The notes beneath the pieces were generated by a model. It searched no databases. It saw only the letters and a program-made list of their open reading frames with translations, and had not been told where the DNA came from. This document shows, piece by piece, positions 1 through 64,000 of a DNA stretch of 64,000 bases; within the stretch, counting starts at the first letter, position 1, and the number at the start of each line of letters is the position of its first letter. Location of the stretch: the NCBI RefSeq assembly GCF_001787335.1, contig NZ_CP014674.1, positions 2,522,501 to 2,586,500 on the forward strand, read 5' to 3'. The position numbers and the translations under genes were made by a program. Source of the DNA: Kozakia baliensis. GTDB taxonomy: Bacteria > Pseudomonadota > Alphaproteobacteria > Acetobacterales > Acetobacteraceae.

Positions 1-1040
1 GGCGCTTCCGTCGTCGGAATAAAACGCACACCCAGCAACTCAATCACCTGCCCAGAACGATATTCTTCGGAGCCATACGCACCACGATACAAATATTTGA
101 AATCCGCATCGCGAAACAATGAAAGAAGCTGCAAATCATCCAGATAGCAATGATACGCACCATCGATCATCGGCACATTGTTCCGTCGCAGCGCAGCAAC
201 GCCCGCCAGCACATTCTGTATCCCCAGCGTATCCGCCAGACCGGACGGACTCGCCGTCTTAAGCGCCGCCGTCGTCAATCGTCCATTCGGCCTGAGCACC
301 AACGGCGCCGTCGCCGCTACAACGGCATTCCCCGCCGTACCATCGGAAACCGATACCGCACTGGAAAACACCAACTGTCCCGAAACGCCACCCGGCGCGG
401 TCGAAACATTCGCAGCGTCGGCCATAACACCCACGAGAGTATACACGCCATCGCCTACCGTCGCCGTCATGCCATTGCTCGCGCCGACCGAGACCACCTG
501 CCCATTTTCAATAACATTCTGAAAACCCCGAATATCATCGACATGAACGTTATTCCCTGCCGCATCGAGAGTCACGGAAACGCGCGTATTTCCACCCAGA
601 TAACCGCCCACGCCATTCGCCGCCCCCCCGAAAAGCGTATTACGCGCCAGCCGATCAAGCGATTGCATCGCCTGCACGCCATTCGTGTTGGCATTCGCCA
701 AAAACTGCGACGCAATCCCCACGCCAGACGTCACCATATTCAAATCGATCGTGTCGCCATACTGATGGATCGAAAGCGTATATTGCTCCACCGACCAACC
801 GCTTGGCGAAAGCCCGTTATCGAAATTCGTATTTCCCGTCGGCAACATCGGCGTCGTGACAGGCGCTTTCAAACTTTTGCGCGTTTTGGTCAGCGTCTCA
901 CCGATCGCATTCGGAAAAACCTCCCGATCCGCCACTTGGCGAAAACCCAACCGCGAACGCAGTCCGTTCTCAAATTCGCGCGCCAAAAAGCCCTGCTGCA
1001 CAGCCGATTGAAGCTGCACAGGGAAATTCTCAATACCCAT
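1..1040 (-). CDS. Phage major capsid protein (3' end outside window)
   Basis: Reading leftward from an ATG at 1040 there is an open frame of at least 346 codons that runs off the window edge. It begins MGIENFPVQLQSAVQQGFLA and contains an N-terminal arm, a central beta-rich, Gly/Val/Thr-rich stretch and a late segment YLYRGAYGSEEYRSGQVIEL followed by LLGVRFIPTTEA. This composition and the ending fit the HK97-fold major capsid proteins of tailed phages (P22/N4-gp56-like coat groups), which form the prohead shell. Family assignment is inferred from composition and from position: it is the last visible gene in the order TerS, TerL, portal, scaffold, capsid. The gene lies 72 bp downstream of the scaffold gene on the same strand. 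The missing C-terminus prevents a length check. Confidence 0.72.
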   Translation of the reverse strand, partial: MGIENFPVQLQSAVQQGFLAREFENGLRSRLGFRQVADREVFPNAIGETLTKTRKSLKAPVTTPMLPTGNTNFDNGLSPSGWSVEQYTLSIHQYGDTIDLNMVTSGVGIASQFLANANTNGVQAMQSLDRLARNTLFGGAANGVGGYLGGNTRVSVTLDAAGNNVHVDDIRGFQNVIENGQVVSVGASNGMTATVGDGVYTLVGVMADAANVSTAPGGVSGQLVFSSAVSVSDGTAGNAVVAATAPLVLRPNGRLTTAALKTASPSGLADTLGIQNVLAGVAALRRNNVPMIDGAYHCYLDDLQLLSLFRDADFKYLYRGAYGSEEYRSGQVIELLGVRFIPTTEA

Positions 1041-1112
1041 TAAAATTCATTCCGATCAAACTGGAAAAATCGTTCAAATTCGCGAACGCTAAAAAATCTC
1101 TCGATCCAGACT

Positions 1113-1547
1113 TCAACGCCCGGAAAGCAACTGCCATTTACGCGCATTATAATCCGCCTCCGTCGCCTTCCTCGCGTCGAAAGCTTCCGGCACCCCAGGG
1201 CGCGGCACGGAACGCACCAACGTCGTGCCGCTCGAAACACCCGATACACTTTCCAAGGCGAACAAATACCCGCGCTCTTTTTTCAAGCGTTCGATAGCCG
1301 CCGCCGCCCCAGCAATACGCCCTTCCTCATCGCGCACTACCTCGCCCCGATCCATCAGCTTTACCGCATCTTCCGGATGATGCGCTCCTGCACGCATGGC
1401 CTCCGCGCGCAATTCCGCTTCAATCAATGCCGCATCAGTCTCTTTTCGAACCCTCAGCAAATCTGCCGCATGATTTTCCCTCAGCGCCGCCATCTCCACT
1501 TGAGCCGCTTCCAAGGATTGACGCAAACTCTCAATATCGTCCGTCAT
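1113..1547 (-). CDS. Phage scaffolding protein
   Basis: A 144-residue, highly charged protein whose first ~65 residues (SLRQSLEAAQVEMAALRENH onward) form a long coiled-coil-like helix rich in Ala, Glu, Leu and Arg. This is typical of capsid assembly scaffolds, which line the inside of the prohead and are expelled before DNA fills the head. Its ATG shares one base with the portal stop codon (TAATG arrangement), so the two are probably translationally coupled. The capsid gene follows. No sequence signature is strong enough to name the subfamily; the call rests on helix content, size and the portal-scaffold-capsid order. Confidence 0.68.
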   Translation of the reverse strand: MTDDIESLRQSLEAAQVEMAALRENHAADLLRVRKETDAALIEAELRAEAMRAGAHHPEDAVKLMDRGEVVRDEEGRIAGAAAAIERLKKERGYLFALESVSGVSSGTTLVRSVPRPGVPEAFDARKATEADYNARKWQLLSGR

Positions 1548-2977
1548 TATTTCTCCAATTCGACGTCATCAATCGGCATTGCCGCAATCCGCGACCATTC
1601 CGCGGCAGGATCGATGTTACCCGTTGCATTGGCGTAAAGGCGCACAGCCGTCTCCCGGCTGACGATCCCACCACGCCACGCCGTCACCAACCCCTGCGCC
1701 AAGGAAAGCAATTCCGGTTCACTCACCGGGAACCAAGGCGGCCAATGCAAAGCCAACCCCGCCGGGTCCAATCCCCGAACCATCTCTCCGTTCAGGCACA
1801 AGCCATTTTCCAAACCCGCGGAGAACGCACACGCCATACGATAAAGCGGCAGCAACCCACCCGCGCCATAAGAGTGACGCAACCGATCCACCAACCAAAT
1901 CAGCGGTTGGCACATCATCTCCATCGCACGCCCCGACTGCGCCGAGGAAATCCGATCCCCATGCGCACGATTGCCATGTAGCTGTTCCAGAATAAGCTGC
2001 CGCAACTCGCGGTAATGCGCCAAAACCGCACCCGCCGCGTTCCCGTTGATCTCCAAAAGCTTCGCATCGCCCTCAGGCGGCAAAGTCAACGCCGAAGCCG
2101 CCCCACCCTGGCGTGCATTGCCTTCGGAAAAACCATTCGTTTTCAACACCAATGTCGGGTCAGAGCCGTATTTCAAGCCCCGCCCCGCTTGAGACAACAA
2201 ATAATCCGCTTCGATCACCGTATCGATTGCACGCTCGAACGTACATTCCCCATCCGGATCGTCACCCTGCGCACTCGCCAGATTTCTGATCCAAACAATC
2301 GGCACAAAACCCAAACCATGCCGTACCGAACGCTCATCGTCCCGCGCACCAATGCCTTCGCCGCCCACCGGCAACGGGGAAAAAACCGCGCAATCATTTC
2401 GCGTCCAAACGCGCCGCCACCAAAATTGCGCCCCAAGCAAATCGTCAGCAATCGCATATCCTTGCGCCGCCAAATCCCGCCCGGAAACAACATACCGCTC
2501 GACAACCTCCCTCAACTCGCCATCCCGCTCATCCCATCGCGGCGTCAAATAAGCCGTATCCAGAATGGAGAGCCGCGGTTGCCCTTCGGAAACCTCGAAT
2601 AAAATCGCCACCGACCCGACAGAACCGCGAACAGCCGCCTCCGTCATCAGTGCGGGTAACCCTAACTCCTGCGTCAACACACTCAGTGCCGCGCTTGTCG
2701 CCACATCCCGCGCCACAACCGCAGGCCAATGCGTATCGCCGAATAATAACGATGCCGCCTCATCCACTACGGTTCGGCACAAATTCGTCCGCACGGAAGG
2801 GCGACGCTGCGCCAAGGGAATATACTCGCCCGAAGCAGAACGCTCCCGCGCGAAAGGATTCGGCAGAACATCATATTGCGTGCCCGCCAAAACACGCCCC
2901 AGCGCCAATAACCGCCCTGCACGCGCCGGCAAACCCGCAGGCGACACATAACGTTGCCGCAAGCACAGCCAGTCCAT
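1547..2977 (-). CDS. Phage portal protein (SPP1 gp6-like)
   Basis: 476 residues from the ATG at 2977, which has GGAG five bases upstream. A TTG six codons further upstream is open but poorly placed. The portal is the dodecameric ring at the capsid vertex through which DNA enters and leaves. The segment RTNLCRTVVDEAASLLFGD near the N-terminus, a central region with acidic and aromatic residues, and the helical stretch RELRQLILEQLHGNRAHG fit portal proteins of the SPP1/gp6 type. It lies between the large terminase (34 bp upstream) and the scaffold gene (1-base overlap), which is the canonical place for a portal gene. Confidence 0.75.
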   Translation of the reverse strand: MDWLCLRQRYVSPAGLPARAGRLLALGRVLAGTQYDVLPNPFARERSASGEYIPLAQRRPSVRTNLCRTVVDEAASLLFGDTHWPAVVARDVATSAALSVLTQELGLPALMTEAAVRGSVGSVAILFEVSEGQPRLSILDTAYLTPRWDERDGELREVVERYVVSGRDLAAQGYAIADDLLGAQFWWRRVWTRNDCAVFSPLPVGGEGIGARDDERSVRHGLGFVPIVWIRNLASAQGDDPDGECTFERAIDTVIEADYLLSQAGRGLKYGSDPTLVLKTNGFSEGNARQGGAASALTLPPEGDAKLLEINGNAAGAVLAHYRELRQLILEQLHGNRAHGDRISSAQSGRAMEMMCQPLIWLVDRLRHSYGAGGLLPLYRMACAFSAGLENGLCLNGEMVRGLDPAGLALHWPPWFPVSEPELLSLAQGLVTAWRGGIVSRETAVRLYANATGNIDPAAEWSRIAAMPIDDVELEK

Positions 2978-3010
2978 CAAATCTCCAATTATCAAAGAAC
3001 AAACCGCGCT

Positions 3011-4333
3011 CTAGCGCGACAAGCCAATTCCCGGCACCGCCTCCCAACGCGCCATCGCAGGCACAGAAAGCATCAACTCACTCAACCCCCACACCATCGC
3101 ATCCGCCCGATCCGGAGATTTCGCACCGCGATAACCATGAACGGAAAAATGGCAAAGCTGATCCTCCAAAGCCGAAAATCGACCATGATGCGTAACCCTC
3201 CCCAAATCATAGAGCGCCGCCACCGGCTCGGCACGCGCCGCCTTGCCTCGCGCCGCATTCACCATCTTTACCGCCGCCTGTGGCCGCACGCTTCGCAACA
3301 TCGCCTCTACCAGCGCACCGCCGAAATTACGCTCGGCCACAATCCGTTCAGCTCCCCATTCGTCAAACGCCCTTAAGGCACGGTTCGCCCAGCCGACGGG
3401 ACCATCACGCACCGAACAATCATCCAACACATGCCCCACCCCAGTCCAATCAACCCCGCAGACAACAATACCAATCTCGTCCGATCGCATGTCCTCCGGC
3501 CCCGACGCCCCAGATGGATCCACCGCCACGATGATCCGTCTCATTCCGGCGGCCACGGCAGGCCGCGTTTCATGCGTCACCACCGCCGCACGCCGGAACG
3601 ATTCCAAGCGCCATAAAGCACCCTCGACAACAGTCTGAAATTCCCCCAGCAAAAAGCGCCGCCGTTCACGCTCCGGCAACGCCTCCAACTGGCTCAAATA
3701 ATCCAAACTTAAATTATTCCGGTTCGACTCCGGATTGAGAATCAACGTCGCATATAATGAACGATCTGAAATTTCCTCGCCGGATTTCGGTTCGATCCCA
3801 GCTTCAAATAACGCATAAAGCCAATGGTCCATCATCGGTGGATTGGCGTCGATATATTCCTTCGTCACCAACCCACAACGCTGCGCCAAACGCGTCAACA
3901 ACATGTTGCGTGCGCCATAACTAATCTGGCTGGCCTCATTTAAATAAATCGTGGCGAACTCAAGCCCTAAAATCTTCTCGGTTCGCTGCGCATCGTCCAA
4001 TCCCCCGAAAAAAATAGACGAACCATTCGTAAAAGAGACGATACTTTCCTGACGCTCCAACCGATAAAATACGTTCGGAAAACATAACCGCATCACTTTC
4101 GGAAACGTATCTCGCAAAATAGTCGCCTTCAGCGCCGTCAACCGATAACGAAAAACACCATGCCGGCTGCCTGGCTCCTTCAACGCCCGCACGACAAGAG
4201 CACGCAACAAAACGAACGTCTTTCCCGAGCGAGATCCACCCCGCAAAAAGATATGTCGCGCCTGTCCGCCTAAAACGCGGTTTGCACTTTGCTGGGCCTT
4301 CGTAAGTGCGAATACATTGTCATAAGGCCGCAT
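3011..4333 (-). CDS. Phage terminase large subunit (TerL)
   Basis: 440 residues. The N-terminal packaging ATPase shows a Walker A-type motif GGSRSGKTFVLLRAL near residues 32-46 and a Walker B-like segment FATIYLNEASQIS around residue 130. The C-terminal half holds acidic motifs such as IIVAVDPSG and RIVAERNFGG, expected of the RNase H-like nuclease that cuts concatemeric phage DNA. The C-terminal DRADAMVWGLSELM is typical of TerL nuclease ends. Length is usual for the family. It overlaps the end of the small terminase gene by 14 bases. The ATPase and nuclease motifs look intact, so this gene does not appear decayed. Confidence 0.9.
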   Translation of the reverse strand: MRPYDNVFALTKAQQSANRVLGGQARHIFLRGGSRSGKTFVLLRALVVRALKEPGSRHGVFRYRLTALKATILRDTFPKVMRLCFPNVFYRLERQESIVSFTNGSSIFFGGLDDAQRTEKILGLEFATIYLNEASQISYGARNMLLTRLAQRCGLVTKEYIDANPPMMDHWLYALFEAGIEPKSGEEISDRSLYATLILNPESNRNNLSLDYLSQLEALPERERRRFLLGEFQTVVEGALWRLESFRRAAVVTHETRPAVAAGMRRIIVAVDPSGASGPEDMRSDEIGIVVCGVDWTGVGHVLDDCSVRDGPVGWANRALRAFDEWGAERIVAERNFGGALVEAMLRSVRPQAAVKMVNAARGKAARAEPVAALYDLGRVTHHGRFSALEDQLCHFSVHGYRGAKSPDRADAMVWGLSELMLSVPAMARWEAVPGIGLSR

Positions 4334-4799
4334 CGTCTTGCGTTATCTGCACCGTCACCATCCCGCCATCCGTTTCGCCACAATCGCGAAAACGCGAAGG
4401 CCGATGCGCACGGAGCAACATCCGCAACAAACCATCGCTGTATCGCTTCTTAATGACCGGCTGCCCCTGCGCATCGCAAATAATCTTCCCACCATATGTT
4501 ATCAGCTCGTCATAGCCATAAAGCGCGCGCCGCCGTGCCTCCGCCTCCAAAGCATCGGTCGCCACTTCCAACGCCTCATTCCATGCAGATGCAAATTCCG
4601 GATTATTCCGCCGCCAAAAATACATCGTCGCACGTTCGACCCCAGCCACACGCGATGCTTCCGAAACATTTCCGCTCAGCGCTAAATGCTCGAGAAATCT
4701 CTCCTTCAATCGGGCTACAAGCTGTATCCGCTCATGTGCGCATCTGCCGCCTTCTTTTTTGTCGCCAGACCTCTCTGCGTCCTCCGTTTTTTCCGTCAC
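4320..4799 (-). CDS. Phage terminase small subunit-like protein (TerS)
   Basis: 159 residues. After a charged N-terminus there is a helix-turn-helix-like stretch, FLEHLALSGNVSEASRVAGV then ERATMYFWRRNN, followed by FASAWNEALEVATDALEAEA, a pattern common in small terminase subunits that recognise the packaging site. The C-terminal half contains KKRYSDGLLRMLLRAHRPSR, often seen in small terminase or DNA-packaging proteins of temperate phages. The gene overlaps TerL by 14 bases and is overlapped by 4 bases by the preceding gene (ATGA junction), so the whole block reads as one transcript. Confidence 0.75.
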   Translation of the reverse strand: MTEKTEDAERSGDKKEGGRCAHERIQLVARLKERFLEHLALSGNVSEASRVAGVERATMYFWRRNNPEFASAWNEALEVATDALEAEARRRALYGYDELITYGGKIICDAQGQPVIKKRYSDGLLRMLLRAHRPSRFRDCGETDGGMVTVQITQDDAAL

Positions 4800-5197
4800 A
4801 ATACTGCCCGTTCACCGTATTTTTCTTGCCGAACCGAACTTCCTGAAACCACTCTCATTTTTACAGATGAAAAATTACGGTCGCGTTGTGCATATTCCCG
4901 AAAAAGCGCATCCCGCGCACGTCTCACCACGGAAGATCCAACCGTCCCTACAAACCGAACGCCTCTTTCTCCCTCTCGGCAACAAGCTACGGCCCTCAAC
5001 CGCACATCCGGAACCGACAAACCGGCCTCACTCAATTCTATCCAATTTAAATCGATATCCGAGCGGTGCCGCGCCTCATGACCTGCCACAAGCGGACAAG
5101 CCACCCACCGCGCGCCAGATTTTTCGACAACCACCAGATGCTGCCACCCTAAAAAAACAACATCGCCCTCGCGAATATTTTTCCCCGACGCCGACAT
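4796..5197 (-). CDS. Small phage-operon protein, MazF/PemK-like fold suspected
   Basis: 133 residues. The start ATG at 5197 has GAGGTG upstream. Residues 9-95 follow the strand order of the MazF/PemK SH3-like barrel: REGDVVFLGWQHLVVVEK, then WVACPLVAG, then RAVACCREGERGVRFVGTVG, then a C-terminal helix RARDALFREYAQR. The residues usually conserved in active MazF (an Arg in the first loop before the second strand) are not evident, so catalytic activity is doubtful. It is the first gene of the packaging operon, joined to TerS by a 4-base overlap, and no antitoxin-like partner is visible. The fold call is my reading of the pattern; an unrelated small structural or regulatory phage protein is the alternative. 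Confidence 0.45.
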   Translation of the reverse strand: MSASGKNIREGDVVFLGWQHLVVVEKSGARWVACPLVAGHEARHRSDIDLNWIELSEAGLSVPDVRLRAVACCREGERGVRFVGTVGSSVVRRARDALFREYAQRDRNFSSVKMRVVSGSSVRQEKYGERAVL

Positions 5198-5212
5198 CGC
5201 TACACCTCAAAT

Positions 5213-5238
5213 AAAAAAAGCCACCCGAAGGCGGCTTT
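5213..5238 (-). terminator. Intrinsic terminator ahead of the packaging operon
   Basis: Read on the minus strand, AAAGCCGCC-TTCG-GGTGGCTTT forms a stem closed by a UUCG tetraloop (one G-U pair) and is followed directly by a run of seven Ts. It lies downstream of the 166-residue gene (5298-5798) and ends only about 15 bases before the start codon of the first packaging-operon gene at 5197. Confidence 0.85.
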
Positions 5239-5297
5239 AAATATAATTATTTGTTCATGATATGATTTGTATTACATAAACGAGCCCAGAGCGCAAG

Positions 5298-5798
5298 TTA
5301 TATTTTCTTTTTTCTATAAAAATTTACCAATTGCTCAAGAAGAAAAGAACATTGCGCCGAAACCTTCATGCGCGCACGCGCTTCGGACAAACTCGGATAA
5401 AGAAGCCGCGCCATCGCGGAAAAAGACATCTCTCGTGCCAACATCATTTCCAGACGAACCTGTGCCCCAAGCCCCAATGTGTCCTTCAATCGGCTCAAAC
5501 GCTCCGCACATTTTCCACGGCTCAACATCCAAGTATGCACGTCCCCCTTTTCATCGGTCACACCCACCCGAACCGGACCATCCACCACCCCCAACGTGGC
5601 AAACAAATGTTCCCGCCGCCACCGCTCCGCCGCTGCCTTTTCATCGTCTCCAATATCCTGCGCATCATAAAGAGCCTGCACCGTTGAAACCACACGAAGA
5701 GCATCGCCCTCATTTTGGAAATTATCTCGCCGCAAACGTTCGGGCGTCGGGCGCATCTCCGCGAATTTGTCCGTCGTTTTCGTTATCCGTGCGCTCAT
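5298..5798 (-). CDS. Phage regulatory protein of unknown family (antiterminator or late activator suspected)
   Basis: 166 residues, largely helical and basic at the C-terminus (ending VNFYRKKKI), with GAGG properly spaced before the ATG at 5798. The C-terminal part LGAQVRLEMMLAREMSFSAM followed by ARLLYPSLSEARARMKVS resembles a sigma-region-4 or HTH-like DNA-binding module. I do not recognise the family with certainty; there is a faint likeness to the alphaproteobacterial DUF6456 layout. The placement is suggestive: it is followed by a 59-bp AT-rich gap, an intrinsic terminator, and then the packaging operon, which is where lambdoid phages put the Q-type antiterminator. Function is inferred from context only. 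Confidence 0.55.
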   Translation of the reverse strand: MSARITKTTDKFAEMRPTPERLRRDNFQNEGDALRVVSTVQALYDAQDIGDDEKAAAERWRREHLFATLGVVDGPVRVGVTDEKGDVHTWMLSRGKCAERLSRLKDTLGLGAQVRLEMMLAREMSFSAMARLLYPSLSEARARMKVSAQCSFLLEQLVNFYRKKKI

Positions 5799-5847
5799 GG
5801 GTGCCTCGCTATCCTATCTATTCACAAACAAACCTTTGAAGGTGCCT

Positions 5848-6141
5848 TCACTCTGACGGCTGCTTTTCACGCAGAGAGTCCTTGTCGCGTACCATTCCCG
5901 GCTCCCATGCGCCTATCGATCTCAATCCGGGAAAGCGCGGCGTTGCGTCCGCCGGCCACAGAGCCGCCCAGCTACTCGGATGCCCCGAAGGCAATGCCTC
6001 GCTTCCCGCCTGGTCACGTTCACGTAATCTGTTGGTCCGGCGTTTTCCCTGCGGAATCCAGGCCGTCTGCGCCAACAACTCCACCAATCGCTCCGCAGGC
6101 ACGGCTTTGCTGTATTTTTTCGAACCAACCGGCTTGCTCAT
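5848..6141 (-). CDS. Hypothetical phage early protein, 97 aa
   Basis: The ATG at 6141 is preceded on the minus strand by AAGGAGAGGA at good distance, a strong ribosome-binding site that supports a real gene. The protein starts MSKPVGSKKYSKAVPAERLV and has a short amphipathic helix (AERLVELLAQTAW), then a Trp/Pro-rich middle and a charged tail. No known domain is recognised. It is the first gene leftward of the putative repressor-operator region, so it would be the first product made from the leftward lytic promoter. A Cro-like or replication-accessory role is possible, but the sequence does not show it. Confidence 0.55.
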   Translation of the reverse strand: MSKPVGSKKYSKAVPAERLVELLAQTAWIPQGKRRTNRLRERDQAGSEALPSGHPSSWAALWPADATPRFPGLRSIGAWEPGMVRDKDSLREKQPSE

Positions 6142-6174
6142 CGCGTCCTCTCCTTAATGGCAGATGTTAAAAAT

Positions 6175-6231
6175 ATGGCAAAATGCCATTACAAAAATTA
6201 CATTTAGACTCTAGATTTGGCACAGAGCCAA
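6175..6231. promoter_or_regulatory. Divergent operator pair next to the phage repressor gene
   Basis: Two 15-bp palindromes of identical design lie in the 105-bp gap between the leftward 97-aa gene and the rightward repressor gene: ATGGC-AAAAT-GCCAT at 6175-6189 and TTGGC-ACAGA-GCCAA at 6217-6231. Their centres are 42 bp apart, about four helical turns. The first lies within a plausible leftward promoter (TTGTAA and TATTTT elements on the minus strand). They are likely binding sites of the XRE repressor encoded at 6247. Confidence 0.7.
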
Positions 6232-6246
6232 CGCTATGAATGACAC

Positions 6247-6639
6247 ATGGCCAAACACAAGCGCCCAGACTCCCTCGCCGCTCTTCAGTGCGCTATCGGC
6301 ATGCGCATCTCATGGGCAAGAGAACTCGTCATGCCCAATCAAAGCGAATGCGCCCGGCTGCTCGGTGTGGACGCCTCCACCCTCAATAAAATCGAAAAAG
6401 GCGACCGCGCGCCGAACGTCTTTCTTATTGCGGCTTTGTCAAATCGCCTCCGCGTCTCGACCGACTTTCTTCTGAAAGGCGTTTTGAACGGTCGAACAGA
6501 TGAAGAGCTTGCCTTGCGTCTAGCGGCCCTACACCCAGAGTTGGTGCTCCAGCAGCAAGACACGGTGCCGCACATGGGCAAAAGCACGCCTTCCGACACG
6601 CCTGCGTCGCCCAGGAGACCAGGTGAGGATTTCCATTAA
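6247..6639 (+). CDS. XRE-family prophage repressor
   Basis: 130 residues. A Cro/CI-type helix-turn-helix spans roughly residues 30-80: MPNQSECARLLGVDASTLNK, IEKGDRAPN, and LIAALSNRLRVSTDFLLKG. The C-terminal ~45 residues are Pro/Ser/Thr-rich and carry no peptidase S24 domain, so this is a short repressor that would not be cleaved in the LexA/CI manner. It is transcribed divergently from the phage genes, and two matching palindromes lie just upstream (6175-6231). No clear Shine-Dalgarno precedes the ATG at 6247; the mRNA may be leaderless or the transcript start very close. It probably keeps the leftward phage operon silent. Confidence 0.8.
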   Translation: MAKHKRPDSLAALQCAIGMRISWARELVMPNQSECARLLGVDASTLNKIEKGDRAPNVFLIAALSNRLRVSTDFLLKGVLNGRTDEELALRLAALHPELVLQQQDTVPHMGKSTPSDTPASPRRPGEDFH

Positions 6640-7118
6640 GCGTGTCATCATCGTTTCCCATGTGAGGCAAAGCCTTTTCCAGATGCTATCTTCATAGCAC
6701 TCATCGCTGAGTGCTTCAAGAACAAAACAAGAACGTAAGCAAGTTCGACATTACTCCGCGTGCGTCATCAGCATCGCCTACTGCATCTGCCATTCGCTTT
6801 TCCATCGCCAGAATATATCGATTCGTCAGCGATTAACGTTTTATTAATGGCTATGCGCCACAAGGTCAACTGCGAATTATGGCTAATTGCCATTGATCTA
6901 AATCTGAATTTGAATTCCAAACGTTCTTCTGTTGCTCCGTACTTCATTCTCTAAAACAACATTTATGTGACATTGTATGTCTCGCTGATTAATATCAAAA
7001 AAACAGAAGTATTTTTTCAGAAAATCCCAACAAATTTCTGAACAAAATATTTTTTACTTTTAATGTGTAAATACAGAAAATATCTTCCGCCTAAATAAGG
7101 TAGAGAGAATAAATATAC
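6640..7118. other. Gene-free, AT-rich gap between prophage and efflux operon
   Basis: 479 bp without a convincing gene. It holds a perfect 8-bp stem hairpin at 6696-6715 (AGCACTCA-TCGC-TGAGTGCT, no T-run) just beyond the repressor gene, two operator-like palindromes at 6847-6893, and a very AT-rich stretch (6940-7110) that should carry the promoter of the efflux operon. The prophage attachment site might lie here, but only one side of the prophage is visible and no repeat can be paired. Confidence 0.6.
6847..6893. promoter_or_regulatory. Second operator pair of the same type
   Basis: ATGGC-TAATT-GCCAT at 6879-6893 is a perfect-arm copy of the palindrome class found at 6175-6189 (13 of 15 bases shared). 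ATGGC-TATGC-GCCAC at 6847-6861 is a one-mismatch copy. Centres are 32 bp apart, about three helical turns. The sites lie 226 bp upstream of the efflux permease start and about 210 bp beyond the repressor stop. Confidence 0.6.
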
Positions 7119-10100
7119 ATGAATGCCATCGTTGTCACCGCACTTCGGCGACCACTAACCTTCGTCGTTCTCTCTATTCTGATTTTGATGTTCGGCATCA
7201 TGTCGATTTTCAAAACACCGACTGACGTCTTCCCGAACATCAACATTCCCGTCGTCTCAGTCGTCTGGACCTATGGCGGCATGCTGCCCGAGCAATTCGC
7301 CGGAAGAATCATCTATAATTACGAATTGGCCGTGACCTCCACAGTCGAGGGCATCGAGCATATGGAGTCCAACTCCTATTACGGCCGCGGCATCGTCAAC
7401 ATCTACTTCCAGCCCGGAACGGAAATCGGCGAGGCGGAGGCAGAAGTCACTGCAATCTCCCAAACCGTCATCCAACAATTGCCGGAACATATTCCGGCCC
7501 CCATGGTAATGCGCCTGGACGCTTCATCCGTCCCGGTCATCTCCCTACAAATCACATCCGATAAACAAACCCCATCCGACCTCTTCAAGCTTGGCGTTAT
7601 ATCCGTGCGCCCCTTGCTCGTCACCGTTCCAGGCTCCGTCGTCGCCCACCCCTATGGCGGCATGGACAGCTTCGTGATGATCGCCCTCAACCAAGACCAA
7701 CTCCGCGCCCATCACCTCTCGGCGATGGACGTGCAAGCCGCCATGCGCGACCAAAACATCGTGCTACCCGCCGGCGATCAGAAAATCGACGCAACCGATT
7801 GGATGGTCCAAACCAACGCCACACCAACCTCCATGAAAGAAATCGGCAATATCCCGATCAAACGCGTCGGTAACGCCTACGTCTATATCCACGACGTCGC
7901 AAACGTGTATCGCGGCGGCCATCCCCAAACCAACGTCGTGCTCGTCAAAGGCCGCCAAGGCGTGGAAATCGTGGTCATGAAAGGCGGAAACGCCTCCACG
8001 CTGGACGTCGTCAACGGCACCAAAGCCCTGCTCCCACGCCTACGCAAAATCCTTCCGCCCGACGTCAAAGTAGACGTCCTGACCGATGCCTCCACCTTCG
8101 TGAAGGATTCGATCAAGGACGTCGTGCGCGAAATGGTCACTGCCGCGTTCCTAACCGGCATCGTCGTCCTGCTCTTCCTCGGCTCCTGGCGCTCCACCAT
8201 CATCATCGCCACCTCCATTCCATTGGCGATCCTGTGCTCCATCATCGGCCTGAATTGGGCTGGCCAAACCATCAACGTCATGACACTCGGCGGCCTCGCG
8301 CTCGCCGTGGGTATCCTAGTGGACGACGCCACTGTCATGATCGAAAACATCGATACCCATCTCGAAATGGGCAAAGATCTCGAACTCGCCATCATCGACG
8401 CCGCCAACCAGATCGTCATTCCCACCTTCGTCTCAACAACCTGCATCTGCATCGTCTGGCTGCCGCTGTTCGAACTCTCCGGCGTCGCGGGATATCTCTT
8501 CATGCCTATGGCCGAAGCCATCATCTTCGCCATGATCGCCTCCTTCATCCTCTCACGAACCCTCGTCCCCACGATGGCCAAGTTTCTCTTGGCCGGGCAT
8601 GTGCACCCTGGCGAACACGGCCGCGAACATGAAGCACTGCACGCACAAAAGCGCGGCTTCTTCGGCCGCTTCCAGCAAGGCTTCGAACAACGCTTCTCCG
8701 CCTTCCGTGACGGCTACCAGAACATCCTCAGCCGCGCCGTCGAAAATCGCGCGAAATTCGTGGGCGTCTTTCTTGGGATTTCCGTGCTTTCACTCGGCCT
8801 CTACAGCATCGCCGGGCGAGATTTCTTCCCCGAAACCAAATCCGGCCTCATGCAAATGCATCTGCGCGCGCCCCTAGGCATGCGCATCGAAGCCGCAGGC
8901 CGCGTCGCCGCCTTGGTGGACGACCGCATCCGCGCCGATCTCCCCGGCAAAGTCGACGGCATCATCAGCAATTGCGGCCTCCCCGAAGGCCCGCATAACC
9001 AAGCCTTCATTCCCACCCCCACAATCGGGACACAGGATTGCGACCTGACCATCACGCTGAAAGACGAACAATCCCCGGTTTGGGAATACCGCAAATTGCT
9101 TCGTAAGGACCTCTCTGCCCACTTCCCCAGCACGGTGTTCACTTTCCAGCCCGCCGATCTCACAGCCAAAATCCTGAATTTTGGCTCACCTTCCCCGATC
9201 GACGTCCAAGTCTCCGGTCCGGATATCTATGCCAACTACGCTTACGCACGTTCCATCATCGGAAAGCTCCGCCGCGTACCCGGCGCCACCGACGTCGTCA
9301 TCCAGCAAACCATGAAAACCCCAACCCTCATGGTCCAAGGCAACCGCACTTTCAGCCAAGCCACTGGCCTGACCGAAGCCGATCTCGCTAACAACGAACT
9401 CATGGCCCTCTCGGGAAGCTCGACCGTCGATCCGCAATATTGGCTCGACCCGTCCGATAACGTCACCTTCCCGCTCAACGTCTATGTTTCGCAGGATCAA
9501 CTCACCCACCTGTCGGACCTGCTCACCATCCCCGTCGATAAAGGCGATGGCGACCCAACCGGCACCCAAACCCAGCTTCTCGGCGCCATCAGCACCATCA
9601 CGCCAACCGGCACCCCCGGCGAAGTCTCACACTTCAATTCCATGCCGGATATCGACATCTACGTCTCCGCCGAAGGCACGGATCTCGGCTCCGTCCTCAA
9701 CGGCGTCAATAAAGTGATGCACGACACCGCCAACGATGTGCCGCGTTCGGCCGCTGTCGATGTCCATGGCCAGGCCACCACCATGCACAGCGCCTATAAC
9801 CAACTGGTGTTCGGGCTCCTCATCTCCGTGGTACTCATCTACCTGCTGATCGTGGTCAATTTCCAATCCTGGCTCGACCCATTCATCATCATCACAGCCC
9901 TCCCCGGCGCACTCGCCGGTATCGCCTGGGCGCTCTTCCTCACCGGAACGCGCCTTTCCGTGCCCGCCCTCACCGGTGCGATCATGTGCATGGGCACCGC
10001 CACGGCCAACTCGATCCTTGTCGTCTCCTTCGCCCGCGAACGGATCGAAATCCACGGCAACGCTCTCAAAGCCGCCGTCGAAGCGGGTTACGGACGCATC

Positions 10101-10295
10101 CGCCCCGTCATCATGACCGCCCTGGCTATGATCGTCGGCATGGTCCCGATGGCCACTTCCAACTCCACCAACGCCCCCCTCGGGCGCGCCGTCATCGGCG
10201 GTCTGATCGTCGCGACCATCTCGACGCTCCTCTTCGTCCCCTGCGTCTACGCAATCCTCCATAACCGTTCATCCAGCCGCCAGGAGACAGTCTGA
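7119..10295 (+). CDS. RND efflux pump permease subunit
   Basis: 1058 residues, the usual length for AcrB/MdtB-type proton-driven pumps of the inner membrane. It shows the N-terminal transmembrane segment after MNAIVVTALRRPLTFVV, the first large periplasmic loop, the TM4 motif GLALAVGILVDDATVMIENI with the paired aspartates of the proton relay, and a second periplasmic loop ending in the C-terminal membrane block. In the TM10 region the sequence GAIMCMGTATANSILVVSFA lacks the Lys found in AcrB, so it belongs to a branch away from the classic HAE1 pumps. It is the first gene of an operon that also encodes the adaptor and the outer-membrane channel. The substrate cannot be read from sequence; drugs, solvents or organic acids are all possible. 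No local regulator gene is present. Confidence 0.93.
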   Translation: MNAIVVTALRRPLTFVVLSILILMFGIMSIFKTPTDVFPNINIPVVSVVWTYGGMLPEQFAGRIIYNYELAVTSTVEGIEHMESNSYYGRGIVNIYFQPGTEIGEAEAEVTAISQTVIQQLPEHIPAPMVMRLDASSVPVISLQITSDKQTPSDLFKLGVISVRPLLVTVPGSVVAHPYGGMDSFVMIALNQDQLRAHHLSAMDVQAAMRDQNIVLPAGDQKIDATDWMVQTNATPTSMKEIGNIPIKRVGNAYVYIHDVANVYRGGHPQTNVVLVKGRQGVEIVVMKGGNASTLDVVNGTKALLPRLRKILPPDVKVDVLTDASTFVKDSIKDVVREMVTAAFLTGIVVLLFLGSWRSTIIIATSIPLAILCSIIGLNWAGQTINVMTLGGLALAVGILVDDATVMIENIDTHLEMGKDLELAIIDAANQIVIPTFVSTTCICIVWLPLFELSGVAGYLFMPMAEAIIFAMIASFILSRTLVPTMAKFLLAGHVHPGEHGREHEALHAQKRGFFGRFQQGFEQRFSAFRDGYQNILSRAVENRAKFVGVFLGISVLSLGLYSIAGRDFFPETKSGLMQMHLRAPLGMRIEAAGRVAALVDDRIRADLPGKVDGIISNCGLPEGPHNQAFIPTPTIGTQDCDLTITLKDEQSPVWEYRKLLRKDLSAHFPSTVFTFQPADLTAKILNFGSPSPIDVQVSGPDIYANYAYARSIIGKLRRVPGATDVVIQQTMKTPTLMVQGNRTFSQATGLTEADLANNELMALSGSSTVDPQYWLDPSDNVTFPLNVYVSQDQLTHLSDLLTIPVDKGDGDPTGTQTQLLGAISTITPTGTPGEVSHFNSMPDIDIYVSAEGTDLGSVLNGVNKVMHDTANDVPRSAAVDVHGQATTMHSAYNQLVFGLLISVVLIYLLIVVNFQSWLDPFIIITALPGALAGIAWALFLTGTRLSVPALTGAIMCMGTATANSILVVSFARERIEIHGNALKAAVEAGYGRIRPVIMTALAMIVGMVPMATSNSTNAPLGRAVIGGLIVATISTLLFVPCVYAILHNRSSSRQETV

Positions 10296-11482
10296 TGGCC
10301 TCTCGTAAAATCATTCTCGGTGCCGGAATCTGCGCGATCAGCCTCTATGTCGGCTACCTCGTCGTCGCGCGTGTCCACGCCACCACCGAACTTCGCGCCG
10401 AAACCAACAACAGCGCCATCCCCGATGTCGCCGTTGTCAGTCCACGCCACGCCGCCAAAAAAGTCTCGCTGACCCTCCCCGGCACGATCGACGCCTGGTA
10501 CCAAGCCCCCATCTACCCGCAGGTCTCCGGCTACGTGAAAATGTGGTACAAGGATTACGGCGCAGAAGTGAAAGCAGGCGACGTCCTGGCCGAAATCAAC
10601 GCCCCCAGCCTCGATGCCGAATACGCACAGGCCAAAGCGGATTACGTCGCCGCCCAAGCGAAATACAATCTCGCTGTCGTCACCGCCAATCGCTGGCAGG
10701 CCATGGGAAAATCGCAATCCGTCTCAGGTCAGGCCGTCTCGGTCTCGCTCGCCAACATGAAGTCCGAACAAGCCACGCTCGAAGCCGCCCAACATAACGT
10801 GGACCGCTTCGAGGCGCTGGAAAAATTCAAGCAGATTGTCGCCCCTTTCGACGGCGTCGTAACCGCACGTAACGTCAGCGTCGGCGATTACGTCCATAAC
10901 GGCGGCGGCAATCTGAACGCCACAGGCTCGGCTTCCGAACTCTTCACCGTGGCCGACGTACACAAACTACGCCTCTTCGTCTCCGTGCCGGAAGTATTCT
11001 CCTATATTCTGCAACCCGGCCTGAAGGCACAAATCAGCGTCCCACAATTCCCCGACAAAAAATTCACCGCGCAATTCCTGACCGTCGCCCGTGGGTACGA
11101 TCCCAACACCCGTACCGCTGTCACAGAATTCGTCATGGATAACGACCAGCACCAGCTTTGGCCCGGCACATTCGCCTCGGTCGATCTCACCGCCAGTAAC
11201 ACCAGCGCCAACCTCTACGAGATTCCCAGCGGCGCTCTGGTGTTCATGGAAAAAGGCATGCAGGTCGCCACGGTCGATACCCAAAACCATGTTCATTACA
11301 AAAATATCAGCGTCGGGCGCATGGCCGATAGCGCCACCGAAGTGAATTCCGGCATCGGTCCCGATGACCACATCATCAACAATCCGCCCGCCGATCTGCT
11401 AGAAGGCGAGGAAGTCCACGTCGTCCAACCCGAAAAAGGCTACCTCGCCTCCAATAATTCCGAAGGCGGAGACGACGAATGA
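10295..11482 (+). CDS. RND efflux periplasmic adaptor (MFP) subunit
   Basis: 395 residues. An N-terminal anchor helix (IILGAGICAISLYVGYLVVA) is followed by the split lipoyl/barrel-sandwich halves: YPQVSGYVKMWYKDYGAEVK with AGDVLAEINAP, and later IVAPFDGVVTARNVSVGDYV. Between them lies the alpha-helical hairpin that reaches toward the outer-membrane channel. The C-terminal beta-barrel domain follows. It bridges the inner-membrane permease and the TolC-like channel. Its ATG overlaps the end of the permease gene, and its last bases overlap the next gene, so translation of all three is coupled. Confidence 0.92.
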   Translation: MASRKIILGAGICAISLYVGYLVVARVHATTELRAETNNSAIPDVAVVSPRHAAKKVSLTLPGTIDAWYQAPIYPQVSGYVKMWYKDYGAEVKAGDVLAEINAPSLDAEYAQAKADYVAAQAKYNLAVVTANRWQAMGKSQSVSGQAVSVSLANMKSEQATLEAAQHNVDRFEALEKFKQIVAPFDGVVTARNVSVGDYVHNGGGNLNATGSASELFTVADVHKLRLFVSVPEVFSYILQPGLKAQISVPQFPDKKFTAQFLTVARGYDPNTRTAVTEFVMDNDQHQLWPGTFASVDLTASNTSANLYEIPSGALVFMEKGMQVATVDTQNHVHYKNISVGRMADSATEVNSGIGPDDHIINNPPADLLEGEEVHVVQPEKGYLASNNSEGGDDE

Positions 11483-13089
11483 ACACAGCCTTCATCCGCC
11501 GCGCCGCACTCGCCTGCGGCTCGGCGCTCTGCGCCTTGAGCCTCTCCGCCTGCGACCTCGCCCCAACCTACAAACCGCCCAGCTTCATCGTCCCCGCCAA
11601 CTGGCACGGCCAAGCGCCGTTCGCCACGGCCACCCCCGCCGACACGATCCTACCAAGCGATTGGTGGACCGTTCTGCACGATCCGCTACTGAACGACATG
11701 GAAGCCAACCTCACCCGCAGCAATCCGGATCTGCAAGCCGCCGCCGAGCGCTTCATCCAAGCCCGCGCCCTCGTCGTCCAGGCCCGCTCGGAATTGCTGC
11801 CGCATGTCGCCCTCGGCGCAGGCGCGACCGACAACAAACAATCTGCCGACCGTCTGTTCCGCTATAAAGGCAACATCACCGAAACAGATGAAGAATATCA
11901 CGGCCTCGCCTCGTGGGAGCCGGATTTCTGGTCCGCCATCCGAAATCATGTCCGCGCGCAAAAACAATACGCACAGGAAAAAGCAGCCGACTTCGCCATG
12001 TCGCGCCTCAGCCTTCAGGCTGAACTCGCCTCGGATTATGTGGAACTGCGCGGATACGACGCTCAAATCGCCATCTACAAACAATCCATCGGCTATTATC
12101 AAAAAGCCCTGCAAATCACGCAGAACCAACTGCAAAACCAAGCCGCCCCACGCCTCGACGTCGCCCGTGCGCAAGCCCAGCTCTACAGTACCCAGGCCGC
12201 GGAACTCGATATCGAAGCCGCACGCGAAGTCATGGAACACGCAATCGCCGTCCTGACCAATTCCACGCCCTCGGCATTCCACATCGCACCGACACAAATC
12301 ATGGGTTTCAACCAACCCAACCTTCCTGCCGGTATCCCTTCCGAACTGCTCCAACGCCGTCCAGACATCGCCTCCGCCGAACGCGAAATGGCTCAAGCCA
12401 ACCGCGAAATCGGCATCGCTCGCGCCGCATTCTACCCGCATGTCTCCCTGCAAGCTGGTGGCGGTTTCGCAGAAAACGGCTTCGACCTCGCCAATCTCGC
12501 CAATTCGCTCTGGACCTATGGTGCTTCCTTCGAACTGCCGATCTTCGAAGGCGGCCTACGTCGCGCCGAACTGCAACACGCCTGGTCCGCCTATCGCGAA
12601 ACGCGCGACAATTACCGGAGCAAAGTGCTGGATTCCTTCCGCGAAGTCGAAGACGGACTCTCTCGCACCAACCGCCTCGATCAGGAAAACAAAGCGCTGG
12701 AAAAGGCCGTCAACGCCACACTCGCCACCCAGAACATGACCATGACGCTCTATCAAGGCGGCGTCGGCACCTATCTGGAGGCAATCTTCGCCCAGGTGCA
12801 AACCCTGCAAATCCGCATCCACCAGGTGGAAATCGCCACCCGTCTCTATCAGGCCGATGTCGGGCTAATCCGCGCCCTTGGCGGCGGCTGGAACGTCAAG
12901 CTATTGCCAACCATGGACCAAACCTTGTCGATCCAACCGCTGCAATATGACAACCTCCACCACCCCAACACCATCGGCGGGGTAGATATCTCACAACATC
13001 CCGAAGAATTCGAAAATCTCGCCGCCCACGCGCCCAACGCCCCGTCAGCCGCGCAAGGCAAACAGCTTCGCCCCATCGACAGTAATTAA
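11479..13089 (+). CDS. NodT-family outer-membrane efflux lipoprotein (OprM/TolC type)
   Basis: 536 residues. A signal peptide ending in the lipobox LSAC (Cys25) shows it is lipid-anchored. The mature part begins LAPTYKPPSFIVPANW, typical of NodT/OprM channels. Two internally similar halves carry the long coiled-coil helices, including RFIQARALVVQARSELLPHV and the second-repeat IPSELLQRRPDIASAEREMA then QANREIGIARAAFYP. The C-terminal ~60 residues extend beyond the channel fold with low-complexity Asn/His/Ala sequence. Its start overlaps the adaptor stop by four bases. It forms the exit duct of the tripartite pump. Confidence 0.92.
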   Translation: MNTAFIRRAALACGSALCALSLSACDLAPTYKPPSFIVPANWHGQAPFATATPADTILPSDWWTVLHDPLLNDMEANLTRSNPDLQAAAERFIQARALVVQARSELLPHVALGAGATDNKQSADRLFRYKGNITETDEEYHGLASWEPDFWSAIRNHVRAQKQYAQEKAADFAMSRLSLQAELASDYVELRGYDAQIAIYKQSIGYYQKALQITQNQLQNQAAPRLDVARAQAQLYSTQAAELDIEAAREVMEHAIAVLTNSTPSAFHIAPTQIMGFNQPNLPAGIPSELLQRRPDIASAEREMAQANREIGIARAAFYPHVSLQAGGGFAENGFDLANLANSLWTYGASFELPIFEGGLRRAELQHAWSAYRETRDNYRSKVLDSFREVEDGLSRTNRLDQENKALEKAVNATLATQNMTMTLYQGGVGTYLEAIFAQVQTLQIRIHQVEIATRLYQADVGLIRALGGGWNVKLLPTMDQTLSIQPLQYDNLHHPNTIGGVDISQHPEEFENLAAHAPNAPSAAQGKQLRPIDSN

Positions 13090-13107
13090 TTTTAAAGTGG
13101 AAGAAGT

Positions 13108-13278
13108 TCAGCCAGGGCCGTCATAACCGTAGCTGCCCTGGCCGAATCCAACATTGCCAAAGCCGTCGCCACGAAACTGACGCGTTCCCGTCTCCCCATA
13201 ATCCGGCCCACAGGCCGAAAGCAGCGACACCGCAACCAAACCGAGCAACAATAAAGCTCTTTGACGGATCGCCCTCAA
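13108..13278 (-). CDS. Small lipoprotein, 56 aa
   Basis: A short frame starting at TTG 13278. The product opens MRAIRQRALLLLGLVAVSLL followed by SACGPDYGETG: a positively charged n-region, a hydrophobic core and a perfect lipobox (LLSAC, Cys23), then a Gly/Tyr/Phe-rich mature tail ending GQGSYGYDGPG. The signal sequence is too regular to be chance. There is no ATG in frame; GGAG lies immediately upstream of the TTG, an awkwardly short spacing, so the exact start is uncertain. It lies just downstream of tRNA-Lys on the same strand and converges with the efflux operon. Function unknown; small Gly-rich lipoproteins of this kind are common in acetic acid bacteria. Confidence 0.65.
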   Translation of the reverse strand: MRAIRQRALLLLGLVAVSLLSACGPDYGETGTRQFRGDGFGNVGFGQGSYGYDGPG

Positions 13279-13308
13279 ACTCCAACGCCTATTTTCAAAG
13301 GGGAAGAG

Positions 13309-13384
13309 TGGTGAACCGGGTGGGACTCGAACCCACGACCATTCGATTAAAAGTCGAATGCTCTACCGGCTGAGCTACCGGTTC
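13309..13384 (-). tRNA. tRNA-Lys (anticodon TTT)
   Basis: Read on the minus strand, a full cloverleaf is visible: acceptor GAACCGG/CCGGTTC, D-stem GCTC/GAGC, anticodon stem TTCGA/TCGAA closing the loop CTTTTAA (anticodon UUU, Lys), T-stem GTGGG/CCCAC with TTCGAGT loop, discriminator A and an encoded CCA end. It lies between the cyclophilin gene and the small lipoprotein gene. Confidence 0.98.
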
Positions 13385-13465
13385 ACACGCGGGGGTCTGG
13401 CTACCGCACCACCCCCGCCACGTCAACCGACCTAACGCGAATTAGGTCGATTTCCATGCGAAAAA

Positions 13466-13939
13466 TTACGCCTCGGGGCGGAACGACTCAATAACGTCCG
13501 GGTCTTTGACCATTCCCGAGGAACCCGAACCGCGCTTGATCTGGTCCACATGCTCCATACCGGAAACAACTTGGCCAGCGATCGTATATTGGCCATCCAG
13601 CGAAGGCACCGGCTCGAACATGATGAAAAACTGGCTATTCGCCGAGTCCGGGTTCATGGTGCGCGCCATGCCCACCGTGCCACGCTCGAACTTCGCCGCA
13701 CGCGTGAATTCCGCCTTCAGGTCCGGCAAGTGGCTGCCGCCCGTACCCGTGCCGGTCGGGTCACCGCTCTGGGCCATGAAGCCTTCGATCACACGATGGA
13801 ACTTAACCCCATCATAAAACCCTTCCGCCGCAAGCGTGCGCAAACGCTCAGCCGCCAAAGGCGCCAAATCGGGACGAAGCTGAATGACAACATCTCCCGT
13901 CTTCAGCTTCATCACCAAACGATCAGCATTTTCAGACAT
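13466..13939 (-). CDS. Cyclophilin-type peptidyl-prolyl cis-trans isomerase
   Basis: 157 residues from the ATG at 13939, which has AAGG eight bases upstream; the longer open frame into coaD is not needed. Cyclophilin signatures are clear: GVKFHRVIEGFMAQSGDPTG (catalytic Arg, and the Phe/Gln residues of the active site), GTVGMARTMNPDSANSQFFI and GQYTIAGQVVSGMEHVDQI. No signal peptide is seen, so it should act in the cytoplasm, isomerising X-Pro bonds during folding. It follows coaD on the same strand with a 43-bp gap. Confidence 0.93.
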   Translation of the reverse strand: MSENADRLVMKLKTGDVVIQLRPDLAPLAAERLRTLAAEGFYDGVKFHRVIEGFMAQSGDPTGTGTGGSHLPDLKAEFTRAAKFERGTVGMARTMNPDSANSQFFIMFEPVPSLDGQYTIAGQVVSGMEHVDQIKRGSGSSGMVKDPDVIESFRPEA

Positions 13940-13982
13940 CGAATAAACCTTCATCAAACAACGGGCAAAAACACCCTGCCGT

Positions 13983-14516
13983 CTATGTCGGCCCATCCGC
14001 AAGTTTGGACAAGACGAGGCGAACGGTATTCTGCGGAACAAAGCCGCGAATATCGCCCCCCAATCGCGCAATTTCCTTTACAATTCTCGACGCGGTGGAG
14101 CGATGCTGCTCACTCGCCAACAGAAAAATCGTCTCAAGCTCCGGCGCCAAGCGGCGGTTCGCCCCAGAAAGCTGCGCCTCGAAATCGAAATCGCTCACCG
14201 CCCGCAAGCCGCGAACGATCGTCGTCGCCCCATGAGCGCGAACCGCATCCACCAAAAGCGTATCGAACCCGACAACCTCGATCACCGCCTGGCGCGAGAG
14301 GCCCGCGCTCTCCGCACGCACCATCTCGATTCGCTCCTCCAGCGAAAGCAACGGCACCTTGCCCGGATTGCTCGCCACCCCCACGATCAGGCGGTCGAAC
14401 AAACCCGAAGCACGGACGATGATATCGAGATGCCCGAACGTAACCGGATCGAACGTGCCGGGATAAAACCCGACGCGTTCAGCCTTCGTCGCCACCGGCT
14501 TCGCTTTCCGGCGCAC
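13983..14516 (-). CDS. coaD: Phosphopantetheine adenylyltransferase
   Basis: Catalyses the fourth step of coenzyme A synthesis, joining ATP and 4'-phosphopantetheine to give dephospho-CoA. The nucleotidyltransferase motif [20 protein letters not shown] (TxGH signature as TFGH) is at residues 16-35, [20 protein letters not shown] is the conserved central segment, and the SSR-like region is [17 protein letters not shown]. Length is near the usual 160-170 residues plus a short N-terminal extension. The upstream start at 14516 lies inside the end of gyrA; an in-frame GTG at 14495 would shorten the overlap. Confidence 0.95.
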
Positions 14517-17337
14517 CGCCAGCCGCCTCGTCGGATGGATCGGCGGACGGATCGACAGTCACCTCCACAATGCCGCCTTCGCCGTCCTCCTCGTCGTCGC
14601 TCTCCGCCTCCATCACTGGGAACACGCTCGTCACGCGCTCATCGTCGCCTACACGGAACAACGTCACACCGCTGGCCTGGCGCGCCATCACACGCACCTG
14701 CGCAACCGGCACGCGGATCAGGCGGCCTACATCGGTCACCATCATCACATCCGTGCCGTCCAGTGTCGGAAGGGTCGCCACCACCTCTCGTCCACGCTTC
14801 GGATTGGTCAGCGTCATATTCGCAATGCCCAATCCACCACGTCCGCTGACGCGATAATCATAGGCCGAGGAACGACGCCCAAACCCGGCATCCGTCACCG
14901 TGAGAAGAATCTCCTCCTGGCGTTCCATTTCCTCGAAACGCTCCTGCGTCAGATCACCGCCAACATTCAGATCCTCGCCCGAATCGTCCGCCGCCGTCTC
15001 CTCCACATCCTCGGAATTTTCTTCCAACGCCGCCTGCGCCTCAGCCCGACGCTTGGCGTTCGCCGCCCGCAGATAAGCCGCGCGCTCCTCAACGCTCGCA
15101 TCGACATGGTTCAACACGCAAAGCGAATTGACCTCGTCGCCTTCCGCCAGACGAATACCACGCACACCCGAACTGTCGCGCCCAGCGAACACGCGCAACG
15201 TATCGTCCGTAATCTGGAAGCGGATGCAGCGCGCCTTCTTCGTCGCCAGGAACACGTCCTGCCCTTCGCGGCACGTCGCCACGCCAATCAGGCTGTCTCC
15301 TTCATCCAGCTTCATGGCAATCAGGCCGGAAGCACGAATATTCTTGAAATCGCTCAAGCGGTTGCGTCGCACACCACCGCTCGATGTCGCAAAAACAAGG
15401 TGCAGAGGCTCCCAAAGCTCCTCGTTCAGCGGCAATGGCAACACGGCGGTAATCGCATCCGTGCCCAAATCCGGCAGCAGATTGACGAGCGCGCGCCCCT
15501 TGGCCGTCGGGCTGGCTTCTGGCAAACGCCACACCTTCTCGCGATATGCCTTACCGCCAGAGGAGAAGAACAACACCCATTGATGCGTATGCGCATTAAA
15601 GCTGCGCACGATCACATCGTCGCCGCGCCGTCCCGCCGCCGTGCGCCCGCGTCCACCACGATTCTGCGCGCGGAATACATCGAGCGGCGTACGCTTGATG
15701 AAGCCCTCGCGCGTGATCGTCACCACCATCTGCCCCGGCTCGATCAGGCTTTCGTCGGATTGATCGCCCAGCGCGTCGGAAATCTCCGTCATGCGCGGCG
15801 TCGCAATTTCCGCACGCGCCAGAATAAGTTCCTCGCGCATCACTTCCATGCGCCGCACATGGCTTCCGATAATCTCCAACAACGCGTTGATCTTGGCCGC
15901 AACCTCGTCCAACTCGCCTTGGATTTTTTTGCGCTCCAAACCAGTCAGGCGCTGCAAGCGCAATTCCAGAATACCGCGCGCCTGCGCCTCGGTCAGATGA
16001 ACCTTATTGCCTTCCACGACATTGCCTTCGTCGTGGATCAGTTCCAGCAAGGGCGCAACATCCGCCGCATCCCACGCGCGGGCCATCAACCCCTCGCGCG
16101 CCGTCGCCGCGTCAGGCGCATTGCGGATCAACGCAATCACCGCGTCGATATTGGCGACGGCAATCACCAAACCCACCAGCAAATGCCCGCGATCGCGCGC
16201 CTTGTTCAGATCGAACCGCGCCCGGCGCAGAATAACGTCCTCGCGGAAGCGAATAAACGCTTCCAAAACGTCCTTCAGCCCCATCGTGCGTGGCTTGCCA
16301 TCATCCAGCGCCAGACAGTTCACGCTGAACGAGGTCTGTAACTGCGTAAAGCGATACAGCTGGTTCAACACCACTTCCGGCGTCGCATCGCGCTTAAGCT
16401 CAATCACGATCCGCATGCCGGAACGATCGGACTCATCGCGAATGTCGGAAATACCCTCGATTTCCTTCGCACGGACGAGATCGGCAATCTTCTCCTGAAG
16501 CGTCGCCTTATTCACCTGATAAGGAATCTCGGTGACGATGATCGCCTGACGATCCTTGCGGATATCCTCGATCTCCGCCCGCGCCCGCATCGGGACAGAA
16601 CCACGTCCCGTCTCGAACGCCGAGCGAATGCCCCGGCGGCCCATGATGATGCCACCCGTCGGGAAATCCGGCCCCGGAATGATCTTCATCAGATCATCCA
16701 GCGTCGCCTCCGGATTCTCGATCAACGCCAACGTCGCGTCGATCACCTCGCCCGGATTATGCGTGGGAATGTTCGTCGCCATACCCACGGCAATACCGGA
16801 TGCGCCATTGACCAACAGATTGGGAAACTGCGCCGGAAGAACCTTCGGCTCGCTCTCGCTCTCGTCGTAGTTCGGCTGAAAATCCACCGTGTCACGGTCG
16901 ATATCGTCCAAAAGAAACGACGAGGCCTTGGCCAGACGCGCTTCGGTGTAACGCATCGCCGCCGGACTATCGCCATCGACGGAACCGAAATTTCCCTGTC
17001 CGTCGATCAGCTTAACCCGCATCGACCACGATTGCGCCATACGCACCATGGCGTCGTAAATCGAGCTATCGCCATGCGGATGGTATTTACCCATCACGTC
17101 ACCGACCGCACGGGCCGATTTGCGGTAGGGCTTATCCGACGTAAACCCGCTCTCGCGCATCGCATAAAGAATGCGGCGATGCACCGGCTTCAAACCGTCG
17201 CGCACATCCGGCAGCGCACGTGAAACGATAACCGACATCGCATAGGCGAGATAAGAGGAGCGCATTTCCTCTTCGATCGTCACCGGCATCTGGTCGATGG
17301 GATCAAGCGGGTTCGGCGGGTCGATCAAATCGGTCAA
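14479..17337 (-). CDS. gyrA: DNA gyrase subunit A
   Basis: 952 residues. The breakage-reunion domain shows the quinolone region [20 protein letters not shown] with Ser91 and Asp95 (equivalent to E. coli Ser83 and Asp87, both wild type) and the catalytic tyrosine in [14 protein letters not shown] (Tyr130). The C-terminal beta-pinwheel contains the GyrA box as [12 protein letters not shown], which marks it as gyrase rather than topoisomerase IV. The C-terminal domain carries an unusually acidic insert (about residues 805-835) and an acidic tail (DDEEDGEGG, ending SEAGGDEG). It precedes coaD, with a 38-bp overlap. Confidence 0.98.
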
Positions 17338-17396
17338 GGCAAATCCATCACGTTGGAGTCAACAAGCTTCAAACAAAAAAGGCAAAAAAACCGCGC

Positions 17397-17918
17397 TTAG
17401 AACGGAATTTCGTCGTCCAGGTCGCCGCCGGGCGCATCCCAGCCACCACCACTGCCGCCACCGCTGCGCTGCGGCTGCGACATCCCACCGCCACCACCAC
17501 GGGGCGCATTCAACTGGCGCGGCGGCCCGCTCTCATAACCACCGCCCGCCTCGGACTCTCCGCCACGGTTGCTGTCGATCAGCACCAGTTCGCCACGGAA
17601 ACGGTCCAGCACGATCTCCGTCGTATAACGCTCCTGGCCGGATTGATCCGTCCATTTACGCGTCTGCAATTGCCCTTCGATGTAAACCTTGCGCCCCTTG
17701 CGCAAAAAACGCTCCGCCACATCGGCCAGACGATCGTTGAAGATCACCACGCGATGCCATTCGGTCCGCTCGCGCTTCTCACCCGAATTGCGGTCGTTCC
17801 AGGTTTCGGAGGTCGCAATCGTCATGTTGACGATCTTCGACCCCGATTGCGAATTCCGCGTCTCTGGGTCGCGCCCCAGATTTCCGACCAAAATTACCTT
17901 ATTGACGCTGCCTGCCAT
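17397..17918 (-). CDS. ssb: Single-stranded DNA-binding protein
   Basis: 173 residues. The N-terminal OB fold (about 1-110) begins [20 protein letters not shown] and includes [21 protein letters not shown] Gly/Gln/Pro-rich linker (about 120-165) leads to the acidic tip DLDDEIPF, which recruits partner proteins of replication and repair. It protects single-stranded DNA. It is read away from uvrA, with about 168 bp between the two starts, and is followed by gyrA on the same strand. Confidence 0.97.
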
Positions 17919-18086
17919 GAGGATAGGACCTTAAACTCTCAAAAATCGCGACATTCTAACCGACAGAAGTCCGTCCGTCACGCCCAGCGCGCATTTGGCC
18001 CCTTTTATATGTGACGAAACAATCCAACATACGCCACAAACGTATTCACCAGATGTTCTCCACGTTCGAAGCGGTGCCCCTGCCTG

Positions 18087-21077
18087 ATGTCCGATCTGCC
18101 GTATAACCAGTCCATCCGCGTGCGCGGCGCGCGCGTCCATAATCTCAAGAATATCGACGCTGACATCCCGCGCGACAAGCTCACCGTCATCACAGGCCTC
18201 TCCGGCTCCGGCAAATCGTCCCTCGCCTTCGATACTATTTATGCCGAAGGCCAGCGCCGCTACGTCGAAAGCCTCTCCGCCTACGCCCGCCAGTTCCTCG
18301 AACTCATGGGCAAACCGGACGTGGATTCCATCGAGGGGCTTTCCCCCGCCATTTCGATCGAGCAGAAAACCACCTCGAAAAACCCACGTTCGACCGTCGG
18401 CACCATCACCGAAATCCACGATTATATGCGGCTGCTCTGGGCGCGCGCCGGCGTGCCCTACTCCCCCGCCACCGGCCTGCCCATCGAAGCACAAACCATC
18501 TCGCAAATGGTGGATCGCGTCATGGCCATGCCCGAAGGCACGCGCTTGATGCTGCTCTCCCCCGTGATCCGAGACCGAAAAGGCGAATACCGCAAGGAAC
18601 TGGCCGAACTTCAACGCAAAGGCTTCGCCCGCGTGAAGATCGACGGCGAACTCCATGACATCGCCGAAGCGCCCCATCTCAACCGCAAACTCCGCCATAC
18701 AGTCGAAGTCGTCATCGATCGCATCGTGGTCAAACCAGGCATCGAAGCCCGCCTTGCCGATAGCTTCGAAACCGCCATCAACCTATCGGACGGCCTGGCC
18801 TACGCCGAGGAAGTCAAGCGCAACGGCGAGGCCGAACCTCCGGCCCATGTGGTGTTCTCCGCCAAATTCGCCTGCCCCATCAGCGGCTTCACGCTCGAGG
18901 AAATCGAGCCGCGTCTGTTCTCGTTCAACGCTCCTATGGGCGCATGCCCCGTCTGCGACGGCATCGGCACCGAAACCCATTTCGACGCCAACCTCGTCGT
19001 AACGGACGAAACCCTCTCGCTGGACGAAGGCGCCATCGCCCCCTGGCGCGACGCCAAAACCCCTTGGTACGACCAAACCCTTGCTGCCCTCGCCAAACAT
19101 TACGGCGAACGGATGGACACGCCCTGGCACAAACTCAAACAAACCACGCGCGACGCCATCCTCAACGGTAGCGATGAGCCTATCGAATTCACCTATCGCG
19201 ACGATCGCCGCGCCTATACCATCACCAAACCCTTCGAAGGCGTGCTCAACAACCTCCGTCGGCGCATTTCGGAAACCGATAGCATGTGGGTGCGCGAGGA
19301 ACTCTCTCGTTACCAATCCGACGTGCCCTGCCATGCCTGCCACGGCGCACGCCTGAAGCCGGAAGCCCTCTGCGTCAAAATCAACGAACTCAACATCGCC
19401 GAAGCGTCGGACCTCACCATCCGCCGCGCGCTGGAATGGTTCTCCAAAGCCGAGAGCACGCTCACGCCCCAACGCGCCGAAATCGCCCGTCGCATCCTGC
19501 GCGAAATCACAGACCGCCTGCGCTTCCTCGACGATGTCGGGCTGGACTACCTCACCCTCTCCCGCGGCTCCGCTACCCTCTCCGGCGGCGAAAGCCAGCG
19601 CATTCGCCTCGCCAGTCAGATCGGCTCCGGCCTCACCGGCGTGCTCTACGTGCTGGATGAACCCTCCATCGGCCTCCATCAGCGCGACAACGAACGCCTC
19701 CTCGGCACGCTCGAACGCCTGAAAAAACTCGGCAACACCGTCATCGTCGTCGAACATGACGAAGACGCCATCCGCGCCGCCGATTGGCTCATCGATATGG
19801 GGCCCGGCGCAGGCGCGCGCGGCGGCAACCTCATCGCCGCCGGAACGCCCGCCGAAATCGCCAAAAACAAAAACAGCATCACCGGCGATTATCTCTCGGG
19901 CCGCCGCGCCATCCCCGTGCCGCAAGAACGCCGCAAGGCCGACCCCAAGCGCATGCTTACACTCGCCGGCGCCACCGGCAACAATCTGCACGACGTCACC
20001 GCCCAATTCCCCTTGGGCTGCTTCATCGCCGTCACTGGCGTTTCGGGCGGCGGTAAATCTACCCTGGTGATCGACACGCTCTATAAAGCGCTGTCCCGCC
20101 AACTTATGGGGTCGAGCCAAACTCCCTTGCCCTACCGCAATATCGAAGGGTTGGAGCAACTCGATAAAATCATCGATATCGACCAATCCCCCATCGGTCG
20201 CACCCCACGCTCCAACCCCGCAACCTATACCGATCTCTTCACCCCCATCCGCGATTGGTTCGCCGAACTGCCGGAAGCCAAAGCACGCGGCTACAAGCCG
20301 GGGCGCTTCTCCTTCAACGTCAAAGGCGGGCGTTGCGAAGCCTGCCAAGGCGATGGCGTATTAAAAATCGAAATGCACTTCCTACCGGACGTGTTCGTGA
20401 CGTGCGACACCTGCAAAGGACAGCGCTATAACCGCGAAACGCTGGACGTGAAATTCCGCGGCAAATCCATCGCGGACGTGCTCGCCATGACCGTGGACGA
20501 AGCCCTACCCTTCTTCCACGCCGTTCCCCGCATCCGAGACCGCCTCGCCATCCTGCAACAGGTCGGCCTCGGCTACGTCACCCTCGGCCAGCAAGCCACC
20601 ACCCTCTCCGGCGGTGAGGCACAGCGCGTCAAACTCTCCAAGGAACTCGCCAAGCGCGCCACAGGCCGCACGCTCTATATCTTGGACGAACCCACCACCG
20701 GCCTGCACACGGAAGATGTACGCAAACTCCTCGAAGTGCTCCACGCCCTTGTGGATCAAGGCAACACCATCGTGGTGATCGAGCATAATCTGGAAGTCAT
20801 CAAAACCGCCGACTGGCTGATCGATATCGGCCCTGAAGGCGGTGAAGGCGGCGGTCGCATCGTCGCCGAGGGCACGCCGGAAGACATCGCCGCCACCCCG
20901 CAAAGCTATACCGGGCGCTTCCTCAAGCCGCTCCTGCCCGAACGCACGCCCACTGCGTTGTCCGAGCGAAACACCTCACAGAAAGCAGCACCGAAAAAAG
21001 CCGCCACCGAGAAAAAACCGCTGGAAAAGAAAACAACACGGAAAAACACCACCCGCAAAGTAAAGCAAACGGCCTGA
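18087..21077 (+). CDS. uvrA: Excinuclease ABC subunit A
   Basis: 996 residues. Damage-sensing ATPase of nucleotide excision repair. Two ABC ATPase halves are present: Walker A motifs GLSGSGKSS (37-45) and GVSGGGKST, with signatures [19 protein letters not shown] and [16 protein letters not shown]. Zinc-binding clusters [25 protein letters not shown] and [10 protein letters not shown] are intact. The last ~50 residues form a Lys/Thr-rich basic tail (from about [12 protein letters not shown]) beyond the family core. A weak ATG context makes the start at 18087 likely but not certain. The next gene begins two bases after its stop. Confidence 0.97.
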
Positions 21078-21079
21078 TC

Positions 21080-22024
21080 ATGACGAAGCTCATCCCTTTC
21101 GTCGGGCGCATCACGCCTCGCGAACGCGAAGAATGTCTTCAAGCCCTGAACGCCCATCTCTCCAGCGTTCAGGTCATCCCTCTGGCCGAAATGAATGCCG
21201 CAGCCCGCACCCAGGCGGAACTCGCCGTCGTCGCAAACCCGGATCCCACCGAATTAGCGACCCTGCCGAACCTGAAATGGGTGCAAAGTCTCTGGGCAGG
21301 CGTCGAGAAACTCGTGGCCGAACTCCCGGGCGAACATATCCAAATCGTCCGCATGACCGATCCGCAGCTCGCGGAAACTATGTCCGAGGCCGTCTTGGCC
21401 TGGACGCTCTATCTCCACCGGGACATGCCGGCGTATCGTCGGCAGCAGGTCGAGAAAAACTGGCATCAACGCCCGCTGAAACTACCCAGCCAGCGGCCTA
21501 TCGGCATCCTCGGCCTCGGCAAACTCGGCCGCGCCAGCGCCCGCAAACTTTCCGCCAACGGCTTCCCCGTTCTCGGCTGGAGCCGCAACCCCACCGAAGC
21601 CGAAAACGTTCAAACCTTCTCGGGAGAAGACGGCCTCGCGGAAATTCTCCGCCGCAGCGCCATCCTCGTCATCCTGCTGCCCCTCACGCCCGAAACGCGC
21701 GGCTTAATGGACGACGAACGCTTCGCCCAGCTTCCCGCCGAAAGCGCCATCATCAACTTCGCCCGCGGCCCTATCGTGCAGACCGAAGCGCTCCTGCGCA
21801 CGCTCGACCGCCAGCATCTCGGCCACGCCGTATTGGATGTGTTCGATACCGAACCGCTCCCAGCTTCCAGCCCGCTCTGGAGCCATCCAGACATTACGGT
21901 CCTACCGCACATCTCCGCTCCGACCCAAACCGAGACGGCCTCACGCGTAGCGGCTGAAAATATCCAGAATTATTTCGAAACCGGCGTCATCCCGCCAAGC
22001 GTCGATAGATCGGTCGGCTACTAA
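21080..22024 (+). CDS. D-2-hydroxyacid dehydrogenase (glyoxylate/hydroxypyruvate reductase A type)
   Basis: 314 residues. NAD(P)-binding signature GILGLGKLGRASARKLSANG, with catalytic residues Arg in INFARGPIVQ, Glu in DVFDTEPLPASSPLW and His in VLPHISAPTQTE. The layout fits GhrA, which reduces glyoxylate and hydroxypyruvate with NADPH; other 2-ketoacids are possible. Its ATG lies two bases after the uvrA stop, so the two are co-transcribed, although no functional link is apparent. It converges with dsbD. Confidence 0.87.
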   Translation: MTKLIPFVGRITPREREECLQALNAHLSSVQVIPLAEMNAAARTQAELAVVANPDPTELATLPNLKWVQSLWAGVEKLVAELPGEHIQIVRMTDPQLAETMSEAVLAWTLYLHRDMPAYRRQQVEKNWHQRPLKLPSQRPIGILGLGKLGRASARKLSANGFPVLGWSRNPTEAENVQTFSGEDGLAEILRRSAILVILLPLTPETRGLMDDERFAQLPAESAIINFARGPIVQTEALLRTLDRQHLGHAVLDVFDTEPLPASSPLWSHPDITVLPHISAPTQTETASRVAAENIQNYFETGVIPPSVDRSVGY

Positions 22025-22047
22025 ACCGACCGTCCCCAAAAGCGGCG

Positions 22048-24132
22048 TTACGCGCCGCCTTCGCTTCCCTTCTTCAACGCCGCCTGCACGATCCCCGGTG
22101 AGAGAAGCTGCGGCAAAATCTCCTCTTCGCCATGCGGCGGATAATAAACATAAAGCGGCACACCATCGCGCCCATGCTGGCGCAAATACGTACTGATCTT
22201 CTCGTCGCGATTGGTCCAATCGCCCTTCATATACACTACGTCCCGCTTGGCGAACGCTGCCTGCACGGCTGGCGTATCGATGGCCACCCGCTCATTCACC
22301 ATACAGGTAATGCACCACGCCGCCGTCATATCCACGAAAACCGGTTTGCCCTGCGCCCGCGCCTCCGCCAGCTTCTCTTCGGAGAACGGCACCACGCCTG
22401 CCTGCTGAGCCACCACCGGCCCAGACGAAGCACGCCCCTCATCCACGCGCGCCAAGCTCGCAAAAGTCAGTAATGCCGCCACCGCCGCCAGAGAACGACA
22501 CACCACAACGCGCTTGCTCGCGCCTTCTAGCATGGCTTGGCGCTGGCCCATGCCGAACAGCCACGCCGCCAGCCCAAGCCCCACCGCGCCACCCACGGCA
22601 ATCACCACCACATCCGCGCCGCGCTGCAAAGCCGCCACCCATAGCAACCACACGCAGGTCGCCAGAAGCGGAAAGGCCAAAGCCTGCTTCAACACTGCCA
22701 TCCATGCGCCCGGCTTAGGCATCCGCCGCGGAATCGCCGGCACGCACGCAATCAACACGTAAGGCGAAGCCAGCCCGAACCCCATAGCCAGGAAAATCGC
22801 CAGCCCCGCCCAGGCCGGGCCGCTCAACGCCGCCGCAATCGCCGCTCCCATGAACGGCGCGGTGCAAGGCGTCGCCACCACCACAGCCAAAAGCCCTGTC
22901 AGCGCATCGCCCCAGTGCCCCTCGCGCGGCATCACATCCTGTCCGATTCCGCCTGTCGTAATCTCGAAAACGCCGAGCAGATTGAGCGCCATCATGAACA
23001 GCAACCAGCCCACAGCCACCACGAAGACCGGCGATTGAAACTGAAAACCCCACCCCGCTGCCGAACCCGCAGCCCGCAGCCCGATCATCGCCGCGCCCAA
23101 CGCCCCGAAGGTCAGCATCACACCGCCTGTATAAAATGCAGCGCTCGTCACCTGCGCCCGGCGATGCGTTCCACCCATCCGCGCCAGAGAAAGCCCCTTC
23201 ATGGCCAAAACGGGAAACACGCACGGCATCAAATTCAGAATCAACCCGCCCAGAAAGGCGAAAAGCACGATCTGGCCGATATTCGCCTTACCGCCAGCCT
23301 GCGGCATCGGCTCCGCCGTGCCCGACTCCGCATCGATCCAAAGCGGACTCTGCTGCCCCGCCGCATCCTGCAAAACGACGATTCCACTCAAAGGCGCGTT
23401 CTTATGCGCGCCTTCCAACCACTTCAGTTGCAGGCTCAGCCGCCCATCGGCCATTTCCAATTTCTGCGGCGCAACCTGATCGATCACCCCGCTGACGGAT
23501 GGCATGAACCATGCCTTGCTGACCGAATGCGCCGAAAGCCCTTGCCCGCTCAAACTCAATCGCCCATCCGGCGCAATCCTAGCGGCAAAAGGTGAAGGCA
23601 CCGGGCGCGCCGCCTCGGCCTTGTCGAACAGCGGCGCTTGCACGCCCGGTGCTGCCGCCTGCGCCGACCCCGGCAAATCCAGGCTGAAATCTCCACTCTC
23701 CGGCACGCAGGTCGCCGCGCAAACCAACCATTCCGCATGTGCTTTCAACTGCGCGCCATCGCGCCCGCGCAATTCCAGATGCTCCGGCAACACCACATCA
23801 CCGGTATAGGCGTAGGACATCAACCCGCCCTCGCTAATGCGCACCGGCGTCGGCCAATCGATCTTATCGGATTGCCCCTTCATCCCGCCTGAAGCCGTCA
23901 CCTTCAGCGTCGGCGCTTCGCCCGCATCTCCCGCATTCAGCCAATAAGTATGCCACCCCGGCTTGAGCTTGAGGCGCAGCCCCACGCGCACGGCTTGGTC
24001 CGGTCCCACCGAATCCCGATCCGTCACCAAAGTCGCGACATCATGCTCTGACGTCACGGGTTGGCTCTCCGCCGCCCAGGCCGTTTGCGCCAACGACGCT
24101 ACACATACGAAAAGAATCAGGAACTTGCGCAA
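22048..24132 (-). CDS. dsbD: Thiol:disulfide interchange protein DsbD
   Basis: Carries electrons from cytoplasmic thioredoxin across the inner membrane to periplasmic partners. All three parts are visible: an N-terminal periplasmic domain with the Cys pair in CAATCVPESG, an eight-helix membrane domain with the reactive cysteines in NLMPCVFPVLAMK and VVATPCTAPFMG, and a C-terminal thioredoxin-like domain with AAWCITCMVNE. I chose the TTG at 24132 because it gives a regular signal peptide (MRKFLILFVCVASLAQTAWA) and GGTGGG lies just upstream. ATG starts at 24195 and 24207 are open but add an odd hydrophobic n-region and collide with the divergent hrpB gene. 694 residues with this start. Confidence 0.92.
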   Translation of the reverse strand: MRKFLILFVCVASLAQTAWAAESQPVTSEHDVATLVTDRDSVGPDQAVRVGLRLKLKPGWHTYWLNAGDAGEAPTLKVTASGGMKGQSDKIDWPTPVRISEGGLMSYAYTGDVVLPEHLELRGRDGAQLKAHAEWLVCAATCVPESGDFSLDLPGSAQAAAPGVQAPLFDKAEAARPVPSPFAARIAPDGRLSLSGQGLSAHSVSKAWFMPSVSGVIDQVAPQKLEMADGRLSLQLKWLEGAHKNAPLSGIVVLQDAAGQQSPLWIDAESGTAEPMPQAGGKANIGQIVLFAFLGGLILNLMPCVFPVLAMKGLSLARMGGTHRRAQVTSAAFYTGGVMLTFGALGAAMIGLRAAGSAAGWGFQFQSPVFVVAVGWLLFMMALNLLGVFEITTGGIGQDVMPREGHWGDALTGLLAVVVATPCTAPFMGAAIAAALSGPAWAGLAIFLAMGFGLASPYVLIACVPAIPRRMPKPGAWMAVLKQALAFPLLATCVWLLWVAALQRGADVVVIAVGGAVGLGLAAWLFGMGQRQAMLEGASKRVVVCRSLAAVAALLTFASLARVDEGRASSGPVVAQQAGVVPFSEEKLAEARAQGKPVFVDMTAAWCITCMVNERVAIDTPAVQAAFAKRDVVYMKGDWTNRDEKISTYLRQHGRDGVPLYVYYPPHGEEEILPQLLSPGIVQAALKKGSEGGA

Positions 24133-24237
24133 CTCGAACCCACCAAAAAGACCAAAAACGAAAAGAGGGATTTGCCGCCCGGCTAAAGGACGCGCCATAC
24201 ACATCATATGAACCGTCCCGCGAATTGCGCAAATGTC

Positions 24238-26727
24238 ATGTCGCTGCCGAACCTTCCCGTCACTGCCGCACTGCCCGCCTTGCAGGAAAGCCTGGCCGCC
24301 GGACGCAACGCCGTCCTCGTCGCGCCACCGGGCGCGGGTAAAACAACATTGGCGCCACTTCATCTTCTGCAAGCCCCTTGGCGCAGGAAAGAAGACCGCC
24401 TGATCGTCGTCGAGCCACGTCGCGTCGCCGTCCGCGCCGCCGCGCACCGCATGGCCAACCTCATCGGCGAAGAAACCGGGCGCACCATCGGCTACCGTAC
24501 CCGCACCGATTCCGCGACATCCGCCGAAACACGCATCGAAGTCGTCACCGAAGGCCTTCTCCTGCGTCGGCTCCTCACCGATCCTCTGCTGGAAGGCACA
24601 GCCGCCATCCTGTTCGACGAAGTGCACGAGCGCTCGCTCGATCTCGACACAGCCCTAGCCTTTGCGCTCGATCTACAACGCAATCTGCGCCCGGAACTCC
24701 GCCTCGTCGCCATGTCCGCCACCACCGACGGTCGCGCCTTCGCAGGCCTTCTCGATGGCGATCTGGTCGAAAGCGAAGGTCGCCAATACCCTATCGACAT
24801 CCGCCACACGAAGCGCGACATCGCCTCGCTGCGCGAATTGCCGGATGCCGTCGCCCGCACCATCCGCGAAGCGTTCTACACCGAACAAGGCGATATTCTC
24901 GCCTTCCTCCCCGGCCTCGCCGAAATCCGCCGCGCACAAAACGCTCTCTCGGATATCCCCGCCCTTATCCTACCCCTGCACGGCGAACTCCCCACCGCGG
25001 AACAAGACCGCGTCCTTCGTCCCGCCGAGCAACGCAAGATCGTCCTCGCCACCCCCATCGCCGAAACCTCGCTGACCGTTCCAGGCGTGCGCATCGTCGT
25101 CGATTGCGGCTTCCGCCGCAGCCCACGCCTCGATCCCGGCTCCGGCCTCTCCCGACTGGAAACCCTGCGCATCTCCCGCGCCACCGCCACGCAACGCGCA
25201 GGGCGCGCCGGGCGTGAGGCGCCGGGCATCGCATTGCGGCTCTGGACGGAAGCCACAGGGCGCGCCATGCCCTTGCAAGACGCGCCCGAAATCCTCAACA
25301 GCGATCTCGGCGGCCATTGCCTGGACGCCGCCGCCTGGTTCGCCATTATGGGCACCGAACCGCAAGACCTTCCCTTGCTCGACGCATCGCCCAACGGCGC
25401 ATCCCAGGCCGCCCGCGCCCTCCTGCACGATCTCGGCGCGCTGGATGAACAAGCCCGCATCACCGAACTCGGTCAAAATATGGCTCGTCTCGGCGCGCAA
25501 CCACGCCTCAGCGCCATGCTCTGCGCCGCTCAAACCCCCGCCGAACAAGCCACCGCCGCTGCACTCGCCGCTTTGCTCGAAGAGCGCGACCCACTTCGCC
25601 CCCGGCCCGTTCCCGGCCAACGCACCATCACGCCGCCGGCGGATATCGCCGCTCGCCTCGCGCTCATCTCGGGAGACGATCACGCACCCCACGCCGATCG
25701 CGCCAGCCTCGCCCGCATCCGCCAATCCGCCCAACGCTATCAACGCCGCCTCGGCCTCAAAGAGCGTGCGTCCCTTGATCCACAAGCCGCCGCGTCTCTC
25801 CTCGCTGCCGCCTTCCCTGACCGCATCGCTCAATCGCGCGGAGAACCGGGCCGCTATCGTCTCTCCGGCGGTGGCAGCGCGCGCCTTGGCGCAACCGACC
25901 CACTTGCCCGGCAAAATCTTGTCGTCGCCGCTAATCTTCACGTCCGCACCGCGACGGAAATCTGTCTCGCCGCTCCGCTCGATCCTGAAAACCTGCCTCA
26001 AACCCTGCTGAACCGCACCACGGAACAAGTCGAAACCAGCCTCGACCCCGCCACTGGCTCCATCATCGCCCGCAAACGCCTACGCCTCGGCGCGCTCGTC
26101 CTGCGGGACCGCAGCGTCACCGTCGCACCGGACGAAGCCGGAAACCTGCTCCTCGCTCAAATCCGCACCGATCTCGCCAACACGCTCGATTGGCGAGACG
26201 CCGCCCGGCAATTCCAGGCCCGCGCCCTTCTCGCCCGCCAACATCTGGACGGCACCCTGCCCGATTTAAGCGACGAAACCCTGGCCACCACACTTGAAGA
26301 ATGGCTGGAACCCTATCTCGCGGGTCTCACCAAACTCTCCCAGGTCAAAGCACTGGATTTGCTCGCCATCCTTCGTGCCCGATTCGATTACGCCGCCCTT
26401 TCGCAAATCGATAAGGAACTCCCCGCCGCGCTCGCCCTGCCCGGCGCCTCCCCCGCCATCGACTATCTCGCCGCCAACCCCACCATCTCCGCCCGCGCTC
26501 AGGCTTTTTACGGCCTACAGGAAACGCCTCGCCTCGCCCAAGGCCGAATCCCGCTGCAATTCGCGCTGCTTTCTCCCGCCGGGCGTCCGCAAGCCATTAC
26601 TGCCGATATCGCCGCCTTCTGGCGCACCGGATGGGCCGATATGCGGCGAGACATGCGCGGCCGTTACCCCAAGCACGACTGGCCGGAAAATCCCGCTCTG
26701 GCCAAACCGCCGGAACGCCGCCGATGA
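24238..26727 (+). CDS. hrpB: ATP-dependent RNA helicase HrpB
   Basis: 829 residues. DEAH/RHA helicase: Walker A LVAPPGAGKTTLAP, Walker B LFDEVHERSLDLD (DEVH form), motif III MSATTDGR, motif V/VI TPIAETSLTVPG and QRAGRAGREAPG. The C-terminal HrpB-specific domain ends KHDWPENPALAKPPERRR, where the KHxWPE stretch is diagnostic. The start at 24238 (MSLPNLPVTAALPALQESLA) matches the usual N-terminus; an ATG at 24208 is open but unnecessary. Known HrpB proteins are of uncertain physiological role in RNA metabolism. Confidence 0.93.
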   Translation: MSLPNLPVTAALPALQESLAAGRNAVLVAPPGAGKTTLAPLHLLQAPWRRKEDRLIVVEPRRVAVRAAAHRMANLIGEETGRTIGYRTRTDSATSAETRIEVVTEGLLLRRLLTDPLLEGTAAILFDEVHERSLDLDTALAFALDLQRNLRPELRLVAMSATTDGRAFAGLLDGDLVESEGRQYPIDIRHTKRDIASLRELPDAVARTIREAFYTEQGDILAFLPGLAEIRRAQNALSDIPALILPLHGELPTAEQDRVLRPAEQRKIVLATPIAETSLTVPGVRIVVDCGFRRSPRLDPGSGLSRLETLRISRATATQRAGRAGREAPGIALRLWTEATGRAMPLQDAPEILNSDLGGHCLDAAAWFAIMGTEPQDLPLLDASPNGASQAARALLHDLGALDEQARITELGQNMARLGAQPRLSAMLCAAQTPAEQATAAALAALLEERDPLRPRPVPGQRTITPPADIAARLALISGDDHAPHADRASLARIRQSAQRYQRRLGLKERASLDPQAAASLLAAAFPDRIAQSRGEPGRYRLSGGGSARLGATDPLARQNLVVAANLHVRTATEICLAAPLDPENLPQTLLNRTTEQVETSLDPATGSIIARKRLRLGALVLRDRSVTVAPDEAGNLLLAQIRTDLANTLDWRDAARQFQARALLARQHLDGTLPDLSDETLATTLEEWLEPYLAGLTKLSQVKALDLLAILRARFDYAALSQIDKELPAALALPGASPAIDYLAANPTISARAQAFYGLQETPRLAQGRIPLQFALLSPAGRPQAITADIAAFWRTGWADMRRDMRGRYPKHDWPENPALAKPPERRR

Positions 26728-26801
26728 GAGAAGCTGGCAAGAACGCGATTCTGCGCTATCGTTCCGCTCATGATCATGCTTTTCCGCGCGCGCCCGCACC
26801 G

Positions 26802-27992
26802 ATGACGATGCGACGCTCCCTCGCTTCCGCCTCGTTCCTCGCGGCCAGCCTGCTTGCAACGGATGCGCGCGCCTTCCCGTCTTTTTTCGGGAAATCACCC
26901 TCGCCGCCTCCGCAACCGGCAGCCCCCTCCGTGCCCCCGGTTCCACCCGCCTCCAAAGTTCAAATCCCAGCCCAACCCCCCGTACCGGACGGCGCTCCGG
27001 CCCTCCCGCCGGTCCTGGTCCAGTCCGGCCCACTTACCTTCGCGCCGCTGGTCAAACGCGTCATTCCCGCCGTGGTGAACATCGCCATCACCCAAACGCG
27101 CAACGATGGCGGAACTAAAATCCCGCCCCAAATCAAAGGTACGCCGCTCGAAAAGCGTTACCGCGAGAAAATGCGCCGCCATCAGGAAGAAGTGCTCGGC
27201 GCAGGCTCCGGCTTCATCATCGATCCCTCCGGCATCATCGTCACCAACGATCACGTCGTGGGCGATGCCGATAACGTCACCGTCTCCCTCTCCAACGGGC
27301 AGGAACTTCCGGCCAAGCTGGTCGGCGTGGACGCACTGACAGACGTCGCCGTCATCAAGGTCGAATCACCCAAGCCCCTGCCCTATGTCGCCTGGGGCGA
27401 CAGCCAGAAAGTCGATGTCGGGGACTGGATTCTCGTCGCCGGCAACCCGTTCGGCTTCGGCTCTTCCGTCACCGCAGGCATCGTCTCCGCTCGCGGCCGC
27501 GATCTCGGCGCAGGCTCGCTGGACGATTTCCTCCAGCTCGACGCCCCCATCAATCCCGGCAATTCCGGCGGGCCCGCCTTCAACATGCGTGGACAGGTCG
27601 TCGCCGTGAACGCCGCCATGGTCTCGCCCGCTGGCGGCTCCGTGGGCATCGGATTCGGCATCCCTTCGGAAATCGTCGCGCCCGTCGTCGAACAATTGCG
27701 CAAAAACGGCCATGTCGATCACGGCTGGCTCGGCGTCACCCTCGACGATGGCGACGGCTCCGTGCAGATCGTGGATGTAGACAAGGACGGCCCCGCCATG
27801 AAGGGCGGCCTCCTACGTCAGGATCGCGTCAACGCCATCAACGGCGCGCCGGTCGATAACGCCCGCGCCCTTCTGCGCACTATCGCCGCCGCCAAGCCAA
27901 ACGACACGCTCAGCTTCTCGCTCACGCGCAAAGACAAGCCTCTCACGCTTGCCATTAAGATCGGCAAAAGACCCGCAGATGCCGATGATTGA
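26802..27992 (+). CDS. HtrA/DegS-type periplasmic serine protease with one PDZ domain
   Basis: 396 residues from the ATG at 26802, which gives a signal peptide MTMRRSLASASFLAASLLAT ending DARA. A Pro-rich linker (about 30-75) precedes the trypsin-like domain with the triad His151 (TNDHVVGDADN), Asp181 (LTDVAVIKVE) and Ser255 (NPGNSGGPAF). One PDZ domain follows (GWLGVTLDDGDGSVQIVDVD). A single PDZ is fewer than in DegP/DegQ, so it may act more like a regulatory protease than a bulk degrader. It lies next to a two-component system, which suggests an envelope stress role, but no shared promoter is evident. The frame open to 26631 overlaps hrpB and is not used. Confidence 0.9.
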   Translation: MTMRRSLASASFLAASLLATDARAFPSFFGKSPSPPPQPAAPSVPPVPPASKVQIPAQPPVPDGAPALPPVLVQSGPLTFAPLVKRVIPAVVNIAITQTRNDGGTKIPPQIKGTPLEKRYREKMRRHQEEVLGAGSGFIIDPSGIIVTNDHVVGDADNVTVSLSNGQELPAKLVGVDALTDVAVIKVESPKPLPYVAWGDSQKVDVGDWILVAGNPFGFGSSVTAGIVSARGRDLGAGSLDDFLQLDAPINPGNSGGPAFNMRGQVVAVNAAMVSPAGGSVGIGFGIPSEIVAPVVEQLRKNGHVDHGWLGVTLDDGDGSVQIVDVDKDGPAMKGGLLRQDRVNAINGAPVDNARALLRTIAAAKPNDTLSFSLTRKDKPLTLAIKIGKRPADADD

Positions 27993-28087
27993 TCTCCTGC
28001 CCTTTCCTGAAAAGAAAAAGGGGCAGATAATGGCTTCTTTCGGGAAGCAGCTTCCCTACCGCGTTACGGCATGAAGGAAAAAAACGC

Positions 28088-28768
28088 ATGCGTATCTTGC
28101 TCGTCGAGGACGACCCAACCGTTCGAAGCTTTATCATCAAAGGGCTAAGGGAAACCGGCCATCTGGTCGAAGAAGCGGATAACGGCAAAGACGGTCTCTT
28201 CCTCGCGGTCAGCGAGAATTTCGACATCATCATTCTCGATCGCATGCTGCCGGGCGGAATCGACGGTCTTCGCATTCTCGAAACCCTCCGCGCCCAAAAC
28301 AACGCCACTCCGGTGCTCCTGCTCTCCGCCCTCGCCGATGTCGACGAACGCGTGGCAGGCCTCCGCGCCGGTGGCGACGATTATATGACCAAACCCTTCG
28401 CCTTTTCGGAGTTACTGGCCCGCGTCGAAGCCCTCGCCCGCCGCGGCAGCGCCGAACAGGCCCCGCAGACCAAACTGGTCGTGGCCGACCTGGAAATGGA
28501 CCTCCTCTCCCGCACCGTGAAACGGGGAGATGAGAAGATCGACCTACAGCCGCGCGAATTTCGCTTGCTGGAATTTCTGATGCGCCACGCCGGGCAAGTC
28601 GTCACCCGCACCATGTTGCTCGAAAGAGTATGGGACTACCATTTCGATCCGCAGACCAACGTCATCGACGTACACGTCTCCCGCCTGCGTCAAAAAGTGG
28701 ATAAGCCTTTCGATACGGCCCTAATCCACACGATCCGCAACGCAGGCTATATCCTTCGCGCTGAATAA
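28088..28768 (+). CDS. OmpR-family response regulator
   Basis: 226 residues. Receiver domain with acidic pocket VEDD (7-10), phospho-acceptor Asp51 in IIILDRMLPGG, and Lys of the TKPFAFSELLARV segment. The C-terminal winged-helix domain includes LQPREFRLLEFLMRHAGQVV and VIDVHVSRLRQKVDKPF. A purine-rich AAGGAAAAAA tract precedes the ATG. The cognate kinase gene starts 20 bp downstream. Target genes are not evident from the window; the HtrA-type protease just upstream is a candidate. Confidence 0.94.
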   Translation: MRILLVEDDPTVRSFIIKGLRETGHLVEEADNGKDGLFLAVSENFDIIILDRMLPGGIDGLRILETLRAQNNATPVLLLSALADVDERVAGLRAGGDDYMTKPFAFSELLARVEALARRGSAEQAPQTKLVVADLEMDLLSRTVKRGDEKIDLQPREFRLLEFLMRHAGQVVTRTMLLERVWDYHFDPQTNVIDVHVSRLRQKVDKPFDTALIHTIRNAGYILRAE

Positions 28769-28788
28769 TCTTCCGAATCCGATCCTCC

Positions 28789-30255
28789 ATGCCCCATCGC
28801 GCCACGCGTCTTCCTCATATTAAAATTCTGTGGCAACGCGCGTGGCGTTATCGCTCGGCAGGGCTAGGATTTTCTCTTGCCTATGGCTTTGTCTTCGCCA
28901 TCTCCGCCGCCGTGTTTCTCACCTTCCTATGGTGGAACACCACCGGCACCCTAGCGCGCGAAGTCGGCCAAGCCGTGGAAGCCGACGCCCAAAGCCTGAC
29001 CGATCGTCTGGACCAGAACGGCGTTCCGGCTCTGATTCAAGCCATTCAAGACCGGCTGGATCAGGATGTGGAGGATGAAAGCCTCTACCTCCTGATGGCG
29101 CCCGATGGCACCCGCTTGGCTGGCAATCTTCACGCTTGGCCCAAACCTGTGCGCAACGACGAACGGTTCTACATCATCAAAATCAGCCGCGACGGCAGAA
29201 CCGCCTCCGCACAACTTCACGCCTATAGGCTGCCCAACAACCTCCATCTCTTAATCGGGCGAGACGTCCGCGGTCGCGACATGCTACGCCGCGTCCTGAC
29301 CGAAACTTTCCTCTGGTCCTGGGTCATGGTCACGGCTCTCGCGATCGGTGGCGGCCTCGTCGTGCGCGGCATCTTCAGCCGCATCCTCACTTCCATCGCT
29401 CAGACCACCGCCGCCATCGCCCATGGCGACATGCGCCAACGCATGCCCATGGTCGGCAACGAAGTCGATCTCGTCGCCCAAACCGTCAATAAAATGCTCG
29501 ATCGCATCACCCGATTGATGGAAGGCGTCAAACAAGTCTCCAACTCAATCGCCCACGATCTGCGCACCCCCATCACCCGCGCCCGTAACCGCCTCGAAGA
29601 CGCCTCACTCCATGCGAAAACCAACGAGGAGATGCACGACGCCATCGACCGCGCCGTCGCCGATCTGGACCATATCACCTCGGTGTTCGATGCCCTGATG
29701 CGCATCGCCCAAATCGAGGCAGGCGCCCGGCGCGCCGCCTTCGAAACTGGCGATCTCGTCAAACCCCTCCACGATATCGCCGAACTCTACGAAGCCACCG
29801 CGGAAGACGCAGGGCTGCATCTCGCACAAGATCTCCCGCCCCGACTGATGTTCTATGGCGATTCGCGCCTCATCCAGCAGGGCGTCGCCAATTTGATCGA
29901 CAACGCCATCAAATTCTCCCCGCCCGACACCACCATCACCCTGCGTGCTAGCCTATCGGGCGATCTCGTGCGCATTAGCGTCACCGATCAGGGTGCTGGC
30001 ATGGCGCAGGAAGATCTTGCCCGCGCCTCCGAACGCTTCTTCCGCGCGGATCAGGCCCGTAACACGCCTGGCGCAGGCCTCGGCCTCTCGCTAGTGCAAG
30101 CCGTCGCTCAACTCCACGGCGGCACGTTCAGCCTCGAACCGTTGCAACGTGGCCTCCGTGCCGTCATCAGCCTACCCAGTAACAGCAACGAAAAACCACC
30201 CGCGCCGCAACAAATAACCGAAGCGTCACCATCCGCCCATGATGCGGATATATAG
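28789..30255 (+). CDS. Sensor histidine kinase
   Basis: 488 residues. Two membrane helices (about 27-50 and 174-196) enclose a ~120-residue periplasmic sensor domain without a recognisable ligand fold. A HAMP linker (about 195-247) precedes the dimerisation domain with phospho-acceptor His256 in SNSIAHDLRTPITRARNRLE. The ATPase domain shows the N box GVANLIDNAIKFS, G1 VTDQGAGMA and G2 TPGAGLGLSLVQAVAQLHGG. It pairs with the regulator 20 bp upstream. The stimulus is unknown. Confidence 0.94.
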   Translation: MPHRATRLPHIKILWQRAWRYRSAGLGFSLAYGFVFAISAAVFLTFLWWNTTGTLAREVGQAVEADAQSLTDRLDQNGVPALIQAIQDRLDQDVEDESLYLLMAPDGTRLAGNLHAWPKPVRNDERFYIIKISRDGRTASAQLHAYRLPNNLHLLIGRDVRGRDMLRRVLTETFLWSWVMVTALAIGGGLVVRGIFSRILTSIAQTTAAIAHGDMRQRMPMVGNEVDLVAQTVNKMLDRITRLMEGVKQVSNSIAHDLRTPITRARNRLEDASLHAKTNEEMHDAIDRAVADLDHITSVFDALMRIAQIEAGARRAAFETGDLVKPLHDIAELYEATAEDAGLHLAQDLPPRLMFYGDSRLIQQGVANLIDNAIKFSPPDTTITLRASLSGDLVRISVTDQGAGMAQEDLARASERFFRADQARNTPGAGLGLSLVQAVAQLHGGTFSLEPLQRGLRAVISLPSNSNEKPPAPQQITEASPSAHDADI

Positions 30256-30275
30256 TTTCTTCTACGCTTCTCTTT

Positions 30276-30620
30276 ATGCTTCGCATCGCTGTCCCCTTGC
30301 TGTCCGCCCTTTGGGCTTGCGCTGTCGCGAACGTGACGGCGGAGGCGATGGCGGCTGACATCGGCATGGCGGAAAATTTTAGCGAAAACAAACCCGTCAT
30401 CGTCACCAGCGATAGCTCAGATTATTGCCGCAATCTCCGCGATAAAGTGGACGACGCGATCAAAGCCGCGCCGGAACACATGCACGCCCAAATCGATCAA
30501 ACCCAAACGCTCAAAAAAGACGGCACCGCACTTTGCGATGCGGGGCATATCCGACCGGGGATCGCTCAACTTCGCCGTGCCCTCAAACTCGCCCACGGTC
30601 AAGAAAGCGACAATTCCTAA
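30276..30620 (+). CDS. Small secreted protein of unknown function
   Basis: 114 residues with a signal peptide (MLRIAVPLLSALWACAVANV, ending around EAMA-ADIG). The mature part is helical and charged, with two cysteines (DYCRNLRDKV and ALCDAGHIRP) that could form one disulfide, and a closing helix GIAQLRRALKLAHGQE. It begins 20 bp after the histidine kinase stop and may be part of the same transcript, perhaps a periplasmic accessory of the sensor. No family recognised. Confidence 0.7.
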   Translation: MLRIAVPLLSALWACAVANVTAEAMAADIGMAENFSENKPVIVTSDSSDYCRNLRDKVDDAIKAAPEHMHAQIDQTQTLKKDGTALCDAGHIRPGIAQLRRALKLAHGQESDNS

Positions 30621-30723
30621 GCGCCAACTCGAAATAAACGCACGACCCGGCAGAGACGCCCATCTCAATTAGGCCATGTTTGAACCCTAGCTTCGAACCG
30701 ATAAGCCTCAGAGAGTCCTATTC

Positions 30724-31269
30724 ATGCCGAACGGATTGACCATACGCTGGGCAACCGAAGCCGATCTCAACACCCTACGAAACCTGATGACGCTCGCCAT
30801 CGACCGGCTGCAAAGCAGCTTTCTCTCCCCTGAGCAAATCGCCGCCAGCCGCGCCGTCATGGGCCTCGACACGCAGTTGGTGCGTGATGGCACCTATGCG
30901 GTGGTCGAAGATTCCGGCAATGCCGTGGGCTGTGGCGGATGGAGCCGTCGCGCCACCCTCTACGGTGGCGATCATAGCACCGCGCTACGCAACCCCGCCT
31001 TGCTCGAACCCGGACGCAATCCCGCCCGCATCCGCGCTATGTATACCCATCCCGATCACGCCCGGCGCGGCATCGGGCGTCTTATCCTCAACCATTGCGA
31101 GCACGCCGCCGCCTCGGAAGGCTTCACTGCCGTCGAATTGATGAGCACCCTAAGCGGCCAGCCCCTCTACGTCGCCTGCGGCTATCAGGCGCAAGAACGG
31201 TGCGATGCGGACGTAGATGGCGTCACCGTTCCCTTAATCCGCATGAGCAAACCCCTCATCATGTCCTAA
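30724..31269 (+). CDS. GNAT-family N-acetyltransferase
   Basis: 181 residues. The acetyl-CoA binding motif A is RIRAMYTHPDHARRGIGRLI (the R/Q-x-x-G-x-G/A loop as RRGIGR), followed by the helix NHCEHAAASEGFTAVELMST and the motif B strand QPLYVACGYQAQER. An N-terminal TIRWATEADLNTLRNLMTLA matches the usual first strand-helix unit. The acceptor substrate cannot be told. It lies 14 bp ahead of the SIMPL-domain gene and may share its transcript. Confidence 0.85.
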   Translation: MPNGLTIRWATEADLNTLRNLMTLAIDRLQSSFLSPEQIAASRAVMGLDTQLVRDGTYAVVEDSGNAVGCGGWSRRATLYGGDHSTALRNPALLEPGRNPARIRAMYTHPDHARRGIGRLILNHCEHAAASEGFTAVELMSTLSGQPLYVACGYQAQERCDADVDGVTVPLIRMSKPLIMS

Positions 31270-31283
31270 AACCCGCGTCAAAA

Positions 31284-31982
31284 ATGGAAACCAAAAGCGC
31301 CATGTTCGTCAAACTCGCCACCTTGACTTCCCTCGCTCTCGTCAGCACCGCCGGAATCGGCACCGCGCAAGCCGCCGATCCGACCACCCTCACGCTCAGC
31401 GCCACCGGCCATGCTCACGGCACGCCTACCTTGCTCACCGCCAATCTCACCGCGCAAAGCAACGCTGCCACCGCGGCCGAAGCACAAGTGCGCGTCAACG
31501 CCCTCACCAGCGCCGCAAGCAAAAAAGCGGCCAGCATCGAAGGTCTTCATCTCAGCCTGCGCGATTACAATGTGGAGCAAAGCGAAACCCGCAACGGCCA
31601 AACCCGCTGGACCGCTCGCCAAACTCTCGTTCTTTCCGGCACGAATGCAGAAAAACTGCTCCAACTCACCTCAGCCTATCAGGCCCAGGGCTTGGCCCTC
31701 TCCAATCTCTCCTGGTCGCTCGATCCCGCAACGCGCGAAAAATTGGAACGCCAGGCTCGCACCGATGCGCTTCATCGCCTTAAGCAAGATGCGGACGATT
31801 CCGCCGCAGCGCTCGGCCTCCATGTTTCAGGTTTCCGCACGATCCATCTGGATCCACAATACATCCGCCCCCCCATCGTCATGATGGCACGTATGGCCGC
31901 CGATGCCCCCCAACGCAGCGCGGACGATGCCGAAGATGTTTCCATCACCGCCCGTGCCGAAGTCTATCTTTCAGCCCCCTGA
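31284..31982 (+). CDS. SIMPL-domain (DUF541) periplasmic protein
   Basis: 232 residues. The signal peptide runs through MFVKLATLTSLALVSTAGIG and TAQA-AD; starts at 31284 and 31302 are both possible. The mature part shows the SIMPL/DUF541 pattern: TLTLSATGHAHGTPTLLTAN at the beginning, the central segment EQSETRNGQTRWTARQTLVL, and a C-terminal VSITARAEVYLSAP strand. Members are outer-envelope proteins of unclear role, some linked to oxidative stress. The unrelated frame open from 31095 overlaps the acetyltransferase and is not used. Confidence 0.85.
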   Translation: METKSAMFVKLATLTSLALVSTAGIGTAQAADPTTLTLSATGHAHGTPTLLTANLTAQSNAATAAEAQVRVNALTSAASKKAASIEGLHLSLRDYNVEQSETRNGQTRWTARQTLVLSGTNAEKLLQLTSAYQAQGLALSNLSWSLDPATREKLERQARTDALHRLKQDADDSAAALGLHVSGFRTIHLDPQYIRPPIVMMARMAADAPQRSADDAEDVSITARAEVYLSAP

Positions 31983-31983
31983 A

Positions 31984-32019
31984 ACGAAAAACGGCGCCGG
32001 TGACAATACACCGACGCCG
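31984..32019 (-). terminator. Intrinsic terminator of infC
   Basis: On the minus strand, CGGCGTCGGTG-TATTGT-CACCGGCGCCG forms an 11-bp stem with one mismatch, followed by a GTTTTTCGTTT tract. It lies in the 62-bp gap between the convergent SIMPL-domain gene and infC; the T-run is on the infC side only. Confidence 0.85.
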
Positions 32020-32044
32020 CTTAAAGATACTTCGTGCGCGAAAA

Positions 32045-32581
32045 TCAGCGCGGCGCAAGCACCATGATCATCTGACGATTTTCGAGCTTGGGCATCTGCT
32101 CGACCTTCGCCTTTTCTTCCATCTCAACGCGAATGCGCTCTAACATCTTGATGCCGAGTTCCTGGTGCGCCATTTCACGGCCCTTGAAACGCAGCGACAC
32201 CTTAACTTTGTCGCCTTCGTTCAAGAACGCATTCATCGCACGCAGCTTGACCTGATAGTCATTCTCGCTGGTGCTCGGACGTACCTTGACTTCCTTAATC
32301 TCGATAACTTTTTGCTTTTTCCGAGCTTCGTTTTTCTTCTTCTGTTGCTCGTACTTAAACTTGCCGTAGTCGAGAACCTTCACGACCGGCGGTTCCGCCG
32401 TCGGGCTGATTTCCAACAGATCCAGCCCAACCGAATAGGCGCGCGCCAAAGCGTCGCGAATAGTCATCACGCCGGCCATTTCGCCATCGGCGTCAATCAA
32501 GCGCACCTGAGGAACACGGATCTCTTCGTTGACGCGCGGTCCTTCGCGGGTCGGCGCACTCTGTATCGGGGGTCTAGCTAT
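32045..32581 (-). CDS. infC: Translation initiation factor IF-3 with a probable AUA start codon
   Basis: 178 residues if read from ATA at 32581, the normal IF-3 length. Read this way the protein begins with the typical arm and N-domain (ARPPIQSAPTREGPRVNEEI then RVPQVRLIDADGEMAG), continues through GLDLLEISPTAEPPVVKVLD and YGKFKYEQQKKKNEARKKQK, and ends with the C-domain (FKGREMAHQELGIKMLERI). An AGGAG motif lies six bases before the ATA. No ATG, GTG or TTG occurs at the right place, and the open frame to 32671 adds 30 residues unlike IF-3. IF-3 rejects non-standard start codons, so rare starts in infC (AUU in E. coli) give autoregulation. thrS lies upstream, as in many bacteria. Confidence 0.93.
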   Translation of the reverse strand: MARPPIQSAPTREGPRVNEEIRVPQVRLIDADGEMAGVMTIRDALARAYSVGLDLLEISPTAEPPVVKVLDYGKFKYEQQKKKNEARKKQKVIEIKEVKVRPSTSENDYQVKLRAMNAFLNEGDKVKVSLRFKGREMAHQELGIKMLERIRVEMEEKAKVEQMPKLENRQMIMVLAPR

Positions 32582-32712
32582 GGTCAGCTCCTGTTCGACG
32601 TTTAACTCATATAACCGGACCACACGCCTCGCCGCATCGTCGGTTCCATCAAGAAAACGCGAGCAACGCAAGCCTTTCAGCGTAATGCGCCCAGTGCACA
32701 GGAGATAGTCCC

Positions 32713-32740
32713 AGAGAATACCCTATGCAAGGTATTCTCT
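32713..32740 (-). promoter_or_regulatory. Stem-loop in the thrS-infC spacer
   Basis: AGAGAATACC-(8 nt)-GGTATTCTCT is a perfect 10-bp inverted repeat 11 bases beyond the thrS stop codon and about 130 bases before the infC start. No T-run follows on the minus strand, so it is not a standard terminator. It could be a processing or stability element, or part of infC leader control. Confidence 0.6.
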
Positions 32741-32751
32741 CGCAAGAAGGC

Positions 32752-34689
32752 TTAGTTTCCTTGAGCGCGACGCAAATCGGGCGGCAATGCCTCCTCCGCC
32801 AGGCTCGCAACGGCGATATCGAGATCCAGTACTTCCTGCGAAGCACCACCCAGGCGGCGCATCGCCACCTTGCGTTCCTCGGCCTCGCGGCGCCCCACGA
32901 CCAGGATCACGGGAACCCTCGCCAGCGAATGCTCGCGAATCTTCGCGTTGATCTTCTCGTTGCGGCCATCCACATCGACCTGCAACCCAGCCGCGCGCAA
33001 TTCTTCCGCCACCTGCTGCGCATAAGGCTCGGCATCGGTGACGATGCTCGCCACCACAACTTGCGTCGGCGCCAGCCATAGCGGGAATTTGCCCGCATAT
33101 TGCTCGATCAAAATACCGATGAAACGCTCGAAACTCCCCAAAATGGCGCGATGCAACATTACCGGGCGATGCCGCGCGCTGTCCTCACCCACATAGGATG
33201 CATCCAACCGCTCCGGCAGCACGTAATCGACCTGCAACGTTCCGCATTGCCAATCGCGCCCGATGGCGTCGGTCAGCACAAACTCAAGTTTCGGCCCATA
33301 GAACGCGCCCTCGCCCGGATTGTGCTCATATTCGACCCCCGCCAGACGGCACGCTTCGATCAGCGCCCCTTCCGAACGGTCCCAGGTCTCATCCGATCCC
33401 GCACGCGTTTCCGGCCGGTCCGCGAATTTCACCCGGAAATTCTCGAATCCCAGATCGGTATAAACTTCGCGCAACATCTCGACGAAACGCGCCGTCTCAC
33501 CCGCAATCTGCTCCTCGGTGCAGAAGATATGCGCATCATCCTGCGTAAAGGAGCGCACGCGCATGATGCCGTGCAATGCGCCCGAAGGCTCGTAACGATG
33601 GCATGCGCCGAACTCCGCCATACGCAATGGCAATTCGCGGTAGGAACGCAGGCCGTGGCGGAAAATCTGCACATGGCACGGGCAGTTCATCGGCTTGAGC
33701 GCGAGGGTCTTGTCCTCATCCTCCACCGTCGCGATGAACATATGCTCGCGATATTTGTCCCAATGTCCCGAAGCCTCCCAAAGGCTCCGATCCACCAACT
33801 GCGGCGTGCGCACTTCCTGATATTGGCCACGCGTCTGCGCCCGGCGCATGTAATCCTGCAACACCGTGTAAATGCGCCAGCCCTTGGCATGCCAGAAAAT
33901 CGAACCGACAGCCTCTTCCTGGATATGGAACAGATCCATCTCCCGTCCGATGCGGCGATGATCGCGCTTTTCGGCTTCCTCCAACTGATGCAGATACGCA
34001 TTCAGTTCTTTCTGGTCGCGCCACGCCGTGCCGTAAATTCGCGTCAGCATCGGGTTGCGATGATCGCCACGCCAATATGCGCCCGCTACCTTCATCAGCT
34101 TGAACGCCGGTCCCACATCACCGGTGGCACGCAAATGCGGCCCACGGCATAGATCGAGCCATTCGCCCTGACGATAGATCGAAATCGGCTCGCTCTCCGG
34201 CAGATCGCGAATCAACTCCGCCTTGAAGCGCTCCCCCTTCTCCTCGAAGAAGCGGATCGCCTCATTGCGGTCCCATACCTCGCGCTTGAACGGTGCATTC
34301 GCCGCGATGATCTCACGCATACGCTTCTCGATCGCCTCGAAATCCTCAGGCGTGAAAGGCGCATTGCGGAAAAAATCGTAATAAAAACCGTCCTTGATGG
34401 ACGGCCCGATCGTCACCTGCGTGCCCGGCCAAAGCGATTGCACCGCCTCAGCCATGATATGCGCCGTGTCATGGCGTATCATTTCCAGAGCGATATCGTC
34501 CTTGCGCGTAATGAAACGCACCGAGGCGTCATGGTCGATCACCGTTTCCAGATCGACCAACTCGCCATTCAGACTCATCGCCAAAGCGGCGCGCGCCAGA
34601 CCGGGGCCGATCGACGCCGCCAGCGCCGTGCCGGTCGTCGCGCCGTCGAACTGGCGAACGGAACCGTCAGGCAAAGTAATGGCAGGCAT
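32752..34689 (-). CDS. thrS: Threonyl-tRNA synthetase
   Basis: 645 residues, normal length. The N-terminal TGS domain ([20 protein letters not shown]) is followed by the editing domain with [17 protein letters not shown] and the class II core: motif 2 [20 protein letters not shown], motif 3 [20 protein letters not shown], and zinc ligands Cys (NCPCHVQIF), His and His. The anticodon-binding domain (residues ~545-640) is complete. Charges tRNA-Thr. Upstream of infC on the same strand. Confidence 0.98.
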
Positions 34690-34739
34690 GAAAACGCGCT
34701 CCCGGCGTTAGAATTGAAAAGAAGGTTGCTGTAATGACC

Positions 34740-35642
34740 TTACTCTAGCAAAGCCGCAACCCTGTCCGTTTGCAACTTCGCCAAATCAGGCACCGCCAAA
34801 ACGCTCACCTGCCCGGGACTGCACCCAATCGGCGCAGTCAGACGCGGGTCGCTTTCCTGAGAAAACAACACGACGGCCCGGCATCCCAGCGCCGCCGCCA
34901 GATGCATCGGCCCCGTATCGTTGCCAACCGCCAAGGAAGCCCGCGCCAGCACACCCGCCAACGCCAATAAATCCGTCTTGCCGGTCAGATCCACAGCGCC
35001 CGGCGCATCTCGGGCAATCGCCGCCGCCAATTCCCGATCCACCCCGCTCCCCACAATCACCGGGCGCAACCCGCGCGCCTCCAGCCATTGCGCCAACTCC
35101 GCAAAACGCGCCACAGGCCAACGCTTGGCTGGTCGATGCGGCGCGGCTCCCGGCACCAACACCGCGTAAGGCTCCTCCAGAACCGGTCCGCCCCGAGCGA
35201 GCCAGTCCAGATTCCAGTCATCGACTGGCGCAATTCCCGCGCGGCGCAACTGGTCGCGCTGCCGGGCAAATGTATGCATGTCGTTGCGATGCGGATTGTC
35301 ATGCGGAAAAAGACAGTCCCGCGCGATGCCCGACCAACGCGGCTTTCCCGCCACGCGGAAATAGCGCGAGGAACGCCCCGAAGTCTGCAAATCGATCACC
35401 AGATCGAAACCCGTCATCGCACGCCGCAGCCGCAATAATCCCGGCACGTCGAGCCATCCCGGCTTCTCGTCCACCATCACCCGATCGAACCACGGGCTCG
35501 CCTCCGCCAAATCCCGAAACGGCGCGGTGGTCAACAAAACGATCTCGGCCTGCGGATGCGCGGCACGGATGGCGGCGAACGGTGCGAATGCCTGAACGAA
35601 ATCGCCTAACGCGCCGAGTTTAATCACTAAAATGCGAAACAT
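34740..35642 (-). CDS. Glycosyltransferase family 9 (heptosyltransferase-like)
   Basis: 300 residues. GT9/GT-B features: N-terminal FRILVIKLGALGDFVQAFAP, a central VLVPGAAPHRPAKRWPVARF that matches the nucleotide-sugar binding P/K segment, and the C-terminal SLAVGNDTGPMHLAAALGCR, the signature GNDTGPMHLAAA of ADP-heptose:LPS heptosyltransferases. It should add a sugar to lipopolysaccharide core or a related glycan at the cytoplasmic face of the inner membrane. It follows rbsK divergently and precedes thrS on the same strand with a 50-bp gap. Confidence 0.9.
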   Translation of the reverse strand: MFRILVIKLGALGDFVQAFAPFAAIRAAHPQAEIVLLTTAPFRDLAEASPWFDRVMVDEKPGWLDVPGLLRLRRAMTGFDLVIDLQTSGRSSRYFRVAGKPRWSGIARDCLFPHDNPHRNDMHTFARQRDQLRRAGIAPVDDWNLDWLARGGPVLEEPYAVLVPGAAPHRPAKRWPVARFAELAQWLEARGLRPVIVGSGVDRELAAAIARDAPGAVDLTGKTDLLALAGVLARASLAVGNDTGPMHLAAALGCRAVVLFSQESDPRLTAPIGCSPGQVSVLAVPDLAKLQTDRVAALLE

Positions 35643-35712
35643 GCAGCCTTTCTAGCGCGCGGCGCGCAACGATGATACGCCAATGCCAGACTTATAAAGC
35701 AGTAAAACCACC

Positions 35713-36654
35713 ATGCCCGACACTCGTCCCCTGATCCTTTCCTTCGGCAGCGTCAATATCGACGTCACAGCCCGCGCAGTACGCCTCCCCCGCCCAGGCG
35801 AGACAGTCCACGCCGAGAGCTACGCCATCGGTCTCGGCGGCAAAGGAGCCAACCAAGCCGCAGCCGCCGCTCGCCTCGCCGCCAGTCTCGGTCTGCGCGT
35901 CGCCCTGGCCGGACGCGTCGGGCAGGATGCTTTCGGCGCGCAAGCCCGCACCGGATTACAGGAATTCGGCGTCGATCTGTCCCACCTGCGTGATGACCCT
36001 CAGAACCCAACTGGCCTCGCCCTGATCGGCATCGATGCCGACGGCGAAAACAGCATCACCGTCGCCGGCGGAGCCAACATGGCGCTCGACGCCGCGGATA
36101 TCGAAGCCGCCCAGCCCCTCATGGCTCAGGCGAAAGTCGTGTTGCTACAGTTGGAAATTCCTCTGGCGACCACCCTCGCCATCGCTCAGTCCGCCCGCTC
36201 TTTAGGCGCACAAGTCATTCTCGATCCCGCTCCCGCGCCGGAACACGGCCTGCCCGATGCGCTCTGGAACAGCATCGACCTCATCACCCCTAACGAGAGC
36301 GAAACCGAGCACCTCACCGGCATCTACCCTGAAAACGTGGACGACGCCGCCCGAGCGGCGGATGCCCTGCAAGAGCGCGGCGTTCCCGCCATCATCGTCA
36401 AAATGGGCGCCCGCGGCGTTTATTGGCGGCAAGACGGTCAGAGCGGTTTCGTCAGCCCCTTCCGCGTCCATGCCATCGATACCGTCGCGGCAGGCGATTG
36501 CTTCAATGCCGGGCTGGCCACGGCCCTCGCCCAAGGCGCGCCCTTGGCCGAAGCCACCCGCGTCGCCGCCGCCTGCGGAGCATTGGCCACCACCCGCAAA
36601 GGAGCCGCCGAAGCCGCTCCGCGCTGGGAAGAAGTCGCGGCCCTCCTCGGTTAA
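35713..36654 (+). CDS. rbsK: Ribokinase
   Basis: 313 residues, PfkB family. The N-terminal sugar-binding segment is GSVNIDVTARAVRLPRPGET and the double-glycine GLGGKGANQAAAAARLAASL. The C-terminal signature holds the catalytic aspartate and anion hole: DTVAAGDCFNAGLATALAQG. Phosphorylates ribose to ribose-5-phosphate, feeding the pentose phosphate pathway that is central in acetic acid bacteria. No ribose transporter is adjacent. Its stop codon overlaps that of the convergent DJ-1-like gene. Confidence 0.92.
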   Translation: MPDTRPLILSFGSVNIDVTARAVRLPRPGETVHAESYAIGLGGKGANQAAAAARLAASLGLRVALAGRVGQDAFGAQARTGLQEFGVDLSHLRDDPQNPTGLALIGIDADGENSITVAGGANMALDAADIEAAQPLMAQAKVVLLQLEIPLATTLAIAQSARSLGAQVILDPAPAPEHGLPDALWNSIDLITPNESETEHLTGIYPENVDDAARAADALQERGVPAIIVKMGARGVYWRQDGQSGFVSPFRVHAIDTVAAGDCFNAGLATALAQGAPLAEATRVAAACGALATTRKGAAEAAPRWEEVAALLG

Positions 36655-37376
36655 GCTGGTAGCCGCCGCCCTAACCGCTTGACCAGCGCAACGCCCACGC
36701 CGCGTGCGCTGGCCGGGTTCTGGCCGGTGATCAAATGATCGTCCACCACCACATGCCCGACGAACGGCAACACCGCCGCGCTGTAGTCTCCGCCGCGCTT
36801 GCGTAATTCATCTTCAAGGCTGAACGGCACGGCATTGTCGCGCTTGATGGCCACTTCCTCCCGCCAGGAAAATCCCGTCACCTTTCGCCCATCGATCAGA
36901 TAACGCCCATCCGGCAACTTCACTCGCAATAGCCCAGCCGGACCATGACACACCGCCGTTACGAATTTCTCGGCGCTGTAGAAAGCCACCACCAATTCGG
37001 CCAACGCCGCGCTCTCAGGAAAATCGAACATCGCGCCGTGGCCGCCGGTCAAATAAATCGCATCGTAACGCGCCACATCGGCATCGGCTATTTTCCCCGT
37101 GGTCTTAAGCCGGTTCATAAAGCCGCGATCTTCGTAATGACGATGCAAATCGCCCTTCAACCCCATCGCGGCTCCCATTTCGGCCATGATCAGGCTTTCA
37201 GGATCGATCGGCACCATGCCGCCCAGTGGGCTCACAATATCCAAATGGTAGCCCGCCTGGGCGAGTTCATCCCAAAAATGCGTCAATTCGCCCAGCCACA
37301 ATCCTGTGCGATAACCGACATCTTCAAATTCATTTATGCTGGTAACGACAACCAAAATTTTCTGCGTGGCGCTCAT
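36651..37376 (-). CDS. DJ-1/PfpI-family protein (Hsp31-like chaperone or glyoxalase III)
   Basis: 241 residues from the ATG at 37376 (MSATQKILVVVTSINEFEDV). The nucleophile elbow is AVCHGPAGLL with Cys143-His144, with Glu30 in LGELTHFWDEL and the glycine turn LTGGHGAMFDFP. This arrangement is that of fungal-type Hsp31 and bacterial HchA-like proteins that detoxify methylglyoxal and act in stress. The stop codon shares TTAA with the convergent rbsK stop. Confidence 0.9.
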   Translation of the reverse strand: MSATQKILVVVTSINEFEDVGYRTGLWLGELTHFWDELAQAGYHLDIVSPLGGMVPIDPESLIMAEMGAAMGLKGDLHRHYEDRGFMNRLKTTGKIADADVARYDAIYLTGGHGAMFDFPESAALAELVVAFYSAEKFVTAVCHGPAGLLRVKLPDGRYLIDGRKVTGFSWREEVAIKRDNAVPFSLEDELRKRGGDYSAAVLPFVGHVVVDDHLITGQNPASARGVGVALVKRLGRRLPA

Positions 37377-37434
37377 GTCCGCCTCCAATAAGCATGCGTA
37401 ATTCGCAAGCGCGGAAGACGACATAAGGTTGCTG

Positions 37435-38217
37435 CTACAAAGGCTGATTCGGGTCGGCCTCCAACACATCCTCATCCTGACGCGCCAAATAAGCATCGTG
37501 CGTGTCCGGAGAGAGCGCAATCACCCGGTCCCAATCCTCCCGCGCCTTCGCCATTTCGCCATGACGCGCGCGCAAGATACCACGCTCCAGCAACGCATCG
37601 ACATCCTCAGGCGATAACGCCAAAGCCCGCGCCACGTCCTGCAATCCCGCATCGATCTGCCCCAAGCGCCGATGGACCGAAGCCCGCAACACATAAGCAT
37701 GCGTCGCATCGTCCGCCCCGCGCTCCGGCAATCTGTCCAACGTCGCCAAACTAGCCGCGAAATCGCTCCGGTCATATTGCGATTGGGCCAACAAAATCCG
37801 CAAACCCAAATCATCCGGCGTCCAAGATAGAGCATAATGCGCGGACGCTTCAGCGGGTATCGTATTCCCCGTCAACAACCATGCACGGGCCGCTTGTCCC
37901 GCCAACCGTGCGATCTGCGCCGCATGCGGATCGGCGGGCGAAGGCGGTCGCCCGACCGTCAAGGAAGCCGCCAGCGCATCAAAACGCTGCGCCGCTTCCG
38001 GAGCCTCGCCCATCTCCAGCAACGCCAGCGCTCCGCATTGCCCCGCCTCCACACCACCGCCATGGCGTTCCCAATCGCGCGCCTGCGCCAACACCGCGCT
38101 CGGATTATCCGACAATCGGGTCAAACACTGCATCATGGCCGGAGACTCCGTCTGCGCTGCGGCCATGCCGCTCCACAAACAACTCCCTATCGCCACCCAT
38201 CTCAAAGCATGTGTCAT
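37435..38217 (-). CDS. Periplasmic TPR-repeat protein
   Basis: 260 residues from the ATG at 38217, giving a signal peptide (THALRWVAIGSCLWSGMAAA then QTESPA). The mature protein is a helical repeat solenoid. TPR-like units are visible as WLLTGNTIPAEASAHYALSW, THAYVLRASVHRRLGQIDAG and EDVDALLERGILRARHGEMA, with the last followed by KAREDWDRVIALSPDTHDAY. It ends ADPNQPL. Presumably a protein-protein adaptor in the periplasm. No partner is evident. Divergent from the next gene with a 49-bp gap that must contain both promoters. Confidence 0.83.
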   Translation of the reverse strand: MTHALRWVAIGSCLWSGMAAAQTESPAMMQCLTRLSDNPSAVLAQARDWERHGGGVEAGQCGALALLEMGEAPEAAQRFDALAASLTVGRPPSPADPHAAQIARLAGQAARAWLLTGNTIPAEASAHYALSWTPDDLGLRILLAQSQYDRSDFAASLATLDRLPERGADDATHAYVLRASVHRRLGQIDAGLQDVARALALSPEDVDALLERGILRARHGEMAKAREDWDRVIALSPDTHDAYLARQDEDVLEADPNQPL

Positions 38218-38266
38218 ATAAACTGATTGACGCGCCTGCCCCTGCGCGGTCAAGCAAAGAGACGTG

Positions 38267-39142
38267 ATGACCGACATAACCGCCCCTCGCCACCTTCTCA
38301 TCTTCGGACAAGGCTATTCCGCCAGCGCCGTGGCCGAACGCGCGCGTCAATCAGGCTGGCGCGTCACCGGCACACGCCGCACGCAGCCCAATAGCCCCGA
38401 CATCATCCCCATCGAAGCGGTCGGACCGCTGCTGCAAGACGTCACGCATATCCTTCTCAGCATCCCTCCCTGCCAGAAAGGCGATCCCGCTTGGCGGCTC
38501 TACGCCGAAACCTTGCGCCACGCCCCCCGTCTCGCCTGGATCGGCTATTATTCCACCACAGGCGTCTATGGAGACCGCCAAGGCGCGCGCGTGGACGAAT
38601 CGACGCCTCCCGCCCCCGGTCAGGCTCGCAGCCAAGCGCGGGTCGAAGCCGAACGCGCCTGGGCGTCCTTAGCGGCGGAACGCGCCATTGCATGCGACAT
38701 CATGCGCCTGGGCGGCATTTACGGCCCCGGCCGCTCCGCTTTCGATACGCTGCGTTCCGGCCATGCCCGCGCCATCGACGCGCCGGAGCATTGCTTCAGC
38801 CGCATCCACCGGGACGACATCGCCGAAGGCACCCTCGCCGCTATCGAAACCGCCGCCCAAACGCCAATTAAAGAAACGCGCATCCTTAATTTCACCGACA
38901 ACGAACCCAGCCCCCAGCGCGACGTGCTGGAAGAAGCCGCTCGCCTGCTGCATCTCCCTCCGCCTCCCGTCGTCACGCTCGCACAAGCCTGGCCGCAGAT
39001 GAGCCCCATGGCCCAAGGCTTCTGGTCGGAACGCCGTGTGGTCGACAGTACGCACACCCAGAAAACGCTCCAACGTCCCTGGCGCTATCCAAGCTACCGT
39101 GAAGGACTGGCCGCCATCCTAGCCGCTGCGCCCTTGCCATGA
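38267..39142 (+). CDS. NAD(P)-dependent epimerase/SDR-like protein (YeeZ type)
   Basis: 291 residues. Rossmann start HLLIFGQGYSASAVAERARQ with GxGYxA in place of the usual GxxGxxG, as in YeeZ-like proteins. The segment WIGYYSTTGVYGDRQGARVD supplies the SDR-like Ser/Tyr region, and IMRLGGIYGPGRSAFDTLRS is the usual NAD(P)-dependent epimerase/dehydratase segment. Start ATG at 38267 (a GTG lies directly upstream). Likely acts on a nucleotide sugar or other small molecule; the substrate is unknown. Confidence 0.85.
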   Translation: MTDITAPRHLLIFGQGYSASAVAERARQSGWRVTGTRRTQPNSPDIIPIEAVGPLLQDVTHILLSIPPCQKGDPAWRLYAETLRHAPRLAWIGYYSTTGVYGDRQGARVDESTPPAPGQARSQARVEAERAWASLAAERAIACDIMRLGGIYGPGRSAFDTLRSGHARAIDAPEHCFSRIHRDDIAEGTLAAIETAAQTPIKETRILNFTDNEPSPQRDVLEEAARLLHLPPPPVVTLAQAWPQMSPMAQGFWSERRVVDSTHTQKTLQRPWRYPSYREGLAAILAAAPLP

Positions 39143-39236
39143 CCCGACAATCAGCTTCCCGAAACCGAAACAATATCACTATCGCGCTCATCGCTCTGGC
39201 GCGTCGCGCGTCGGTTACGCTATGCACAACGCCTGC

Positions 39237-40388
39237 ATGATTATTCCCGCGCTTTTCCGACAGACCCTGCGTCGCCAGACCGCCCTCCTCGCGCTGACAA
39301 GCCTGCTGGGCGGCTGCATCTCTATCGGCCCCAGCCGCCTGACGCATGATCAGCTCGATTACTCGCGCGCCATGGGCGATTCGGAAAAACATGCGATGCT
39401 GCTCAACATTATCCGCATCCGCTACGCCGATCCGCCGACTTTCCTCGACACTACCCAGATCATCGCGGGCTATCAGCTCAACAGTTCCGTCAATGGCGGC
39501 TTCAACGCCTTTCCCTCAGGCATCGGCAGCTATCTGTTCGGTAGCGGCACCGCCACGATCCAGGAAAGCCCGACCTTTACCTATCAGCCCGAAACCGGCC
39601 AGCAATATGCCGAGAACGTCATTCGGCCGATTTCGCCCGTCGTCATCATGCCGCTGAGCCTCGGCGGCCTGCCGATCGACACCCTGCTCCGGCTGACGGC
39701 CCAATCGATCGATGGTCTTTCCAATATCCGCGCCCTCGGCGCAGGCCCCACAGGCGGCGGCTCCGTCCGTTTCTACCTGCTTTTGCACGATTTGCGGCAA
39801 TTGCAGGTCGCAGGCGCCATGACCATCCGAATCTCGACCGACGGCCCCAAACCCTCGGGCGAACAACCCAGCACCGGCTCGGCTAATAAACCGGACAATA
39901 AGAACAGCGGCCCGCAACCGGAACACGCCTATCTGGTCCTCACCACCACCTCCGATCCGGCACTGATCTCCATCCAGGGCGAAGTTCGCCGTCTGCTCCA
40001 TCTCGACCCGCATGCGGAAGAAGCCGAGATCGTCTATGGCCCCTACCCCAAAACCCCTGGCCAGATCGCCATCTTGACGCGTTCGATGTTCGCGATGCTG
40101 TCCCAGATCGCCTACGAGACGGAAGTGCCGGAAGACGACATCAAATCCGGGCGAACACCACCAACCGTCACACCCGTCGGCATCGAAACGCGGCCAGACG
40201 TCGTCATCCATTCCGGCAAACACAGGCCCGCCAAAGTCTATGACGCCGTGGAATATCGAGACCGTTGGTTCTGGATCGACGACGACGATTTCCGCAGTAA
40301 ACTCAGCTTCACCATGATGCAGATTCTCGCAGCACTAGCAGCCACAAGTCACTCCCCCGGTGGCGTCATTACAATCCCTGCCGGTTAA
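39237..40388 (+). CDS. Lipoprotein of unknown function
   Basis: 383 residues from the ATG at 39237 (an ATG at 39222 is also open). The lipobox LLGGC (Cys27) follows the leader RQTLRRQTALLALTS. The mature part begins ISIGPSRLTHDQLDYSRAMG and contains LLNIIRIRYADPPTFLDTTQ, a middle linker of low complexity (residues ~205-228, Ser/Pro/Asn/Lys rich), and a C-terminal domain ending SFTMMQILAALAATSHSPGG. The wording of this protein is familiar from proteobacterial genomes as an uncharacterised lipoprotein; no catalytic motif is seen. Confidence 0.75.
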   Translation: MIIPALFRQTLRRQTALLALTSLLGGCISIGPSRLTHDQLDYSRAMGDSEKHAMLLNIIRIRYADPPTFLDTTQIIAGYQLNSSVNGGFNAFPSGIGSYLFGSGTATIQESPTFTYQPETGQQYAENVIRPISPVVIMPLSLGGLPIDTLLRLTAQSIDGLSNIRALGAGPTGGGSVRFYLLLHDLRQLQVAGAMTIRISTDGPKPSGEQPSTGSANKPDNKNSGPQPEHAYLVLTTTSDPALISIQGEVRRLLHLDPHAEEAEIVYGPYPKTPGQIAILTRSMFAMLSQIAYETEVPEDDIKSGRTPPTVTPVGIETRPDVVIHSGKHRPAKVYDAVEYRDRWFWIDDDDFRSKLSFTMMQILAALAATSHSPGGVITIPAG

Positions 40389-40512
40389 GAGCATTGCAGA
40401 TGTGTAAAGATTTCTAGTTATCTAAGTTTTCGCTTTAAACCGATCACGAACATGTGGCTCATCATACCAATTCGATGAGGTTACTTTACGCCCCATCGAA
40501 ACAGGAGGTCTC

Positions 40513-40896
40513 ATGTCGTCTCGAACAAGACCCAGACGCGCCAGCGACTGGGCAACTCTGCTCCTCGGTCTCGTGATCGCCGTATTCGGGCTGATTTTCG
40601 TGGCCATGGGCGGATATCTCGCCATTCTCGGCGGTTCCTTGTATTATGTCATCTGCGGCATCGTACTCGTAGCATCCGGCGCCCTCATAGGGTTGGGTCG
40701 CCTGCTTGGCGCTTATCTCTATATTCTCGCCTGGGTCGGCACCATCCTCTGGACCATCTATGAAGTCGGCTTCTCTTGGTGGGAGTGGCTTCCGCGCGAT
40801 TTTGGTCCAACCATTCTCGCCATCCTGGTCGTCCTCGCCCTTCCGGTCCTGCGCCGTCAGGATACGATCCGCCCCATCTCACGCGGAGCCGTCTGA
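40513..40896 (+). CDS. sldB: Polyol dehydrogenase small membrane subunit
   Basis: 127 residues with four to five membrane helices: WATLLLGLVIAVFGLIFVAM, YLAILGGSLYYVICGIVLVA, LLGAYLYILAWVGTILWTIY and FGPTILAILVVLALPVLRRQ. Length and pattern match SldB of acetic acid bacteria, the membrane partner that anchors SldA and passes electrons to ubiquinone. AGGAGG lies just before the ATG at 40513. Its stop TGA shares an A with the sldA ATG, so the two subunits are made together. The same helix pattern occurs fused at the N-terminus of PQQ glucose dehydrogenase, which supports the role. Confidence 0.93.
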   Translation: MSSRTRPRRASDWATLLLGLVIAVFGLIFVAMGGYLAILGGSLYYVICGIVLVASGALIGLGRLLGAYLYILAWVGTILWTIYEVGFSWWEWLPRDFGPTILAILVVLALPVLRRQDTIRPISRGAV

Positions 40897-43094
40897 TGCG
40901 TAGAACCTCTCTTCTCACCGCCACCGTCCTTGGCGGTCTCCTCAGCGGTGGCATCGCCCTGGCGCAGGTTCCCCCCAAGGACCAACCTCCGGGTCCGGGC
41001 AACAACACCCAGCAAGAACCACGTTCTCCGCACGAAGCGGGAAAATTCGGTGCGCCGGATCCGTCCAACCCGCAAGCGCCGGGCGTGAACGCGGCCAACC
41101 TGCCCGACAATACCGAAATCGATATCGCGGAAGTTCCCCAGGCCGCGCCGCAGCTCAGCGCAAACCCCGCGCATGATGACTGGCCCGCTTACGGTCGAGA
41201 CGACGATGCCTCCCGCTATTCTCCGCTCGATCAACTAACCCCGCAGAACGTCGGCCAACTCAAACGCGCCTTCGTCTATCACACGGGCAGCAAACCCGCC
41301 CCGGGCCAAGTCAATAAATGGGCCGCCGAGACGACCCCGATCAAAGTCGGCGATTCGCTTTACATGTGTTCGGCCATGAACGACATGATGCGTATCGACG
41401 CCGCGACCGGCAAAGAAATCTGGCGCTTCAACGCCGGCGTGAAATATCACTCCATTCCCTATACCGCCGCCTGTAAAGCCGTCACCTACTACACATCCTC
41501 GACGGTTCCCGAAGGCCAGCCCTGCCATAACCGCATCATGGAAGGCACGCTGGACGAACGCCTGATCCAGGTGGACGCGGAAACCGGCAAAGCCTGCGAA
41601 GGCTTCGGCTTCCACGGCCAGATCAACCTGATGCAAGGCATGGGCGAATCGGTGCCGGGCTTCGTGTCCATGACCACCCCGCCCCCAGTCATCAACGGCA
41701 TCGCCGTCGTCAACCAAGAAGTGCTGGATGGCCAGCGCCGCTGGGCGCCGTCAGGCGTGATCCGTGGTTATGACGCCGAAAGCGGTAAATTCGTCTGGGC
41801 TTGGGACGTCAACAATCCCGACAACCACCATCAACCCGCCCCCGGCGAGCATTACAGCCGCGGCACGCCCAACTCCTGGGCCGTCATGACGGGCGATAAC
41901 GAACTCGGCCTCGTCTACGTGCCGACCGGCAACTCCGCTTCCGATTATTACAGCGCCATGCGTTCGGATAAGGAAAACGCGGTTTCTTCCGCCCTGGTCG
42001 CCATCGACGTCAAAACCGGTTCGCCCCGCTGGGTCTTCCAGACCGTGCATAAGGACGTCTGGGATTACGATATCGGTTCGCAGGCCACGAAGTTCGACTA
42101 TCACGCGCAAGATGGCAGCACGATCCCGGCGATCATCTTGCCGACCAAACGCGGCCAGACCTTCATCCTCGACCGCCGCACCGGCAAGCCGCTCCCGGAA
42201 TTCCCCGTGGAAGAGCGCCCCGCGCCTTCGCCCGGCAACATCCCGGAAGACCCGCGCTCGCCGACGCAGCCCTGGTCCATCGCCTTCCCCCGTCTGGGTT
42301 TCCCGGAACTCAAGGAAAGCGATATGTGGGGCATGTCCCCGATCGATCAGCTCTTCTGCCGCATCAAATATCGTCGCGCCAACTATATCGGCGAGTTCAC
42401 CCCGCCGAGCGTCAAGAAGCCCTGGATCGAATATCCCGGTTATAACGGCGGCAGCGACTGGGGCAGCATGGCCTACGACGCCAAGAACGGCATCGTCATC
42501 GCCAACTGGAACAACACCCCGATGTACGACCAGCTCGTCACCCGCAAACAAGCGGACAAGCTGGGCCTGATGCCGATCGACAACCCGAACTTCAATCCGG
42601 GCGGCGGCGGCGCGGAAGGTAACGGCGCCATGGCGGAAACGCCCTACGGCATCGTCGTAACCCCGTTCTGGGATCAGTACACCGGCATGATGTGCAACAA
42701 GCCGCCTTACGGCGCGATCACGGCGATCGACATCAAAACGCATAAGGTTCTATGGCAACAGCCGCTCGGCACCGCGCGCGCCAACGGCCCGTGGGGCCTG
42801 CCGACCGGCCTGCCGCTCAATATCGGCACGCCGAACAACGGCGGTCCGGTCGTCACCGCAGGCGGCCTGATCTTTGTGGCGGCAGCGACGGATAATCTGA
42901 TCCGCGCCATCGACATCAAGACCGGCAAAGTCGTGTGGAGCGACGTCCTCCCCGGTGGCGGTCAAGCAACGCCCATGACCTACCAGGTCAACGGCAAGCA
43001 ATATCTCGCCATCATGGCGGGCGGCCATCACTTCATGATGACGCCAGTCTCCGACGCACTCGTCGTCTACGCCCTGCCGGACAACGTGCACTAA
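40896..43094 (+). CDS. sldA: PQQ-dependent polyol (glycerol/sorbitol) dehydrogenase large subunit
   Basis: 732 residues from the ATG that overlaps the sldB stop. A signal peptide (MRRTSLLTATVLGGLLSGGI, ending ALA-QVPP) exports it to the periplasm. The eight-bladed propeller shows repeated Trp/Gly docking motifs such as DDWPAYGRDDDASRYSPLDQ, TGKEIWRFNAG, TGSPRWVFQTVHKDVWDYDI and TGKVVWSDVLPGG, plus GQTFILDRRTGKPLPEFPVE. It oxidises secondary alcohols of polyols (glycerol to dihydroxyacetone, sorbitol to sorbose and others). Close relation to PQQ glucose dehydrogenase is expected, but the separate small subunit argues for SldA. A strong terminator follows. Confidence 0.92.
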   Translation: MRRTSLLTATVLGGLLSGGIALAQVPPKDQPPGPGNNTQQEPRSPHEAGKFGAPDPSNPQAPGVNAANLPDNTEIDIAEVPQAAPQLSANPAHDDWPAYGRDDDASRYSPLDQLTPQNVGQLKRAFVYHTGSKPAPGQVNKWAAETTPIKVGDSLYMCSAMNDMMRIDAATGKEIWRFNAGVKYHSIPYTAACKAVTYYTSSTVPEGQPCHNRIMEGTLDERLIQVDAETGKACEGFGFHGQINLMQGMGESVPGFVSMTTPPPVINGIAVVNQEVLDGQRRWAPSGVIRGYDAESGKFVWAWDVNNPDNHHQPAPGEHYSRGTPNSWAVMTGDNELGLVYVPTGNSASDYYSAMRSDKENAVSSALVAIDVKTGSPRWVFQTVHKDVWDYDIGSQATKFDYHAQDGSTIPAIILPTKRGQTFILDRRTGKPLPEFPVEERPAPSPGNIPEDPRSPTQPWSIAFPRLGFPELKESDMWGMSPIDQLFCRIKYRRANYIGEFTPPSVKKPWIEYPGYNGGSDWGSMAYDAKNGIVIANWNNTPMYDQLVTRKQADKLGLMPIDNPNFNPGGGGAEGNGAMAETPYGIVVTPFWDQYTGMMCNKPPYGAITAIDIKTHKVLWQQPLGTARANGPWGLPTGLPLNIGTPNNGGPVVTAGGLIFVAAATDNLIRAIDIKTGKVVWSDVLPGGGQATPMTYQVNGKQYLAIMAGGHHFMMTPVSDALVVYALPDNVH

Positions 43095-43119
43095 GCACCG
43101 CGCAGCAAAGGGAAAAAGA

Positions 43120-43146
43120 AAGGCCGGGCCAAAAGCCCGGCCTTTT
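43120..43146 (+). terminator. Intrinsic terminator of sldBA
   Basis: AAGGCCGGGC-CAAAA-GCCCGGCCTT followed by TT at the end of the operon, 26 bp after the sldA stop. Ten-pair GC-rich stem with a short loop. Confidence 0.92.
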
Positions 43147-43182
43147 CATTTCCATCCGAAAACATGCTAGTTTTCGTTTCAA

Positions 43183-44388
43183 ATGCCTCCGCCGCCCACT
43201 TCCCCCACGATCCTGCAAGTTCTTCCTGCCCTCGGCACCGGGGGCATCGAACGCGGCACAATCGAAATTGCAGAGGCCATCACCCAAGCAAGCGGGCGCG
43301 CCCTCGTCGCCAGCGCGGGCGGTCGCCTTACGCCCAAACTCGGCGCCGTCGGCGCGCTGCACATCGAAATCGACCTGCGCAGCAAATCCCCGCTCGCCAT
43401 CTGGCGCAACGCCCGCCGCCTCGCCCGCCTCATCCGGCAGGAAAACATCAGCCTCGTCCACGCTCGGTCCCGCGCCCCCGCCTGGGCCGCCTACCTCGCC
43501 TGCCGCAAAACCCGCACGCCCTTCGTCACGACATGGCACGGAGTCCATTCCGAAAACTGGCCGGGGAAAAAACGCTATAATTCCGTTCTCGCACGCGGCG
43601 ACCGCGTAATCGCCATCAGCAAATATATCGCCGACCGCCTCCGCCAGAATTACCGCGTCGGGCTGGACCGCCTGCGTCTCATCCCCCGCGGCGCCGACGC
43701 TCGGCGCTTCGATCCCGAATGCGTCCACGGTCCACGCATCCAAGCCCTCGCGGAAGCCTGGGCGCTTCCTGACGACGCACGCATCATCATGCTGCCAGGC
43801 CGCCTCACGCGCTGGAAAGGCCAAATGCTTCTGCTGGATGCGCTCGCCCAGCTTCAAACCACACTCGATCAACACTGGATTTGCGTTTTCGTCGGTCCCG
43901 CCGACCCCCAAGACCGCTTCGTGCGCGAACTTCAGGCCCACGCCACCCAACTCGGCATCGGCGAGCGCCTTCGCTTCGCCGGCCTGTGCCAGGACATGCC
44001 CGCCGCCTACGCCATGGCGGATGTCGTCGTCATTCCTTCACTGAAGCCAGAACCTTTCGGACGCGTCGTGGTGGAAGCGCAGGCCATGGGTTGCCCCGTC
44101 ATCGTCTCCGCCCAGGGCGGCGCGATGGAAACCATTCTCCCCGGCGAAACCGGCCTGCTCGTTCCGCCCAACGATGCACCGGCAGTTGCGGAGGCGTTAT
44201 GGCAAGTCCTTAACGCCACGCCGGAAGATCTCGCCGCTCTGGCCGAAACCGCGCGCGATCACGTCCTGCGGCATTATACCACATGGCAGATGCAAAGCGC
44301 GACGCTCAGCGTGTATGACGAACTCCTCGGCACGAATCTTCGCGCCAATTTCACCAACACCGATTGCCCTAGCGACGAACCACGATGA
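43183..44388 (+). CDS. Glycosyltransferase family 4
   Basis: 401 residues, GT-B fold. N-terminal half: ILQVLPALGTGGIERGTIEI (GGxE motif), and VTTWHGVHSENWPGKKRYNS. C-terminal half: LPGRLTRWKGQMLLLDALAQ and the family E-x7-E motif, seen as SLKPEPFGRVVVEAQAMGCP. Expected to transfer a sugar in LPS or exopolysaccharide synthesis at the cytoplasmic face. Its stop overlaps the start of a small charged protein gene by four bases. Confidence 0.9.
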   Translation: MPPPPTSPTILQVLPALGTGGIERGTIEIAEAITQASGRALVASAGGRLTPKLGAVGALHIEIDLRSKSPLAIWRNARRLARLIRQENISLVHARSRAPAWAAYLACRKTRTPFVTTWHGVHSENWPGKKRYNSVLARGDRVIAISKYIADRLRQNYRVGLDRLRLIPRGADARRFDPECVHGPRIQALAEAWALPDDARIIMLPGRLTRWKGQMLLLDALAQLQTTLDQHWICVFVGPADPQDRFVRELQAHATQLGIGERLRFAGLCQDMPAAYAMADVVVIPSLKPEPFGRVVVEAQAMGCPVIVSAQGGAMETILPGETGLLVPPNDAPAVAEALWQVLNATPEDLAALAETARDHVLRHYTTWQMQSATLSVYDELLGTNLRANFTNTDCPSDEPR

Positions 44389-44564
44389 ACGCGCCCAAAC
44401 CCAAACTCTCCCCCACCCTTAAAGAAAAAGCCCAGGCGGATCTTGAAGCCCGCCTCACGCGCGAGGCCGCCGCCCTGCGCGCCAACCTCAAACGCCGCAA
44501 ACAACAGGTCCGAGACCGCACCGAAAAAGCCCCGCAGGACCAAGACGATTCCGAACCCGCCTGA
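44385..44564 (+). CDS. Small charged protein, 59 aa
   Basis: The ATG at 44385 overlaps the preceding stop (ATGA). The product MNAPKPKLSPTLKEKAQADL continues EARLTREAAALRANLKRRKQQ and ends with an acidic tail DQDDSEPA. It is one long predicted helix with a Lys/Arg-rich face, codon use like its neighbours and a clean overlap junction, which supports a real gene. Similar tiny helical proteins with unknown roles occur in alphaproteobacterial genomes. It is followed 14 bp later by a quinol-monooxygenase-like gene. Confidence 0.65.
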   Translation: MNAPKPKLSPTLKEKAQADLEARLTREAAALRANLKRRKQQVRDRTEKAPQDQDDSEPA

Positions 44565-44578
44565 AAGGTTGAAATTCC

Positions 44579-44872
44579 ATGCCCAAATCCCTCTACGCCA
44601 CCATGAAAGCCCTGCCCCAGCATCGCGATAAACTTGCCGAATTGCTGACGAACCTCGCCAAAGACGTGCGCGCCGAACCGGGCAATGTGCGTTTCGAAGT
44701 CTATACGCTCGCCACCGACCCCAACTTCTTCCATGTAGAAGAAACATACCGAGACGAAAACGCCTTCCAGGCCCATATCGCCACCGCCCACGGCAAGGCC
44801 TTCAACGCCGCCATTACGGATCTGGTCGAAGGTGGCGGCTCGACCGTGGTGTTCCTCGAACCCATCGCCTGA
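44579..44872 (+). CDS. Antibiotic-biosynthesis-monooxygenase (ABM) domain protein
   Basis: 97 residues, the usual size for this dimeric ferredoxin-like fold. It begins [20 protein letters not shown], has the central [20 protein letters not shown] with the conserved Tyr/Phe and Glu-rich region, and then [20 protein letters not shown] with the His pair of the active cavity. Relatives (YgiN-like) oxidise quinols or bind small aromatic molecules. GAAAGG lies about 8 bases before the ATG. Confidence 0.88.
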
Positions 44873-44951
44873 CCGAAGGCATTTGCGTGCGACTCGACGA
44901 ACCGCTAAAGCACGCTTTCGTCATCGCCTCATTTTCTGGAGTTCGCACGCC

Positions 44952-45503
44952 ATGCCGATCATGCCCGATAGCTGGATCCGCCGTATGGCGAAGGAACACG
45001 GAATGATCGAACCCTTCGTCGAGGCGCAAAAGCGCGAAGGCGTCATCTCCTACGGCCTCTCCTCCTACGGATACGACGCCCGCGTCGGCGAGGATTTCAA
45101 AATCTTCACCGATGTCGATAACGCCGTGGTCGATCCCAAGAATTTCGCAGCCAACAGCTTCGTCACCCGCACGGGCGACATCACCATCCCGCCCAACAGC
45201 TTCGCCCTGGCCCATACGATCGAGTATTTCCGCATCCCGCGCGATACGCTGGTCGTCTGTCTCGGCAAATCCACCTATGCGCGCTGCGGCATCATCGTGA
45301 ACGTCACCCCGCTGGAACCGGAGTGGGAAGGCCAGGTCACGATCGAAATCAGCAACACCACCAAACTTCCCGCCCGCATCTACGCCAATGAAGGCATCTG
45401 CCAGTTCCTGTTCTTCCAAGGCGCCTCGCCCTGCGAAGTCAGCTATGCCGACCGCGCTGGAAAATACATGCGCCAATCCGGCGTCACCACACCCCGGCTC
45501 TAA
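44952..45503 (+). CDS. dcd: dCTP deaminase
   Basis: 183 residues, the normal size. Produces dUTP from dCTP for thymidylate synthesis. Family segments: [40 protein letters not shown] then [20 protein letters not shown] containing the catalytic Glu and trimer-active-site residues, and [20 protein letters not shown] near the end. The ATG at 44952 was chosen because it gives the conserved short N-terminus; the frame open upstream overlaps the previous gene. Confidence 0.96.
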
Positions 45504-45566
45504 AGCAAAAAAACAAAAAATATCGCCGAAACGCTCGCTGATCCACGATTTTGCCCTTCTCCCGCC

Positions 45567-45692
45567 ATGAAAGACGTCATCTATCATCTTGACGAAGCCA
45601 TCATGACAGGGGATTGGGCGGCACCCATCCCGCATCGCAGCCAGGAGCCAAACCCGTGGACCGTTTCATTATTCGCGGCGGCAACCGCCTAG
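45567..45692 (+). CDS. Possible 41-aa leader ORF overlapping murA
   Basis: ATG at 45567 opens [20 protein letters not shown] and continues to a TAG at 45692, overlapping the murA start by 37 bases in another frame. Reading it would carry ribosomes across the murA ribosome-binding site, so it could couple or attenuate murA translation. Evidence is limited to an open frame with plausible composition; it may not be expressed. Confidence 0.25.
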
Positions 45693-46918
45693 AGGGCGAC
45701 ATCCAAATCGGCGGGGCCAAAAATGCGGGCCTGAAACTCATGGTGGCCGGATTACTGACCGGCGAACGCCTGATCCTTTCCAACGTCCCCAAAATCGCCG
45801 ATATCGCCACCATGCGCGACCTGCTGCGCCAGCACGGCATCGCGGTGGAGAATGTCGATGCGGAGGGCCGCACCCTTTCCATTGGCGGCCCGATCGAATC
45901 GGTCGAAGCGCCTTACGACATCGTCTCCAAAATGCGCGCCTCCATCCTCGTGCTCGGCCCGCTCCTCGCCCGCGCGCATGAAGCCCGCGTCTCCCTGCCC
46001 GGCGGCTGCGCCATCGGCACCCGCCCGGTGGACATGCATCTCAAGGGCCTGGAAACGCTCGGCGCGGAAATCCGCCTCGAAGGCGGCTATATCAACGCCC
46101 GCGCGCCCGGCGGCCTCAAAGGCGACCGTATCGTCCTGCCTTTCGCATCCGTTGGCGCAACCGAAAACCTGCTCATGGCCGCCACGCTCGCCAAAGGGCG
46201 CACGGAAATCGTCAACGCCGCGCGCGAACCTGAAATCGGCGATCTCGTGGAATGCCTCAACCGCATGGGCGCACGTATCAGCGGCTCCGGTTCCGGCACG
46301 CTCGTCATCGACGGCGTGGATGCTCTCCACGGCGCGGAACATGCCGTCATGGCGGACCGCATCGAGTGCGGCACCTACGCTTGCGCGGCGGGCATCACCG
46401 GCGGCGATCTGCGCCTCCTCGGTGGCCGCATCAGCGACCTCGGCGCCGTCGTGCGTACGTTGGAAGAAGCGGGCGTGGAAGTCATCGCCGAGGAAAATGC
46501 CCTCCGCGTGCGCCGCAACGGCCCGCTGCACGGCGTCGATATCATGACCGAACCCTATCCCGGTTTCCCGACCGACATGCAAGCCCAGTTCATGGCCATG
46601 CTCTCTATGGCGGACGGCGCTTCGATGGTGACGGAAACCATCTTCGAAAATCGCTTCATGCATGTGCCGGAACTCAACCGCATGGGCGCGCGCATCAATG
46701 TGCATGGCTCCTCGGCCATCATCCGCGGCGTGCCCAAACTCTCCGGCGCCCCTGTCATGGCCACCGATCTGCGCGCCTCGTTCTCGCTCATTCTGGCCGG
46801 TCTCGCCGCCGCGGGCGAAACCATCCTCAGCCGCATTTATCATCTCGATCGCGGTTATGAGGCGGTGGACCGCAAACTCGCCGCCGTCGGCGCGCGGATC
46901 GAACGCATCCGCGAATAA
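45656..46918 (+). CDS. murA: UDP-N-acetylglucosamine 1-carboxyvinyltransferase
   Basis: 420 residues from the GTG at 45656, which has AGGAG nine bases upstream. First committed step of peptidoglycan synthesis, transferring enolpyruvate to UDP-GlcNAc. The EPSP-synthase fold is complete: [20 protein letters not shown] then [12 protein letters not shown], the active-site loop [20 protein letters not shown] with Cys118 (the fosfomycin target is intact), and [20 protein letters not shown] at the end. Confidence 0.97.
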
Positions 46919-46942
46919 ATCTCGTCTAGAGGGAGCGTTTCT

Positions 46943-47578
46943 TTATCCGCGCGGATGCTCGACTTCGACCAGAAGAATTGCATCCTCGGATAAAGTCTCG
47001 CGCCAGCGGCTCAGCGCCGCGAGACAAGCAAAGCTTCCCAACGTCACTTTGTTGTTGCCGCAAGCGGAACAGCGATCACACGGAGCCATTATTTTCCGTG
47101 TCGTGATCGGAGAGGCCACAACTCTTTCATCGACAAATCCGTTATTTGCCTCGTCCGACGCTCGATCCAGCCAATTTCCGGAAACCGCAAGCCAAGTGCC
47201 TAAAAGCTCGAACGCCGCCAAAAACGGCGCACGCGCACAAGCCTGCGGAAAGACAGCACGCAAAGACAAGCGCAGCCCCGCCTCCGCACCATTTTGCGCC
47301 GCCGCGAGAGCATCCAAACAATGCAGTTCCGTTTCGGTCACGCGCAGCGTAGAGGGCGCACCGAGGTCGAGCCACCGCCGCTTCAACGGTGTCAGACGCG
47401 CCAAGGCATTTTTAAAGGCGATGTGCACAGCTTTAAGATCCGACACTGTCTGCCTTGGCAATATCTCCCTCCCGCGCGGTGATCGACGCGGACTCATAAG
47501 AATCCGCAACCAATGCAGCGCAAGCCGATCGACTTCATTGAGATCGTCTATCGTGAGTAGATCGAGCATGGATGTCAT
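46943..47578 (-). CDS. Hypothetical protein with C-terminal Cys cluster
   Basis: 211 residues from the ATG at 47578; a frame ten codons longer is open. An N-terminal helical region (LDLLTIDDLNEVDRLALHWL) leads to a middle part with LKAVHIAFKNALARLTPLKR. Near the C-terminus there is a cysteine cluster APCDRCSACGNNKVTLGSFA, which could bind a metal. It converges with murA (24-bp gap). No family is recognised; it may be restricted to acetic acid bacteria. Confidence 0.6.
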   Translation of the reverse strand: MTSMLDLLTIDDLNEVDRLALHWLRILMSPRRSPRGREILPRQTVSDLKAVHIAFKNALARLTPLKRRWLDLGAPSTLRVTETELHCLDALAAAQNGAEAGLRLSLRAVFPQACARAPFLAAFELLGTWLAVSGNWLDRASDEANNGFVDERVVASPITTRKIMAPCDRCSACGNNKVTLGSFACLAALSRWRETLSEDAILLVEVEHPRG

Positions 47579-47635
47579 GAGAGAAAATCCGGTCTTCGAA
47601 AGCTGCATCCTTATACATGCAATCGCGTATCGTTC

Positions 47636-47851
47636 TCAACAAAAGATGTTGAAGCCAGCTTTCTTACCAAACGGTAGCCGATCATGTTTCAGCCACTCAG
47701 GTAAATCATCTATGACATCCTCCATCGTGCTTCGGTCAGATGGCCAATCATCCGCCAAGCTTCTTCCCAAACGATTCCATATTGGCAAACGTGACAGCCC
47801 GTTTTGCGAAAACGCAAACGAATCAGACACTTGCTTCGAAGTTTCCGGCAC
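47636..47851 (-). CDS. Possible small protein, 71 aa
   Basis: GTG start at 47851, product beginning MPETSKQVSDSFAFSQNGLS and containing DWPSDRSTMEDVIDDLPEWL. The residue pattern of the second half looks like a folded helix, but no clear ribosome-binding site is visible, and a 51-codon frame starting at an ATG about 15 bases upstream overlaps it in another frame. Either could be the real product, or neither. Confidence 0.35.
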   Translation of the reverse strand: MPETSKQVSDSFAFSQNGLSRLPIWNRLGRSLADDWPSDRSTMEDVIDDLPEWLKHDRLPFGKKAGFNIFC

Positions 47852-47946
47852 AAAGAAAGATTCATAATAACTTCACTTTAAAAAGTTATTTATGTCGCTC
47901 AGCCTAAGGCCGCCTCAAATAATCTTCCCGGCGGAGGAGAGTTTTC

Positions 47947-49557
47947 TTGTCGGAAATTAGCGCATCACATAGCCATGCCACGCGTCCGCGTATGGATGCC
48001 GGTAAAAATACGGCATTTAAATTGTTCTTCCTAACGGTCGTCGCCTGCGCGCTTGCCTTCGTCGGCTATAGCGTCCTGACCGACATCCAAGCCGCTGGCG
48101 AGCATGGGCTTGCGGTGGGCGCCTTCGCGCTGCTGGCCCTGGCGCTGCTCATCGCTCTCGGGTTCGAGTTCGTGAACGGATTCCACGATACGGCGAATGC
48201 GGTCGCGACAGTCATCTACACCAACAGCCTGCCACCACTGGTCGCCGTGGTGTGGTCCGGCATGTGGAACCTGCTCGGCGTGCTCGTCTCCTCCGGCGCG
48301 GTCGCCTATAGCGTAGTGACGCTTTTACCCGTCGAGTTGATCCTCCAAGTCGGGAGCAGCGCAGGGCACGCCATGATCTTCGCCCTTCTGATCGCTGCAA
48401 TTTTGTGGAATCTCGCGACATGGGCAATCGGCATCCCCAATAGTTCGTCCCATGCTCTGATCGGATCGATCATGGGCGTCGGCATCGCCAACCAGCTTAT
48501 GGCCCCCGCTGGCGCCGCCACGTACGGCGTGGACTGGTCGCAGGTCGAGAAAGTTTTCAGCGCGCTTCTCTTCAGCCCGCCCTGCGGCTTTATTCTTTCG
48601 ATGGTGCTTTTCTGGCTGTTTCGCATGCTGATTCGTAACAACACGCTCTTTCAAGCGCCCGAAGGCAATAAACCGCCCCCGTTCTGGGTGCGCAGCCTGT
48701 TGATCGGCACCTGCACCGGCGTTTCTTATTTCCATGGCGGCAATGACGGCCAGAAAGGGATGGGCCTTATCATGCTCATTCTGATCGGTGCCGCCCCTAC
48801 GGCCTACGCCCTCAACCGCGCCATGCCGGAATCTTCCATGCCCGCTTTCATCCAATCGGCGGGTGAAGCTTCCAACATCTTCCGCCATCACACGACGGAT
48901 GGCGATCGTATCGCCATTGAAAACGCGCGCACCGTCGTCACCAACGCCCTGCGCGACAAGCACGTGGCCGAACCGCATGTCTATGGTGCCCTGGCGACCC
49001 TTTCCGACGACATCGCTTCATCGGTGGAAAACTATAAGTCGCTGAACGCCATTCCCGCAGCCGAGGTCCCCAACGTCCGCACCGATATGTATCTGGTGTC
49101 CGACGCCATCCGCACGCTGGAAAAAACGTCTGAATTTCATGGCGGCGAAGCCAGCAGCCTCAAGAATTTCATGGGCCAACTCAACGCCGGCACGCGCTTT
49201 ATCCCAACTTGGGTGAAAGTAGCCGTTGCCGTCGCGCTGGGTATGGGCACAATGGTGGGATGGAAACGCATCGTCGTGACGGTCGGCGAGAAAATCGGCA
49301 AGACGCATCTGAATTACGCTCAAGGCGCTTCAGCCGAACTCGTCGCCATGGGCACCATCGGGCTTGCCGAAGGCTACGGCATGCCAGTCTCGACCACCCA
49401 TATCCTATCGAGTGGCGTCGCTGGCAGCATGGCCGCCGCAGGGTCGGGCCTGCAATGGCGGACGCTACGCACCATGGCGATGGCGTGGGTCGTCACGCTT
49501 CCCGCAGCCATGCTCATCAGTGGCGTGCTCTTCTTCATTTTCCGTCATATCTTCTAA
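47947..49557 (+). CDS. PiT-family inorganic phosphate transporter
   Basis: 536 residues. The duplicated PiT signature is present: GFEFVNGFHDTANAVATVIY in the first half and GTCTGVSYFHGGNDGQKGMG in the second, with the C-terminal AEGYGMPVSTTHILSSGVAG. About ten membrane helices with a cytoplasmic loop between residues ~310 and 400. Imports phosphate (or metal-phosphate) with H+ or Na+. The start is TTG at 47947 with GGAGGAG upstream. The next gene begins 13 bp after its stop, so the pair is an operon. Confidence 0.93.
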   Translation: MSEISASHSHATRPRMDAGKNTAFKLFFLTVVACALAFVGYSVLTDIQAAGEHGLAVGAFALLALALLIALGFEFVNGFHDTANAVATVIYTNSLPPLVAVVWSGMWNLLGVLVSSGAVAYSVVTLLPVELILQVGSSAGHAMIFALLIAAILWNLATWAIGIPNSSSHALIGSIMGVGIANQLMAPAGAATYGVDWSQVEKVFSALLFSPPCGFILSMVLFWLFRMLIRNNTLFQAPEGNKPPPFWVRSLLIGTCTGVSYFHGGNDGQKGMGLIMLILIGAAPTAYALNRAMPESSMPAFIQSAGEASNIFRHHTTDGDRIAIENARTVVTNALRDKHVAEPHVYGALATLSDDIASSVENYKSLNAIPAAEVPNVRTDMYLVSDAIRTLEKTSEFHGGEASSLKNFMGQLNAGTRFIPTWVKVAVAVALGMGTMVGWKRIVVTVGEKIGKTHLNYAQGASAELVAMGTIGLAEGYGMPVSTTHILSSGVAGSMAAAGSGLQWRTLRTMAMAWVVTLPAAMLISGVLFFIFRHIF

Positions 49558-49570
49558 AAGGTCCTGCTCT

Positions 49571-51040
49571 ATGGTGAGGTCGCCTTTCCCGGCGCCTCGC
49601 CACATGGTCGGCATCTTCGCTATGCTCGGCTTCGGCGTGGCGACGGTTACAACAGCATCGGGCGCAAGCATACCGCTTGCAACGGATATTCTCCCCTCCG
49701 GCGTTCCCCTGCCTTCGCCCGTACCGAGTCTCGTTCTTCCCGCAGAAGACCCAACGACTGAACTCCTCGGCAATGCCGGAGGCGCGCGGGAATGGCTGAC
49801 GAAAAAAGGCATTCGCATCAATATTCAAGATGTCGAGGAATTGTGGGGGCTCACCTCGGGCGGGCTACATCCTGGCCCAACCTACGATGGCATGACCGCC
49901 GTCGCTCTCCTGCTCGATACCAAGCGCGCCTTCGGCTGGCATGACGGATTGCTGAACATCAGCGCACTGCAAATCCGCGGTCGCTCCCTTACAGGAGAGC
50001 GTCTCGGCGCTCTGAACGCGGTCAGTGGCTATGACGCTGGGCGCTCCACACGCCTTTTCGAACTTTGGTATGGTCAGGGCTTTTTCGGAAACCGCCTCGA
50101 TATCCGCGTCGGCACCATCGATCTCGACACCGAATTTCTCGTCAGTCAGAACGCCTCGTTTTTTCTGAACTCAAGCTTCGGCTGGCCCCTCTCCACGTCG
50201 AGTAACCTCTATTCCGGCGGCCCTTCCTGGCCCTTTTCGGCCGTAGGCGCACGCATTAAATGGGTGCCTGCCTATCCTTTGGTCCTGATGGGCGCAATCA
50301 CCGACGATAACCCGACGCGCGGACCGTTCTATAGCGATATCAGCGCAACCCAGCGGGACCCGACCGGCACCTCCTTCTCAACCAAGGGCGGCGCGCTTTT
50401 CATGGGGGAAGCCCAATTCTGGATGGACGCAGCCCAACAGCTTGCCGGGCAGGACGCCCCTGCCCTGCCAGGAACATGGAAAATCGGCGGACTTTACGAT
50501 AGCGGCCATTTTCCCGATCAGCGATACGATGATCAGGGCGGTTTGTTGGCCAGCCCGAACAGCAGCGGGAACCCCTATTATCATCAAGGCAATTGGCTTG
50601 CTTATGTTGTCATCGACCAAATGGTTTGGCGCGAGAGCAAAGGATCGAGCAAAACCATAAATTTTTTCGCACGCGCCACGATTAACGATGGCGTCCGCAA
50701 CCGCTTCTCCAAAGAAATCCAAAGCGGGCTAACTTTCGACGGTCTCATTCCAGGCCATTCCGACGATACGATCGGCATTGCGTGGGGGACGAGTTTTTAT
50801 GGGAGCCGCGCTATCGAAAACACACGCGATACATTCCGCCTCGGCACCAACAGTGCTGGCCACCTGAAGTCGGAACATCATGTCGAACTAACCTATCAGG
50901 CGGCCATCACACCCTATCTGCTCCTGCAACCGGATTTCCAATATTTCTGGAATATCGGCGGCACTTCCAAAAACAGCGATACGGGCCAGACAATTAAAAA
51001 CGGCACGGTGATCGGCCTGAACATGACCACCACGTTTTAA
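49571..51040 (+). CDS. OprB-family outer-membrane porin, phosphate-transporter linked
   Basis: 489 residues from the ATG at 49571. A signal region (MVGIFAMLGFGVATVTTASG) precedes a short Pro-rich stretch and the barrel. OprB-type pattern: REWLTKKGIRINIQDVEELW, GLLNISALQIRGRSLTGERL, ELWYGQGFFGNRLDIRVGTI and PYLLLQPDFQYFWNIGG at the end. OprB porins were named for carbohydrate uptake, but here the gene shares a transcript with a phosphate transporter and precedes a polyphosphate kinase, so phosphate passage is a fair guess. The frame open upstream from 49364 is a shadow of the transporter gene. Confidence 0.88.
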   Translation: MVRSPFPAPRHMVGIFAMLGFGVATVTTASGASIPLATDILPSGVPLPSPVPSLVLPAEDPTTELLGNAGGAREWLTKKGIRINIQDVEELWGLTSGGLHPGPTYDGMTAVALLLDTKRAFGWHDGLLNISALQIRGRSLTGERLGALNAVSGYDAGRSTRLFELWYGQGFFGNRLDIRVGTIDLDTEFLVSQNASFFLNSSFGWPLSTSSNLYSGGPSWPFSAVGARIKWVPAYPLVLMGAITDDNPTRGPFYSDISATQRDPTGTSFSTKGGALFMGEAQFWMDAAQQLAGQDAPALPGTWKIGGLYDSGHFPDQRYDDQGGLLASPNSSGNPYYHQGNWLAYVVIDQMVWRESKGSSKTINFFARATINDGVRNRFSKEIQSGLTFDGLIPGHSDDTIGIAWGTSFYGSRAIENTRDTFRLGTNSAGHLKSEHHVELTYQAAITPYLLLQPDFQYFWNIGGTSKNSDTGQTIKNGTVIGLNMTTTF

Positions 51041-51137
51041 TTCTTCGTTGCCGAAAAACGAAATTTCACGGAACTTTCAATCATACTTTCTCCTCGTCTT
51101 GTAAGTTATCCATCCAGCAAAAAAACGGGAACAAACG

Positions 51138-52055
51138 ATGGGCGAGCAAGATATCAATGACCTACCGTGTCAAGAATCTGAGCACGTTCGGATGCGTCGT
51201 GAAATTCTCGACGATATGGATGAAGAGTTCGAACTTTCCTTGCATGACGACGGTGTCAGCGAGTCACTCGATGACGCCGACCGGGAATTCCGGCGCATCT
51301 ATTTTCGCGAGTTGATCCGCCTGCAAGGCGAACTCATCAAACTGCAAGATTGGATCAAAGCCACGGGCCAGAGGTTGGTCGTCCTTTTCGAAGGGCGCGA
51401 TGCCGCCGGAAAAGGCGGGGCGATCAAACGCATCACGCAGCGCCTCAATCCACGCATCTGCCGCGTGGCTGCCTTGCCCGCCCCGAACGACCGCGAGCGC
51501 ACGCAATGGTACTTCCAACGCTACGTCGCGCATCTTCCGGCCGCAGGCGAAATCGTTCTTTTCGACCGTAGCTGGTATAATCGCGCCGGCGTCGAACAAG
51601 TCATGGGTTTCTGTAACGACGCTCAATACGAGGAATTTTTCCGCTCGGTCCCGGAATTCGAACGGATGCTTGTCCGCAGCGGAATCCGACTTGTGAAATA
51701 TTGGTTCTCGATCACGGATGACGAACAAGAAGCACGCTTCCACGCCCGCATCGAAGATCCGTTGAAGCAGTGGAAATTATCCCCGATGGATTTGGAAAGC
51801 CGCCGACGCTGGGAGGATTATACGCAGGCGAAAGAGATCATGCTCGAACGCTCCAGCATCGCGGAAGCCCCCTGGTGGGTCGTGCAAGGCGTGGACAAGA
51901 AACGCGCCCGGCTCAATTGCATCGCTCATCTTTTGTCCTTGATACCGTACGAGCCTGTTCCCCAACAGGAAATCACGCTCCCCGAGCGCGTTCACCATCC
52001 CGATTACGAACGCCAGCCGACGCCATCTTCCATGATCGTTCCAGAAATTTACTAA
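51138..52055 (+). CDS. ppk2: Polyphosphate kinase 2
   Basis: 305 residues. PPK2 motifs: Walker A FEGRDAAGKGGAIKRITQRL (residues ~84-103), lid region NDRERTQWYFQRYVAHLPAA, and Walker B IVLFDRSWYNRAGVEQVMGF. Uses polyphosphate to make GTP or ATP from the diphosphates (or the reverse). The N-terminal ~50 residues are acidic and helical. It follows the phosphate transporter-porin pair by about 100 bp on the same strand, which fits a phosphate storage and mobilisation role. A strong hairpin (52068-52096) follows. Confidence 0.93.
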   Translation: MGEQDINDLPCQESEHVRMRREILDDMDEEFELSLHDDGVSESLDDADREFRRIYFRELIRLQGELIKLQDWIKATGQRLVVLFEGRDAAGKGGAIKRITQRLNPRICRVAALPAPNDRERTQWYFQRYVAHLPAAGEIVLFDRSWYNRAGVEQVMGFCNDAQYEEFFRSVPEFERMLVRSGIRLVKYWFSITDDEQEARFHARIEDPLKQWKLSPMDLESRRRWEDYTQAKEIMLERSSIAEAPWWVVQGVDKKRARLNCIAHLLSLIPYEPVPQQEITLPERVHHPDYERQPTPSSMIVPEIY

Positions 52056-52067
52056 ACACCCGCGATA

Positions 52068-52096
52068 CGGTCACAGCGCATGTCGCGTTGTGACCG
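52068..52096. terminator. Hairpin between convergent ppk2 and lactate permease genes
   Basis: CGGTCACAGCGC-ATGTC-GCGTTGTGACCG is a 12-bp inverted repeat with one G-U/A-C position. No T-run follows on either strand, so it may work as a bidirectional transcript-end stabiliser rather than a classic intrinsic terminator. Confidence 0.55.
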
Positions 52097-52129
52097 CACA
52101 AACCAACCTCGTTCCTGTCTAAAACCTCA

Positions 52130-53764
52130 TCACGAAAATACGTAAGCCTGTAGCGTCACGACGATCCCCACCATGACGACGAGAAGCACACTCCATTTCA
52201 ACGTGAAACGGAGAAGATCTCCCTCTCTCCCGACAAAACCGATCGCGGCACATGCCACCGCAATCGATTGCGGAGAAATCATCTTACCGACCGCACCGCC
52301 CACTGTATTGGCGGCAACCAGCAAAGGCCCACTCACACCGATCTGATGCCCAGTCGCAGCCTGCAAACCGCCGAACAAGGCATTGGAGGATGTATCCGAG
52401 CCGGTAAGAAAAACCCCCAGCCAGCCAAGAATGGGCGATAGGAAAGTAAACGCCGAAGAGGCGTCAGCAAATAACAGTGCAAGCGTCGCCGATAGGCCGG
52501 AGTAGTTGGCAAGAAAGGCGAAAGCCAAAACCATGCCGATGGAATAGAACGGTATTCTCAATTCCTTGAGCGTTTGAACGAAAATGCGACCAGCTTCCTG
52601 AACCTTCGCACCCAAGACGAAAACGGAAATAATTCCCGCAATCATGATCGCCGTGCCAACTGACGAGACAAAATCCAGCTTGAATATGGCGTGATATGGC
52701 GTCGGCCCTGCCGTGACGGGCGGCATTTTCAGCACGGCATCATGCAATAGCGGAAAGGGAAAAGAATAAACCGTCCAGGCCAAAGGCCCATTGCCGATGA
52801 ACAGCTTCTTAAACGGCGGGACACTCCAAAGCGCCACACAGACCGTCAGAACGATGAAAGGCGCCCAAGCCCGAAGCATCTCGCCGCGCGTATATGTATC
52901 TTCGACAATAACAGCTTCCTTTTCCGCAGCAGGAAACCGGAAGCTGTGGGCTGGCCGCCAGACTTTAAGGAACATCGGCAAAACCATCAAAGTACACAGC
53001 GAAGCGACGATATCGGGCAATTCCGGCCCGACCAACAAAACCGTGCCAGATTGAGTTACCGTAAACACAATCGCGGTCACACTAATGGCGGGCCATGTTT
53101 CGCGAATACCCCGCCAGCCATCGACCAACGCAACAAGAACATATGGTAAAACGAAAGAAAGAACCGCAATGGATGGCACGACATTATAGGCAACAGCGAT
53201 AGGCTCCGCCCCGATGACCTGCCCGCCCACAATAACCGGAATACCCATAGCCCCAAAAGCGCCAGGCGCGGCATTGGCGATCAAGCACAAACCGCCGGCA
53301 TAGAGCGGCGGCACACCAAGGCCGACAAGCAGAGCGGTTGTGATCGCAACAGGCGCACCGAACCCCGCCGCACCTTCCAAAAACGCACCGAATCCATAAG
53401 CGACAAGCAGAACCTGAATCCGCTGATCGTCGGAAACGGAAACGATGGAACCACGAATAATTTCGAAATGCCCCGTCTTGACCGACAATTTATAGAGGAA
53501 AACCGCCGCGAGGATGATCCATGCAATCGGCCATAATCCGTATAAAAAACCATATGCGGCAGAAGCCAGCGCATAAGACAGCGGCATTTTATAAAATAGC
53601 GTCGCAACCAGCGCCGTGAGCAATACCGTGATCGTGCAGGCGATGTGTCCCTTCAATTTCATAACCAACAAGGCAAGAAAGAAAAACACGATTGGGATAA
53701 GAGCAACCGCGCTCGAAAGAAAAAGGTCGCCCAACGGATCGTAATTCTGTTGCCACGCATGCAT
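52130..53764 (-). CDS. L-lactate permease (LctP family)
   Basis: 544 residues with about 12-14 membrane helices. It starts MHAWQQNYDPLGDLFLSSAV and shows the family segments VAYGFGAFLEGAAGFGAPVA, LVANTVGGAVGKMISPQSIA and LGVFLTGSDTSSNALFGGLQ. Members carry L-lactate, D-lactate or glycolate with protons. No lactate dehydrogenase gene lies beside it. It is 71 bp downstream of an OprB-type porin on the same strand, suggesting a joint outer- and inner-membrane uptake route. Confidence 0.92.
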   Translation of the reverse strand: MHAWQQNYDPLGDLFLSSAVALIPIVFFFLALLVMKLKGHIACTITVLLTALVATLFYKMPLSYALASAAYGFLYGLWPIAWIILAAVFLYKLSVKTGHFEIIRGSIVSVSDDQRIQVLLVAYGFGAFLEGAAGFGAPVAITTALLVGLGVPPLYAGGLCLIANAAPGAFGAMGIPVIVGGQVIGAEPIAVAYNVVPSIAVLSFVLPYVLVALVDGWRGIRETWPAISVTAIVFTVTQSGTVLLVGPELPDIVASLCTLMVLPMFLKVWRPAHSFRFPAAEKEAVIVEDTYTRGEMLRAWAPFIVLTVCVALWSVPPFKKLFIGNGPLAWTVYSFPFPLLHDAVLKMPPVTAGPTPYHAIFKLDFVSSVGTAIMIAGIISVFVLGAKVQEAGRIFVQTLKELRIPFYSIGMVLAFAFLANYSGLSATLALLFADASSAFTFLSPILGWLGVFLTGSDTSSNALFGGLQAATGHQIGVSGPLLVAANTVGGAVGKMISPQSIAVACAAIGFVGREGDLLRFTLKWSVLLVVMVGIVVTLQAYVFS

Positions 53765-53835
53765 TCTTCTAATCCTTAATCATCGGAGATAACTCCGAAA
53801 ATTTCCGCTTATGAGAAGCTGAAGCACCCAGGTTC

Positions 53836-55428
53836 CTACAAATTCCCAAGAACCTTGAGGCCAATCACGGTGGCGTTTGGAATGACCGATGTTTCACCCG
53901 GCCGCATCATATATTCGAAGGAAGGCTGGATGATGAGCCCCGGCACCACAGGTACACCATAATAAGCCTCCAATATCGCCGCATGCGTCTGCGGCCCGTT
54001 GACGAAAGCTTCATAGGGAAGACCGGCGGCATAACGCAGGGTTTGGCCAAGGGTTAAACGGTTGCTCATCTGATAGTACGAATACATGACGCCGAAGCGG
54101 TCATATGGCCGATATGGAATAATGCCGAGCAACGACGTGCCGATATAAACTTCGTCGGAAAAAACAGAGACTTGTGGCGTGTTATGAACATATCCTGCCA
54201 TCAGGTAGCCACCTGCCATCTGGTGTTCGCCATGGCTACGGTAAATCATCTGATCGACCTCGACATAAAACGTGTTGCGGCTCTCTTTTTGGTGCGCGCG
54301 ATAAAACTGGTTCATGGCGGGCGGAACCTTGCCAATGAGGTCGGCAAAACCGCTCGTATCGTGACCGAAGCCGAATTTGTAATGCCCAGGCAAGCGCTTT
54401 GGCCCTAGGAACGGCTCCCATGTCAGTTCGATCGGGAGCATGACGCCCGTCACATCCTCACTGCCCCATGCCCAACCCGAAGGGTTTTTATTGAGATCAG
54501 CCGAAGCATAAACGCCCGTCCGGAGGGTCAAATCCCGTGTTGGACGCAGACGCATCGTGCCGCCCCAGGTTGCTTTCGGATAAACGCTCCAGCCTTGGAC
54601 ACTCTTGACCGCAGGCGGTGCCGAGCATTGCACCATAAATGTGCACAACAGAACCGATGTCGCATAAGTATGCGTCAGGGTCAGGCGGCCGACGTTGATA
54701 TTCAACGAGTTATGCAAAAACGTTTTCTCAACATAAATATCCGCGAGATGCGCCGCTGCATGGCCGGAAAGGCTATAGACTTCGGAGAGAAGTATCCGAT
54801 GCTCGCCGACATGATCGTACGAAACTTGACGCCCTGCGCGTTCCATTAAAACGCCGTGCAAAATCCAGCCATCGAGTCCAAGAAGTTTTCCAAGATCAAA
54901 ATTATTCACCAGCGTCAGTTCATGAGCGTAGGACATGCCCTTGCTCAATCCGCCACCCACGTTGGCCAACGCTTCACCTTTATAGGCGAATTGAAAATTA
55001 TAGCCTCGATTGTCGAGCCAGCGGCGGATAGGCGATAATTGCGGCACAAGGTTACCGAATGCTTGCACGGGCACATAATAACCAGTCGCCAAATCGCGTT
55101 CGCGCAAGGCATCGTCTCTTTTATTGAGGAACGCCGACAAGCTCTCGGTATCCACCAAGGCGTCGAGCCTGTTGGGGTCCACACGCACAACCGGAGCCGG
55201 AACGGATTTTACGGGAGGAACATGGGGTTGATTCGCAGGCTCATTTTGTGTCTGCGGCTTGATGACCTCATCTGCCCGTGAAGGCGTGATGGCAGCAAAC
55301 ATCAAACACATCAGCATACTGCAAATCAGCAGTTGCGCTTTTACAGAACCGTAGAAATCTCTATTTGTGTTCTTTAGATGTCTATTTTTAGAAAATTCGA
55401 ATCCGATTCCATACGTATCTTTAGACAC
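53836..55428 (-). CDS. OprB-family outer-membrane porin, lactate-permease linked
   Basis: 530 residues from a GTG at 55428 with AGGG upstream. The signal sequence is unusually far in, at about residues 29-52 (VKAQLLICSMLMCLMFAAIT ending PSRA), after a charged 25-residue extension; a later start is possible. OprB pattern follows: YNFQFAYKGEALANVGGGLS, WILHGVLMERAGRQVSYDHV, LNINVGRLTLTHTYATSVLL and the closing VPGLIIQPSFEYMMRPGETS. Two cysteines in LLCTFMVQCSAPP are in the barrel region. Probably admits organic acids or sugars for the adjoining permease. Confidence 0.88.
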   Translation of the reverse strand: MSKDTYGIGFEFSKNRHLKNTNRDFYGSVKAQLLICSMLMCLMFAAITPSRADEVIKPQTQNEPANQPHVPPVKSVPAPVVRVDPNRLDALVDTESLSAFLNKRDDALRERDLATGYYVPVQAFGNLVPQLSPIRRWLDNRGYNFQFAYKGEALANVGGGLSKGMSYAHELTLVNNFDLGKLLGLDGWILHGVLMERAGRQVSYDHVGEHRILLSEVYSLSGHAAAHLADIYVEKTFLHNSLNINVGRLTLTHTYATSVLLCTFMVQCSAPPAVKSVQGWSVYPKATWGGTMRLRPTRDLTLRTGVYASADLNKNPSGWAWGSEDVTGVMLPIELTWEPFLGPKRLPGHYKFGFGHDTSGFADLIGKVPPAMNQFYRAHQKESRNTFYVEVDQMIYRSHGEHQMAGGYLMAGYVHNTPQVSVFSDEVYIGTSLLGIIPYRPYDRFGVMYSYYQMSNRLTLGQTLRYAAGLPYEAFVNGPQTHAAILEAYYGVPVVPGLIIQPSFEYMMRPGETSVIPNATVIGLKVLGNL

Positions 55429-55938
55429 GACGAACTACCCTATTTATATAAATATAATATTGAATGGATCGAGCGTTGAATTCGTTATATGTCCGCCTTC
55501 AAGGAAGACATAAGAACGTCTCCTTACTTCTCGTTACCACTCTCGTGGCACCAGGAGTTCCAAGATTTTGGAAATAGGATTCGTGCCGATCAGGGTCATG
55601 GCTGGGTGCATTTCGCAACCGACACCATTATGCGAGGATTATCGCACTTCGCCTCTACGATCTGATGTCGTTTCAAAATCCAGTCCGTTAAAATTCGCTG
55701 TTCCATATTTTTCCCATATGGAGTTTCGCCTCTTATAGAAGCTGACCATCATAGCTATACAGCAGAAAAATTTCAAAACAATGTCATAAATCACAAAAAC
55801 TTTGATATTATTCCAATGCCTGTCACGGCATATCTCACACTCCGTTTTGCAAAACAATTCCCTGGGAACTTCATAAAAAAAGAGGGCGCGTAAAAGCACC
55901 CTCTCTCAATACTTGGCGATGTAAAGGAAGTTAGATGA
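55429..55938. other. Intergenic gap without a convincing gene
   Basis: 510 bp, AT-rich. It holds the likely promoter of the porin-permease operon (TATAAT-like tracts on the minus strand around 55450-55475) and the terminator of the YsnF-type gene at 55875-55903. Short frames in it have irregular composition and no ribosome-binding site. Confidence 0.6.
55875..55903 (-). terminator. Intrinsic terminator of the YsnF-type gene
   Basis: On the minus strand GAGGGTGC-TTTTAC-GCGCCCTC (8 pairs, one G-U) is followed by TTTTTTT. It ends the transcript of the gene at 55939-57246. Confidence 0.92.
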
Positions 55939-57246
55939 TCAGACCTTAGGCGGATTGATCTTCTCGATATCGTGACCTTTCGGACCTTTGACTTCAATCT
56001 CTTCACGGCGCACCGTGTCTTTCACCGTCTCGTCGTGATAACCAACTTCCTTCTTCAGCACGACTTCTTCAACCACATGGGCGCTCTTGCCCACGACGGC
56101 CTCTTCATCGACTTCCGTCGCGCTGATCTCACGATCGGTAAACGCATCTGCGCCCACCGGGCGATCGCTCCGCACCGGACGCCGCAGAACAGAGACAGAT
56201 TCGTCACGCAGACGGATCTGCTCGGAAACCGGGCGCGAGATCGTATAACGGCGAACACGTGTCGTCCCGCGATCTACATCACGCTTACCAACCTCAAGTT
56301 CTTCTTCCGCCAGCGGAATAACTTGCTCGTTAGTATCGCGATCCTGCGTGGCATAATTCGCATTAGCGGTATCGGCGCTCACCGCACCCGGAAGCGCTTC
56401 ATCATAAGCGCCGGATGCCCGGTATTCCGAGTGACGCTCATCCAGATCGACTGGGCCATATTCCTGCAGCACACGATAGATATCATCAAGCTGCGTGCTT
56501 TCCGCAACAACCGTTACGACTGTGCCGCCACGCTGCACCGTTTGGTCGTAGAAAGCATGATGTTCGTGGTTGGTCTCGCCACCCGTCAGCCATGCCCAAA
56601 ATCCAGTATGGTGATGGGTCTCGACATTGGCATCTCCCGTGCTTTCTCCGCTAATTTCATCATTACGTTCGTAATGATGGATAGCGTTGCGGGGTACACC
56701 TGCACTTTCAAGCGCCTGAATAGCGCGAGAAGCGGCGGTCGGTTCATCGAAAACGGCGACGATTGTCTCACTGCTCATGGCTTGTACTTTCGGTTGTAAG
56801 TTTTCAGGTGTCGGTTCATCTACGACGTCACTATTAGAAGAAAATCTCTGAATAACGGCTTCCTCCCGGCGGAGATCGACCGTTTCCTCATGTAGATCAT
56901 GCCGCACAAGACGTGTAATGTGCACCTCTTCACGGACTTTATAACGTTTCCTAACTTCGATAATTTCCTCTACGATAGGAATAATCGTGATATTCCCGTC
57001 CTGGCGCTGCTGTGGCAGTTCGTCCACGACTGCATCGACAGGAATATGTTCGATCGTCACATTTTCCCGAACGAGGTTCTCTTTAATCTTCTGCGTGTGT
57101 GTGTCCGTTTTTACCGATATACGCACCTCTCCTGTAACCCTTGCAACACGCTCCACCGTTAGTCGATCTTCGTGCAACCGAAGGATTTGGGAGTCCTGAT
57201 TTTCTGAGGTCGGATTGTCGTTCAAAACGCAATAGGTTCCGTCCAT
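55939..57246 (-). CDS. Three-module YsnF/AvaK (DUF2382) stress protein
   Basis: 435 residues with no signal peptide. Module 1 (about 15-135) and module 3 (about 305-428) are both DUF2382-like, with alternating acidic/basic strands: RLTVERVARVTGEVRISVKT and VRKRYKVREEVHITRLVRHD in the first; EEELEVGKRDVDRGTTRVRR and HVVEEVVLKKEVGYHDETVK in the second. Module 2 (about 155-275) resembles the general stress protein 17M/YflT fold (VAVFDEPTAASRAIQALESA, VVTVVAESTQLDDIYRVLQE). Such proteins rise under salt, desiccation or heat stress in other bacteria; the function is unknown. An unusual feature is a DUF2382 on both sides of the central module. Confidence 0.85.
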   Translation of the reverse strand: MDGTYCVLNDNPTSENQDSQILRLHEDRLTVERVARVTGEVRISVKTDTHTQKIKENLVRENVTIEHIPVDAVVDELPQQRQDGNITIIPIVEEIIEVRKRYKVREEVHITRLVRHDLHEETVDLRREEAVIQRFSSNSDVVDEPTPENLQPKVQAMSSETIVAVFDEPTAASRAIQALESAGVPRNAIHHYERNDEISGESTGDANVETHHHTGFWAWLTGGETNHEHHAFYDQTVQRGGTVVTVVAESTQLDDIYRVLQEYGPVDLDERHSEYRASGAYDEALPGAVSADTANANYATQDRDTNEQVIPLAEEELEVGKRDVDRGTTRVRRYTISRPVSEQIRLRDESVSVLRRPVRSDRPVGADAFTDREISATEVDEEAVVGKSAHVVEEVVLKKEVGYHDETVKDTVRREEIEVKGPKGHDIEKINPPKV

Positions 57247-57702
57247 TTTAGAAGTGATCGAACTGTGAACGGCGCCAAGAAAAACAAGTTCTACATTTTA
57301 TAGTGTTTCGATGCGAATAAATACGCATGCCATCAATAGAGAAAGTTCCGCTTTTCTCATGAGATTATTTCGCCGAATTCAGCCGATTTATCGAGCGGTA
57401 AACCCAATGTGAGAAATCGCAGCCTATCCTATGGCGATCCTAAGGAAGGAAATTAATAACACGAAATAAAATCGTCTAATATGCCATGGCGATTATCGTC
57501 TTATTCGCTAAGATTAGGAGGATCAGACATAAACCATTCAGGAAACCAGATGTTTATATGATCATCAGCATACCGATAACTAGGTTGGCAGCAAAACAAG
57601 CACCCTATGAAGCAGGAATCTTGACGATCGGATGACACATGCCAGGCCCTATCATCCGAACTCCCAGATTCCGATTTTAACAACGCCACGAAAGGAATAG
57701 AC
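57247..57702. other. Intergenic gap without a convincing gene
   Basis: 456 bp between divergent genes. It must contain the promoters of the YsnF-type gene and the aldo/keto reductase. CGAAAGGAAT just upstream of 57703 serves as ribosome-binding site. No repeat, RNA or protein gene is evident; base composition is more AT-rich than neighbouring genes. Confidence 0.6.
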
Positions 57703-58659
57703 ATGACAAAGAGAAAATTAGGGCAAACCGGTTTTTCCATTATGCCCATCGTTTTCGGCGGCAATGTATTTGGGTGGACCATCCATGAAAAAGAAAGCTT
57801 CGATGTGCTCGATGCCTTCGTCGATTATGGTTTCGACGCCATCGATACAGCAGATCTTTATTCATCCTGGGCACCGGGCAATAAAGGCGGCGAATCCGAG
57901 ACGATCATTGGCAACTGGCTCAAATCCCGCCCAGGCGTGCGCGACAAGGTAAAAATCTTCACGAAAGTCGGATCCGATCTGGGCGTGCCGGGCAAGAAGG
58001 GCTTATCGGAAAAATGGATCACGCAGGCGGTCGATGAATCGCTCTCTCGCCTCGGGATCGAACAGATCGACCTATATTTCTCTCACTGGCCGGACCCGGA
58101 AACATCCTACGAGGAAACACTTGGGGCCTATGACAAGCTATTGAAAGCCGGAAAGATCAAAGCGATCGGCGCATCCAATTTCGATGCCAAGCAGTTCTCG
58201 GACGCGCTGGAAGCCGCCCGTAGCTATAATCTACCGCGCTACCAAGTGCTGCAGCCGGAATATAATCTATATGATCGCAGCAGTTTCGATGGCGCGCTGC
58301 GCGATCTGTGCATTGCTGAAGATATCGGCGTCGTGACTTACTACAGTCTCGCCTCTGGATTCCTGTCCGGCAAATACCGGAGCGAGAGCGACCTTCAGCA
58401 AAGCAAACGTGGCGAAGGCATCGGTAAGTATCTCAACCCGCGCGGTAAGAAAATTCTCGACGCACTCGATATAGCTGCCGAACGCCACGATGCAACCGAT
58501 GCTGAAATCGCATTGGCGTGGCTGATCGCACGCGAAGGCGTAACGGCCCCGATCGCAAGCGCTACCAAACGCAGCCACGTCGAGAGTTTCGCCAAGGCGG
58601 TGGAGATCGAACTGACGGACGAAGATTTGAAAGCACTGGACACAGCCAGCGCGCCCTGA
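57703..58659 (+). CDS. Aldo/keto reductase
   Basis: 318 residues, (beta/alpha)8 barrel. Catalytic tetrad is complete: Asp and Tyr in DAIDTADLYSSWAPG, Lys in VKIFTKVGSDLG and His in DLYFSHWPDPE. NADPH-binding residues appear in the C-terminal ASATKRSHVESFAKAVEIEL. Length and GETI-like GGESETIIGNWLKSR fit the YajO/AKR12-like group. Reduces aldehydes or ketones; the substrate is unknown. It is the left member of an accessory cluster that contains broken genes and insertion sequences. Confidence 0.92.
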   Translation: MTKRKLGQTGFSIMPIVFGGNVFGWTIHEKESFDVLDAFVDYGFDAIDTADLYSSWAPGNKGGESETIIGNWLKSRPGVRDKVKIFTKVGSDLGVPGKKGLSEKWITQAVDESLSRLGIEQIDLYFSHWPDPETSYEETLGAYDKLLKAGKIKAIGASNFDAKQFSDALEAARSYNLPRYQVLQPEYNLYDRSSFDGALRDLCIAEDIGVVTYYSLASGFLSGKYRSESDLQQSKRGEGIGKYLNPRGKKILDALDIAAERHDATDAEIALAWLIAREGVTAPIASATKRSHVESFAKAVEIELTDEDLKALDTASAP

Positions 58660-58735
58660 ACAGTGACCAGTCGGCGGATTCATCTCCGCCGACACAAACT
58701 GCGCATTACGATTGATCATAATCGCAGGAAAGAGA

Positions 58736-59201
58736 CTACAGTCCCAAATCCGACAACCCTGGATGTTCGTCCGGTCGTCGCCCTTGTGGCCAATGGAACA
58801 AACGCTCACGCGCTTCAATCGGCACATCATTGATCGAGGCGATACGGCGGCGCATGAGTCCGGCCTCGTCGAATTCCCAGTTCTCATTTCCATAAGACCG
58901 GAACCATTGATCCTGCTCATCGCGCCACTCATAAGCAAAGCGCACCGCAATCCGGTTCTCCCGAAATGCCCACACTTCCTTGATCAGCCGATAATCTTGT
59001 TCGCGCGCCCATTTGCGCATTAGAAAAGCAATGATTTTCTTCCCTGCCCTGTAAAAACGTCTCCCGATTGCGCCATTGGCTCTCAGGCGTATAGGCCAGC
59101 GCGACCTTATCCGGATCACGACTATTCCAGGCATCCTCGGCCAAACGTATCTTGACCGCGGCAGTCTCGGCATCGAAAGGCGGCAAGGGTGGACGAGACA
59201 T
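58736..59201 (-). pseudogene. DUF1348 (NTF2-like) gene broken by a one-base frameshift
   Basis: The first frame, from ATG 59201, reads [20 protein letters not shown] and on to [13 protein letters not shown], typical of DUF1348 proteins. The rest of the family sequence ([20 protein letters not shown] to [19 protein letters not shown], stop at 58736) continues in another frame. The switch falls in a run of four Ts on the plus strand at 59035-59038; three would restore one frame of about 154 codons, the normal length. So a single-base insertion has broken the gene, unless it is a sequencing error. The insertion sequence begins 20 bp upstream of the start codon and probably cut off its promoter too. 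Confidence 0.88.
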
Positions 59202-59868
59202 GAAATAACTCCAACCTAGGTGTTTAGTCCCGTAGTTTGATGGTGTGATATTTTCACGTGAGTGGAAGGAAGCATGATGGGACAGATACGTCATGGCAGC
59301 GCCACGACCACGCACGCCGTACGAGCAGCAATACAGCGATCGCAGGCTTCGCTCTCGGCCCTGAGCGAGGCGTTCGGGATCAACCCGAAAACAGTGGCAA
59401 AATGGCGGAAGCGTCAGACTGTCGAAGATCAGAAAACCGGTCCCAGAGAGCCGCGATCAACGGTTCTTTTTGAGACGGATGAAGCGATGATCGTAGCCTT
59501 TCGTCGGCATACCCTGCTGCCGCTGGATGACTGCCTTTATGCGTTGCAGGCCACCATTCCGCATCTGACACGCTCAGCCCTGCATCGCTGCTTTCAGCGT
59601 CACGGGATATCCCGGTTGCCGGACATCGAGGGAGACAAGCCCAAACGACAGCGTTTCAAACGCTACCTGATCGGGTTCTTTCATCTCGATATCGCAGAGG
59701 TCCGGACCGCCGAGGGCAAGCTGTACCTCTTCGTTGCGATTGACCGGACCAGCAAGTTCGCTGTCACACAACTGGTTGAGAAAGCCGATCGGAAGACCGC
59801 CTGGGAATTCCTCGAACATCTCCTGAGCGTCATTCCTTACCGGATCCATACCATTTTGACCGACAACG

Positions 59869-60090
59869 TCCTATATCGGGAAGCATCCGGTCGATTTGGC
59901 AACACGTCTCCATCGGCAGTTTGCACTGTCGTTGAAAAATACTGCAAGCAAAAACCAGGCGGTCTCCACCGCAAAATAAGGGCGCTCCCGGCCATAGCAA
60001 ACACAGGGTCCAGTGCGGCATGTTGGTGCCGTGGCCCTAACCGTCCTGAAGATGGGATGCGAAAACCCAGGTGGAAGACCCTAACATTAT
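59869..60090 (-). ncRNA. Candidate guide (seek/bridge) RNA region of the nested element
   Basis: 222 bases between the transposase stop and the element's right end. Recent work on IS110 and IS1111 elements shows that this class encodes a structured RNA that pairs with donor and target DNA, lying downstream of the gene in the IS1111 type. This stretch carries a clear hairpin, about 60005-60038 (AGGG...CCA...CGGCA pairing with TGCCG...TGG...CCCT). The exact RNA ends and guide loops are not determined. Confidence 0.5.
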
Positions 60091-61386
60091 CTACAGGGTC
60101 GCAGATGCGCCCTCATGGCACCAATAGAGAGGGGTTCCTCCACCTGGCACCGGCCCTTCGACGAAAGGCCGGTAATCGTCACCGCGTTTGATGATCGCGT
60201 GCACAACGCGCCCCATCTTTGCGGTGATGGCTGTGAACGCCTTGCGGCGCAGGTCCGGATCATGCCGGTCCCTGGCCACATAGCGGTCGAACTTGTCACG
60301 GAAGCTGTTCTCACGCTGGCGAATGGCGACCTGTGCCGCCATCCACAGTGTCCGTCGCAGACGCGCGTTGCCGCGTTTGGACAGCTTGGTTTTGCCGCGA
60401 TATTGGCCTGACTGATAGGTTGACAGGTCAAGACCACAGAATTTCAGAAATTGCCGGTGATGACGAAATCGCCGCAGGTCGCCTGCCTCGGCAAGAATCG
60501 TCAGGGCATGGATTGGCCCGATCCCCGGCACCTGCTGCAAGCGTTGAAAGTCGCTGTGATCGCCGAGTAGGTCAATCGCAGCTTCCTCGATCGCATCACG
60601 TTGCGCGATCAGCCTTCGCGCCTCGCCTAGGACGACCCGGAACATCTCGATCGCTGGGGCATCCGGAGAAACAGGCAGCGCAATCGATCTATGAGCTGTT
60701 TCCCAGATATCACCCAGAAGACGAGATTTACTGACCTTGCGCCCAACAACACTCCAGGCGGCAGCAACAAACGCCTCCTTGCTGAGCGCGGTAATAGCAG
60801 CTGGAACAGGAAATTGCTCAAGGAGGGCAAAGAACCAGTCGCTGCGCGTGTTGCCCTTGAAGCGCTCAATTTCCGGAAAATAGAGAGGCAGATAGTGGGT
60901 AAGGATCCGGTGCTGGACCTCGGTTTTGGCACGGGAAATCACTTCATGGGTAACGGACAATTCCTGAATGTTGTTGATCTCGTTGGCAAGAGGATCATGA
61001 TATGGTTTGGCTGCGCCAATCTGGAGCATGTGCAGGATGACCTGTGCATCCTTGGGGTCATTCTTGTCCCAGCCGTTGTGCAGCGCCTCTCGCGTGCGGG
61101 CCAGAGCGACCGAAGAAATCAGGCGTGCATCAAACCCGGCCTGCACGAGGCGCCAGGCCAGCGGACGATGATAATGTCCGGTCGGTTCGAAGCCAACAAT
61201 GACCGGCCGCGGTGCCAGGGCCTGCAGTTCTGCAATGAAACGGTCATGTTCTGTGCGCGTGTTGGCCACAGTCAGGCGTCGACGCCGTCGATTACCGGGC
61301 ACCTCAATCAAGACTTCATTGCGTGATTTGGCAACATCGATAGCGACGAGAACAGCTGTTGTCGGTGTAGGGTTGGGTCTGGTCAC
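60091..61386 (-). CDS. IS110-family transposase (DEDD recombinase)
   Basis: 431 residues, intact. The RuvC-like N-terminal domain has the DEDD tetrad: Asp17 (VLVAIDVAKSRNEVL), Glu67 (VIVGFEPTGHYHRP), Asp110 and Asp113 (GWDKNDPKDAQVIL). The C-terminal domain shows the helix-hairpin-like LQQVPGIGPIHALTILAEAG and the segment FCGLDLSTYQSGQYRGKTKL with the likely nucleophile Ser325, then SKRGNARLRRTLWMAA. No frame damage, so the element may still be able to move. Confidence 0.95.
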   Translation of the reverse strand: MTRPNPTPTTAVLVAIDVAKSRNEVLIEVPGNRRRRRLTVANTRTEHDRFIAELQALAPRPVIVGFEPTGHYHRPLAWRLVQAGFDARLISSVALARTREALHNGWDKNDPKDAQVILHMLQIGAAKPYHDPLANEINNIQELSVTHEVISRAKTEVQHRILTHYLPLYFPEIERFKGNTRSDWFFALLEQFPVPAAITALSKEAFVAAAWSVVGRKVSKSRLLGDIWETAHRSIALPVSPDAPAIEMFRVVLGEARRLIAQRDAIEEAAIDLLGDHSDFQRLQQVPGIGPIHALTILAEAGDLRRFRHHRQFLKFCGLDLSTYQSGQYRGKTKLSKRGNARLRRTLWMAAQVAIRQRENSFRDKFDRYVARDRHDPDLRRKAFTAITAKMGRVVHAIIKRGDDYRPFVEGPVPGGGTPLYWCHEGASATL

Positions 61387-61451
61387 GGCCGGTTATCTCC
61401 CCTGTGTGGCTGGACACCATCATTGTGGAGACATATCGCCCGGTCCGTGGC

Positions 61452-61481
61452 CACCTATCTGGCCTTAAGGCCAGATAGGTG
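61452..61481. repeat. Perfect 30-bp palindrome upstream of the IS110-family transposase
   Basis: Arms of 13 bp (CACCTATCTGGCC and its exact complement) flank TTAA, giving a perfect palindrome 66-95 bp upstream of the transposase start and 15 bp inside the subterminal repeat. It could extrude as a cruciform or form a strong RNA hairpin that blocks read-through from the host gene. Confidence 0.95.
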
Positions 61482-61989
61482 AACTCTGCAAAAGAGCTTC
61501 CCGATGTGCTATGGGATCCAGTTCGCTGATCAGCCCCGTAACCGCAATACGGCCTGGTCTCGCCCCATGCGCTTCGACATGATCTGCGAAGCTCACGGGA
61601 TCGAACATCGTCTGACGAAACCCAATCATCCCTGGACGAACGGTCAGGTTGAGCGGATGAACCGGACAATCAAGGAAGCAACCGTCAAACGCTTCCATGA
61701 CGACAGCCATGAGCAGTTGAAGATCCATCTCAACGACTTCATGGCAGCGTATAATTTCGGGCGAAGGCTCAAGACCCTCAATGGGCTCACACCTTACGAA
61801 TATGTCTGCAAAATCTGGACTTCAGAGCCAGAAAGATTCATCATTAATCCAATCCATCAAATCCCGGGACTAAACACAAGTTTCATCTTCTACCTCAAGG
61901 AATGAGGCCTAAGCCTAAACCTTGGCTTTTCCGGAAGCTCGAATAGTTTTCTTACGACCGAAACGAAGGCGATAGTAAATGGTTCGACG

Positions 61990-62916
61990 CTATTCGGCTA
62001 TGTCGTGTCCCCACGGCGCATGGGTGAGTTCGCGCGCGAGATAATCGATCAGCATCTGCACGCGTAGGGGACGACGTGGGCTTGGCGGCATGATCAGATG
62101 TAACCCGAGGGGCGTTACCGACCATTCAGGCATTGCGATCGCCAGCTTACCATCGCGCAGTTCGCGCCAGACCAGAAATTCTGGCTGAATGGCCAGCCCA
62201 TGGCCCGCGATCAGCGCTGGATTGAGCAAATCGGCATTGTCGGCCCAGAGCCGGACGGGCGGTTGAACTGTCTCCTCTCCGAAGGTTGGGTGCAGGAAAC
62301 GCCATACATCCCGCGCTACGCCACCCGTATAAGCCAGAGCGCGATGGCGGCCCAATTCGGCTGGGTCCGTCGGCATGCCGTGTCGATGAAAATAATCCGG
62401 CGCGCCCACCAGCAGCAATCGGACCGCGCACAGTCGGCGCGACAAGAGCGACGAATCCTCCAGTTTGGCGATGCGAAGTGCCAGATCAAAGCCCTCCGCT
62501 ACCAGATCGACCTTCCGGTCGCTCAACGCTACATCGAGAAGGATTTCCGGATAGGCGCCGAGGAATTTCGGCAAAATGGCGCTGAGATAGGCGATGCCGA
62601 ACGATTGCGGCACGCTGACACGAACACGCCCGCGCGGCACTGATGATTGTTCGGTGGCTTCCTCTTCGACCGCCTGGCCCTCGCTGATGATACGAGAAGC
62701 CCGTTCCAGCGCGGCGTAACCAGCATCGGTCAGCGACACACGGCGGGAGGTGCGAGCGATAAGGGTTATGCCGAGCCGAGCCTCAAGACGTGCGATCGCC
62801 TTGGAGACGGTGGGATCGGACAGGCCCAGTTCGCGGGCCGCGCGCGAGAAGGAGCCATATTCGGCGACTTTGGCGAAGATCGCCCAGGCCTCAAGATCGG
62901 GAAGGCGCTTTGTCAT
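61990..62916 (-). CDS. LysR-family transcriptional regulator
   Basis: 308 residues. N-terminal winged HTH: LEAWAIFAKVAEYGSFSRAA then RELGLSDPTVSKAIARLEAR and RTSRRVSLTDAGYAALERAS. The rest is a substrate-binding domain typical of the family (RVSVPQSFGIAYLSAILPKF), with no sign of damage. It is divergent from the pirin gene with a 101-bp gap, the usual arrangement for a LysR protein controlling its neighbour. The effector is unknown. Confidence 0.93.
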   Translation of the reverse strand: MTKRLPDLEAWAIFAKVAEYGSFSRAARELGLSDPTVSKAIARLEARLGITLIARTSRRVSLTDAGYAALERASRIISEGQAVEEEATEQSSVPRGRVRVSVPQSFGIAYLSAILPKFLGAYPEILLDVALSDRKVDLVAEGFDLALRIAKLEDSSLLSRRLCAVRLLLVGAPDYFHRHGMPTDPAELGRHRALAYTGGVARDVWRFLHPTFGEETVQPPVRLWADNADLLNPALIAGHGLAIQPEFLVWRELRDGKLAIAMPEWSVTPLGLHLIMPPSPRRPLRVQMLIDYLARELTHAPWGHDIAE

Positions 62917-63017
62917 TTATGGAAAGGATGAGATGCTAATCTTGCCGTTTCGTCAAGGCGAACGACGACGCATCTTCAGGCCCTCGGAGCAATTCGCTTC
63001 GTTAAGGAGATCGAAAC

Positions 63018-63716
63018 ATGATCGACCGTCGCATATTTAACAGCCTTGGGGGTGCCAACCACGGCTGGCTCGACGCCAAACACCATTTCTCGTTCGCTAG
63101 CTATTATGACTCTGCTCGCATGGGGTGGGGAGACATCCGAGTGTGGAACGATGACACGATCGCTGCCGGTACCGGCTTTCCGCCGCACCCGCACGCCAAC
63201 ATGGAGATCATCACCTATGTCCGCGAAGGCGCGATCACCCATCAGGATAGTCTGGGCAATATCGGCCGCACGGAGGCTGGTGATGTGCAGGTAATGAGCG
63301 CCGGATCAGGTGTTCGCCATTCGGAATACAACCGTGAATCCGGCACGACCCGCATCTTCCAAATCTGGATCGAACCCAAGACGCGTGGCGGGCCGCCATC
63401 ATGGGGTGCAAAACCTTTCCCTAGGGGCGAGCGTTCAGGACGGTTCGTGACGCTCGCCAGCGGCTTCGCCGAGGATGACGACGCGCTGCCGATTCGTACT
63501 GATGCCCGCGTCGTTGCGGCGACGCTCAGGGCCGGAGAAACCGCCGAGTATGCACTCGGCGCCGATCGCCATGGCTATCTCGTGCCCGCCCTTGGCACGA
63601 TTGAGGTCAACGGCACGCGCCTGGAGACCCGCGACGGCGCCGCCATCGCCGATGAAGCAGTGCTGCGCGTTACGGCGATTGAGGATGCCGAAATCGTTCT
63701 CGTCGATGCCGCCTGA
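63018..63716 (+). CDS. Pirin-family protein (YhaK-like bicupin)
   Basis: 232 residues, bicupin fold. N-terminal cupin metal ligands: FPPHPHANMEIITYVREG (two His) and SAGSGVRHSEYNRESG (His and Glu), followed by the tail domain with WIEPKTRGGPPSWGAKPFPR. AAGGAG lies upstream of the ATG. Some pirins act as quercetin dioxygenases or redox sensors; YhaK-type members are thought to respond to reactive species. It begins the operon with the broken hydrolase gene downstream and faces the LysR gene. Confidence 0.93.
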   Translation: MIDRRIFNSLGGANHGWLDAKHHFSFASYYDSARMGWGDIRVWNDDTIAAGTGFPPHPHANMEIITYVREGAITHQDSLGNIGRTEAGDVQVMSAGSGVRHSEYNRESGTTRIFQIWIEPKTRGGPPSWGAKPFPRGERSGRFVTLASGFAEDDDALPIRTDARVVAATLRAGETAEYALGADRHGYLVPALGTIEVNGTRLETRDGAAIADEAVLRVTAIEDAEIVLVDAA

Positions 63717-63756
63717 TCCTTACGTCACAACTTGGATGCAGAGAGGAATCTTCCCC

Positions 63757-64000
63757 ATGCCGACTATCACCTCCCCCGATGGAACCGAAATCTTCTACAA
63801 GGACTGAGGCGCGAAGGATGCACCGGTCGTCATGTTCCACCATGGCTGGCCGCTTAGTTCGGATGATTGGGACGCGCAAATGATGTTCTTCGTCCAGAAG
63901 GGCTATCGCGTCATCGCTCATGATCGTCGCGGCCACGGACGCTCGACCCAGTCGGCGGCCGGCCATGACATGGACACCTATGTTGCCGACGTGATTGTCC
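63757..64000 (+). pseudogene. Alpha/beta hydrolase gene with in-frame stop (truncated by window)
   Basis: From ATG 63757 the frame reads MPTITSPDGTEIFYKD, a TGA at 63805-63807, then [20 protein letters not shown] and [20 protein letters not shown] then [20 protein letters not shown], the start of a chloroperoxidase-like hydrolase with its oxyanion HGW motif. Homologues have Trp at the stop position (TGG to TGA). The rest of the gene is outside the window. Either a nonsense mutation or a sequencing error. Confidence 0.82.

What the first reader, a model, noticed from the sequence alone, without database searches (positions are those of the whole stretch)
5197..5798. Packaging operon gated by a terminator: lambda Q-like late switch with unknown regulator
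A strong UUCG-loop terminator (5213-5238) ends only 15 bases before the first gene of the packaging operon, leaving no room for a promoter between them. Just upstream are a 59-bp AT-rich gap and a 166-aa protein gene of unknown family. This matches the logic of lambda Q (regulator gene, late promoter, terminator, late genes). If so, the 166-aa protein would be a new antiterminator family.
Basis: inference. Interest (0 to 1): 0.6.

Follow-up and report, generated by a model that had tools for sequence, protein, structure and literature searches.

The report
Q-like antitermination switch of domesticated phage
A small protein of unknown function, encoded just before a promoter and a terminator that block a phage head-and-tail operon in vinegar bacteria, looks like the antiterminator that lets RNA polymerase through, so this is very probably a lambda-Q-style on/off switch, here controlling a phage gene cluster that the bacteria appear to have domesticated.

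Summary
In detail: an intrinsic terminator (hairpin 5238-5217, minus strand, UUCG loop, U-run) ends 15 nt before the first packaging-operon gene, behind a 59-bp gap and a 166-aa gene (p166, PHROG 16492, function unknown). (1) A promoter lies in the gap upstream of the hairpin: a composite model trained on relatives only (-35, spacer motif, -10, 5-6 nt, -10-like hexamer) has its best hit in the 64-kb window exactly there, and recurs at p<=0.02 in 35 of 36 non-redundant element copies and about 10 of 33 distant prophage homologues. Its parts sit where lambda/21 late promoters carry the Q-binding and sigma-pause elements. (2) The hairpin is kept in 25 of 36 copies with compensatory change. (3) The predicted p166 fold matches phage 21 Q best (Z 8.6-9.3). 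(4) p166 is remotely homologous to DUF6456/GafZ, a demonstrated antiterminator. Against: 11 of 36 copies lack the hairpin yet keep p166; nothing is tested experimentally. The operon belongs to a ~19-kb phage-derived cluster at one chromosomal site in at least six acetic-acid-bacterial genera, under purifying selection: domesticated, GTA-like.

The parts
5298..5798 (-). p166: proposed late antiterminator (166 aa, PHROG 16492); long helix 51-69, flexible segment 70-86, sigma-region-4-like domain 87-165 with HTH about 123-150
   Evidence: ORF; PHROG; AF2 model pLDDT 84; Q21 best structural match; DUF6456 profile match; dN/dS 0.01-0.04 in close pairs
5291..5296 (-). -35 element TTGCGC
   Evidence: composite promoter model, best hit of both strands of the window (12.8; next 8.0), window not in training
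5275..5290 (-). 16-17 bp promoter spacer with motif TCTGGGCTCG, proposed loading site of p166 (QBE-like)
   Evidence: conserved G/C-rich spacer motif in hairpin-bearing copies
5269..5274 (-). -10 element TAATAC (or AATACA 5268-5273 with 17-bp spacing)
5257..5262 (-). -10-like hexamer TATCAT at about +1 to +6, proposed sigma-dependent pause element, followed by GAAC
   Evidence: hexamer with A at position 2 and T at position 6, 5-6 nt after the -10, in nearly all copies
5217..5238 (-). terminator hairpin, 9 pairs, TTCG loop
   Evidence: position conserved and stem covarying in relatives
5209..5216 (-). U-rich tail TTTTATTT of the terminator
   Evidence: sequence
5205..5208 (-). Shine-Dalgarno-like GAGG for the 133-aa gene
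   Evidence: sequence; inference
4796..5197 (-). p133, first gene of the late operon (PHROG 27245, unknown function)
   Evidence: present in copies and in distant prophages
4320..4799 (-). terminase small subunit
   Evidence: PHROG 4044 E 1e-35
3011..4333 (-). terminase large subunit
   Evidence: Pfam/PHROG
1547..2995 (-). portal protein
   Evidence: PF05133, PHROG 145
1113..1547 (-). head scaffolding protein
   Evidence: PF06810 E 2.5e-12
1..1040 (-). 459-aa gene running off the window's left edge, presumed major capsid
   Evidence: gene; function is inference from position
5848..6141 (-). p97, small conserved gene upstream of p166, function unknown
   Evidence: conserved in most copies
6247..6639 (+). 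divergent HTH (Cro/CI-type) regulator, about 75-88% identical in the syntenic copies; candidate repressor of the p97-p166 operon
   Evidence: HTH_3 E 9.5e-10; conservation; role is inference

Best explanation
p166 is a Q-type processive antiterminator that switches on the packaging/head/tail operon. RNA polymerase starts at the late promoter (5296-5269, minus strand) but stops at the hairpin, about 25-50 nt into the transcript. When p166 is made from the upstream operon it binds the promoter-spacer motif, loads onto polymerase held by sigma at the -10-like element (5262-5257) and remodels the RNA exit channel, so that polymerase reads through this terminator and later ones and transcribes the ~19-kb late operon. 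Shown here: anatomy, conservation, covariation, predicted fold, remote homology. Inferred: start site, pause, binding, antitermination.
For: Layout confirmed. The conserved composite promoter lies upstream of the hairpin: with near relatives left out of training, none of 100 shuffles reached the real score in 34 of 36 copies, and the site is the best hit on both strands of the window. A Q-binding element between -35 and -10 plus a -10-like sequence in the initially transcribed region are the cis elements Q needs (PMC6606751), and both positions are occupied by conserved sequence here. Hairpins covary, 25 of 36 copies. p166 model: the five best PDB matches by VIA-align are all phage 21 Q (Z 9.3-7.7, 93-107 residues); the sigma chains below align mostly over about 70-85 residues. 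p166 vs DUF6456 profile: 83.5% probability, score 40 against at most 16 for permuted controls and 22 for other families; BFVD also returns DUF6456 phage proteins. GafZ, of that family, is a shown antiterminator with its site between -35 and -10 (PMC11150451; PMC9632790). Spacer variation tracks the sigma4-like domain of p166 and not its N-terminal half. A p166-like gene followed closely by a hairpin with U-run recurs in loci with 30-49% identical homologues: L054, L062, L066, L068, L071, L072, L090.
Against: 11 of 36 syntenic copies (Asaia/Swaminathania clade, Brytella) have no hairpin there, yet all but one keep an apparently intact p166, so this hairpin cannot be p166's only target. About two thirds of the distant homologues lack a recognisable composite promoter or terminator. 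Foldseek alone gives no significant PDB match (best E 0.43), and Z 8-9 for a helical protein can be a common arrangement. No sequence match to PF06530 (hhalign 2-4%). The spacer-HTH correlation comes mainly from one clade split (hairpin-bearing copies only: partial r 0.16, p 0.10). No transcript data.
Confidence: 0.77

Rival explanations
1. p166 is a sigma-like or DNA-binding transcription activator of the late promoter (as GafA was first described), and the hairpin merely reduces leak or ends the upstream operon.
For: The C-terminal domain is sigma-region-4-like; GafA, the fused relative, is described as an activator that interacts with the RNAP omega subunit (PMC9638019); hairpin-less copies keep p166; the -35 elements are often imperfect.
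Against: Activation alone explains neither the conserved -10-like element at the start of the transcript nor a conserved terminator between promoter and operon; the best structural match over the longest aligned length is an antiterminator, not a sigma factor; GafZ, the closest tested relative, reads through terminators.
Confidence: 0.13
2. Attenuation or riboswitch-like control: the leader RNA switches between terminator and antiterminator structures, independent of p166.
For: A terminator close to a start codon is typical of attenuators; sub-threshold Rfam match to Phe_leader (29.4 bits against a 55-bit cut-off).
Against: The leader before the hairpin is only about 25 nt and AU-rich, with no segment complementary to the GC arm (sequence); no Rfam family passes its threshold; leader sequence is not conserved beyond the promoter/pause block.
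Confidence: 0.04
3. The hairpin is just the terminator of the p97-p166 operon and the late genes are transcribed from elsewhere or by leaky read-through; the promoter-like conservation reflects something else.
For: Every operon needs an end; the hairpin directly follows p166.
Against: There is no room for a promoter after the hairpin (15 nt); the conserved promoter sits before it in the element copies; an end-of-operon terminator would not need a promoter and a -10-like element in fixed register in front of it.
Confidence: 0.06

Closest known systems
Phage 21 Q (Q21) and its late promoter PR' with terminator tR'
   Same: Late promoter followed by terminator; conserved element in the -35/-10 spacer; -10-like hexamer at the start of the transcript; best structural match of the p166 model; both have an N-terminal helix, a flexible segment and a sigma-R4-like domain.
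   Different: No detectable sequence similarity (PF06530 hhalign 2-4%); the spacer motif is not the TGAGCA direct repeat; the operon begins with p133 and packaging genes (in lambda, lysis genes come first; own knowledge).
GafZ / GafA C-terminal region (DUF6456, PF20057) of alphaproteobacterial gene transfer agents
   Same: Remote profile homology over 112 columns; same helix order in AF2 models; site between -35 and -10; controls a phage-derived head/tail cluster; GafZ is an antiterminator (PMC11150451).
   Different: Below Pfam's DUF6456 cut-off; encoded directly upstream of the operon rather than at a remote locus; no GafY or IHF requirement known; terminator lies in the leader, not after the first gene; found here only in the Acetobacteraceae-level family.
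AlpA of Pseudomonas aeruginosa
   Same: Promoter-embedded binding element and an intrinsic terminator downstream of the promoter (PMC9371919, PMC7969949 abstracts).
   Different: Controls a programmed cell death pathway; protein not compared by sequence here.
Lambda Q (PF03589)
   Same: Genetic logic and order of cis elements.
   Different: Different fold from 21Q apart from an HTH (PMC6606751); no Pfam match of p166.

Membership tests
Q-type late antitermination system (by function) | Regulator gene directly upstream of the late promoter | tested here: met
   p166 ends at 5298, -35 begins at 5296; same in copies
Q-type late antitermination system (by function) | Conserved sequence element between -35 and -10 (QBE position) | tested here: met
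   G/C-rich spacer motif in the 25 hairpin-bearing copies and Brytella, absent in the Asaia/Swaminathania clade; binding itself not tested
Q-type late antitermination system (by function) | -10-like sigma-pause hexamer in the initially transcribed region | tested here: met
   pausing itself not tested
Q-type late antitermination system (by function) | Intrinsic terminator between late promoter and late genes | tested here: met
   window and 25 of 36 copies; missing in 11
Q-type late antitermination system (by function) | Protein makes RNA polymerase resistant to terminators | not testable with these tools
   needs a read-through assay
Phage_antitermQ (PF06530) | Match to the sequence profile | tested here: not met
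   no Pfam hit; hhalign probability 2-4%
Phage 21 Q | Q21 fold | tested here: inconclusive
   five best VIA-align rows are Q21, Z 7.7-9.3 over 93-107 residues, but Foldseek alone not significant
DUF6456 / GafZ | Pfam PF20057 above cut-off | tested here: not met
   no hit for p166; 2 of 57 family members match weakly, best E 0.017; own genome no hit
DUF6456 / GafZ | Homology over the domain by profile comparison | tested here: met
   83.5%, E 8e-6, score 40.3 against <=16.2 permuted and <=22 other families; same helix order; BFVD DUF6456 hits
Gene transfer agent | Head-tail cluster at a conserved chromosomal site under purifying selection, without integration or replication genes | tested here: met
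   same flank (HTH, RND/MFP genes) in several genera; dN/dS mostly 0.01-0.2 in close pairs; genes seen in the cluster are structural or unassigned
Gene transfer agent | Particles package random host DNA and transfer it | not testable with these tools
   no experiment; nothing found in the papers searched

The most novel reading that the evidence does not exclude
p166, GafZ/GafA-C and phage 21 Q are branches of one superfamily of sigma-region-4-derived antiterminators that load at a sigma-paused promoter, and p166 controls an undescribed, vertically inherited, contractile-tailed gene-transfer-agent-like element of acetic acid bacteria.
Probability: 0.3. Interest if true: 0.8.

Novelty: new variant of a known kind. 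Interest (0 to 1): 0.63.

Why it matters
It would give a function to a family listed only as 'unknown' (PHROG 16492) that is spread through Acetobacteraceae prophages, and link the phage 21 Q fold to the GafZ regulators of gene transfer agents, whose mechanism is open. The compact, single-protein layout (gene, promoter, pause element, terminator within about 700 bp) makes a direct in vitro test of sigma-pause loading possible outside lambdoid phages. It also flags a conserved phage-derived cluster in industrial vinegar bacteria as a candidate gene transfer agent.

Tried and rejected
Expected that copies without the hairpin would have decaying p166: rejected; stops lie only at the extreme C-terminus, and one incomplete genome (L145) is frameshifted, its portal also interrupted. 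Looked for a relocated terminator downstream in hairpin-less copies: none consistent. Profile search of PDB sequences with the family: nothing informative. Pfam for p166 and family: no informative hit. PF06530 homology: not supported. tblastn against phage records: no match. DUF6456 model against PDB: sigma region 4 best; Q21 not listed among the 257 chains compared, which is inconclusive. Leader-RNA attenuation: no Rfam family at threshold. Automatic promoter picks without the -10-like element were unreliable in AT-rich regions, hence the joint model.

Full report
CHECK OF THE OBSERVATION. The minus strand reads, from the stop of the 166-aa gene to the ATG at 5197: 59 bp of AT-rich DNA (31% G+C), hairpin AAAGCCGCC-TTCG-GGTGGCTTT (5238-5217), TTTTATTT, GAGG, ATG. 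Genes downstream are p133 (PHROG 27245), terminase small and large subunits, portal and scaffold. p166 belongs to PHROG 16492, function unknown.

CONTEXT. The window is part of a 3.5-Mb genome. The operon continues about 13 kb left of the window with sheath, baseplate and tail-fibre genes: a ~19-kb contractile-tail cluster. Close relatives of p166 occur in 33 loci of Gluconobacter, Neokomagataea, Brytella, Tanticharoenia, Asaia, Swaminathania and Ameyamaea; the block p97-p166-p133-TerS-TerL-portal-scaffold sits next to the same HTH gene and, where the locus shows them, the same RND/MFP efflux genes (Ameyamaea lacks these flanks). dN/dS is about 0.01-0.04 for p166 and mostly 0.01-0.2 for neighbours in close species pairs. 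No integrase or replication gene was seen among the called genes. This is a domesticated, vertically inherited element, formally like a gene transfer agent; transfer is not shown. More distant p166 homologues (27-49%) lie in other, prophage-like contexts, up to several per genome; 67 of 397 genomes of the family have the gene, while none was found outside the family in 289 genomes drawn from the class (its two hits are the own genome and one of the same family).

PROMOTER BEFORE THE TERMINATOR. Intergenic regions after p166 were compared. A joint model was trained on 27 relatives: -35 TTG(C/A)nn, the first 12 bases of the spacer (consensus about TnnGAnCGCGGT), -10 TATAAA, a gap of 5-6 nt, and a -10-like hexamer (CATACT, TACATT, TATATT, CATAAT ...; A at position 2, T at position 6) followed by GAA. 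Each region was scored with near relatives left out and against 100 dinucleotide shuffles. No shuffle reached the real score in 34 of 36 non-redundant element copies; one (L029) had p 0.02 and one (L077) p 0.05. It was also found, at p<=0.02, in distant loci such as L054, L057, L059, L062, L068, L069 and L086. In the 64-kb window, which was not used for training, the best hit on either strand is at 5296 (-), score 12.8 against 8.0 for the next; in seven other untrained loci the expected site is again the best, by a wide margin. With the usual 7-nt distance the transcript starts at about 5262, the hexamer lies at about +1 to +6 and the hairpin begins at about +25.

TERMINATOR CONSERVATION. 25 of 36 element copies have a hairpin with U-run between this promoter and the operon. 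Stem sequences differ widely while pairing is kept (several pair types at nearly every position), and 0 of 145 shuffled regions reached the real score. It is missing in Brytella and in the Asaia/Swaminathania clade (11 copies), which keep promoter, -10-like hexamer and, with one exception (L145), an intact p166. That clade also lacks the G/C-rich spacer motif, which Brytella keeps.

PROTEIN. AlphaFold2 with 57 family members gives pLDDT 84: a long helix (51-69), an unstructured stretch (70-86) and a four-helix C-terminal domain with HTH. VIA-align ranks five phage 21 Q chains first (Z 9.3-7.7), then mostly sigma region 4; plain Foldseek gives only weak sigma hits. Phage 21 Q is described as a sigma-R4-like fold packed against its own first helix, with a partly disordered loop in between (PMC6606751), which is the architecture seen here. 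Profile comparison finds no relation to PF06530 but a clear one to DUF6456 (83.5%, score 40.3; permuted controls at most 16.2; other families at most 22). DUF6456 is the annotation of GafA homologues (PMC9638019, PMC9765227), and GafZ corresponds to the C-terminal part of GafA (PMC9632790). A DUF6456 model has the same order of helices, and BFVD lists DUF6456 phage proteins among the matches of p166.

LINK BETWEEN PROTEIN AND SITE. Distances between spacer sequences correlate with distances in the sigma4-like domain (residues 93-164, partial r 0.40-0.57 after controlling for TerL+portal) and not with the N-terminal half. Most of this signal is the Asaia split; within hairpin-bearing copies it is weak (0.16, p 0.10). 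It is suggestive, not proof, that p166 reads the spacer.

MECHANISM. In lambdoid phages Q needs a site between -35 and -10 and a -10-like sequence in the initially transcribed region; it joins sigma-paused polymerase and makes it ignore terminators (PMC6606751). All these parts are here in register, with a protein of similar predicted fold encoded directly upstream. In Caulobacter the related GafZ binds a palindrome in the same promoter position and enables read-through of a terminator in the GTA cluster (PMC11150451). Most likely p166 works the same way: off state, short terminated leader RNA; on state, p166-modified polymerase through the late operon. In hairpin-less species p166 may act on later terminators or on processivity; this is inference.

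WHAT IS NOT SHOWN. Start site, pause, binding and antitermination are untested. The roles of the divergent HTH gene and of p97 are unknown. The GTA-like nature rests on synteny, selection and gene content only.

Noticed in passing
window 1-6141 plus L051:6774-20000 (left of the window): The late operon is part of a ~19-kb contractile-tail phage-derived cluster found at the same chromosomal site beside an RND efflux operon in several acetic-acid-bacterial genera, with strong purifying selection: a candidate undescribed gene transfer agent.
   Followed up: partly
window 6247-6639 (+): Divergent HTH (Cro/CI-type) gene, about 75-88% identical between genera, more conserved than the phage genes; may be the host-side repressor of the element.
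   Followed up: partly
window 5848-6141 (-): p97, a small protein without any family match, conserved between the HTH gene and p166 in most copies; function unknown.
   Followed up: no
L051:14389-15306: About 0.8-0.9 kb between the tail-tube side and the 303-aa gene has no convincing reading frame where a tape-measure gene would be expected; may be a broken gene in this genome.
   Followed up: no
L026, L027, L030, L047, L048: Additional p166 homologues (57-65% identical) with a different N-terminus and no recognisable packaging genes next to them.
   Followed up: no
L002, L029, L031, L032, L077, L080, L139-L142, L145: Copies that lost the leader hairpin and (except Brytella L002) the G/C-rich promoter spacer motif but keep the -10-like hexamer and p166: a natural experiment on what p166 acts on.
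   Followed up: partly
L068, L069, L086 promoter spacers: Distant prophage homologues carry near-perfect palindromes (GGACCCGGGTC, TGGACCCGGTCCA, CTGGATCCAG) in the promoter spacer, reminiscent of the GafZ binding element.
   Followed up: no
L053, L055: Two homologues have the 'CACTGAAGAATT' start followed by a hairpin (TTGCGC-CTGTA-GCGCAA) without a U-run, perhaps a pause rather than a terminator.
   Followed up: no
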